From the NCBI GenBank assembly GCA_016871055.1, contig VFZW01000016.1, positions 1-37,313 of the forward strand: 37,313 nucleotides of DNA, read 5' to 3'. A program made the translations under genes and the position numbers. Source of the stretch: Acidobacteriota bacterium (GTDB lineage: Bacteria; Acidobacteriota; Terriglobia; Bryobacterales; Bryobacteraceae). The notes under the pieces were generated by a model, which searched no databases, was not told the origin of the DNA, and saw nothing but the letters and a program-made list of their open reading frames with translations. Below are positions 1 through 37,313 of the stretch, in pieces; positions within the stretch are counted from its first letter, which is position 1; each line of letters opens with the position of its first letter.

Positions 1-1
1 G

Positions 2-85
2 ACCCCCTTCACATGGAAGGCCTCCGCAGACGTTATCCTCGACAAGGTGCGCCGTTGTAAAGAATTATCCAAGACAGGAGACTAG
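2..85 (+). mobile_element. IS630-family transposase, C-terminal end only
   Basis: Reading from base 2 gives 27 residues and a TAG stop. The stretch contains PFTWKASADVILDKV, which resembles the conserved tail of IS630/Tc1-like DDE transposases (F-x-W-x-x-x-A-D-x-I-L-x-K/A-V). Only the tail is visible because the window begins inside the gene. It converges on aspS, whose stop lies 57 bases away; the right terminus of the IS should lie in 86-142, but I could not define the terminal repeat. The identification rests on motif recall from a short stretch. Confidence 0.6.
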
Positions 86-142
86 CCCGGCTACCTCACG
101 GTCTTCGGCGTGTCGCAGCAGTCGTTCTGCAAGAACTCCGCG

Positions 143-1933
143 CTATCGCTTGGTGCGCACCTGAATATGCAACTCGCGCAGGTTCTTGTCCGGTACTTCG
201 CTCGGGGCGTCGCACATGAGATCGGTACCCTTGGCGGTCTTCGGGAACGGGATGACATCGCGCAGCGACTTTTCACCGGCCAGGATCATCACCAGCCGGT
301 CGAGCCCAAGGGCAATGCCACCGTGGGGCGGAGCGCCGAACTCGAGCGCCTCGAGCAAGAAGCCGAACTTCGTCTGCGCTTCTTCCATCGACAGACCGAG
401 CGCGCTGAAAACCGCCGATTGTACGTCCCGGCGATGAATACGAATCGAGCCCGATCCGAGTTCAACGCCGTTCAGCACGATGTCGTAGCTCTTGGCCCGG
501 CAGCGGGCGGGATCGGCAGTCAGCTTGTCGATGTCCTCATCGTGCACCGAAGTGAAAGGATGGTGTGCGGCCACCCAGCGGCCGGCTTCGTCGTTCCATT
601 CAAACATCGGGAAGTCGACGACCCATAGGAATTTGAATACCGTCGGGTCGAGCAGCTTATGCCGGTCGTTGAACTTCTGTGCGGCGAACAATCGGAGTTG
701 ACCGGCGGCTTGCAGGACCGTCTCCTCGGGGCGGTGACCGGACGGCGCGCTCGGCCAACCGGCGAGAAACAGCAAGTCATTCTCACCCGCGCCCGTACGC
801 TCACGGACTTTCGCCACAGACTCAGGGGCGTCGCGTTCCAGACGCTTCATGTCGTCGAACACGCGAAGGCCACGCTCGACGCCGAACGCTTTCAGTTCAT
901 CACGCTCCTTGCGCGTGGCCGGACCGGTGTTCGGAATCACGATCGCGACGAGAGGCAATCCCGGCGTCGCAAAATTCGGATCTTCGGGGAAGAGATCTTC
1001 CACGCAATAGAACGGCGGAATGCGAAGATCCGGCTTGTCGATGCCGTAGCTGCGCATCGCTTGTGCGTACGTCAGGCGCGGGAAGGGCGCTTCGACCGTG
1101 AAACCGGCTTCCTTGCAGACACGCACCAGCAACGGCTCGATGACATCGAAAATTGTCTCCTGTTGCGGGAAGCTCATCTCGACGTCGATTTGCGTGAACT
1201 CGTACTGGCGGTCCGCCCGGAGATCCTCGTCGCGGAAGCAACGGACGATCTGAAAGTACTTTTCGAAACCGCTGATCATGAGCAACTGCTTGAAGATCTG
1301 CGGCGATTGCGGCAGTGCGTAGAACTCGCCCGAATACATACGGCTCGGGACAAGGAAATCGCGCGCGCCTTCAGGCGTCGACTTGGTCAGGAATGGAGTC
1401 TCGATCTCGAGGAAGCCGTTCTCATAGAACACCTCGCGAACGGCGAGCGAAATCTTCGAGCGCAGCATGATGTTGCGTTGCATGCGCGGGCGGCGAAGAT
1501 CGATATAGCGGTACTTCAATCGCGCGTCTTCGTTGACGTCAACATTGTCTTCCATCGGGAACGGCGGGGTGCGGCTCTCGTTGAGAATCCAGAGGCTATC
1601 GGCGACGATTTCGACCTCGCCGGTCGGCAGGTTTGGATTGATGGTCTCGGCGGTGCGGGTCTTGACGACGCCTTCAACGGCGACCACGTATTCGCTGCGC
1701 AGCATATCGGCTTTGTCGTGAACAGCCGCGAACTTTTCATCGGAGTGAAAAACGACTTGCGACACGCCGTCGCGGTCGCGCAGGTGAATAAAGATGACGC
1801 CGCCCAAATCGCGGCGGCGATGCACCCAACCCATCAAAAGCGCGCGTTTGCCTTCGTCGGAGGCACGCAACTGGCCGCAGGTATGAGTGCGGCGGAGATT
1901 TCCCAGGAAATCCAGAGGTACTTGTTCTGGCAT
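143..1933 (-). CDS. aspS: Aspartyl-tRNA synthetase
   Basis: Class II aminoacyl-tRNA synthetase that charges tRNA with aspartate in the cytoplasm. At 596 residues it has the usual bacterial length. An N-terminal OB-fold anticodon-binding domain (about 15-110, with GWVHRRRDLGG) leads into the catalytic core. Motif 2 is FRDEDLRADRQYEFTQID (about 228-246). A GAD insertion follows (about 300-415), and motif 3 is GGIALGLDRLVMIL near the C-terminus. The residue after RRRD is Leu43, as in discriminating E. coli AspRS rather than the His reported in non-discriminating P. aeruginosa AspRS; whether this enzyme is discriminating is only an inference. The ATG start is the natural one, giving MPEQVPLDFLGNLRRTH. 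No strong Shine-Dalgarno sequence precedes it. It is the last gene of the leftward run, 366 bases after hisS, and has its own consensus -10. Confidence 0.97.
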   Translation of the reverse strand: MPEQVPLDFLGNLRRTHTCGQLRASDEGKRALLMGWVHRRRDLGGVIFIHLRDRDGVSQVVFHSDEKFAAVHDKADMLRSEYVVAVEGVVKTRTAETINPNLPTGEVEIVADSLWILNESRTPPFPMEDNVDVNEDARLKYRYIDLRRPRMQRNIMLRSKISLAVREVFYENGFLEIETPFLTKSTPEGARDFLVPSRMYSGEFYALPQSPQIFKQLLMISGFEKYFQIVRCFRDEDLRADRQYEFTQIDVEMSFPQQETIFDVIEPLLVRVCKEAGFTVEAPFPRLTYAQAMRSYGIDKPDLRIPPFYCVEDLFPEDPNFATPGLPLVAIVIPNTGPATRKERDELKAFGVERGLRVFDDMKRLERDAPESVAKVRERTGAGENDLLFLAGWPSAPSGHRPEETVLQAAGQLRLFAAQKFNDRHKLLDPTVFKFLWVVDFPMFEWNDEAGRWVAAHHPFTSVHDEDIDKLTADPARCRAKSYDIVLNGVELGSGSIRIHRRDVQSAVFSALGLSMEEAQTKFGFLLEALEFGAPPHGGIALGLDRLVMILAGEKSLRDVIPFPKTAKGTDLMCDAPSEVPDKNLRELHIQVRTKR

Positions 1934-2006
1934 GATTAGCGGTTCGATTCTCGAGAGGGGACGGCCCGATGTGGAGGGGACAACTTACGTCTGGACCGAT
2001 CTTGTT

Positions 2007-2012
2007 ATTATA
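2007..2012 (-). promoter_or_regulatory. Probable aspS -10 element
   Basis: On the minus strand these bases read TATAAT, a perfect sigma-70-type -10. It lies about 74 bases upstream of the aspS ATG and implies a leader of roughly 65 bases. There is no good -35 at 16-18 bases spacing (TCAGTG is found there). The element suggests aspS can be transcribed independently of hisS. Confidence 0.5.
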
Positions 2013-2241
2013 CCGTCGCGCATGCGCTTCACTGATTCGGGGTTGGACGTATTTGCTTTTGGAGCTGACTGTTCTATTTCCGACGCGCAGGCGAGGACCC
2101 CGGCCGCCCGCCGAGCCGAAGCGATTCCGTTGCGCGAGCTCCTCAAACATCGGCGTCATCGTTCGAGGAAGGCGAGTTCCTTCGCGGCCGTACCTCCGCA
2201 TGAGGGCGGCGCTGCGCAGTAGGATTCTCAGTTTCTTGTGT

Positions 2242-2269
2242 GGCCCGCCGCGGGCCATTGGGGCTCCCT
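2242..2269. repeat. Palindromic intergenic repeat, copy C1
   Basis: A 28-base unit beginning with the perfect palindrome GGCCCGCCGCGGGCC (2242-2256) and running through CATTGGGGCTCCCT. It matches 10623-10650 at 27 of 28 bases. It can form a strong GC hairpin and sits downstream of the hisS stop, so it could act as a REP-like element or transcript-end stabiliser. The two copies are 8.4 kb apart in unrelated intergenic regions. Confidence 0.75.
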
Positions 2270-2299
2270 TGCGGCCTCGGTCCGGTAGGGCGCGGCCGC

Positions 2300-3547
2300 T
2301 TACGCGCGCAAGCGTTCGACCAATTCGGCTTCGCTGACGTGAGCTTGTTCGCCGCTCGCCATTGCCTTCAACACGTATGAGCCTTTGGCCAATTCATCTT
2401 CGCCAATCAGCAGCGTGTAGGCGGCGCCGGCTTTGTTGGCGAGTTCCATCAACCGCTTTAACTTGGCGGGCGGGCCAACTTCGACGCTGGCGCCGGCGGC
2501 CCGAACCGCGCCGGCCAGGACCGCGCCTTTGCGGAAGGCCTCGTCGCTCATCGGTGCGATGAAAAGGCGCAGCACCGACGCGGCGGTTCCGCCGCGCGCT
2601 TCCTCGACGGCCATTACTAAACGATCTTCGCCGATGGAGAAACCGATGCCTGGCGCGGCAACCTTAGAGCCGAGCGACTCGGCGAGGCCGTTGTAGCGGC
2701 CGCCGCCGCAGATGGCGTTCTGCGCGCCGAGCGCGCCGTGCAGGAATTCAAACGTCGTGTGGGTGTAGTAATCGAGTCCGCGAACGAGGCGCGGCGTCAC
2801 TTCGTAGGCGATGCCGCGGTCGTCGAGATACCGGCGCACGGCCGCGAAGTGATCGCGGCAGGCATCGGTGAGGAAATCGTGAATGCTTGGAAGCTTCTCG
2901 ACGATCGGCTGATCCTGCTCGGCCTTGGAGTCCAGCACGCGGAGCGGGTTCGTCGTCACGCGGCGTTGCGAATCGGGGGACAGCGCTTCGATGTGTGGGG
3001 CCAAGTCCTCTTTCAGTTTCGCGACGTAGCGGGCGCGTGATTCCGGATCGCCGACGGAGTTGATGAGCAGGCGCGAACCTTTCACACCGCAGGCGTCGAG
3101 CAGCGCGGCGACCATCTCGATGACCTCGGCATCAACGCCGGGGAAGTCCGAACCGATCGCTTCGGCGCCGATCTGGGAGAACTGGCGATAGCGGCCTTTT
3201 TGCGGACGTTCACGCCGGAACATCGGACCGATGTAGAAGAGTTTCTTCAGCCCCGGGATCTGGTCCATGCGGTGTTCGATGAAGGCGCGAATCACCGATG
3301 CGGTGTTCTCAGGACGCAGCGTCAACGAGGATCCGTCGCGATCCTCGAACGTGTACATTTCCTTGGAGACGATGTCGGTTTCTTCGCCCACGCCGCGCGC
3401 AAACAGCGCGGTCTCTTCGAAGATGGGCGTCCGGATCTCCTGGTAGTTAAAACCGCCAAACACGCGGCGGGCGGCTTGTTCGACTTCGTTCCACACCGCC
3501 GACGCGGGCGGAAGAATATCGCGCGTTCCCTTGATGGCTCGTATCAT
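2300..3547 (-). CDS. hisS: Histidyl-tRNA synthetase
   Basis: Class II synthetase that charges tRNA-His; 415 residues, the normal bacterial length. The start ATG gives MIRAIKGTRDILPP, the conserved HisRS N-terminus with the KGTRD motif. Motif 2 is FRRERPQKGRYRQF (about 110-123). The histidine-specific motif LVRGLDYYT is present around residue 258, and the C-terminal 90 residues form the HGTP anticodon-binding domain, ending VERLRA. The gene starts 6 bases after the stop of the gamma-carbonic anhydrase gene, so it is probably co-transcribed with it and with the ATPase further upstream. Combining hisS with a DUF4143 ATPase in one run is unusual. Confidence 0.97.
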   Translation of the reverse strand: MIRAIKGTRDILPPASAVWNEVEQAARRVFGGFNYQEIRTPIFEETALFARGVGEETDIVSKEMYTFEDRDGSSLTLRPENTASVIRAFIEHRMDQIPGLKKLFYIGPMFRRERPQKGRYRQFSQIGAEAIGSDFPGVDAEVIEMVAALLDACGVKGSRLLINSVGDPESRARYVAKLKEDLAPHIEALSPDSQRRVTTNPLRVLDSKAEQDQPIVEKLPSIHDFLTDACRDHFAAVRRYLDDRGIAYEVTPRLVRGLDYYTHTTFEFLHGALGAQNAICGGGRYNGLAESLGSKVAAPGIGFSIGEDRLVMAVEEARGGTAASVLRLFIAPMSDEAFRKGAVLAGAVRAAGASVEVGPPAKLKRLMELANKAGAAYTLLIGEDELAKGSYVLKAMASGEQAHVSEAELVERLRA

Positions 3548-3553
3548 GCGGTT

Positions 3554-4072
3554 CTAGAGAGCGGGCTCGTTGCGGTATTCGGCGCGAAGATCCACGTAGT
3601 GCTGCGCGTTGACGCGAAACCGTTCTTTTTCTTCTCCGCTCACTTCGCGGCGGACCTTCGCAGGCACGCCCATCGCGAGGCTTCCCGGCGGGATCTGCAT
3701 GCCTTCGGGCACGAGCGCGCCGGCGGCGATCACCGATCCGGCGCCGATGCGCGCGCCGTTCAGCACGATCGCGCCGATGCCGATCAGGCAATCGTCTTCA
3801 ACGACGCAGCCGTGCAGCACCACCGAGTGACCGACCGTGACGCGATTGCCGATGTTCAGTTCAAACAGTGCGTGTTCGACGTGGAGCACCGATCCGTCCT
3901 GCACGTTCGATTCCTCGCCGATGGTGATTTTATTGACGTCACCGCGCAACACGGCGTTGGGCCAAACGCTTGACCGCTCGCCGATGGTTACATCGCCGAT
4001 GACAACGGAGGTCGGGTCGATCCACGCGCTGGGCGCGATCTTGGGGGTAGTTCCTTTGAAGGGTCTTATCAT
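3554..4072 (-). CDS. Gamma-class carbonic anhydrase / left-handed beta-helix protein (YrdA-like)
   Basis: A 172-residue protein made of hexapeptide repeats (for example VVIGDVTIGERSSVWPNAVL and IGNRVTVG) that fold as a left-handed beta-helix, followed by a C-terminal helix from about 145. The three zinc-ligand histidines of gamma carbonic anhydrases are present as His64 (SVLHVE), His82 (VGHS) and His87 (LHGC), with the family spacing of 5 between the last two. Family members hydrate CO2 or bind metals as trimers. Members of the YrdA/PaaY/CaiE subgroup are sometimes inactive as anhydrases, so activity is not certain. Its ATG overlaps the stop of the upstream ATPase (ATGA, 4069-4072), and hisS follows after 6 bases, indicating an operon. 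Confidence 0.88.
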   Translation of the reverse strand: MIRPFKGTTPKIAPSAWIDPTSVVIGDVTIGERSSVWPNAVLRGDVNKITIGEESNVQDGSVLHVEHALFELNIGNRVTVGHSVVLHGCVVEDDCLIGIGAIVLNGARIGAGSVIAAGALVPEGMQIPPGSLAMGVPAKVRREVSGEEKERFRVNAQHYVDLRAEYRNEPAL

Positions 4073-5256
4073 GTCGCGGAATATTTCATTATCGCCATGC
4101 GCGACCGCGGTGGCGCGAGGGCCTCGGCCAAGCCGGTGAGAGGAATCACTTCCATGTTGTCCCCTATCGGGTACGGCGTATCGCCGGGATAGACTACGTA
4201 GAGCCGGTCCAGTTTGAGTGCGCTCATAGCGAGCGTCATCGATTTCGTACGCGTGGGCGCGTCGCCGCGCTTTACTTCGACGCCGATCAACTTCCCGCGC
4301 CAGTGAACGAGAAAATCCAATTCGCCCCCCGTGTGCACAGCCCAGAAATAGACGTTTCGCTCGCCAACCAGACGAATCAACTCCTCCAGCACGAACCCCT
4401 CCCAGGAGTAGCCAAGTTTGGGGTGTTCGAACAGTTGATCGAAGTCGACGAGCCGCAGGAGCGCGTGAAGAATTCCGGTGTCGCGGATATAAACTTTCGG
4501 CGCTTTCACTTCGCGTTTGTCTATGTTGACGTGCCAGGGCCGAACCACGCGGATCATGAAAGCGCGTTGCAGAAACTCAAAATAGGAAAGCACCGTGTTG
4601 TTGTGCAGCGCCAGCGATCGCGAAAGTTCGGCTGCGTTCCACTTGCCGCCGTGCATGTGCGCGAGCATCGCCCAGAACCTCCGCACGCGCTCCGGATCGG
4701 CGCGAAAGTTGAGAATGCCCATGTCGCGTTCGAGGAACGTTTGAATGAAGTTGTCGACCCAGGTCCGCGCTTCCTTGGCGCTTCGGGCCAGGTATGCGCG
4801 CGGGAATCCCCCGCGCCACCAGAGCCGGTCAACGTTGGCGGCACCGACTTCGTCGATTTGAAAACCGGAGATAGGTAAATAGGCGACGCGCCCCGCCAGC
4901 GACTCTCCGGCTTGCGTCGCCAGTTCTGGCGACGTGCTGCCGAGAATCAGGAACTTTGCCTTCTGCGGCCTCCGGTCGGCGAGCACGCGGAGAATTGGGA
5001 ACAGTTCCGGCATGAATTGAATCTCGTCGATAACGACGAGCCCGCGCGCACTCTCGAGCAAGCGCATCGGTTCCTTGAGACGCGCTTTGGAGAGCAGGTC
5101 TTCGCAATCGAGCCACATTGATAGCCGTTCGGCGGCCATCATGCGCGCCAGGGTAGTCTTTCCGCATTGACGTGGGCCCAGAATCGCGGTCACCGCGTTG
5201 GAGCGTATGAGCATTCGAATCTCATCACGGAGACGGGTGCGGTCGATGAGGTCCAT
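4069..5256 (-). CDS. AAA-family ATPase with DUF4143 domain
   Basis: A 395-residue P-loop ATPase. Walker A is GPRQCGKTT (27-35) and Walker B is LVVIDEIQ (73-80), followed by a sensor-like ILGSTSPEL. The C-terminal half is the DUF4143 domain, with a PD-(D/E)xK-like signature (GGELDFLVH, then GVEVKRG). The cellular role of this widespread, often horizontally moved family is not established. It is the first gene of the leftward run, is translationally coupled to the carbonic anhydrase (ATGA overlap), and lies beside an AT-rich upstream region, which fits acquisition from outside. The ATG start is supported by a TATAAG hexamer 10 bases upstream. The link with hisS may be only positional. Confidence 0.9.
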   Translation of the reverse strand: MDLIDRTRLRDEIRMLIRSNAVTAILGPRQCGKTTLARMMAAERLSMWLDCEDLLSKARLKEPMRLLESARGLVVIDEIQFMPELFPILRVLADRRPQKAKFLILGSTSPELATQAGESLAGRVAYLPISGFQIDEVGAANVDRLWWRGGFPRAYLARSAKEARTWVDNFIQTFLERDMGILNFRADPERVRRFWAMLAHMHGGKWNAAELSRSLALHNNTVLSYFEFLQRAFMIRVVRPWHVNIDKREVKAPKVYIRDTGILHALLRLVDFDQLFEHPKLGYSWEGFVLEELIRLVGERNVYFWAVHTGGELDFLVHWRGKLIGVEVKRGDAPTRTKSMTLAMSALKLDRLYVVYPGDTPYPIGDNMEVIPLTGLAEALAPPRSRMAIMKYSAT

Positions 5257-5432
5257 ACAGGAAATTCTTATACTAGGATATCAGTTTTTCATGTATGGCA
5301 TTCCGCTCACGGATTTTGATGGAATCACTATCCATGAAATTGTTATAGTTATATGTATGTTTTTCCTGGATAGTTGCATACCGAGAAACGTCTCGTAACG
5401 CTACCACCACCGCCGTCATCTACAATAAAACC
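5257..5432. promoter_or_regulatory. AT-rich divergent control region with inverted repeat
   Basis: This 176-base gap between the divergent ATPase and peptidase genes is markedly AT-rich compared with its surroundings. It contains an inverted repeat with arms 5328-5339 and 5362-5373 (CTATCCATGAAA against CTATCCAGGAAA after reverse complementing, 11 of 12 bases). A related TTTTTCATG lies at about 5285. Candidate -10 elements are TATAAG on the minus strand (5267-5272, for the ATPase) and TACAAT on the plus strand (5421-5426, for the peptidase). The repeats look like operator half-sites, but no bound regulator can be named. Confidence 0.5.
5421..5426 (+). promoter_or_regulatory. -10 element of the S9 peptidase gene
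   Basis: TACAAT ends 6 bases before the ATG at 5433, so transcription would begin at or next to the start codon. There is no Shine-Dalgarno sequence in front of the ATG. A leaderless mRNA is inferred. Confidence 0.45.
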
Positions 5433-7451
5433 ATGCTTTGGCGTCTCACCTTCTGCACTGCCTTTGCCGCGATTGCCGCCACTCTCGACGTCGAAACGCT
5501 CATGCGCATTCAGCGCATATCGGACCCTCAACTATCGCCCGACGGGAAGACCGTTGCCTTCGCGGCGCAGCGTGTCGATCTGGCCGCGAACAAGAAGACC
5601 ACGCAGATCTATAACGTTACGCTTGACGGCTCTTCGCCCAAAGCCGTTACGTCGGAGGGCTCCAACGACCGGCCTCGCTGGTCGCCCGATTCCAAGCGGC
5701 TGCTGTTTGTTTCCGATCGAGGCGGTTCGTCGCAGGTCTGGATCATGAATGCCGACGGTTCCGCACAGAAGCAGGTCACCAAACTCGCGACGGAAGCCTC
5801 GGGCGTGCTTCCCTTCCCGGACGGCAAACGCATTCTGTTCCTGAGCGAAGTCTATCCGGAATGCAACGACGAAGCGTGCAACGAGCGCATGCTGAGGGAA
5901 GAGAAAGAGTCGAAGTCAAAGGCGCGCGTGTACACGTCGCTGCTGTATCGACACTGGAATACGTATCAGTCTAAACGCCGCAGCCATTTGATGATGGCCG
6001 ATATCGGCGGCGGCGCGGTGAAGGACCTCACGCCCGGCCGGTTCGACGTCCCGACGTTCTCGCTCGGCGGCCAGGACGGTTATGCGATCTCCTCGGATTC
6101 AAAAGAAGTCTGCTATGTGATGAATGGCGAGAACGATCAGGCGCTGTCGACCAACAGCGAACTTTGGACCGTGTCGCCGGAGAGCGGCGAGCCGCGCAAA
6201 ATCACGATCACGGCGGGCGCCGATGTGGGGCCGGTTTATTCACCCGACGGCCAGTGGCTGGCTTGGCGCGGCCAGAAAACGGCTGGCTATGAAAGCGACC
6301 GCTGGCGGCTGTTTCTGATCCAAAGATCGAGCGGAAGCGTTCGCGATTTGACCGAGACGCTGGACCGGTCGGTGCAGAGTATCTCGTGGTCGCCGGATTC
6401 GACGCGCTTGTTCTTTACGGTTGAAGACCGCGGCCGGCAGGGCATTCAGATGTTCGCGGTCAATGGGAGTGGCGGGGCGCGGTCGATTGTCTCCGGCAGC
6501 GCGACTTATGACGACGTTCAACTTACTCCCGACGGCAAGACGATGATCTACACGATGCAAACCGGCTCCAAGCCCGTGGAAATCTTCAAGGTTCATTCTT
6601 CCGACAACAAGCCCGTGCCGCTGGCCAAGCTGAACGACGGAGTGATGGGCGGATTGACGTTGCCGGCATTTGAGGACATAACCGTTACAGGCGCCGAGGG
6701 CGCAAAGGTTCATAGCTTCGTGTTGAAACCGCCCGATTTCGACTCGAAACAAAAGTACCCGGTATTGTTTTTCATCCACGGTGGCCCGCAAGGCGCGTGG
6801 CATGAATCGTGGAGCTACCGCTGGAATCCGCAAGTCTTCGCGGCGGCGGGATTCGTGGTTGTAATGCCGAACCCGCGCGGCTCAACCGGCTACGGTCAGA
6901 AATTCACCGATGAGATCAACAACGACTGGGGCGGCAAGGTCTACGAAGACATCATCGCGACGGTCGACCATGTGGCGGCGCAGCCGTGGGCCGACGCCGG
7001 GCGATTCGCCGCTGCGGGTGGCAGCTATGGCGGCTACATGGTGAACTGGATGCTCGGCCACACGCAGCGATTCAAGGCGTTCGTTTCGCACGCGGGCGTG
7101 TTCGACCTGCGCAGCATGGCGGGCGAGACCGAGGAGTTGTGGTTTCCGATGTGGGAGTTCCGAGGCATGCCTTGGGACAACGCGGAGTCGTATGCGAAGT
7201 GGTCGCCAAGCCATTATGTGAGCGAGTTTCAAACGCCGACGCTGGTGATACACGGCGATCTGGATTACCGCGTTCCGGTGGGCCAAGGCCTGCAGCTCTA
7301 CACGGCGCTGCAGATGAAGAAGGTGCCGTCGAAGCTGCTGCTGTTCCCCGATGAAGGGCACTGGATACTCAAACCGCAAAACAGCGCGGTGTGGCACAAA
7401 CACTTTCTCGACTGGATTACCGAGTGGACGAAGAAGCCTTCGAAACCCTGA
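5433..7451 (+). CDS. S9-family prolyl oligopeptidase (DPP5/acylaminoacyl-peptidase-like)
   Basis: A 672-residue secreted serine peptidase. Residues 1-16 form a signal peptide. A TolB/WD40-like beta-propeller follows (about 20-400, with repeated SPDGK and SPDSK blades). The C-terminal alpha/beta-hydrolase has the oxyanion strand HGGPQGAW and the triad Ser531 (GGSYGGYM), Asp611 (HGDLDYRV) and His643 (DEGHW). The architecture and WSYRWNPQ stretch resemble bacterial dipeptidyl-peptidase 5, which trims dipeptides from oligopeptides in the periplasm; the exact specificity is inferred. It is monocistronic or the head of the run leading to scpA, which begins 20 bases downstream. The start is preceded by a -10-like hexamer rather than a ribosome-binding site. 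Confidence 0.93.
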   Translation: MLWRLTFCTAFAAIAATLDVETLMRIQRISDPQLSPDGKTVAFAAQRVDLAANKKTTQIYNVTLDGSSPKAVTSEGSNDRPRWSPDSKRLLFVSDRGGSSQVWIMNADGSAQKQVTKLATEASGVLPFPDGKRILFLSEVYPECNDEACNERMLREEKESKSKARVYTSLLYRHWNTYQSKRRSHLMMADIGGGAVKDLTPGRFDVPTFSLGGQDGYAISSDSKEVCYVMNGENDQALSTNSELWTVSPESGEPRKITITAGADVGPVYSPDGQWLAWRGQKTAGYESDRWRLFLIQRSSGSVRDLTETLDRSVQSISWSPDSTRLFFTVEDRGRQGIQMFAVNGSGGARSIVSGSATYDDVQLTPDGKTMIYTMQTGSKPVEIFKVHSSDNKPVPLAKLNDGVMGGLTLPAFEDITVTGAEGAKVHSFVLKPPDFDSKQKYPVLFFIHGGPQGAWHESWSYRWNPQVFAAAGFVVVMPNPRGSTGYGQKFTDEINNDWGGKVYEDIIATVDHVAAQPWADAGRFAAAGGSYGGYMVNWMLGHTQRFKAFVSHAGVFDLRSMAGETEELWFPMWEFRGMPWDNAESYAKWSPSHYVSEFQTPTLVIHGDLDYRVPVGQGLQLYTALQMKKVPSKLLLFPDEGHWILKPQNSAVWHKHFLDWITEWTKKPSKP

Positions 7452-7471
7452 TTTTGTTAACCTGTTAAGTA

Positions 7472-8257
7472 GTGTCGTCTCCGCTCAACGTTCACCTGGA
7501 ACAGTATGAAGGCCCGCTGGACCTTCTCCTGGATCTGATCCGCAAACAACAGATCAATATCTACGACATCCCGATCGCCCGCATCACCTCCCAGTACCTG
7601 GAGTACGTGCAAAAGGCTGTCGAGATGGACATGGAGTTGAGTGCGGAGTTCGTCTATATGGCCTCGACCTTGATTCACATCAAGTCGAGGATGCTGCTGC
7701 CGCGCGATCCCGAGTTGGAGAAGATGGACCCCGAGGGCGATCCGCGCCAGGAGTTGGTCGACCGGTTGCTCGAACACGAGCGATTTAAGAACGCCGCCGA
7801 GATGTTGCAACAGAAGCGGTTGATGGAAGAGGCCGCGTGGTCGAATCCGGCGCTGAAGGATTTTCTGAGCGACAACGATGAGCCCGGTCTTGCCGTCACG
7901 TTGTTCGACCTGGTACAGACGCTGCAGAAGGTGCTCGAACGCGCCAAGAATCGTCCGCAATTCGAGATCACCAAGGAAGACGTCACCGTTCCAGATATGA
8001 TTGTCTACCTGCGAAACGTGCTGCGTTCGGTGAAAGCGCACGAGTCGGTTTCGGCGACGGAGTTGTTCGAGCGACAGCGCTCGCGCGGTGCGATGATCGT
8101 GTTGTTTCTCGCGATTCTCGAACTGGTGAAGAACCAGGCCGTGACGCTGGTGCAGCAGGAGGCATTCGGCGATATCGGGTTGAAGCGCCACAAGAATTTT
8201 GAAGAGTTCGCCGCCAACGACGAGACGGTCGCGCGGCTGGAAGAGGAATACAAGTAG
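7472..8257 (+). CDS. scpA: Segregation and condensation protein A
   Basis: A 261-residue kleisin-like subunit that bridges SMC heads together with ScpB in chromosome condensation and segregation. The N-terminus, with YEGPLDLLLDLIRKQ and INIYDIPIARITSQYLEY, is the hallmark of ScpA. The middle is charged and helical, and the C-terminal winged helix carries FLAILELVKNQ. The start is GTG at 7472; the next codons immediately enter the conserved domain, so no later start is credible. It lies 20 bases after the peptidase gene and 3 bases before scpB, forming the head of a compact scpA-scpB-rluB cluster, a common bacterial arrangement. Confidence 0.95.
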   Translation: MSSPLNVHLEQYEGPLDLLLDLIRKQQINIYDIPIARITSQYLEYVQKAVEMDMELSAEFVYMASTLIHIKSRMLLPRDPELEKMDPEGDPRQELVDRLLEHERFKNAAEMLQQKRLMEEAAWSNPALKDFLSDNDEPGLAVTLFDLVQTLQKVLERAKNRPQFEITKEDVTVPDMIVYLRNVLRSVKAHESVSATELFERQRSRGAMIVLFLAILELVKNQAVTLVQQEAFGDIGLKRHKNFEEFAANDETVARLEEEYK

Positions 8258-8260
8258 GCC

Positions 8261-8989
8261 ATGGAGCCGGAAGAGATCAAGCAGGAAGAGACGCAGCCCG
8301 CCGCGGCCCCGCTGGAAGAGGCCGCGCAGCCCGAGTCCGAAGTAATCGCGGAGGCCGAAGCCCCGCCAGCGCCCGTCGAACTGGGCGAAGTCGAATTGAA
8401 AGCGATCCTCGAAGCGGTCATCTACATCACCGAAGAACCTCTGGAGGCCAAGCAGTTGGCACAGGCGCTGGGCCAGGCTCAGGAACGCGTCGACGCCGCA
8501 CTGGAGCAGCTTGTCAACGACTACAACGCCGCGGAGCGCGGCCTGCAAATTCGCGAAATCGCCGGTGGGTTCAAGATGGCCACCAAGCCCGAGCATCACG
8601 AAGCCGTGCGCCAGTTCGTCAAGAATTTGAAGCCGCCATTGAAGCTGACCGGCGCTGCGTTGGAGACCCTGGCTGTCGTCGCCTACAAGCAGCCGATCAC
8701 GGCGCCGGAGATTCTCGAAATCCGCGGTGTACAAGGCGGCGGCGTGTTGAAGACGCTGCTTGATCGCAAGCTCATCACAACCGCGGGCCGCAAGAACGTC
8801 ATTGGCAAGCCGATCCTCTACAAGACGACGAAGGAGTTTCTCGTTAAGTTCGGATTGAAGAGCGTCGCCGAGTTGCCGACGCTCAAGGAATTCGAAGAAC
8901 TGCGGCGTCTGGCGTTCAGCGAAGACGAAGTGCCCGAAGGAACCGAAGGGCCGTCGACGCCGGAAGAGGCGGCGGCGGCCGAGGCGTAA
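8261..8989 (+). CDS. scpB: Segregation and condensation protein B
   Basis: A 242-residue partner of ScpA in the SMC condensin complex. It carries an acidic, Ala/Pro/Glu-rich N-terminal extension of about 45 residues, then two winged-helix domains (about 48-200). These contain AILEAVIYITEEPLEAKQLA and the signature VVAYKQPITAPEILEIRGV. The last 40 residues are again acidic and probably disordered. The ATG lies 3 bases after the scpA stop, and the stop TAA abuts the ATG of the next gene, so translation is tightly linked. The acidic tails are longer than in the Bacillus protein. Confidence 0.95.
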   Translation: MEPEEIKQEETQPAAAPLEEAAQPESEVIAEAEAPPAPVELGEVELKAILEAVIYITEEPLEAKQLAQALGQAQERVDAALEQLVNDYNAAERGLQIREIAGGFKMATKPEHHEAVRQFVKNLKPPLKLTGAALETLAVVAYKQPITAPEILEIRGVQGGGVLKTLLDRKLITTAGRKNVIGKPILYKTTKEFLVKFGLKSVAELPTLKEFEELRRLAFSEDEVPEGTEGPSTPEEAAAAEA

Positions 8990-9727
8990 ATGGCCGAAGA
9001 GCGCTTACAGAAAATTATCTCGACCGCGGGTGTTGCGAGCCGCCGCAAGGCCGAACAGTTGATCCTCGAAGGGCGTGTCAGGTTGAATGGCAAGATCGTT
9101 ACCGAGCTTGGAACGAAAGCCGAATTCGGCAAGGATCACATCAAGGTCGACGGCAAGCTGTTGCAGCCGGCGCGCGAGTTCGTCTACCTGGCGCTCAATA
9201 AGCCGGCGGGTTATGTGACGACGACGAGCGACCCCGAAGGGCGGCCGACGATCATGTCGCTGCTCAAAGGCGTCAAGACGCGCGTGTATCCGGTAGGCCG
9301 CCTCGACTACAACTCGGAAGGCCTAATTTTATTGACTAACGACGGCGAGTTCGCCAACGCCGTGATGTCGGCAAAGTCAGAGCTTGTGAAGACGTACGTC
9401 GTGAAGGTGAATGGCACGCTGACAGAGGAACAAGAGAGTCAGTTTCGCAAGGGCGTCTATCTGCACGGTAAAAAGACCGCGCCCGCGGGACTGGTGCGAC
9501 TGAAGCACGCCGACAATCCGTGGTACGAGATCAAGCTGATCGAAGGCAGGCAGAATCAGATCCGCATGATGTTCCGGCACTTCGGCATTTTGGTCGAGAA
9601 GCTGAAGCGCGTGAAGATTGGGTTTCTCGAACTGGGCTCGCTGCGGCATAAGGAGTTTCGCTCGCTGGAGCCGACGGAGTTGAATCGATTCTTTCGTCTT
9701 TTGAAGCTGAAGGTCTCCGATGAATGA
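8990..9727 (+). CDS. rluB: 23S rRNA pseudouridine synthase, RluB/RsuA family
   Basis: A 245-residue RsuA/RluB/E/F-family enzyme that converts specific uridines in rRNA to pseudouridine. An S4 RNA-binding domain (about 3-55, RLQKIISTAGVASRRKAEQ) precedes the catalytic domain. The catalytic aspartate is Asp106 in VGRLDYNSEGLILLTND. EGRQNQIRMM and the late FLELGSLRHKEFRSL are also family signatures. Position beside scpAB is typical of RluB, but the site modified (E. coli U2605 equivalent) is inferred. It starts directly after the scpB stop and overlaps the following CoA-binding gene by 8 bases. Confidence 0.92.
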   Translation: MAEERLQKIISTAGVASRRKAEQLILEGRVRLNGKIVTELGTKAEFGKDHIKVDGKLLQPAREFVYLALNKPAGYVTTTSDPEGRPTIMSLLKGVKTRVYPVGRLDYNSEGLILLTNDGEFANAVMSAKSELVKTYVVKVNGTLTEEQESQFRKGVYLHGKKTAPAGLVRLKHADNPWYEIKLIEGRQNQIRMMFRHFGILVEKLKRVKIGFLELGSLRHKEFRSLEPTELNRFFRLLKLKVSDE

Positions 9728-10124
9728 CGACGCCGTAATTCTGGAGATGCTGCGTTCGAGTCGCACGATCGCGGTTGTCGGGCTTTCCGGCAAGCGCCTG
9801 CGGCCGAGTCACGGAGTGTCGGCGTATATGCAGCGGCAGGGGTATCGCATCGTGCCGGTGAACCCGGCCGAAACGGAAGTGCTGGGCGAGAAGGCTTTTG
9901 GAACGTTGCGCGAAGTGCCCGAAACAATCGACATGGTCAACGTCTTTCGGACGTCCGATGCGGTGCCGGGAATTGTCGACGAGGCGATCGCAAAAGGCGC
10001 GCGATATTTGTGGCTGCAAGAGGGCGTGGTGCATGAGGCGGCGGCCGAGAAGGCGCGGGCGGCGGGGATTAAGGTGGTCATGGATCGGTGCGTGCTGAAG
10101 GAACATCAGCGGTTGATGCTGTAG
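9720..10124 (+). CDS. CoA-binding domain protein (YccU-like)
   Basis: A 134-residue single-domain protein with a Rossmann-type CoA-binding fold. It shows TIAVVGLSGKRLRPSHGVSAYM near the N-terminus, then GYRIVPVNP, then LWLQEGVVHEAAAEKARAAGIKVVMDRC. This is the small stand-alone CoA_binding_2 family, whose members bind acyl-CoA or CoA but whose biological role is poorly defined. The ATG at 9720 overlaps the rluB stop by 8 bases, indicating translational coupling and membership in the scpA-scpB-rluB operon. Confidence 0.9.
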   Translation: MNDDAVILEMLRSSRTIAVVGLSGKRLRPSHGVSAYMQRQGYRIVPVNPAETEVLGEKAFGTLREVPETIDMVNVFRTSDAVPGIVDEAIAKGARYLWLQEGVVHEAAAEKARAAGIKVVMDRCVLKEHQRLML

Positions 10125-10318
10125 TGGCGCGAGTCGAGCAAGCCATCACGACCGCTCCCGCCGATGACGAGCCGATCACCGAGGAAGACCGCCTGCGCAT
10201 ACTCGATGGCAAGGCCGCGCAGACGCGAGGCGAACGTGGCATACCGATGGAAGAACTGCTCGCTGAGTTCGGGCTGGCAATCGAAGATTTCCCGCCGAAG
10301 TATCACAACGCGGCGTGA
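10124..10318 (+). CDS. Small acidic protein of unknown function
   Basis: A 64-residue product if it starts at GTG 10124, whose G is the last base of the preceding TAG stop; an in-frame GTG at 10088 would add 12 residues but overlaps the CoA-binding gene. It reads ARVEQAITTAPADDEPITEE and then an ILDGKAAQTRGERGIPMEEL region, ending in EDFPPKYHNAA. The charged helix with R-G-x-P-M-E-E-L resembles small antitoxin-like proteins (AbrB/Phd/RelB accessory types), but no toxin gene follows. I do not assign a function. Coupling to the upstream gene supports it being real. Confidence 0.55.
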   Translation: MARVEQAITTAPADDEPITEEDRLRILDGKAAQTRGERGIPMEELLAEFGLAIEDFPPKYHNAA

Positions 10319-10351
10319 TTAGTCGCAAATGAGATGGACAGGGCGCACTTC

Positions 10352-10379
10352 GGCGGGCCGTGGCGGCCGCTCCGTTGAA
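10352..10379. repeat. Intergenic repeat element A1
   Basis: A 28-base GC-rich unit containing GTGGCGGCCGCTCCGTTGAA. It is repeated at 10534-10561 with one mismatch (27 of 28). It includes the palindromic core GCGGCCGC. Confidence 0.8.
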
Positions 10380-10446
10380 AGTCAAGCTTCCAGTGGCGAT
10401 GAAATCCGCGGTCGGAGAGATCGGCGGTATCGGTTGGGGAAGATCC

Positions 10447-10467
10447 GCTCCCTCGCGGTCGCGGCTC
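10447..10467. repeat. Intergenic repeat element B1
   Basis: A 21-base unit starting GCTCCCTCGCGGTCGCGG. It matches 10644-10664 at 19 of 21 bases, the differences falling in the middle. Confidence 0.7.
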
Positions 10468-10533
10468 TGCAGGGTTGTCGGTGGTAGTAGGGCGGATGGG
10501 ATTGGAGAGGTGGTGGCGACTTTCATCTTTTTG

Positions 10534-10561
10534 GGCGGGTCGTGGCGGCCGCTCCGTTGAA
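10534..10561. repeat. Intergenic repeat element A2
   Basis: Second copy of element A, 27 of 28 bases identical to 10352-10379 and in the same orientation, 182 bases downstream. Confidence 0.8.
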
Positions 10562-10622
10562 GACGCGCCCCAAGTTGTTGATTCCAGGTGGGAGGCAGGA
10601 GCGCGACTTGATGATTTTGAGC

Positions 10623-10664
10623 GGCCCGCGGCGGGCCATTGGGGCTCCCTGACGGTCGCGGCTC
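10623..10664. repeat. Palindromic element C2 fused to element B2
   Basis: Positions 10623-10650 carry the palindrome GGCCCGCGGCGGGCC and the following CATTGGGGCTCCCT, matching 2242-2269 at 27 of 28 bases. Element B2 (10644-10664) overlaps its right end, so B and C form a compound unit here. Confidence 0.75.
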
Positions 10665-10731
10665 AGAATCGGTACTCGGATTTCGGATTTGCGGCGTGAC
10701 GATTCGCCATCTCCTGCACCTCACGAAGCGA

Positions 10732-10737
10732 TAGAAT
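10732..10737 (+). promoter_or_regulatory. -10 element of the kinase gene
   Basis: TAGAAT ends 9 bases before the ATG at 10747, predicting a 5' leader of only about 2-3 bases. No Shine-Dalgarno sequence is present. Confidence 0.45.
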
Positions 10738-10746
10738 AAGTGCTCC

Positions 10747-11679
10747 ATGTCCCTCAAAACGGGAGACCGCATCGGCCCGTACGAAGTCACCGGCAAACTC
10801 GGCGCGGGTGGAATGGGCGAAGTGTATGCCGCCAAAGACACCAGGCTCAACCGCAACGTCGCGATTAAGGTTCTTCCGGCCGCGCTGGCGCGCGACGCCG
10901 ATTATGTCGCCCGGTTCCAGCGGGAGGCGCAGGCGCTCGCGGCGCTGAATCACCCGCATATCGCGACCATCTACGGCCTCGAAGATTCCGCTATCGTGAT
11001 GGAACTTGTCGAAGGCAAGACGCTCGCCGAGTTCGACGGCATTCCGGTCGACGACGCTATCGAGTACGCGCGGCAAATCGCCGACGCGTTGGAAGCGGCG
11101 CACGAAAAAGGCATCACGCACCGCGACCTGAAACCGGCCAACATCAAGGTGACTCCGGAGGGTTCGATCAAGGTGCTCGACTTCGGTCTCGCGAAAGTCC
11201 GGCCCGCCGTCTCGGCCCCTCCCGACGACTCGCCCACGCTCACGCTCCGCGCCACGCAAAGCGGAGTGATTGTCGGCACCACCAGCTACATGTCGCCCGA
11301 GCAGGCCGCCGGTAAAGAAGTGGACCGCCGCGCCGACATCTGGTCGTTCGGCGTTGTCTTCTACGAGATGTTGACCGGCAAACGTCTCTTCATCGGCGAG
11401 AGCATTTCGCATATTCTGGCCGCGGTGCTCCAAACGCCGATCGACTTCGCCGCGCTTCCGGCAACGACGCCGGCGGCGGTTCGCGAATTGCTCCGCCGTT
11501 GCCTCGAGCGCAAGCTCCGCGCCCGATTGCAGTGGATCGGCGAAGCGCGCGCGATCATGGAAGCGCCGCCTGGGCGTGGAACGCCGGCCGCCAGCCTGAA
11601 CCGGAAGTGCGGCGTTTCTTCGACGCCGTCGGTGAGAAAGTCACCCTCATGGATCGCGGCTGGGGACCAAGCGCCTTGA
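10747..11679 (+). CDS. Ser/Thr protein kinase, catalytic half of a split kinase-sensor gene
   Basis: Hanks-type kinase with an intact catalytic core. It has the glycine loop LGAGGMGEV (about 18-26), Lys41 in VAIKVL, catalytic HRD at 125-127 (HRDLKPANI), DFG at 145-147 and MSPEQA in the activation segment. The core ends with RRCLERKLRARLQWIGEA. Family members in Acidobacteria normally continue into a membrane anchor and a TolB/WD40-like periplasmic sensor. Here, at about codon 274 (near 11568), the reading frame departs from the homologous one. The last 36 or so residues, starting GRGTPAAS, look like out-of-frame translation, and the sensor continues in another frame. The kinase domain itself could still be functional in the cytoplasm. 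The alternative is a sequencing or assembly error. Confidence 0.85.
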   Translation: MSLKTGDRIGPYEVTGKLGAGGMGEVYAAKDTRLNRNVAIKVLPAALARDADYVARFQREAQALAALNHPHIATIYGLEDSAIVMELVEGKTLAEFDGIPVDDAIEYARQIADALEAAHEKGITHRDLKPANIKVTPEGSIKVLDFGLAKVRPAVSAPPDDSPTLTLRATQSGVIVGTTSYMSPEQAAGKEVDRRADIWSFGVVFYEMLTGKRLFIGESISHILAAVLQTPIDFAALPATTPAAVRELLRRCLERKLRARLQWIGEARAIMEAPPGRGTPAASLNRKCGVSSTPSVRKSPSWIAAGDQAP

Positions 11680-13334
11680 CCGGTCCCGTCGCCGTCATCT
11701 CCCCGGACGGCAAGCGCCTCGTCTTCGTCACCAAATCCGAAAACGGGCGATCGCAACTCTCGACACGGCGGCTGGACCAATCCGAGTCCGCCGTAATTCC
11801 CGGCACCGAAGACGCCGAGGGCCCGTTCTTCTCGCCGAACAGTCAGTCGGTCGGATTCTTCGCCGGACAGAAAATGAAAAAAGTCCGGCTGGACGGAACC
11901 CGCCCGATCGATATCGCCACGGTTCTCCGCCCGCTCAGCGCGTTCTGGGCCGAAGACGGCTTCATCTGCGGCAACTATTCCTATCTGTCGCCTTTGCAGC
12001 GCGTATCGGAAGCTGGCGGGACACTCGAACCGGTCTCGAAACTCGATCCCGGAGACTCAACACACCGCTGGGTGCAAGTTCTCCCGCGCGAACGGGTGAT
12101 CGTATACGCCGCGGGCGTTGGCGGCAGCATGAGCGAGGGCCATATCATCGCACAGCGCTTGGACGGCGGCGAGAAGAAAGTTGTGCGTAACGGCGCTATG
12201 TTCCCGCGCCTGCTTCCCGATGGAAAGCTGCTCTTCGTCAGCGGCGGGGTCGCCTACGCGGCGCCCTTCGATCCGCGGAAACTGGAACTCACGGGAGAAC
12301 CCATTCAAGTGCTCCAGAATTTCCGGCACGCAGACGACAGCGGCGGCGCGCAGTTGTCGATTTCCAATGACGGGACGCTCATCTACCGCGCGGCCAGTAA
12401 GCACGATAGTGGTCCAAAATTCCAATGGCTGTCGCCCGATGGAAAGCACGTGCCGCTCGATCTGCCCGGAGTCTCCCAGAGCACATCTCCTCAACTCAGT
12501 CCAGATAATTCCCGCGTCGCATTCCGCGCTCAGTCCGGCGGCCAGACCGCGCTTTGGATCCATGACCTCGCATCGAAGCAAACCATGCGATTGACGTTTG
12601 AAAGCGACCCGCCCGGCATCGCCGTCGTCTGGGCGCCTGACGGTAAGCATGTCTACTACAGCACGCGAAATGGCTTGTTTCGCATAGCGTCCAGTGGCAG
12701 CGGAAAACCCGAAAAACTATTAGACGGCGGCAACAACCCGCTATGGGTTAGCCGCGATGGAAAACGGCTCGGCTTCGATAGCTCTGCACGCTCTGGGACG
12801 AAACCGAATCCCTGCTCATCGGCAATTATCGTGGAGCGGCCGAATGGACCCGCTCTCGAAAAAGCCGAGCCGTGTTTTCCCTCCGACAACGCCCAAACGC
12901 CCGCCACGGACTTGTCGGTTGACGGGCGGTGGATCGCCTACACCTCGACGGAATCCGGTGAAATGCAGATTCAGGTTCGCCACTTTCCCGACAACGGCGG
13001 CAAATGGCAGATCTCCACAACCGGCGGCACAGCCCCGCGGTGGTCACTGGATGGGAAGCACCTTTTTTACCTCTCGACCCTGACCAGAGAGATAATGAGT
13101 GTCTCGGTCGACACCAGCGGCGAGACCTTCCGGTATGGCGTTCCGAAACCCTGGACCGTCGCGAAATTGAGCATCAGCGGTTCGGCTTATGCCCCAAACC
13201 GCGATGGCTCGCGCATGCTGGCTTTAGCCGACCCCGGCACAGCCGGGGACGCCGATCCCAATTTTGCGGTGATTCTCAACTTTCCGGCGTTGATTCGGAG
13301 GTTGGCGAGTTCGGATGCAACGACGCAACGCTAA
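11568..13334 (+). CDS. TolB/WD40-like sensor half of the split kinase gene
   Basis: About 588 residues in the frame two bases ahead of the kinase, open from before 11568. The recognisable part starts with AWAWNAGRQPEPEVRRFF, the junction that normally follows the membrane anchor in kinase-propeller fusions. Beta-propeller blades follow (ISPDGKRLVFV, LSPDNSRVAF, WAPDGKHVYY, SVDGRWIAYTS). The hydrophobic anchor expected between kinase and propeller is absent in both frames, so this looks like a deletion rather than a simple slip. A GTG at 11607 could serve as an independent start, giving a cytoplasmic propeller without signal peptide. Taken with 10747-11679 it is best read as one gene broken in two; whether either half is expressed is unknown. 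Confidence 0.7.
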   Translation, partial: AWAWNAGRQPEPEVRRFFDAVGEKVTLMDRGWGPSALTGPVAVISPDGKRLVFVTKSENGRSQLSTRRLDQSESAVIPGTEDAEGPFFSPNSQSVGFFAGQKMKKVRLDGTRPIDIATVLRPLSAFWAEDGFICGNYSYLSPLQRVSEAGGTLEPVSKLDPGDSTHRWVQVLPRERVIVYAAGVGGSMSEGHIIAQRLDGGEKKVVRNGAMFPRLLPDGKLLFVSGGVAYAAPFDPRKLELTGEPIQVLQNFRHADDSGGAQLSISNDGTLIYRAASKHDSGPKFQWLSPDGKHVPLDLPGVSQSTSPQLSPDNSRVAFRAQSGGQTALWIHDLASKQTMRLTFESDPPGIAVVWAPDGKHVYYSTRNGLFRIASSGSGKPEKLLDGGNNPLWVSRDGKRLGFDSSARSGTKPNPCSSAIIVERPNGPALEKAEPCFPSDNAQTPATDLSVDGRWIAYTSTESGEMQIQVRHFPDNGGKWQISTTGGTAPRWSLDGKHLFYLSTLTREIMSVSVDTSGETFRYGVPKPWTVAKLSISGSAYAPNRDGSRMLALADPGTAGDADPNFAVILNFPALIRRLASSDATTQR

Positions 13335-13340
13335 AAGGCT

Positions 13341-13357
13341 GTAGGAGATTACCCTAC
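13341..13357. terminator. Possible weak bidirectional stem-loop
   Basis: GTAGG and CCTAC form a 5-base-pair stem with a short loop between the convergent stops of the sensor gene (13334) and the DUF1501 gene (13354). There is no U-tract, so termination is uncertain. Confidence 0.2.
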
Positions 13358-14748
13358 GCCACAATCTCTTTGATCACTTCCCCCTCCACATCCGTCAGCC
13401 GCATGAAGCGCCCATTGTGCATGTAGGTGAGCCGCGTGTGATCGAAGCCCATGAGGTGCAGAATCGTCGCGTGGAGATCGTTGATCTTCTTGGGCTTGTC
13501 GACCGCCTCGAGCCCGAACTCATCGGTCGCGCCGACGATCGTGCCGCCCTTGGTTCCGCCGCCGGCCATCCACACGGTGAAGCCGTACGGGTTGTGATCG
13601 CGGCCCGACATGCGCTGTGAGATCGGCAGCCGGCCGAACTCGCCGTGCCAAATCACCAGCGTCGAATCCAACATGCCGCGCGACTTCAGATCCTTCAACA
13701 ATCCCGCGATCGGCTTGTCGGTCTCGGTGCAGTGCTGCGTGTGATTTTCTTTCAGATCCCAATGCGCGTCCCAGCTGTCGTTGAAGTTGCCGCCGCCGGA
13801 ATAAATCTGCACCATGCGCACGCCGCGTTCGACGAGTCGGCGCGCCATCAGCGCCTGCCGTCCGACGTAGGACGAGATCTCCTGATCGAGCCCGTACAAT
13901 TTCTTCGTCGCTTCCGACTCCTTGTCGATGTCGACCGCATCGACGGCCGCCGTCTGCATGCGGAACGCGAGCTCGTACGACTCAATTCGCGCCGCGAGTT
14001 CGGTATCCTGCGGGTTCTTCTGATGATGCTCCGCGTTGAGCTTGCCCATGAAGTCGAGCCACTTGCGTTGACGCTCCGGCGTCATGTCCTGCGGCGGTTT
14101 CAGGTCGACGATGGGATCGCCTGTCGGCCGGAACTGCGTGCCTTGAAACGCCGTGGGCATGAAACCGTTGCCCCAGTTTGGCGCGCCGCCGATGGGTCCG
14201 CCGCGGGGGTCAGTGAAGACGACAAACGCGGGCAGGCTTTGGTTCTCCGTACCAAGGCCATACGTCACCCACGTGCCCATCGACGGAAAACCGGTTTGAA
14301 TCGAGCCGGTGTTCATCTGATACAGCGCGGGCGCGTGATCGTTCGAGATCGTGTGCATGGAACGGACGACGGCGAGGTCATCGGCACAGGTCGCCACATG
14401 GGGGAATAGATCCGAGACATCGAGCCCGCTCTGGCCGTACTTCTTGAAGTCCCACAACGAGGGCATCAAGCCGCCGGGCGTGCCCTGCGACGGCACGACC
14501 TTCTTGCCCGGAATCGTTTCGCCGGCGCGCTTGGCCAGCATCGGTTTGGGGTCGAAGGTATCCATGTGGCTGACGCCGCCGTAGCAGAAGATCGAGATGA
14601 TCGACTTCGCTTTTGCGGCGAAGTGGCCGGCCTTTGGCGCAAGCGGTGAGGTCGACGCGCCCTGCAACATGTTGGCAAGCGCCAGCCCGCCGATGCCGCC
14701 GCCGGCCTTCCAAAGTAATTCGCGTCGAGAGAAGAATCGTTGGCTCAT
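13354..14748 (-). CDS. DUF1501 protein (alkaline-phosphatase/sulfatase-like fold), Tat-exported
   Basis: 464 residues. The N-terminus SRRELLWKAGGGIGGLALA is a twin-arginine signal. The body matches DUF1501, a family related to the alkaline-phosphatase superfamily. Landmarks are FCYGGVSHMDTFDPKP, ISNDHAPALYQMNTG, VQIYSGGGNFNDSWDAHWD, VIWHGEFGRLP and GRDHNPYGFTVWMAGGG, with several His/Asp residues that could ligate metal. The enzymatic activity of the family is not established. Its ATG overlaps the stop of the upstream PSD1 cytochrome gene (ATGA, 14745-14748); this DUF1501-PSD1 pairing is a frequent genomic unit in Planctomycetes and Solibacter-type Acidobacteria and is thought to act on the outside of the inner membrane. 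Confidence 0.93.
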   Translation of the reverse strand: MSQRFFSRRELLWKAGGGIGGLALANMLQGASTSPLAPKAGHFAAKAKSIISIFCYGGVSHMDTFDPKPMLAKRAGETIPGKKVVPSQGTPGGLMPSLWDFKKYGQSGLDVSDLFPHVATCADDLAVVRSMHTISNDHAPALYQMNTGSIQTGFPSMGTWVTYGLGTENQSLPAFVVFTDPRGGPIGGAPNWGNGFMPTAFQGTQFRPTGDPIVDLKPPQDMTPERQRKWLDFMGKLNAEHHQKNPQDTELAARIESYELAFRMQTAAVDAVDIDKESEATKKLYGLDQEISSYVGRQALMARRLVERGVRMVQIYSGGGNFNDSWDAHWDLKENHTQHCTETDKPIAGLLKDLKSRGMLDSTLVIWHGEFGRLPISQRMSGRDHNPYGFTVWMAGGGTKGGTIVGATDEFGLEAVDKPKKINDLHATILHLMGFDHTRLTYMHNGRFMRLTDVEGEVIKEIVA

Positions 14749-17243
14749 GGAATGTAGACGAACTCGTTGATGTTGAACATCGCATGGGCGAAATCGACCA
14801 ACCCCTGCGGATAGCTGTTGATGAACTGCCTGGCGCTGGCGAACTCGGTCGCGGACGGCTCACGCGACAACGCGATGTCGTAGGCGAGCCGGATCTGCTT
14901 GTCGGTATCGGAACCCGCTTCACGCTCCAATCGCTGCGCGAAATGTTTCGCCTGCACCGAGACGAAATCGTTATTCATCATGATGAGCGCTTGCGGCGCG
15001 ACGGTCGAGCGATTGCGGCGCGCGCAGCTAGACATGGTGTCGGGACGGTCGAAGACCTCCATCATCGGCAGCGGTATCGTGCGTTTGGAGAAGATGTACA
15101 CGCTGCGGCGGAAGGTGGCCGGATCGGAGTTCGCCCTGCCGTTCCAGGTGCGCTTCGAGCTGGATTGAAACAGCGACGGATCGATATAGGGGAAGATCGA
15201 CTGGCCGCCGACGGAGCGGTCGAGTGTACCGGCGGTGGCGAGAATCGAATCGCGGATGATCTCGCCTTCGACGCGCCGTCGCGCCATGCGCCATAAGAGC
15301 CGGTTGTCGGAATCCGCCTTAACGCCGGCGTCGTTGTCGTCGGACGACTGCTTGTACGCCGCCGATTTCATGATCAGGCGATGGATGTGCTTCATGCTCC
15401 AACCGTTCTGTACGAACTCAGTGGTTAGCCAGTCCAGCAGTTCAGGGTGCGTCGGGCGCTCGCCCATTTTGCCGAAGTTCGACGGCGTGCGCACGATGCC
15501 TTCACCGAAGTGATACATCCACATGCGATTCACCATCACGCGCGGCGTGAGCGGATTTTCGGCGCTGCCGAGCCACTCGGCGAAGCCGGCGCGGCGGAAC
15601 GACGTCGTCGCGTTTTCGGGCGGCGCGGGGAACTTCCATTCGCCGTCGAAGGCCGCCGACAGCACGCCAGGCTGCATTATGCTGCCCTTCTGCGAAAGGC
15701 TGCCCCGGTGCAGGAAATACGACGCCGGAGCTTCGCGGCCGTTCTCCTTGACGACCATCGCGGTTTCAAGCTTGGGCTTCTGTTTGTCGAGATCGGCGAT
15801 CTGGGCAACGATCAATTCGCGCTTGGTCAACGCGTTCAACGGCATCTCCGCGAGCAGTTCTTCTTCGCGTATGTTTTCGATCGAGCGTTCGACTTGAATC
15901 GCGTTCAGCTTCTGGCCGTCGGTGCGTTTTTCGACCGGTGTGGCGAGGGCGACTCGCATGTACTCCGGAAGCGCGGCGCGGCGGCGCGCGATGAACTTGT
16001 CGCGGGTCGGCTGTTCGATCTCACGGATCTGTTTGCGCAGCGGCTTCTGCAACTCTTCGATTCGCGCGGTTTCTTCCTTGATGCGTTTCAACTCCGCGTC
16101 CGTAACGAGCGGCTTCTCTTCGGCGCGCGTCGGGAAGAAGACCGCCTGCATGCGGTAATAGTCTTTCTGCGCGATCGGATCGAACTTGTGATTGTGGCAT
16201 CGCGCGCAACCAACGGTCACGCCGAGCATGCCGTTGGCCGTGGTCACGACAACGTCGTCCAATTCATCGATGCGAGTCTGCTCGGTCTTGATGTTGTTCT
16301 CAACGCCGAGCCGCAGGTAGCCGAGCGCCGTCGTGGCGTCTTTATCTCCCGGATACAACTCATCGCCGGCGATTTGCTCTTTCAGAAAACGATCGTAGGG
16401 CTTGTCGTTATTGAACGAACGGATCACGTAGTCGCGATAACGCCAGGCGTTCTCGCGGTCGCGATCGTACTCGAAGCCGCCGGAGTCGGAGTAGCGGACC
16501 AGGTCGAGCCAGTGGCGCGCCCAGCGTTCGCCGTAGTGCGGACTATCGAGCAATTTGTCGACGAGTTTGTCGTAGGCATCGGACCGTGTGTCGGCGAGAA
16601 ACTCCTTTACCTCCGCGGGTGTCGGCGGAATGCCAACGAGGTCGAGATACGCGCGGCGGATCAGTGTATTCTTACTCGCTTCGGGTGAGGGCTTCAGACC
16701 CTTCCTGTCAAGCGACGCCAGAATGAACTGGTCAATCGTTGTCTTCGGCCACGCCGCGCTGGCGATTTTCGGCGCATCGTGGCGCACAGGCTTCTTGAAG
16801 GCCCACCAGTTGCGCTCGTTCGGCGTGATCGGGCGTTCTTCCAGTTTCGACAGCGCCGCGCGCGACTCTTCTTCTTTCTGATCGAGAATGTCTTCATACG
16901 GCACGCCGGCGTTGATCCAGGCCCGCAGTGTGGCGATGTCGCCGTCGGACAACTTGCGGCCGGGCGGCATCGACGGCTCCTCTTCGTGCGCAACGCGCTT
17001 GTACAGTTTGCTTATCGCCGCCGATCCCACTTCGACAACAGAGCCCTTATCGCCACCTCGGAGAATCGTCTCGCGCTTCCGCAAATCGAGGCCGGCATTG
17101 ATGAGAGGCGCCCCGTGACAGCCGACGCAATTCGCCGCGAGGATCTTCGACGCGCGTTGTCCGAGCGCCTCCCGATCCCCGCGTTGGGCAAGCAGCGCCG
17201 CGCCGGAGAGTACAATAACGAGACTTACTTTGGAGAGGAACAT
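14745..17243 (-). CDS. PSD1/DUF1549-DUF1553 c-type cytochrome protein
   Basis: 832 residues from ATG 17243, chosen because it gives a clean signal peptide (FLSKVSLVIVLSGAALLAQ); upstream in-frame codons are low-quality and antisense to the next gene. A cytochrome-like PSC domain follows with the haem site CVGCH (39-43) and a distal Met region (PSMPPGRKLSDGD). DUF1549 (about 155-355) includes WPKTTIDQFILASL, SPHYGERWARHWLDLVRYSD and a second CxxCH, GCARCHNHKFDP. A coiled-coil insert and DUF1553 (RVMVNRMWMYHFGEGIV) complete the protein, ending FNINEFVYIP. The role is unproven; it is thought to be a periplasmic redox partner of DUF1501. The start codon is 3 bases from that of the divergent acetyltransferase gene. 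Confidence 0.93.
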   Translation of the reverse strand: MFLSKVSLVIVLSGAALLAQRGDREALGQRASKILAANCVGCHGAPLINAGLDLRKRETILRGGDKGSVVEVGSAAISKLYKRVAHEEEPSMPPGRKLSDGDIATLRAWINAGVPYEDILDQKEEESRAALSKLEERPITPNERNWWAFKKPVRHDAPKIASAAWPKTTIDQFILASLDRKGLKPSPEASKNTLIRRAYLDLVGIPPTPAEVKEFLADTRSDAYDKLVDKLLDSPHYGERWARHWLDLVRYSDSGGFEYDRDRENAWRYRDYVIRSFNNDKPYDRFLKEQIAGDELYPGDKDATTALGYLRLGVENNIKTEQTRIDELDDVVVTTANGMLGVTVGCARCHNHKFDPIAQKDYYRMQAVFFPTRAEEKPLVTDAELKRIKEETARIEELQKPLRKQIREIEQPTRDKFIARRRAALPEYMRVALATPVEKRTDGQKLNAIQVERSIENIREEELLAEMPLNALTKRELIVAQIADLDKQKPKLETAMVVKENGREAPASYFLHRGSLSQKGSIMQPGVLSAAFDGEWKFPAPPENATTSFRRAGFAEWLGSAENPLTPRVMVNRMWMYHFGEGIVRTPSNFGKMGERPTHPELLDWLTTEFVQNGWSMKHIHRLIMKSAAYKQSSDDNDAGVKADSDNRLLWRMARRRVEGEIIRDSILATAGTLDRSVGGQSIFPYIDPSLFQSSSKRTWNGRANSDPATFRRSVYIFSKRTIPLPMMEVFDRPDTMSSCARRNRSTVAPQALIMMNNDFVSVQAKHFAQRLEREAGSDTDKQIRLAYDIALSREPSATEFASARQFINSYPQGLVDFAHAMFNINEFVYIP

Positions 17244-17261
17244 TGCGTGGCTAATATTGTA
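17211..17261. promoter_or_regulatory. Face-to-face promoter pair for PSD1 and HGSNAT-like genes
   Basis: TACAAT on the plus strand (17211-17216) lies inside the PSD1 coding start and would serve the rightward gene. TACAAT on the minus strand (17256-17261) lies inside the rightward gene and would serve PSD1. The two start codons (17243 minus, 17247 plus) lie between them. A Shine-Dalgarno-like GGAGAGG (17232-17238) precedes the plus-strand GTG. Confidence 0.45.
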
Positions 17262-18350
17262 TCGAGTAGTGCGAAGCGGCTGGTATCGCTCGACGCGTTT
17301 CGCGGCGCGACCATGGCGTCGATGGTTCTGGTCAACAACAACGGCAACTCGCTGACCACGTTCGCGCCGTTGCTCCACGCGAAGTGGAATGGCTGGACGT
17401 TCACCGATCTAGTCTTTCCGTTTTTCCTCTGGATCGTCGGCGTGTCGATGACCTTCTCCTATGCGCGCCGAATCGAGGAGGGCGCGGACCGTTCGAAACT
17501 GCTGCTGCACACGCTGCGCCGCGCGGCGATGATCTTCGCGCTCGGTCTGCTGCTCAATGGATTCCCGTTCTACGACCTTTCGACGCTGCGCATTCCCGGT
17601 GTGCTGCAACGCATCGCCGTGTGTTACCTCATCGGATCGTTTGTCTATCTCTACACGCAGTGGCGCGGGCAGGTTTACACGATCATCGGTTGTTGCGCGG
17701 CGTACTGGATGATGATGGCGCTTGTCGATGTTCCAGGCTACGGACCGGGTGTGCTGGAGCCGATCGGCAACTTCGGACAGTGGGTGGACAACATGTTGCT
17801 GCCCGGGCATTTGTATTCGAACACGAAGGTCTGGGATCCGGAAGGTTTCGTCAGCACGCTGCCCGCGATCGCCAACGTGTTGTTCGGCGCGTTGTGCGGC
17901 GCGCTGCTGCGGCGCGGTGATTTGCAACCCGCCGAAAAGACGGCGTGGCTGATGGTCTCCGGTGTCGCGCTTGCGTCGCTGGCCGGATTTCTCGATCACT
18001 TCATGCCGATCAACAAACAGCTGTGGACACCACCCTACGCGCTGCTGTCGTCCGGCTTCGCGTTCCTTGGTTTTGCAACCTGCTACTGGTTCGCGGACGT
18101 ACTCGGCAAGAAGAGTTGGTGCGGGCCGTTGGTGATCTACGGCTCGAATGCAATCACGATCTACGCCGCGTCCGGATTGTTTGCGAGGATGCTGAGCCTA
18201 CTCGGCTGGCGGCAGCCGCTGTATGACGGCTTCTTCGGCGCGGTCGCGCCGCCCATGCTCGCGTCACTTCTATACGCGCTCATGCACGTCGCCGTCATGT
18301 ACTCGCTCGCGTGGACTTTACATCGCCGCGGAATATTCCTTCGTTTCTAG
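17247..18350 (+). CDS. Membrane acetyltransferase, HGSNAT/DUF5009 (NagX-like) family
   Basis: 367 residues from GTG 17247, supported by GGAGAGG 8 bases upstream and by the family motif KRLVSLDAFRGATMASMVLV starting shortly after. The protein has roughly nine or ten hydrophobic membrane segments, including FTDLVFPFFLWIVGVSM and the conserved PGVLQRIAVCYLIG, and ends with LAWTLHRRGIFLRF. Relatives include human lysosomal heparan-alpha-glucosaminide N-acetyltransferase, which moves acetyl groups across the membrane onto terminal glucosamine, and bacterial NagX. Transmembrane acetylation of an amino sugar is the inferred function; the substrate is unknown. It faces the PSD1 gene with only 3 bases between starts and heads a run with the ankyrin-toroid, sulfatase and epimerase genes. 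Confidence 0.88.
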   Translation: MANIVSSSAKRLVSLDAFRGATMASMVLVNNNGNSLTTFAPLLHAKWNGWTFTDLVFPFFLWIVGVSMTFSYARRIEEGADRSKLLLHTLRRAAMIFALGLLLNGFPFYDLSTLRIPGVLQRIAVCYLIGSFVYLYTQWRGQVYTIIGCCAAYWMMMALVDVPGYGPGVLEPIGNFGQWVDNMLLPGHLYSNTKVWDPEGFVSTLPAIANVLFGALCGALLRRGDLQPAEKTAWLMVSGVALASLAGFLDHFMPINKQLWTPPYALLSSGFAFLGFATCYWFADVLGKKSWCGPLVIYGSNAITIYAASGLFARMLSLLGWRQPLYDGFFGAVAPPMLASLLYALMHVAVMYSLAWTLHRRGIFLRF

Positions 18351-18397
18351 TGGAGCTAATTTCCATCGGGTCCGCGCGTGCTTAGGTGAGACCCAAT

Positions 18398-19726
18398 ATG
18401 AAAATTAGATTCCATGTTTTCGCAGCCGTTCTATCCGCGCAGATTCCCGACTTCAAGCCCGCGACACCAATGCTTGAAGCGGCTTTGCGCAACAACGCCG
18501 CGGGCGTTTCCAAACTGCTCGCCAGCGGCGCAAATCCGAACACTGACCGCTTCTTCGGCTTCCCGGTATTAACGCTAGCCGCTGTTCAAAACAACGCCGA
18601 GATGGCGAAGCAACTCATCGTCTCCGGCGCCGATCTCGAAGCGTCCGACGCCAACGGCAACACCGCGCTGATGTGGGCCGCGGATTCGACATTGATGGAG
18701 CTACTGCTCACAAACGGCGCCGATGTAACCGCAAAGAACAAGTTCGGCGAAACCTCGCTGACGATGGCGATGAAGCGCGGCGACATGCAAGCGGTCAGTC
18801 GGCTGAAAGCTGCCGGCGCATCGGACGCAACCGCGATCCGAAGCGCCGTCGAGAAGTCGATCGCCGCGCTGCAGAGAAGCGGGCCGCAGTTCGTCAAGGT
18901 TTCGGGCTGTTCGTCCTGCCACCATCAATCGCTGCCGCAGATGTTGACGGGCGCCGCGCGCAAGCGTGGTTACGCGGTCGACGAGTCCGTCTCGGCGCAG
19001 CAACTGAAAACCGTGATGGCGATGTCCCGCCCCATCCGCGAAAAGCTCGTCGATGGCAGCGTGACACTACCCAATCCGGGCATTAGCGTTAGCTATTCGC
19101 TGCTCGGACTTCACGCCGAAGGTCACGCGCCCGATGAAACGACTCACGCGATGACGCTGGCCATCGCGCGAACACAGACGCCCGACGGCAGTTTCGCTGT
19201 GTTGCCCGCCCGCCCGCCGATGGAAGCGAGTTCCTTCACTTCCACGGCGCTCAGTGTACGCGCGCTGCGCATCTACGGCATCGATGCCGACGACCGCATC
19301 GCCCAAGCCCGTGCATGGTTGATCAACGCGCGCCCAGTGTCGAACGAAGACAGAACGATGCGCCTGCTTGGGCTCACGTGGGCCGATGCGCCGAAAGCCG
19401 ATATCGACAAAGCGGTGTCGGAATTGCTAGCCGCGCAACGCGCCGACGGCGGTTGGGCGCAACTCGATGAACTGGAAACGGACGCCTATGCGACTGGCCA
19501 GGCAATGGTCGCACCCATCATGACCGGCCAGCGCGTCGACCGCGGCGTCGCGTATCTGCTGCGCACACAACTCGCCGATGGGACGTGGCACGTTCGCACG
19601 CGGAGCAGCCCGTTCCAACCGCTAAAGGACAGCGGCTTCCCGCATGGGCGCGATCAGTGGATCTTGGCGGCCGGTACAAGCTGGGCAGCGATGGCGCTGA
19701 CGCTCTCGCAACCGGAAGTGGACTGA
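18398..19726 (+). CDS. Ankyrin-repeat protein with haem c motif and prenyltransferase-like alpha-toroid
   Basis: 442 residues from ATG 18398, preceded by AGGTGAG with a 7-base spacer (a GTG 12 bases earlier is less likely). The N-terminus (KIRFHVFAAVLSAQ) is signal-like. Ankyrin repeats cover about 23-140 (ALRNNAAGVSKLLASGANPN, NGNTALMWAAD, KFGETSLTMAMKRGD). Residues 171-175 are CSSCH, a c-type haem attachment motif followed by another His. From about 200 the chain resembles squalene-hopene/prenyltransferase alpha-toroid repeats, with TPDGSF, RADGGWAQ and LADGTWHVR spaced like QW motifs. The catalytic DxDD of true cyclases was not seen, so it may be a binding scaffold. The function is unknown; export and haem binding are inferred. 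The stop lies 13 bases before the sulfatase start. Confidence 0.82.
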   Translation: MKIRFHVFAAVLSAQIPDFKPATPMLEAALRNNAAGVSKLLASGANPNTDRFFGFPVLTLAAVQNNAEMAKQLIVSGADLEASDANGNTALMWAADSTLMELLLTNGADVTAKNKFGETSLTMAMKRGDMQAVSRLKAAGASDATAIRSAVEKSIAALQRSGPQFVKVSGCSSCHHQSLPQMLTGAARKRGYAVDESVSAQQLKTVMAMSRPIREKLVDGSVTLPNPGISVSYSLLGLHAEGHAPDETTHAMTLAIARTQTPDGSFAVLPARPPMEASSFTSTALSVRALRIYGIDADDRIAQARAWLINARPVSNEDRTMRLLGLTWADAPKADIDKAVSELLAAQRADGGWAQLDELETDAYATGQAMVAPIMTGQRVDRGVAYLLRTQLADGTWHVRTRSSPFQPLKDSGFPHGRDQWILAAGTSWAAMALTLSQPEVD

Positions 19727-19739
19727 TAGGCTAGCGGGA

Positions 19740-21023
19740 GTGAGTCTCTCCCGCCGCCAATTCACACTCCTCGCGCTCACGCCGCCTCCGCGGAAGCCCA
19801 ACATCGTCTTCGTACTCGCCGACGATCTGGGCTGGGCCGAACTCGGTTGCTACGGCAACACGTTCAACGAAACACCACACCTCGATCAACTCGCACGCGA
19901 CGGCGTTCGCTTCACCCAAGCCTACGCCGCCGCGCCGGTGTGCTCTCCAACGCGCGTCAGTCTCATGACGGGCCAGCATCCGAAGACCGTCGGCATCACC
20001 GACTTCTTGCGCGCCGACGACCCTGTTCATCTTTCACCCACAAAATATCGCAGCGTCGCCAAACGCCTCGCTGAAACCGGGTATCACACCGGCCTGATCG
20101 GCAAATGGCATCTCATGGGCGACTACACCACACGCCGCGGCGACCCCGCCAAACACGGCTTTGCCGAAGTGATCTGCAGTGAGTCGAAGTACATCGGTCC
20201 CGGCTACTATTTCCCGCCGTATCTACACATGCCCGAAGTGCAGCCGAAGCAGACGGGCGAATACCTAACCGATCGCCTGAACGACGAAGCTGTCGCCTTC
20301 ATCGAACGGAGTTCGGCGCCGTTCTTTCTCTACGTCGCGCACTACACCGTACACACGCGCCTCGCCGCGAAGAAAGACATCGAAGCGCGTTTCGCGGCGA
20401 AGCCTGGCGCGAGCGCAAAGAAAAACAATCCCGCGCTGGCGGCGATGTTGTGGTCGCTCGACGAATGTATCGGCAAGATGCGTGCGGCGTTGGAAAAGAA
20501 GGGCGTTTTCGACAACACGCTGTTCGTCTTCTGCTCCGATAACGGTGGGGAGGATCGCGTCACCGTCAACGGCGCGCTGCGCGCCGGAAAATCGACGCTC
20601 TACGAAGGCGGCATTCGCATTCCTTTTATCACGAGGTTCCCACACGGGCAACATGCGGGAAAGGTCAGCGATGTCCCCATCGACACGCTCGACGTGATGC
20701 CGGAATTTTTGCAACAAGCCGGATCGCCGCTCACCAACGAACTTGCCGGCCGCCCGTTCAGCCGGGCGTTCACAGATACGAAACTCTTCGCGGCGCGTCC
20801 GCATTTCTGGCACTATCCGCTCGCTGCCCCCCACTTCTTAGGCGGCCGCTCGGCCGGCGCGGTTCGCGAGGGCGATTGGAAGTTGATCTGTTTTTACGAC
20901 AACAACACGCAAGAGTTGTACAATCTCAGACTCGACCCGAGTGAGGCGCGAAACGTAATCGCCGAACACCCGGCCGTCGCGGCAAAGTTGCGGCGGAAGT
21001 TCGAGGCATGGAGGCATTCGTGA
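19740..21023 (+). CDS. Sulfatase (arylsulfatase-type, formylglycine-dependent)
   Basis: 427 residues of the sulfatase family, hydrolysing sulfate esters. The formylglycine site is Cys68 in VCSPTRVSLMTG, matching C-x-P-x-R. Calcium ligands include Asp28-Asp29 (VLADDLGW) and the DNGGED motif. GKWHL supplies the active-site Lys and His. The GTG start gives LSRRQFTLLAL, a twin-arginine-like beginning whose hydrophobic part is very short before the domain begins at PRKPNIVFV, so export is uncertain. It sits 13 bases after the ankyrin-toroid gene and overlaps the epimerase gene by GTGA. No formylglycine-generating enzyme gene is visible in the window. The substrate is probably a sulfated sugar, by context only. 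Confidence 0.94.
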   Translation: MSLSRRQFTLLALTPPPRKPNIVFVLADDLGWAELGCYGNTFNETPHLDQLARDGVRFTQAYAAAPVCSPTRVSLMTGQHPKTVGITDFLRADDPVHLSPTKYRSVAKRLAETGYHTGLIGKWHLMGDYTTRRGDPAKHGFAEVICSESKYIGPGYYFPPYLHMPEVQPKQTGEYLTDRLNDEAVAFIERSSAPFFLYVAHYTVHTRLAAKKDIEARFAAKPGASAKKNNPALAAMLWSLDECIGKMRAALEKKGVFDNTLFVFCSDNGGEDRVTVNGALRAGKSTLYEGGIRIPFITRFPHGQHAGKVSDVPIDTLDVMPEFLQQAGSPLTNELAGRPFSRAFTDTKLFAARPHFWHYPLAAPHFLGGRSAGAVREGDWKLICFYDNNTQELYNLRLDPSEARNVIAEHPAVAAKLRRKFEAWRHS

Positions 21024-22183
21024 AACAGACAAGGCGTGAGTGGATGGCGGTGGCCGGCGTGGGTGCGATGGCGGGGTGTTCGTCGTCGGAGCCCTCGCCG
21101 TTCCAAGTGATCGATAGCGACGTTGCGCTCGGCGGCCAGAAGGCCGTGATACTGAAACGCAACGGGGTAAGCGAACCGCTGACGTTGACTGAAGCCGAGA
21201 TCCTGCCAGGCCGCGGCTTCAACACGTGGCAACTTCGCGGAATCGTGGCCGGCAAGGGCGTCACGGATCTGTTCACCGCGCCATCGCTCGCCGAAGCGGC
21301 GAAGCTCATGACGCTCGGCGAGAACGACTATCGCGGCAATGAATCGTTCAAGAACGGCGGGTCGCCGCTGGTGCCATTCGCCAATCGCATACGCGGCAAA
21401 TTGGATGCAAAGGCGCGGACAATTGAAACTTCCGTCGGCGGCAAGACCGTGAAGTTGCCCGCGAATTGGAAAGGCAAGAACCCCGGCGCCGAACCGCACT
21501 CCATGCACGGCCTCATACTCGGCGAGCCGTTGAAGGTCACCACGCGCGACACCAAATCCCGCGCCTACATCGAGGCCATTTACGACAAAACATTCGCCGG
21601 CGAATGGCCCGGGCAGATGGCGGTTCGGTGCTCGGCCGAACTCGACGCCAGTTCCTTCATGCTCACGATTACCGCGAAGAATACAGGCTCCGAACCGCTG
21701 CCGATGGGCATCGGCTGGCATCCGTACTTCAACATTCCCAGCGGTGATCGCACGCAGGCGAAACTGCGGATCCCGGCGAAAACGCGGGCTCTCGTCGACA
21801 ACTACGACAACGTTTTCCCGACCGGCGAGATCGAGCCTACCGAAGGCTCGAAGTTCGATTTCCGCGAAGCGCGCACGATGGGCGATCAGTTCCTCGACGA
21901 CTGTTTCTTCGACCTAATTCGCGCGGCCGACGGCACGGTGACCGCGGAAATTCACGATCCGAAGTCCGGCTTCAAATATGTCGTGACATCGAAATCGAAG
22001 GAGATCAAGGCTTATCAGTGCTACGCACCGCCGGACAAATCGTTCATCGTGCTGGAGCCCCAATACAACATTGGAGACCCATTCAATACGAAGATCTGGC
22101 ACGACCGCGACACGGGCATCGTGATGCTCGCACCCGGTCAGGAGACCACCTACGACGCAACCGTTCGCCTGTTAAAGATCTGA
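21020..22183 (+). CDS. Aldose 1-epimerase (mutarotase) family, Tat lipoprotein
   Basis: 387 residues from GTG 21020, chosen because GGAGG at 21010-21014 lies 5 bases upstream and the GTGA overlaps the sulfatase stop; ATG 21008 would lack a proper ribosome-binding site. The N-terminus has twin arginines (TRREWM) followed by GVGAMAGCSSS, a lipobox-like Cys, suggesting a Tat-exported lipoprotein. The body is galactose-mutarotase-like: PLVPFANRIRG, HSMHGLILGEP, IGWHPYFNIP with the catalytic His, and VLEPQYNIGDPFN with the candidate acidic residue. It would interconvert sugar anomers outside the cytoplasm. An extracytoplasmic mutarotase coupled to a sulfatase supports a glycan-processing role for this block. 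Confidence 0.9.
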   Translation: MKQTRREWMAVAGVGAMAGCSSSEPSPFQVIDSDVALGGQKAVILKRNGVSEPLTLTEAEILPGRGFNTWQLRGIVAGKGVTDLFTAPSLAEAAKLMTLGENDYRGNESFKNGGSPLVPFANRIRGKLDAKARTIETSVGGKTVKLPANWKGKNPGAEPHSMHGLILGEPLKVTTRDTKSRAYIEAIYDKTFAGEWPGQMAVRCSAELDASSFMLTITAKNTGSEPLPMGIGWHPYFNIPSGDRTQAKLRIPAKTRALVDNYDNVFPTGEIEPTEGSKFDFREARTMGDQFLDDCFFDLIRAADGTVTAEIHDPKSGFKYVVTSKSKEIKAYQCYAPPDKSFIVLEPQYNIGDPFNTKIWHDRDTGIVMLAPGQETTYDATVRLLKI

Positions 22184-22239
22184 TGGGAACGTGAGAGGAA
22201 TCGCCGGTTAAACACACTATGTAATTGAGGTACGTACGG

Positions 22240-22878
22240 ATGCGTTTAGCCAGGTTCGCGGGTTTGGACGGATTCAGCCGGGAGTCGCTCCGCCGCTTGG
22301 CGGAAAATTGGCGCGAGTCACCTTCTCGGCCGTGCGTCAGCGGCAAGATGGCCTTGGCGTGGCACCAGCGGGTGAGCGAGTGGGTCAATGATCCCGATGC
22401 CCCGTTGCTGGTGCGCTGCAGTAGAGGCCATCGCGGCGAAGTCGTCCCGCATCCGTGCGGCCGTGTTATTGTTATCGTCGACGACGCGCCGGCGCATTAC
22501 TTCCTGTCGCTCGCGCTGGAAAATCGCCTTCCTTCGCTCGTGCAATTGCGCCGAAATATTGAAGAGGGGCGGTTCCCCGTTGCGCGCTCGCTCACGCAAT
22601 CGGAGCGCTTCGACGCCCGCTACACGGGCACTCTCGACTCGATGGACGCGCCCGATCTGCGCGACCTCGGCTACTCGCTTTGTCATGTTACGCAAATCGG
22701 CATCCGACGCGGCACGCTGGCCGAACGAAGCATCGTCGAACTACTCGCCCACTCATTGCTGTTGTTGAGTCCGATCAATTCGTATGTCGTGCCACGCCAG
22801 TACGGCGCGCTCGGCGAGTTGCCCGAGTTCGTCGACGAGATGGACGACGCGCGTTCGTTCGCGGCCGGGTGGTGTTGA
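22240..22878 (+). CDS. Conserved-looking protein of unknown function
   Basis: 212 residues from ATG 22240, with GAGG 9 bases upstream; an in-frame TTG 15 bases earlier is less likely. No signal peptide or membrane segment is visible. Notable stretches are FAGLDGFSRESLRRLAENWR, PLLVRCSRGHRGEVVPHPCG, VIVIVDDAPAHYFLSLAL and a late SPINSYVVPRQYGALGELPE. I do not recognise the family with confidence, although a PLLVR...RG...H.SGR...D..PAH pattern seems to recur in hypothetical bacterial proteins. It stands 56 bases after the epimerase gene, so it may be separately expressed. Its stop is one base from the stop of the convergent Gfo/Idh gene. Confidence 0.75.
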   Translation: MRLARFAGLDGFSRESLRRLAENWRESPSRPCVSGKMALAWHQRVSEWVNDPDAPLLVRCSRGHRGEVVPHPCGRVIVIVDDAPAHYFLSLALENRLPSLVQLRRNIEEGRFPVARSLTQSERFDARYTGTLDSMDAPDLRDLGYSLCHVTQIGIRRGTLAERSIVELLAHSLLLLSPINSYVVPRQYGALGELPEFVDEMDDARSFAAGWC

Positions 22879-22879
22879 C

Positions 22880-24394
22880 TTACAGCTTCAACTCCCAACC
22901 CTTCCGGAACATCGGCTTCACATACTTATTCGCTTCAACCGAATTGGTGAACCGCAGATTCTTCGAATCCCAATTTAGCTTCCCGCCAACGCGGAACGCG
23001 ATCACGCCGAGCACCATCCACTCCGTGTAGGGACCCGAAATTCCGAAATGCGAACACGACGGCTCCCCGCCCTTACACGCGCGCACCCAATCGGCCATGT
23101 GACCTGGTGAACGCGACAACAACTGCGGCGGCAGCGTGTAGTTCTTCCATCGCTCGGCCGGCAGCAGGTGCACGCCTTCGCCGCGCTCCACCGTGGCCAT
23201 GATTCCCTTCGATCCGACGAACACCGCGCCGTTGCCGGCCAGCACGCCCGGCTGGCGCTCCAAGCCGAACGACCCTCGTCCATACACAGGCACCCCGGGG
23301 CCGCCTGGGCCTGTCCGTACGCCGCCCGTAGGGCGTGGCCGATTTGGAGGCGCTCCGCCACCTGTGCGCGATCCGCCACGGCCTTTGTCGCCGAGATTAT
23401 TGCTCGGCGGCAGTATCATCTCGTTGTCGATGCCGGGCACCTTGTAGGCCTCCGGTTCGCCCGGATACGCCGAGTCGTGCCAGTAGACCGACACTGGCGG
23501 CAGTCCGCCGCGCTGCGGGAAATCGAACCGAATCACCGCGCGATCAGGGAACGTGAAGTCACTCTTCTTCTCGATCGAAACCAGTTCGACGCTTGTCGGC
23601 GCTCCGAGTTGCAGAGCCAGGTTCACCGGCCCCATCGTGTGGATGCCCCAGTTGCCGATCTGTCCCGTGCCGAAGTCGAAGAACCCGCGCCAGTTGTAAG
23701 GCGTGTACTCGGCCGCATACGACCGCATCGACGCGCCGCCCAACCACAAGTCCCAATCGACGCCAGCCGGAACGCCTTTCTCGTCCGGCCCCTTCGCCAG
23801 TCCCGTTGGATGCGTGCCCGGCGACGCCGACACGTGAACTTCCTTCACGTCGCCGATCTCGCCCGACCACAATATTTCCGCCGCCACACGAATGCCCTCG
23901 TGCGAATAGCCCTGATTGCCCATTTGCGTCGCGACGTTGTATTTCACCGCCGCATCGGCCAGCAGCCGTGCTTCCCATGGCGTGCGCGTCAAGGGCTTTT
24001 CGACGTATACGTGCTTGCCTCGCTGCATCGCGTTCAGCGCCACCGTCGCGTGCATGTGATCGGGAATGCCAATCGTCAGCGCGTCGATGTTCTTGCCCTC
24101 TTTATCGAGCATCACGCGGAAGTCTTTGTACTTCGGCTGCTTGGTGAACTTCGAAAAATTGGCCGCCGCGCGATTTTCATCGACGTCGCAGAGCGCCACG
24201 ATGTTCTCGGTCGGTGCGACTTGATTTAAGATCACCCCGCCCTGTCCGCCACATCCGACAGCCGCGACATTCAATTTGTCATAAAACGGTTTGTAACCCA
24301 GAGCGCGCAGCGACGGAACCGATCCAAACCCGGCTTGCGGCACGACGCCCGCCAGCAGCGAGCCAAAGAAAAAGTGACGGCGTGAAGTAGACAT
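22880..24394 (-). CDS. Gfo/Idh/MocA-family oxidoreductase, Tat-exported, with Gly/Pro/Arg-rich insert
   Basis: 504 residues from ATG 24394; an in-frame TTG at 24403 is less likely because TATGAT ends 8 bases before this ATG. The twin-arginine signal is TSRRHFFFGSLLAGVV. A Rossmann domain follows with VAAVGCGGQGG, then EKPLTRTPWEARLL, the conserved EKP motif of NAD(P)-dependent sugar dehydrogenases. The second domain has a low-complexity insert of about 40 residues (roughly 333-377: GRGGSRTGGGAPP, then PRPTGGVRTGPGGPG), unusual for the family. Tat export fits periplasmic members that carry a tightly bound cofactor, such as glucose-fructose oxidoreductase. The substrate is unknown, probably a sugar. 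It is convergent with 22240-22878 and divergent from the esterase gene. Confidence 0.92.
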   Translation of the reverse strand: MSTSRRHFFFGSLLAGVVPQAGFGSVPSLRALGYKPFYDKLNVAAVGCGGQGGVILNQVAPTENIVALCDVDENRAAANFSKFTKQPKYKDFRVMLDKEGKNIDALTIGIPDHMHATVALNAMQRGKHVYVEKPLTRTPWEARLLADAAVKYNVATQMGNQGYSHEGIRVAAEILWSGEIGDVKEVHVSASPGTHPTGLAKGPDEKGVPAGVDWDLWLGGASMRSYAAEYTPYNWRGFFDFGTGQIGNWGIHTMGPVNLALQLGAPTSVELVSIEKKSDFTFPDRAVIRFDFPQRGGLPPVSVYWHDSAYPGEPEAYKVPGIDNEMILPPSNNLGDKGRGGSRTGGGAPPNRPRPTGGVRTGPGGPGVPVYGRGSFGLERQPGVLAGNGAVFVGSKGIMATVERGEGVHLLPAERWKNYTLPPQLLSRSPGHMADWVRACKGGEPSCSHFGISGPYTEWMVLGVIAFRVGGKLNWDSKNLRFTNSVEANKYVKPMFRKGWELKL

Positions 24395-24439
24395 TGAAGT
24401 CAATCATATCGCGGCTGTGCTATCTTGATCGCCGCACAT
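24395..24439. promoter_or_regulatory. Short divergent promoter region
   Basis: A 45-base gap between the divergent Gfo/Idh and esterase starts. It contains TATGAT on the minus strand (24403-24408), 8 bases from the Gfo/Idh ATG, and TATCTT on the plus strand (24421-24426), 13 bases from the esterase ATG. Both leaders would be very short. Confidence 0.4.
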
Positions 24440-25417
24440 ATGAAGATCCTGCAAGCTCTCCTAACCACCTCGATCGTCCTCGCCCAGCCCGCTGGAATGG
24501 CTGAGAACACTGATGTTTACTACAAACTTGGCCCCGACTCGCTCTCGCAAGACGGTGTGCCGAAGGGCGAAATCAAAGGACCGTTTGTGATTCCCAGCCA
24601 AGCATACCCGGGCACGCAGCACACCTACTGGGTCTATGTTCCGGCGCAGTATGATCCCGGCAAGCCCACGGCGTTGATGGTCTTGAACGACGGCCAGGCC
24701 ATGATGTTCGCCGAAGGCGATGTCCGCGCGCAGAACGTCTTCGATAACCTGATCTACCGCCACGAAATTCCAGTCATGATCGGCGTCTTCATCAACCCGG
24801 GCCGCACACCGGAGCAGCCCGAGCCCCATCCGAAAAACTGGGGTGACCGTGATACGAACCGCCCGGCCGAATACAATTCGCTCGACGATAAGTACGCGCG
24901 CGTGATCGTCAACGAAATCCTGCCTGCGTTGACGAAGGACTACAACATTTCGAAGGACCCCGAACAGCGCGGCATTGGCGGCGCCAGTTCCGGCGCTATC
25001 GCCGCATTCACCGTCGCCTGGGAACGGCCGAATGAATTTCGCAAAGTGCTCAGCATCGTCGGCAGCTTCGTCAATTTGCGCGGCGGACATGCCTACGCCG
25101 ACATCGTCGCCAAGACGCCGAAGAAGCCGCTACGCGTGTATTTACAAGACGGCCGCAACGACAACCGCGGACAGCGCCGCGACGGCCAGTACGACGAAAC
25201 TCGCGACTGGTTCGCGCAGAACGTCCGCTTGATGAAGGCGTTGACCGCCAAGGGGTACGACATCAACTACACCTGGGGCATCGGCCGCCACGGTCAAAAA
25301 CAGGGCGGCGCAATCTTCCCTGATATGATGCGTTGGTTATGGCGCGATCAAACGGTATCGACCGATGTGAACGACAAAGTCGAGCGGTCTTTCCGCGCGC
25401 CGGCTGCCAGGCAGTAG
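24440..25417 (+). CDS. Alpha/beta-hydrolase esterase (enterochelin-esterase/Fes-like fold)
   Basis: 325 residues from ATG 24440, which gives the signal peptide [15 protein letters not shown]. The mature part belongs to the esterase-D/Fes-like group. It shows [20 protein letters not shown], then [19 protein letters not shown], the nucleophile Ser in [19 protein letters not shown], a candidate Asp in [10 protein letters not shown], and the His in [11 protein letters not shown]. It would hydrolyse an ester outside the cytoplasm; relatives are often found with sugar- or lactone-processing genes, but the substrate cannot be told. It overlaps the next gene by 79 bases and heads a run with the quinocytochrome and flavin oxidoreductase. 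Confidence 0.88.
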
Positions 25418-27174
25418 TCCTTCTTTTCGCCGCGGCCGCTCAGCCCCCGCTCGGCCAACAGATCTATAAGGCCCGCTGCGCCGCCTGCCACGAGCAGGAA
25501 TCGGCGCGAATCCCGCACACCGAAACACTCCGCAAGATGTCGAAGGCGCGCATTCTTCGCTCGCTCGATTTTGGTGCGATGATGACCATCGCTTACACGA
25601 TGGCTCGCACCGATCGCGAGGCCGTCTCGAACTACCTCGGCACATCCAACATCACTGAAACGCCTGCAAAAGAGGCGATGTGCGGTGCCGTGCCCATCAC
25701 AAACGGCAAGCCAATTTGGAACGGTTGGAGTCCGTCCAGCACGAACACGCGCTTCCAGAACAACTCGGGCATCACGCTCGACAACGTCAGGCGGTTGAAG
25801 CTGAAATGGGCATTCGCGCACGCGGGCGACATCAACACCATGGCGCAGCCGACTATCATCGGCGACGTACTCTATACCGGCAGCGCGTCCGGCGCGGTCT
25901 ACGCTCTCAACGCAAAGAGCGGCTGCATCCACTGGGTCTTTCAAGCCAACGGCGCCGTGCGCACCGCGCCGCGCATTGAAGGCAACGCCGCGTTGTTCGC
26001 CGATCAGATCGGCTGGGTCTATGCTATCAACACCCGCGACGGCAAACTGATTTGGAAGAAGCGCGTCGAAGATCACGAAGCTACGCGTCTTACCGCCGCG
26101 TTCGCCGTGCACAATGGCATCGCGTACGTGCCCGCCGCGAGTTGGGAAGAGACCCGCGCGATCAACAATAGCTATGCGTGCTGCACCTTCCGCGGTAGCG
26201 TTTCCGCGCTGCGAATCAAAGACGGCCAGGCGATCTGGAAGACGTTCCTTGTCGACGAGCCGAAGCCCACCAAACCCGGCAAATTCGGGCCTTCGGGCGT
26301 GGGCGTTTGGTCGACGCCAACCGTCGACGTCGCTCGCAACCGTCTTTACATCACCACCGGCAACAATTACTCCTCGCCCGCCACAAACACGAGCGACGCG
26401 GTCATCGCGCTGCATCTGCAAACAGGCGGCATCGAGTGGGTGAAGCAAACCCGGGCCAACGACGTTTTTTCGAGCGCTTGCGTCGCTGGAGGCACGAATT
26501 GCCCCGAAGAAAAAGGTCCCGATTATGACTACGGCTCGCCCGCCATGCTCGTCTCGAACGGCAAGAAGACGATCCTTGTCGCCGGTCAAAAGTCGGGCAT
26601 CGTCCATGCCTTTGATCCCGATCGCAACGGCGAGGTCATTTGGCAAAAACGGGTCGGCACTGGCGAGAGTTTGTATGGCGGCGTGCAGTGGGGCATGACG
26701 GCCGACCCTCAAAACGTTTACGCGGCAGTCTCCGACATGAAACTCACGCGCAACGTTCCCAAGGACCTCGCGGATCTTCGCCGCTATCTCTATGATCCCG
26801 TCATCGGTGGTGGGCTCACCGCATTGCGCATCACCGACGGCGAACAGAAATGGCGAGCCGAAGCCGCACCGTGCGCCAAGCCGGTCCCCGGATGCAGCCC
26901 CGCTCAATCCGCCGCGTTAACCGCAGTTCCCGGCGTCATCTTTTCCGGCTCGATGGATGGGCACGTCCGCGCCTACTCCGCCGAAAGCGGCGCGGTGCTC
27001 TGGGACTTCGATACGCTGCGCGATTTCGACGGCGTCAACGGCCACAAGGGCCGGGGCGGTTCGATCGACGGCCCCGGCCCAGTCATCGCCAACGGCATGC
27101 TCTACATTAACAGCGGCTACGCGCGTTTTGGCGGCATGGGCGGCAATGTGCTGCTGGCGTTCGGAATCGACTAA
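25339..27174 (+). CDS. PQQ-type beta-propeller cytochrome, polyvinyl-alcohol-dehydrogenase-like
   Basis: About 611 residues from ATG 25339; the only other candidate is TTG 25333, since no start codon lies nearer the hydrophobic [11 protein letters not shown]. The haem motif CAACH follows directly in a short cytochrome c domain. PQQ/WD-like propeller blades fill the rest ([60 protein letters not shown]). The [11 protein letters not shown] and [14 protein letters not shown] stretches recall cytochrome-type polyvinyl-alcohol dehydrogenases, which oxidise secondary alcohols in the periplasm with PQQ. The substrate here need not be PVA. The N-terminus overlaps the esterase by 79 bases and the stop overlaps the next start by one base. 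Confidence 0.85.
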
Positions 27175-28238
27175 TGCTCTTCGAACCCTCTCAAACACGC
27201 GGCGTCACGCTGCCCAACCGCATCGCCGTCTCGCCGATGTGCGAATACTCTTCGGCCGACGGTTTCGCCACCAACTGGCACTTGGTTCACCTCGGCTCGC
27301 GCGCCGTCGGCGGCGCGGGACTCGTCATGACCGAAGCCACCGCCGTCGAACCGCGCGGCCGAATTTCCTACGGCGACCTCGGCATCTGGAGCGAGCAACA
27401 CGTTCCCAAGTTGCGCGAAATCACGAGCTTCATCAAGGAACAAGGCAGCGTACCGGCGATTCAACTCGCGCACGCTGGCCGAAAAGCCAGCACGCACGTT
27501 CCCTGGGATGGCGGCGCGGTGATCCCGCCCGATCAGCCGAACGGTTGGCAGCCCGTCGCGCCTTCGCCGATTCCGTTTCGGTCGGGCGACCCGATTCCGC
27601 ACGAACTGACCGCCGGCGAAATCGGCGACATTACTACCGCGTTCGTGAACGCGGCGGATCGCGCCATTCGCGCCAGTTTCGAAGTCATCGAGATCCATGC
27701 CGCGCACGGCTATTTGCTCAACAGCTTTCTCTCGCCGCTCTCCAATCACCGCAGTGACGAATACGGCGGAACGTTCGAGAATCGCACGCGCCTACTTCGC
27801 GAAGTCATCGCCGCCGTGCGACGCGTCGTCGCCGGCCCGTTGTGGCTGCGCATCTCCGCCAGCGAATGGATCGAAGGCGGCTGGACAATCGACGACTCCG
27901 TAACACTCGCGCAATCGCTCGACGGCATCGACCTCATCGATGTCTCCAGCGGCGGCAACGCCATCGACCAAAAGATCGAACTCGCGCCGGGATATCAAGT
28001 CCCTTTCGCCGCCCGCATTCGCCGCGAGGCCAACATTGCAACCGGCGCGGTCGGACTCATCACCACCGCCGAACAAGCCGAAGCCGTTCTGCAAAACGGC
28101 GAAGCCGACGTCGTACTCCTCGCCCGCGAAATGCTGCGCGACCCTTATTTCCCGATGCACGCCGCGAGTGCGCTCGGCGTTCCCGTCAAAGCACCGCCCC
28201 AATACCTCCGCGCCTTTCCCGGCTCAATTCGCCGTTGA
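27174..28238 (+). CDS. NADH:flavin oxidoreductase, YqjM-like Old Yellow Enzyme
   Basis: 354-residue FMN-dependent TIM-barrel enzyme. The N-terminus has FEPSQTRGVTLPNRIAVSPMCEY; Cys23 corresponds to the redox-tuning Cys of the YqjM class. Substrate- and flavin-binding motifs include QLAHAGRKAS, EIHAAHGYLLNSFLSPLSN, RSDEYGGTFENRTR and the late DVVLLAREMLRDPYFPMHAA. Such enzymes reduce activated C=C bonds (enones and related electrophiles). The ATG overlaps the upstream stop by one base. Its 3' end overlaps the convergent Gfo/Idh gene by 15 bases. No signal peptide, so it acts in the cytoplasm, in contrast to the two upstream gene products. Confidence 0.94.
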   Translation: MLFEPSQTRGVTLPNRIAVSPMCEYSSADGFATNWHLVHLGSRAVGGAGLVMTEATAVEPRGRISYGDLGIWSEQHVPKLREITSFIKEQGSVPAIQLAHAGRKASTHVPWDGGAVIPPDQPNGWQPVAPSPIPFRSGDPIPHELTAGEIGDITTAFVNAADRAIRASFEVIEIHAAHGYLLNSFLSPLSNHRSDEYGGTFENRTRLLREVIAAVRRVVAGPLWLRISASEWIEGGWTIDDSVTLAQSLDGIDLIDVSSGGNAIDQKIELAPGYQVPFAARIRREANIATGAVGLITTAEQAEAVLQNGEADVVLLAREMLRDPYFPMHAASALGVPVKAPPQYLRAFPGSIRR

Positions 28239-29486
28239 CTTTGGCGTCGACCAGTGTTGGCGATACGTGCGCCGCAGCATCCTGTTCGCTTCCTCGTCAC
28301 CGACAATCTTCTCGGTCGATGGGTCAAATCGAATTGACCTCCCGGTCCGCGCGACGATGTTGCCGAGGTGAGCCAGCGAACTCGCCCAGTGGCCCTCCTC
28401 AATCTCCACCGCCGGCCGCTTCCTGCTTCGCACGCAGTCGAGAAAATCCCGCGCGTGCGGGGCGTCGATCGACGTCCCATCATGTTGTGCAGAGTAAACC
28501 TCGCGGCCGGCTTCCCCCTCGAACACACGAAAACTCCAATCGCGCCCGCGAAACTTGCCGAACTGTGCGACTCCTTTGTCGCCATACACCGCAACACCGT
28601 TGTCGCATCCTTCGAGACCATACGGGTTCCACAACCGCTGCTCGTAGGAGATCCATTGCTGGCCAAAGTCGTAGGTGATGTCCATCGTGTCCGGCGTCTG
28701 CTGGTCGTCGTCGAAGTACAACTTCCTGCCGGCGCCGCTCACACGCACGGGCATCGTCACGCCGAGCGCACGCCGCGCGATATCGAGTTCATGCACGCCG
28801 TCGTTAGCGATGTCCCCCGCCCCGTAATGCCAGTGCCAGTTCACCGTCGAATGAAACCGGTTTCGATTAAACGGCAACATCGGCAGCGGGCCGGTCCACG
28901 TTTCGTAGTCGACGCTTTGCGGTACCGGCTCATCGGCCTTGCGGCCGATATTGCGCCGGAGTTGCGCGTTCCACGCCTTCGCCATCAACACGCGGCCAAG
29001 TTTGCCTGACTGCACGTAGTCGTGAAATTCGCGCGTCACCGGCAGGCTTGGCAACTGTGATCCAGTCTGCACGATACGACCATGCCGCCGCGCCGATTCA
29101 ATCATAAGCCTCCCCTCGCGCACGTTATGAGAAACCGGCTTTTCGACATACACATCCTTGCCCGCCGCGCATGCCAGTATCGTCCCCGGCGCGTGCCAAT
29201 GCAGCGGCGTCGCCATCACAATCGCATCCACCGCCTTGTCTTCCAAACAGCGCCGGATATCGCTCACCAGCGGCGGCCGAGCGCGACCGCTCGCCTCGAT
29301 GATCTTGTACGCGCCGTCGACGACGCTTGAATCGACATCGCACACATAGGCGACGTTCACATCGGGTTGCGCGCAAAACGCCGACGTCAGCGCGCGGCCT
29401 CTCCCGCGCACACCCATTAGCGCGATCGTGATCTTATCGGAAGCCGCCGCGGCGGCCATGGCGGGAAGAAAGTTGCGGCGCAGCAT
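28224..29486 (-). CDS. Second Gfo/Idh/MocA-family oxidoreductase
   Basis: 420 residues. The N-terminus LRRNFLPAMAAAAAS is a short Tat-like leader. The Rossmann domain has IALMGVRGRGRALTSAF, LHWHAPGTILACAAGKDVYVEKP with the EKP motif, and RIVQTGSQLPS. The second domain has STVNWHWHYGAGDIANDGVHELDIAR, typical of sugar dehydrogenases related to glucose-fructose oxidoreductase. It is about 84 residues shorter than the other Gfo/Idh protein and lacks its low-complexity insert. The substrate is unknown. It starts 27 bases from the divergent cytochrome gene and ends inside the 3' end of the flavin oxidoreductase gene. Confidence 0.92.
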   Translation of the reverse strand: MLRRNFLPAMAAAAASDKITIALMGVRGRGRALTSAFCAQPDVNVAYVCDVDSSVVDGAYKIIEASGRARPPLVSDIRRCLEDKAVDAIVMATPLHWHAPGTILACAAGKDVYVEKPVSHNVREGRLMIESARRHGRIVQTGSQLPSLPVTREFHDYVQSGKLGRVLMAKAWNAQLRRNIGRKADEPVPQSVDYETWTGPLPMLPFNRNRFHSTVNWHWHYGAGDIANDGVHELDIARRALGVTMPVRVSGAGRKLYFDDDQQTPDTMDITYDFGQQWISYEQRLWNPYGLEGCDNGVAVYGDKGVAQFGKFRGRDWSFRVFEGEAGREVYSAQHDGTSIDAPHARDFLDCVRSRKRPAVEIEEGHWASSLAHLGNIVARTGRSIRFDPSTEKIVGDEEANRMLRRTYRQHWSTPKSTAN

Positions 29487-29513
29487 AGTTGTATTGATGC
29501 TACCCTAAGCGGC
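29487..29513. promoter_or_regulatory. 27-base divergent promoter gap with overlapping -10s
   Basis: TAGCAT on the minus strand (29497-29502) and TACCCT on the plus strand (29501-29506) overlap by two bases. Each lies 7-10 bases from its start codon. If both are used, RNA polymerase could occupy only one at a time. Confidence 0.35.
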
Positions 29514-30476
29514 GTGGTTCGGTTGCTCCTTGTCCTGGCTTGCACGCTGAATGCCGCCGATGGCTTCATCGGCTCGGCCGCGTGCGCCCCCTGTCACAAG
29601 CGTCAATTCGACTCGCAGTCGAAGACCGGGCACGCGCACGCTCTCGCCAAATCCGCCGATCACGCCCAACGCGCGCAATGGCCGCTCGCCACAGCCGAAG
29701 CCCGCCGTGCGCCCAACTTCCGCTTCCGCTTCGACGCTCTCACCGCGCGAATCGACAACGGCGCCGATGTCCTCGCCGTGTCCATGGAATGGGCCTTTGG
29801 CGCGGGCGCGCAAGCCGTCACCTTCGTCAGCAAAGCCGATGACAAACATCACATCGAGCACTATTTGACCTACTACTCGAAGCTCCGCTCCTTTGGCCCC
29901 ACGCCGGGACAATCGAAACTCAAGCCCGCCAATCTCGCCGAGGCCGCCGGCCTGCTTTACCGCAACGCCGATTCGCAAGCCTGCTTCGATTGTCATTCCA
30001 CCGGCAAAGAACTTGGCGTGCGCTGCGAAGCGTGTCACGGGCCCGGCGCAACACACGCTGCAAGCGGCGGAAAGGCGTCGATCATCAACCCCGCCAAGAT
30101 GACGGCCGCCGCGTTGAACGACTACTGCGGCAAGTGCCATCGCCCGCCCGCATCGGACCCGGCGAAGATCGACTGGCACTTCGCCTGGAACGTCCGCCAT
30201 CAGCCCGTCTATCTGAGCCAATCGAAGTGCTTTATCAAGAGCGAAGGCAAACTGAGCTGCCTCACCTGCCACGGGTCGCACGAACCGCTCGTGCAAAAAG
30301 CGGCGCATTACGATGCGAAGTGCGGATCCTGCCACCAAACGAAATCCAAGTCGTGCGGGCCAACCAACTGCGCCAACTGCCACATGCCGCAAGTCAGTCC
30401 GGAACCGCCGCTGCGTTTCGCCAACCACTTTATCGGCGTGTATATGGGAGGCGCGGCGTTACGGCCTGTGCGGTAG
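29514..30476 (+). CDS. Seven-haem c-type cytochrome
   Basis: 320 residues from GTG 29514; VRLLLVLACTLNA is a signal peptide. Seven CxxCH motifs are present in order: CAPCH, CFDCH, CEACH, CGKCH, CLTCH, CGSCH and CANCH. Extra histidines (HALAKSADH, KHHIEHY, HFAWNVRHQ) could be distal ligands. The arrangement, including RCEACHGPGATHA and SCLTCHGSHEPL, resembles the cytochrome c-554/NrfA-related multihaem group seen in Acidobacteria. A periplasmic electron-transfer role is inferred; the redox partner is unknown. No membrane anchor after the signal peptide was seen. Confidence 0.92.
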   Translation: MVRLLLVLACTLNAADGFIGSAACAPCHKRQFDSQSKTGHAHALAKSADHAQRAQWPLATAEARRAPNFRFRFDALTARIDNGADVLAVSMEWAFGAGAQAVTFVSKADDKHHIEHYLTYYSKLRSFGPTPGQSKLKPANLAEAAGLLYRNADSQACFDCHSTGKELGVRCEACHGPGATHAASGGKASIINPAKMTAAALNDYCGKCHRPPASDPAKIDWHFAWNVRHQPVYLSQSKCFIKSEGKLSCLTCHGSHEPLVQKAAHYDAKCGSCHQTKSKSCGPTNCANCHMPQVSPEPPLRFANHFIGVYMGGAALRPVR

Positions 30477-30668
30477 CGTAGCGGCCAAACAGTTCAACTG
30501 ATCAACGGAACCAGCGCCGTCGTAGGGCGTTATCGTCCATTCGTAGCGCGGGTTGCGCCAAGTCGCCGAGGGACTGGACGGATGATCGATAACAGTTGCT
30601 TCAACTGTCTTTCCGTTGTTCAGCCCAATTGTCAAACCGCACCACGGAGTTGCGGCGCTCGAAGCCAT
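30459..30668 (-). CDS. Doubtful short frame, possible gene remnant
   Basis: A 69-residue frame in the gap between the cytochrome and the glycoside hydrolase. It reads WCGLTIGLNNGKTVEATVID and then ATWRNPRYEWTITPYDG, which looks more protein-like than a typical shadow frame. It overlaps the last 18 bases of the cytochrome gene and has no evident ribosome-binding site. It could be the tail of a decayed gene; I recognise no family. Apart from this, 30477-30740 holds nothing I can name. Confidence 0.25.
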   Translation of the reverse strand: MASSAATPWCGLTIGLNNGKTVEATVIDHPSSPSATWRNPRYEWTITPYDGAGSVDQLNCLAATLPHRP

Positions 30669-30740
30669 TGTGCGGTAGCGAATTCCGCTCTAATGCGTCT
30701 TTCACCCCGTCGCGATCATTTCGCTGGGGGTCTTCATCGA

Positions 30741-32021
30741 TCAGCGGCGAGCCAACCGCAGCCACTCGGCAAAAGCCTTTGAGTACGCTTCCACCAACAG
30801 TTCGCGAGGTGCACCGTCCGCGTTGACCAGCCCCTGCCGAAGGCCTCGGCCGAATGAGGCCGGACGGTCGATGTACTGACAGCGGAGGTAGCCGAGAATA
30901 TACGGCTTGGCCATGGCCTGCTGGAGGAATGCCTGCGTGAGGCGCGCGGCTTCGCGCTCCGAACCGGCCTGTTCAAAGATGGTCTTCGGATGCTCGGTGG
31001 TCGGGTAGCTGATGGCGTGATCGCAAATCAGCACGGGCTTGCCGGTGACGCTGTGGAGTGCGTTGATCTCGTCTTCGGGAAAGACGGTACTGGGCGGATA
31101 GAGTTCAGTGTAACGGTCGCCGGGTTGAACCGACACGGCATCGATGTATGGAGCCGCGGCCTTCAAAACGGATTCCGGATGGTCACCCGCGAGAAACCGT
31201 TCGCCGAAAACCAGATGATTGGGATCGTGTTTTCGTTGAGCCTTGCCGGCGGTTTCGTAGTACTCGCGGGCGATCATGGCGAGAAATATCTCATGGTCTT
31301 CTCGCACGACGTGGCGGCCGATAGCGACATGTGTGAGTCCCGTTGTCTCGAGTTCGCTCATCCGGCTGATCGATAAAGCGTAGAAAGAATTCAAGTCTTC
31401 CAGCCGCCCTGCGTATCTGCCGGCGAGGAACTCGGCATAACGCCGGCGGCCGGGCGCCCCGGCGGGAGGCAGGCGTATTTCGGTCACCCAGTCGGTCGCA
31501 CGTAACGCGCGTGTCTTGGCCAGATACCAGGTAGGCGTGTCGGTCCAGAAATAGCCGATGAGGTTGCGGTTTTCGCGATGCCGGCGGCAGGCCGCGGCGA
31601 TCACGCTCTCTAACTCGGCCTTCCAGACGGGGTCGAACACATCGGGGAACATGTAGGAATCGCGCTGCCCCGATCGCGGAGCGGAGCGGTGCTTCTCCGT
31701 GGCCGCTGTCGCAATCGCTGCGAAGTAGGGCATCGAACCCTCATGCTCCTGCGGTCCTCCATAGCCGAGGTTGTTCATGTTCCACGAGCGCAGCCGGGCA
31801 GGCAGTTCCTTGCGCTGAACGCCCTCTTCGAGCGCTCCTGCGTGGTTGACGCCGAGGGCGACATAACCGTTTCCGGACGGTGTGACCAGAAAATCTCTGC
31901 CTCCGGTCTTATCCAGACGAAACCAGCCGGTTGACTTGAACTTCGGGCTCGCAAGCCCGCCGTAAGGATCTTGATCCTGGGCTTGCAACGCCAACTGGGC
32001 CGCAGGAAAGGAATATGTCAC
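30741..32021 (-). CDS. Agarase-like glycoside hydrolase
   Basis: 426 residues from GTG 32021. The region from about 30 (TGWFRLDKTGGRDFLVTPSG) with YVALGVNHAGA is typical of agarase-like TIM-barrel hydrolases (GH50/GH42-related). Later landmarks are NLIGYFWTDTPTWYLA, DAVSVQPGDRYTELY, GKPVLICDHAISYP and PYILGYLRCQYIDR with GLRQGLVNADG. The acid/base position, often DNE in active relatives, reads TDTP here, so activity on agar-type galactans is unsure. No signal peptide is visible from this start; either the N-terminus is lost or the protein is cytoplasmic. The sequence just upstream on the same strand is a broken frame, which supports local decay. Confidence 0.72.
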   Translation of the reverse strand: MTYSFPAAQLALQAQDQDPYGGLASPKFKSTGWFRLDKTGGRDFLVTPSGNGYVALGVNHAGALEEGVQRKELPARLRSWNMNNLGYGGPQEHEGSMPYFAAIATAATEKHRSAPRSGQRDSYMFPDVFDPVWKAELESVIAAACRRHRENRNLIGYFWTDTPTWYLAKTRALRATDWVTEIRLPPAGAPGRRRYAEFLAGRYAGRLEDLNSFYALSISRMSELETTGLTHVAIGRHVVREDHEIFLAMIAREYYETAGKAQRKHDPNHLVFGERFLAGDHPESVLKAAAPYIDAVSVQPGDRYTELYPPSTVFPEDEINALHSVTGKPVLICDHAISYPTTEHPKTIFEQAGSEREAARLTQAFLQQAMAKPYILGYLRCQYIDRPASFGRGLRQGLVNADGAPRELLVEAYSKAFAEWLRLARR

Positions 32022-32037
32022 GCCTTCGCATTACTCC

Positions 32038-32484
32038 TCATGATGCGGCGCGGCGGCTTTGGTTGTCTAGCGAGTTGATGTCCGCAAAGTGCAGTCCGGA
32101 CACGAATTCCGGAGCCAAACGCTCTTTCCGCGTAATCCGCAACGTCCACGACGCGGCTTCCCGCGTTTCAGAGGGCCTTGCAACGAAATACGGCAGACCG
32201 TTCGAGCTTTCGGGCCAGACGGCATGACCGCACGGACGGTGCCAGAGTCCACCACAGGGATAAAATGCGAGGTGGAAAAACTTTGGCTCCCCGAGACGAA
32301 CAAAATACGTACCGTTCTCCTGGAGAAATTGCAGAAGGCCGATTTCTCTGTTGTAAACAAAGGAGGTTGCCGCTTCCCCGCCCCATTGCCCAGCGTCTCA
32401 GTCTTGAGCCCATGGATCCAGATTCGGCGATCCCGACAAAACAGCTTCTGCGAGCATGGTTGAGGCCCTGTACCCTTCCGGCAT
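32038..32484 (-). pseudogene. Unidentified reading frame interrupted by one TGA
   Basis: From ATG 32484 the minus strand reads PEGYRASTMLAEAVLSGSPN, then WAQD, a TGA (32398-32400), and then continues open for 119 more residues to the stop at 32038-32040. The downstream part has no ATG or GTG near its beginning and reads like real protein (FVYNREIGLLQFL, GTYFVRLGEPKFFHLAFYP, ASWTLRITRKERLAPEF). I recognise no family. It ends 16 bases before the agarase-like gene on the same strand. A point mutation in a former gene is the simplest explanation; readthrough or selenocysteine is not supported by anything else visible. Confidence 0.45.
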
Positions 32485-32528
32485 CCGGCCACTCGGGATA
32501 TGATCATACTGAGAGTGTGGTCTGGCGA

Positions 32529-32768
32529 GTGTCGAACGCGTAACCGTTACCCTTCCAGATGATTTAGTGTGGGACATCGACCGACGAGAGAAGAATTGCA
32601 GCAGGGTTCATCGCGGAGGCCGTGCGTAGCGAACTCGATCGTCGTCGGCGCGAGGAACTTCGGCGCTCTCTCGAAAACCCCCATCCAGAGAGCCCCGAGT
32701 TTGCAGGACACGCCCGCCAAGCAACCATCCGGACGGTATCCGCTCGCCAACCAGACGTGGAACTATAG
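32529..32768 (+). pseudogene. Frameshifted ribbon-helix-helix (CopG/MazE-like) antitoxin remnant
   Basis: One frame from 32531 reads VERVTVTLPDDLVWDIDRRE, the beta-strand and first helix of an RHH antitoxin. At the GGG run (32604-32606) one extra base shifts the continuation into another frame, which reads FIAEAVRSELDRRRREELRR and then SLENPHPESPEF. This matches, from memory, small antitoxins common in Acidobacteria. A second slip near the start (GTG at 32529) would be needed to reach a start codon. After PEF the family similarity is lost and the frame ends at TAG 32766-32768. No PIN or MazF toxin gene follows, so the module is a relic. Confidence 0.6.
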
Positions 32769-32771
32769 AAT
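32766..32771 (+). promoter_or_regulatory. -10 element of the membrane-protein operon
   Basis: TAGAAT ends 6 bases before ATG 32778, the start of a 26-codon leader frame, so the transcript would begin at that ATG. The hexamer overlaps the stop of the antitoxin remnant. Confidence 0.4.
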
Positions 32772-32777
32772 ATAACA

Positions 32778-32858
32778 ATGATCGCGAACGTACTCCAGAA
32801 ACCCCTACCGCCGCCGCGCGTGCGATGCCGGTCAACAGCTCAGGAGTCCACGCATTGA
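32778..32858 (+). CDS. Possible 26-codon leader ORF
   Basis: ATG 32778 opens a short frame (IANVLQKPLPPPRVRC and on) that ends at TGA 32856-32858. That stop overlaps the TTG (32855-32857) that I favour as the start of the following membrane protein, giving a TTGA coupling site. A Shine-Dalgarno AGGAG (32842-32846) lies inside the leader, 8 bases before the TTG. The peptide contains PLPPPRV, a proline run that could slow ribosomes. Function as a leader is inferred. Confidence 0.35.
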   Translation: MIANVLQKPLPPPRVRCRSTAQESTH

Positions 32859-34825
32859 CCGAACGCCGGACTTGGGTCCTGGATTTCTTCCTAATCGTCG
32901 TGATGGCGGCCGTTTTGATCTGGCCGATCTTCAAGACAAAGTACTACGAGAACTGGGGAACGATCGATTCCACGTTCATCGCCGACGGCCGCTACCTCTC
33001 CGAAAACCTGCCGCACCCCGGCTGGCAGCCGCTTTGGTACGGCGGCGCGCGCTTCGACTACGTCTACCCGCCGGCGCTGCGCTACGGCACCGCGCTGTTG
33101 ACCAAGGCGCTGCCGATCATCCCCGCGCGCGCCTATCACCTCTACACTGCGATCTTCTACACTCTCGGCATCGGGTTTATCTATCTGCTCGTCCGCATCG
33201 GCAGCCGCGCGCGCGGGTATGCGTGGTTCGCCGCGATGGCGGCCGCGACGCTCTCGCCGACATACCTGTTCCTCGCCCACATCCGTGCCGACACGCAACC
33301 GTTTATGCCGCAGCGGCTCAACGTGCTTGTGCGCTACGGCGAAGGCCCACATATCACGTCGTTCTCGATACTGCCGATCGCACTTGCGCTGGCGTGGTAC
33401 GGTTTGCGCGCGGGCAAGCACCGCTGGCTGGCGGGATCGGCCATCGCTTGCGCCGCGGTCGTCTCGAATAACTTCTACGGCGCGACGTCGCTCGCGATCT
33501 TCTTCCCAATCGTTTGTTGGGCCGTCTACACCGAAACGAGAGACTGGAAAATTCTCATCCGCGCGGCCGTCACCGCGCTGCTTGCTTACGGCCTCTGCGC
33601 ATCTTGGCTTTCGCCTTCGTTTCTCAAGATCACTTCGAGAAATCTTGCGCTAGTGGCACAGCCCGGCAACTGGTGGTCGACGGCCCTGGCGCTCCTAGCG
33701 GCCGCTGCCTTTATCGCGGTCACTTGGCGGTGGGCGCGGCGCGGCATGTCCGCATGGACAATCTTCGTTCTCGGCGCGGCGCTCTTCTTTTCGCTCAACG
33801 TTCTCGGCCACTACTACTTCCAGTTCCGAGTCTCCGGCGAACCCGAACGGCTCGTTCCCGAAGCCGATCTCTGCATCATTCTGCTCCTCGGCCTGGCGCT
33901 GCACTCCGCGTGGAACAAGTGGCCGGACGCCAACCGCCGCGCGCTGACCGCCGCGCTCGCCGTCGCGCTTTTCGTTCCCGGTGGCGCGTACCTCGTCAAG
34001 CCCTGGCATCATCTTGTTGTACGCACGTCGGAATACAAGCACCGCCTCGAATATCAGATCGCCGAATGGGTAAACACCCACCGCCCCGGTATGCGCAACT
34101 ACGTTACAGGCACGTTGCGCTTCTGGTGGAATGTCTGGTTCAGCGAAGCGCAACTGGGCGGTGGCTCCGAACAGGGCCTGCAGAACATGACCATCATGCC
34201 CATGTTCTGGAAACTTGTGCTTGGCAACGAAGGGAAACACGACAAACTCTGGCTCCAGGCGTTTGGTGTCGACACACTAATCGTCAATGACAAGACTTCC
34301 GATCTGCCGATCTGCGATTTTCAACACCCGCACAAGTACAAGGGCGTATTGCCAGTCCTGTGGGAAGACGGCAAAGGCAATTGGATCTACGAAGTGCCGC
34401 GTAAACATCCCGGGCTGGCGCGCGTTGTCGAATCGTCGCGTTACGCAACGCTTCGCGAACCGGCCAACGGGGAAGACATGGAAGCGGTGGCGAGTTACGT
34501 CGCCGTCCTCGAGTCACCCGAGACGCCGGCGGCTTCGACCAGGTGGCTCGCCAGCGATACTCTCGAAATCGCGGCCGAAACGAAGGCCGGCGAGTCGCTC
34601 GCCATACAGGTCGCGCACGACCCGTATTGGCGCGCCGAAGAGAACGCGACGCGCTACGACGTCTCGAAAGACCCGTTCGGCCAGATGCGCGTCGATCTCC
34701 CAGCGGGAAAGCACCTCATTCGCATACGCTTCGAAACGCCGCTCGAGAATCAAATCGGCCGCGCCGCTTTCGCGGCATCGATCCTGATCGCCTGCCTGCT
34801 ATTGCTCCGGAAACAGCCGAAATGA
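32855..34825 (+). CDS. Polytopic membrane protein, PTPS-related/YfhO-like (first paralogue)
   Basis: 656 residues from TTG 32855, chosen for the strong AGGAG 8 bases upstream; ATG 32825, 30 bases earlier and in frame, is the alternative and has no ribosome-binding site. About ten to twelve hydrophobic segments occupy the first 420 residues, starting with VLDFFLIVVMAAVLIWPIF. A loop with DGRYLSENLPHPGW and YVYPPALRYGTALL recalls the 6-pyruvoyl-tetrahydropterin-synthase-related membrane domain, and VLVRYGEGPH is shared with the next gene. The C-terminal part is a YfhO-like extracytoplasmic beta domain followed by one last segment (AAFAASILIACLLLL). These are GT-C-like proteins of uncertain function, possibly glycosyl transfer to surface polymers. 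The stop overlaps the next ATG (ATGA). Confidence 0.8.
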   Translation: MTERRTWVLDFFLIVVMAAVLIWPIFKTKYYENWGTIDSTFIADGRYLSENLPHPGWQPLWYGGARFDYVYPPALRYGTALLTKALPIIPARAYHLYTAIFYTLGIGFIYLLVRIGSRARGYAWFAAMAAATLSPTYLFLAHIRADTQPFMPQRLNVLVRYGEGPHITSFSILPIALALAWYGLRAGKHRWLAGSAIACAAVVSNNFYGATSLAIFFPIVCWAVYTETRDWKILIRAAVTALLAYGLCASWLSPSFLKITSRNLALVAQPGNWWSTALALLAAAAFIAVTWRWARRGMSAWTIFVLGAALFFSLNVLGHYYFQFRVSGEPERLVPEADLCIILLLGLALHSAWNKWPDANRRALTAALAVALFVPGGAYLVKPWHHLVVRTSEYKHRLEYQIAEWVNTHRPGMRNYVTGTLRFWWNVWFSEAQLGGGSEQGLQNMTIMPMFWKLVLGNEGKHDKLWLQAFGVDTLIVNDKTSDLPICDFQHPHKYKGVLPVLWEDGKGNWIYEVPRKHPGLARVVESSRYATLREPANGEDMEAVASYVAVLESPETPAASTRWLASDTLEIAAETKAGESLAIQVAHDPYWRAEENATRYDVSKDPFGQMRVDLPAGKHLIRIRFETPLENQIGRAAFAASILIACLLLLRKQPK

Positions 34826-36792
34826 CTCGCCTCTGGACGCCGGCGATTCTGCTAATCCTGTTGAACGCGCTGCTCAACTGGCGCATCCTGCTTCCGGGCG
34901 TCACCGTTTATCGCGGATCGATCGAGTCCGGCTACGCCTACATGGGCAAGATATTCGCGGCCAATCCAGACTATCTGTCGTGGAATCCGCTCCAATACTG
35001 CGGCATTCCGATGCACTTCGTTTATCTGCCGTTGGTACCCTATCTCGACGCGCTTTTCATGCGGCTTCTACCGGATGCCGACGCAACGAACGTCCATCGC
35101 GTCGTCTGCTCGATCGCGGTATTTATCGCGCCCGCGTTCTTGTATTGGCTGCTGCGCGATTGGACCGGCGATACTCGCTTGGGAGTGTGGTCTGCCATCG
35201 CCCTGACGTTTCTCTCGCCGCTCTATCGTTTGATCGAAGTCATCAACCTCGATCGCGGCGTACTGAAAGTGCCATGGCGCGTTCAAGTCTTGATCAAGTA
35301 CGGCGAAGGGCCCCATGGCGTCGGGCTTGTCTTCTTTCTGCTTGCGCTTCTATTTGTTCGCCGCGCTGCGCTCACCGGTGGACGCAACGTGCTTTACGCT
35401 GCCATCGCGCTCGCCGCCACCGTGCTGTCGAGCTGGGTGGCCGGTCTCGCCCTGGCGTTCGCTGTTTTGATGCTCTTGTTCGTGCATTTGCGGGACGCCG
35501 AGTTTCACCATCGCCGTGTGATTCTTTCCGGGCTGATCGGTTACGGCTTCGCGTGCTTCTGGCTCACGCCCTCGTTCGTCGCGCAGATGGCGTACAACTG
35601 GCCGCAGGATGCATTCGGATTTCAGTTCCAGCGCATTGAGCGAGTCTCGATGATCGCGTGGGCCGTCGCGCTTCTTGTTATTCGCGCCGCGTTCCTCCGA
35701 TTCCCGTCGCAGCGCTACCTTTGCTGGATTCTGCTGTGCGGATTCGGATTCGGATTCCCTGTCATGCTCTTCTACCGCTACGGCATTAATCCGTTTCCGG
35801 AGTCGCGCCGCTACGCGCTCGAGTTCGAACTCTTCGTCATTTTGGTTTGGGTGGCGTGCGTCCGAATGCTGCGCGCCAAACCCGATTGGCGTTGGCGTTG
35901 GGCGGGCATGTTCGTCCTGCTCATGGGACTGCTCTCCGAGACGCCGCACGTCGTCAAGTACACGACGCACTTTTACTCGGCCTGGAAACCCGTACCGGTC
36001 CGAGACGCCAAGCAGCACAAGATCGCGGCCGCCATCGCGGCTTTACAGCCGAGCGGGCGTGTGTTCGCCAGCGGCGAGACGCGGTTCCGCCTAAACGCCT
36101 GGTATCCGGTCGCTCAAGCGGGTGGGGTCTTCGAGTCCGGCCTGAAGTCGCGCACCGCGCTCGCTCTTGCGTTTCAATTGCGGACCGATCTCGGAATACC
36201 AGCGGGCCACGAGGGTGAGGCCTCGGTGCATCTGCTGCATGCCCTCGGCGCCGAGTACATCGTCGTCCATGACGCGACTTCCGACGATTTCTACCGGGAC
36301 TTTAAGAACCCCAAGAAGTTCGAAGGCGTGCTCGAAAAGGCCTGGTTCGACGGCGGCGATGCAATCTACCGCGTACCGCACTTCCGCTTCGCGCTCCCAG
36401 TCACGGCCGAGGAACTGCCCCGCGGCTTGGCGATCGACGGTGATCGCAATCCTTGGAAAAAGTACAGCGAGGCCATCGCCGACCCGGCTCGCCCGCAGCT
36501 GGACTTCACTTGGCGCACCGCGCGCTACGCCGCCATCACGGGCGCGCTGCAAAGTGGCTCGACCATCGCCATCAATGTCCCGCACGATCCGAATTGGCAC
36601 GCCTACATCAACGGCCGGCCCGTCCCGCTCGCGAAGACCGCCGTCGACATGATGACGGCGGGCCCGCTTCCCGCCGACGGCGGACGACTCGATTTACGTT
36701 TTGAACCCTCGACCGAAGAATACGCCTGCGCGGCGATCAGCGTCTTTACGATTCTTGGCGCGATGATCTTCTTCTTGCGCAAGAGGTCCTAA
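34822..36792 (+). CDS. Polytopic membrane protein, PTPS-related/YfhO-like (second paralogue)
   Basis: 656 residues from ATG 34822, the same length as the preceding protein from its TTG start. The frame is open further upstream, but ATG 34822 gives a clean first membrane segment (LWTPAILLILLNALLNWRIL) and an ATGA overlap with the previous stop. It shares the order of parts with its neighbour: an early loop ending in NPLQYCGIPMHFVYLPLVPY, the motif VLIKYGEGPH, a CFWLTPSF segment, a C-terminal extracytoplasmic domain (INVPHDPNWHAYINGRPVPL) and a final anchor (SVFTILGAMIFFLRKRS). The pair looks like a tandem duplication, possibly working as a heterodimer. The substrate is unknown. The YihY/BrkB gene starts 4 bases after its stop. 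Confidence 0.8.
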   Translation: MTRLWTPAILLILLNALLNWRILLPGVTVYRGSIESGYAYMGKIFAANPDYLSWNPLQYCGIPMHFVYLPLVPYLDALFMRLLPDADATNVHRVVCSIAVFIAPAFLYWLLRDWTGDTRLGVWSAIALTFLSPLYRLIEVINLDRGVLKVPWRVQVLIKYGEGPHGVGLVFFLLALLFVRRAALTGGRNVLYAAIALAATVLSSWVAGLALAFAVLMLLFVHLRDAEFHHRRVILSGLIGYGFACFWLTPSFVAQMAYNWPQDAFGFQFQRIERVSMIAWAVALLVIRAAFLRFPSQRYLCWILLCGFGFGFPVMLFYRYGINPFPESRRYALEFELFVILVWVACVRMLRAKPDWRWRWAGMFVLLMGLLSETPHVVKYTTHFYSAWKPVPVRDAKQHKIAAAIAALQPSGRVFASGETRFRLNAWYPVAQAGGVFESGLKSRTALALAFQLRTDLGIPAGHEGEASVHLLHALGAEYIVVHDATSDDFYRDFKNPKKFEGVLEKAWFDGGDAIYRVPHFRFALPVTAEELPRGLAIDGDRNPWKKYSEAIADPARPQLDFTWRTARYAAITGALQSGSTIAINVPHDPNWHAYINGRPVPLAKTAVDMMTAGPLPADGGRLDLRFEPSTEEYACAAISVFTILGAMIFFLRKRS

Positions 36793-36796
36793 CGCC

Positions 36797-36918
36797 GTGC
36801 GCCGCTTCTTCATCGTCCTCCGCCGCGCGTTCATGAACTCGTGGATCGACGGCTGCTTCGGCATCGCCAAGGGCGCGGCCTACTCCGGTCTGCTCGCGCT
36901 GTTTCCGGTGTTATCGAC
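36797..36918 (+). pseudogene. YihY/BrkB-family membrane protein, interrupted by an insertion sequence
   Basis: From GTG 36797, 4 bases after the upstream stop, the product begins RRFFIVLRRAFMNSWIDGCF and GIAKGAAYSGLLALFPVLST. This is the conserved N-terminus of the YihY/virulence factor BrkB family, normally about 280-300 residues with six membrane segments. After about 41 residues the similarity ends and the sequence becomes that of an insertion sequence; the frame continues only to 37057 as a 86-residue chimera. The gene is therefore truncated here; its remainder would lie beyond the IS and the window. It was the third gene of the membrane-protein operon. Confidence 0.75.
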
Positions 36919-37313
36919 TGTGGTTCTCGCAAACCCCGAAGTTGCTGATAAATTGGGGGTTGTCCTTCATCCTTCGATTCCCTTGTTTGCCTCCGTTGGT
37001 GGCGCCGGCGGCGGCTTTCTTGGCTTTCTTTCGCCAGCGAATGGCGCTTCAGCTTGAGATTCTGGCCCTCCGCATCAGCTCGGTGTACTGCAACGGTCGA
37101 TACAGCGGCTGAAGCTGACGGCTGCGGATCGATTCCTGTGGGCCTTGTTGGCGGCGGTCTGGACGGATTGGCAACTGAGTTCCATTATTATCAAGCCGGC
37201 GACGGTGATCGGTTGGCATCGCAAGGGCTTCCGGCTGTTCTGGACGTGGAAGATTCGGCGGGGGAGGCCGGGGCGACCGGCAGTCCCGGCGGATGTCCGA
37301 TCCTTGATTCGTG
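36919..37313 (+). mobile_element. Insertion sequence (IS3/IS481-like rve transposase), left part
   Basis: The element begins where YihY similarity stops; I place the boundary near 36919-36922 at a TGTGG, because many elements of this group start with TG, but neither the terminal repeat nor a target duplication can be confirmed. It extends past the window edge. Confidence 0.6.
37041..37313 (+). pseudogene. Frameshifted integrase-core transposase, N-terminal part
   Basis: From ATG 37041 one frame reads ALQLEILALR; after CTCCGC at 37068-37073 the continuation lies in another frame as VLQRSIQRLKLTAADRFLW, then KPATVIGWHRKGFRLFWTW and RRGRPGRPAVPADVRSLIR to the window edge. In related transposases these are joined as LALRHQL-VLQRS, which would be restored by adding one C before the ATC at 37074. 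A single-base deletion (or sequencing error) therefore separates the two parts. The family is the integrase-core (rve, DDE) transposase group common in Acidobacteria. The first 80 bases of the gene may start at a non-ATG codon further upstream (for example TTG 37020). Confidence 0.7.

Follow-up and report, generated by a model that had tools for sequence, protein, structure and literature searches.

Results

The locus and its two membrane-protein genes

The stretch of DNA analysed here (the window, 37,313 nucleotides in full) is contig C16 of G000, a 7.1 Mb metagenome-assembled genome whose closest named relatives are Acidobacteria/Bryobacterales metagenome-assembled genomes. It carries a short leader reading frame followed by two tandem genes for membrane proteins, P1 and P2, with a gene relic on one side and a truncated gene and a multicopy element on the other (Table 1). 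The leader frame reads MIANVLQKPLPPPRVRCRSTAQESTH; its ATG at 32778 follows a -10-like TAGAAT (32766–32771) by 6 nt, and its TGA (32856–32858) overlaps the TTG (32855–32857) from which the P1 frame of 656 amino acids extends to a TGA ending at 34825. P2, likewise 656 amino acids, runs from the ATG at 34822 to a TAA at 36792, its start overlapping the P1 stop as ATGA. The block surrounding the TAGAAT would be expected by chance only 0.04 times in the window with up to 3 mismatches allowed. The original prediction, made from the letters of the window, had placed the -10 box, the 6-nt gap, the ATG, the 26 codons, the TGA/TTG overlap and the AGGAG, and all of these are exact to the base.

Table 1. 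Coordinates of the features at the leader, the operon and its flanks
Feature	Position	Strand	Basis and remarks
Frameshifted relic, ribbon-helix-helix (CopG-type) antitoxin-like	32531..32765	+	RHH_5 below cut-off; marks the junction, outside the device
Promoter block TATAGAATATAACA	32764..32777	+	-10-like TAGAAT inside; conserved before P1 or P2 in G002, G003, G004, G005, G007, G011, G014, G018
Leader mini-ORF, ATG start	32778..32858	+	Frame and comparison with relatives; 26 codons in the window, 10 in each relative
Inserted stretch, net 48 nt relative to closest homologue (G007)	32786..32838	+	Alignment; absent from G007
Shine-Dalgarno AGGAG for P1, within the leader frame	32842..32846	+	Sequence reading; 8 nt before TTG
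P1, GT-C-fold membrane protein, probable glycosyltransferase, 656 aa, TTG start	32855..34825	+	AF2 model and structure match
P2, paralogous GT-C-fold membrane protein, 656 aa, ATG overlapping P1 TGA	34822..36792	+	BLASTP, AF2 model and structure match
BrkB/YihY-family gene, truncated, first 42 codons	36797..36922	+	Full length in relatives and at native locus
Multicopy element, IS-like by eye, frameshifted	36920..37313	+	Own-genome matches; cuts BrkB gene, reaches contig end
P1-less loci in relatives	L051 1830-1910; L053 about 5486-5560; L052 about 5991-6090; L109 1207-1290; L110 3951-4030		Five genomes, both stop/start overlaps kept

An ATG at 32825 was considered as the start of P1 and rejected, having neither conservation nor a Shine-Dalgarno sequence. 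In G007, whose P1 is the closest homologue (81%), most of the DNA from 32786 to 32838 is missing, and conservation sets in at the TTG codon, so that TTG 32855 rather than ATG 32825 is the predicted start. Alignment of homologues, which are conserved from the TTG on, thus bears out the start that had been proposed.

P1 and P2 are 27% identical over 639 columns (BLASTP, E 5e-48). The AF2 model of P1 (pLDDT 81.9) matches yeast OST (6ezn_F; VIA Z 22.4, 434 residues, rmsd 3.7) and that of P2 (pLDDT 76.0) matches AglB (3waj; VIA Z 20.7, 430 residues, rmsd 4.6). Over residues 1 to ~520 both models match GT-C enzymes, namely OST catalytic subunits, AglB, PglB, ArnT, PMTs and arabinosyltransferases. 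As a candidate for the acidic residue that GT-C glycosyltransferases have in their first extracytoplasmic loop, D38 of P1 aligns with a glutamate in P2 (IES) that is also found in one P1 homologue. A search of solved structures by sequence gave no convincing match for P1 or P2, and NCBIfam gave no name for either. The pair had been described as GT-C/YfhO-like, of which the GT-C fold stands in the predicted models, but the scores against YfhO (PF09586; 21.8 and 19.4 bits) fall below the Pfam gathering cut-off of 28.5. Both proteins do have the same length, a feature without evident meaning since a related pair measures 655/659 residues and P2 orthologues 658–659; equal length as a sign of function was therefore rejected as coincidence.

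Because relatives in the outer branch of the genus carry a family 2 glycosyltransferase (GT2) gene directly upstream, joined to P1 by TTGA, P1 and P2 are probably GT-C glycosyltransferases that use a polyprenyl-phosphate sugar. By analogy with YfhO systems, the likeliest function would be the addition of sugar from such a donor outside the membrane; the substrates are what we infer beyond the predicted folds. YfhO and the multi-component transmembrane glycosylation systems (PMC5836110, PMC8035078) resemble the pair in having a GT-C membrane enzyme, in the GT2 upstream in the outer relatives and in the weak PF09586 match, and differ from it in that here the match is below the Pfam cut-off, two GT-C paralogues stand in tandem and no flippase gene was recognised adjoining them.

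The leader in related genomes

The sequence TATAGAATATANCA followed by RTGA recurs at this operon in eight genomes of the same genus, where the RTG lies exactly 6 nt past TAGAAT (G007, G014, G002, G004, G005, G011, G003 and G018) and begins a frame that runs for exactly 10 codons to a TGA overlapping a TTG; since these loci share ancestry, such counts of recurring leaders are not independent. In G007, the 45 nt corresponding to window positions 32741–32785 are identical, and the 10-codon leader, MIAFAQESTH, likewise ends in the TGA/TTG overlap; the 10-codon frames of G014 and G002 start with GTG. In G003, G004, G005, G011 and G018 the promoter block precedes P2, and the 10-codon RTG frame again ends in TTGA, a junction shared by the window and every related locus read.

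Seven distinct mini-ORF sequences were compared, those of G004 and G005 being identical. The TG of the start codon is invariant in 7/7, the position before it alternating between A and G, and the next A, the GG of the Shine-Dalgarno sequence and the TTGA are invariant as well. In the body of the mini-ORF 3 of 25 columns are invariant, and differences among the seven sequences show no excess at third positions and no coding-type substitution pattern. It is therefore the start codon, frame and overlap that are kept, and not the sequence of the peptide. The mini-ORF is also kept in G018, which lacks a good Shine-Dalgarno sequence. In the displaced copies of P1 (G004 and G011) the block persists, with GTC where the start codon would be.

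The native loci (L047, L050, L051, L053) also share conserved TTCCGTAAT and CAGGTTAC upstream of the block, with the half-site-like words CGTAA and GTTAC; this stretch, perhaps an operator, has been lost from the window copy. The block was also considered as a genome-wide promoter motif and rejected as such, matches with up to 2 mismatches in the genome being only a few above the backward control.

An insertion holding a repeat fragment accounts for the long leader of the window

The insertion, a net 48 nt, is in frame, so the leader of the window stays open and lengthens from 10 to 26 codons. Positions 32793–32833 match a dispersed repeat at 87–96% identity in at least 8 other places in G000, where the repeat continues into further shared sequence. 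The repeat runs from CTCCAGAAACCCCTACCGCCGCCCCGCG... to ...CCCCGCGGTTAGCGGC (L113–L121), with one copy in G007 besides the copies in G000. It is this part of the leader that encodes PLPPP, which is absent from all related leaders read; being encoded in an inserted repeat fragment, PLPPP is on comparison peculiar to the window copy among those read and not conserved.

These observations bear on whether the leader is a regulatory peptide that gates P1, either through ribosome stalling at PLPPP, which EF-P would relieve, or by sensing a signal. The 26-codon frame does contain a PPP; its segment is a match to a dispersed repeat that no related leader has, and peptide sequence is not conserved. Stalling at PLPPP was rejected on the grounds of the insertion and its repeat match, and a search for a stalling leader peptide more generally found no conserved arrest or sensor sequence in the relatives, whose leaders lack PLPPP and vary in their body columns. 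Three leaders fold no better than shuffled sequences (z 0.96, 0.65 and 2.57) and Rfam gave no match for the leaders, so a structured attenuator or riboswitch was likewise rejected. With neither a stable or Rfam-like structure nor a conserved peptide, we regard regulation of this kind as very improbable. A role for PLPPP or for the length of 26 codons is not supported, as both arise from an insertion holding dispersed-repeat DNA, and gating of expression by the leader peptide, which the original prediction suggested, fares no better given its unconserved sequence, the missing third-position excess and the lack of a structured attenuator.

Loss of P1 between the leader and P2

P1 is missing between the leader and P2 in G018 and in G003, G004, G005 and G011, which fall on two branches of the P2 tree. 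The original prediction also saw in P1 and P2 a possible two-subunit enzyme; in several relatives the two are found in different places. Where P1 is missing a small frame takes its place, of 13 codons in G003, 16 in G004, G005 and G011 and 22 in G018, which begins at the TTGA of the leader and whose TGA overlaps the ATG of P2 (ATGA). In G003 the last codons of the small frame and the start of P2 (GAAATCGATGAATC) match the P1–P2 junction on contig C244 of G000, which suggests that this small frame is a remnant of P1. In the P2 tree G018 groups with the two copies of G000 and the other P1-less genomes with G014; as both G000 and G014 keep P1, the gene was evidently lost at least twice, in two independent lineages.

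The chance of the frame being kept through these events was estimated roughly as 1/3 for frame multiplied by computed stop-free chances. The insertion comes to ~0.2, the two P1 losses to 0.25 and 0.2, and the difference between 13 and 16 codons to 1/3; their product is below 0.01, an estimate made after seeing the data and ignoring shared ancestry. A stop-free mini-ORF taken singly is likely by chance (0.7–0.9 each).

Ancestry of the operon and the displaced copy in the window

In the outer branch of the genus the gene order is methyltransferase, GT2, P1, P2, BrkB and uvrB, and the TGA of GT2 overlaps the TTG of P1, so coupling at the P1 TTG looks ancestral. The inner branch lacks the methyltransferase and GT2 genes and has the leader at that position, for which reason the leader may have replaced GT2 as ribosome donor. 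Another derivation, in which the mini-ORF is the start of the relatives' methyltransferase gene left by a deletion, was rejected: the TATAGAATATA block does not stand before that gene in the outer relatives.

The upstream DNA of the closest relative, G007, is also found at the end of contig C17 of G000. Contig C244 opens within a second P1, followed by P2, a BrkB gene of full length and uvrB. By these flanks and genes the native place of the operon is on C17/C244 and the window holds what we read as a second, displaced copy. The P1 end on C244 has 88% protein identity to P1 of the window over 111 residues and the two P2 proteins are only ~50% identical; most of the native-copy P1 is missing from the assembly, in which a mix-up between copies is possible. 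The assembly breaks inside this second P1 (L042 = C244, L112 = C17). The P1 tail on C244 is nearly identical to that of the window except for a short divergent stretch at the very end, a pattern that points to gene conversion or recombination between the two copies.

Upstream, the antitoxin-like relic replaces the native region, relatives having other DNA where it stands. Its match to RHH_5 (E 0.011, below the cut-off) covers 32531–32626, the second half lies in another frame from 32607, and no toxin gene was recognised beside it. Downstream, the multicopy element has 29 matches in its own genome including itself, many of them at 86–93% identity, many at contig ends and most starting at the query's first base. 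Judged by eye, its product is a frameshifted, transposase-like protein (L182–L184), for which NCBIfam gave no match.

With native flanking genes on C17 and C244, alongside a further P1 end and P2 and with BrkB and uvrB both complete, and with the relic upstream, the repeat in the leader and the truncated BrkB, the window copy could be a decaying one whose leader no longer matters, the working operon being the native one. Against this, both P1 and P2 are uninterrupted over their full length in the window, and its promoter block is letter-perfect. We hold decay to be conceivable and on balance doubtful; it is in any case compatible with the explanation we favour, which concerns how the leader works.

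Leaderless signals in the genome and the working of the leader

Leaderless genes of the TA-led type carry TANNNT ~12 nt before the start codon in bacteria (Zheng et al. 2011, PMC3160421). Genome-wide counts were made on 1.63 Mb of G000 (L072–L091, L122–L181), in which TANNNT stands 6–9 nt before ATG 100 times where ~32 are expected, about threefold, and 5–8 nt before GTG 38 times against ~15 expected, with no such rise before CTG as a control. Since this enrichment is the signature described for leaderless genes, leaderless starts are likely in this acidobacterium and many leaderless genes would be predicted in it. The RTG of the leader sits at the enriched spacing; the signal is the same as in the TA-led genes (PMC3160421), standing here before a mini-ORF and there before genes. 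In the same 1.63 Mb, leaderless mini-ORFs coupled through DTGA showed no clear enrichment (17 at the right spacing, ~12 expected).

The reading we favour, and consider rather probable, is that a leaderless mini-ORF, through translational coupling, feeds ribosomes to the genes of a GT-C glycosyltransferase pair. From the anatomy and its conservation we infer transcription start, mini-ORF translation and re-initiation as follows. RNA polymerase would start at or beside the RTG, making the start codon the predicted 5' end of the mRNA; a ribosome would translate ~10 codons (26 here), stop at the TGA that overlaps the P1 TTG and re-initiate there, assisted by the AGGAG inside the mini-ORF; and the same handover would follow at the ATGA between P1 and P2, so that the operon would be a relay of stop/start overlaps in which the peptide itself has no specific action. 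The recurring start codon, 10-codon frame and overlaps speak for such coupling, as do the frame left open by the 48-nt insertion, the small frames at the sites of P1 loss, the GT2–P1 overlap of the outer relatives, the enriched leaderless signals and the mini-ORF of G018. Against it, the Shine-Dalgarno sequence adjoining the TTG could suffice for P1 in most loci, and in some relatives the operon lacks P1, so coupling to P1 is dispensable. The body of the mini-ORF with its non-coding substitution pattern, the GTC of the displaced P1 copies and the unclear enrichment of DTGA-coupled mini-ORFs also count against it.

The same anatomy may be read with the RTG frame untranslated. The locus would then comprise a promoter and a short 5' UTR of ~33 nt with a Shine-Dalgarno sequence for the TTG, the RTGA would be merely part of a conserved promoter/transcription-start block, and the TGA overlap would be inherited from the older GT2–P1 junction, A being the first base of the second P1 codon. 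Such a reading accommodates the block's unbroken conservation from TATAGAAT into the RTGA, the Shine-Dalgarno sequence of most loci, the GTC at the start position in two loci and the lack of a third-position excess. It sits poorly with a start codon that swaps A and G yet retains TG, with G018, which has no good Shine-Dalgarno sequence, and with a frame that outlasts both the insertion and the loss of P1; moreover, given the enrichment of leaderless-type signals in the genome, a 5'-terminal RTG would probably serve as a start. We consider the untranslated frame, taken as a whole, unlikely though worth weighing. Translational coupling of a leaderless mini-ORF to a gene starting with TTG, as the original prediction had it, is thus supported by the RTG spacing, the 10 codons and the TGA/TTG overlap that recur in eight genomes and by the enriched leaderless signals, but not in its 26-codon length, which is not conserved.

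Discussion

Mycobacteria are where leaderless coupled mini-ORFs have mostly been mapped. There, leaderless small ORFs coupled by RTGA overlaps were shown by mapping of transcription starts and ribosome profiling (Shell et al. 2015, PMC4633059), and in both cases the mRNA starts (here by prediction) with an RTG, from which a small, unannotated frame runs to a TGA overlapping the next gene's start. The present prediction differs from the mycobacterial small ORFs (PMC4633059) in its host, an acidobacterium, in the TTGA rather than RTGA junction, in the fixed 10 codons of the relatives and in the second relay frame where P1 is missing. With termination–reinitiation gene pairs (PMC6728339) the locus shares the stop/start overlap (ATGA at P1–P2), the first cistron here being a mini-ORF and not a gene. 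A limited literature search found no report of a leaderless coupled mini-ORF in Acidobacteriota. The leader of the window is best filed as a predicted case of the leaderless coupled mini-ORF already described in mycobacteria. The arrangement first noticed in it is real and leaderless coupling fits the comparison, but an insertion had been mistaken for a working part.

Tentatively, and against our own expectation, the leader may go further and be a pure relay: a mini-ORF fixed at 10 codons, whatever peptide it encodes, that took over as ribosome donor from a lost upstream gene, with the second tiny frame at the sites of P1 loss solely carrying ribosomes to the next gene. If so, selection would keep a chain of stop/start overlaps and not any product. 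This Acidobacteriota case, which has kept start codon, frame and overlaps through peptide drift and the loss of an entire gene, would offer a direct test of a pure ribosome-donor role.
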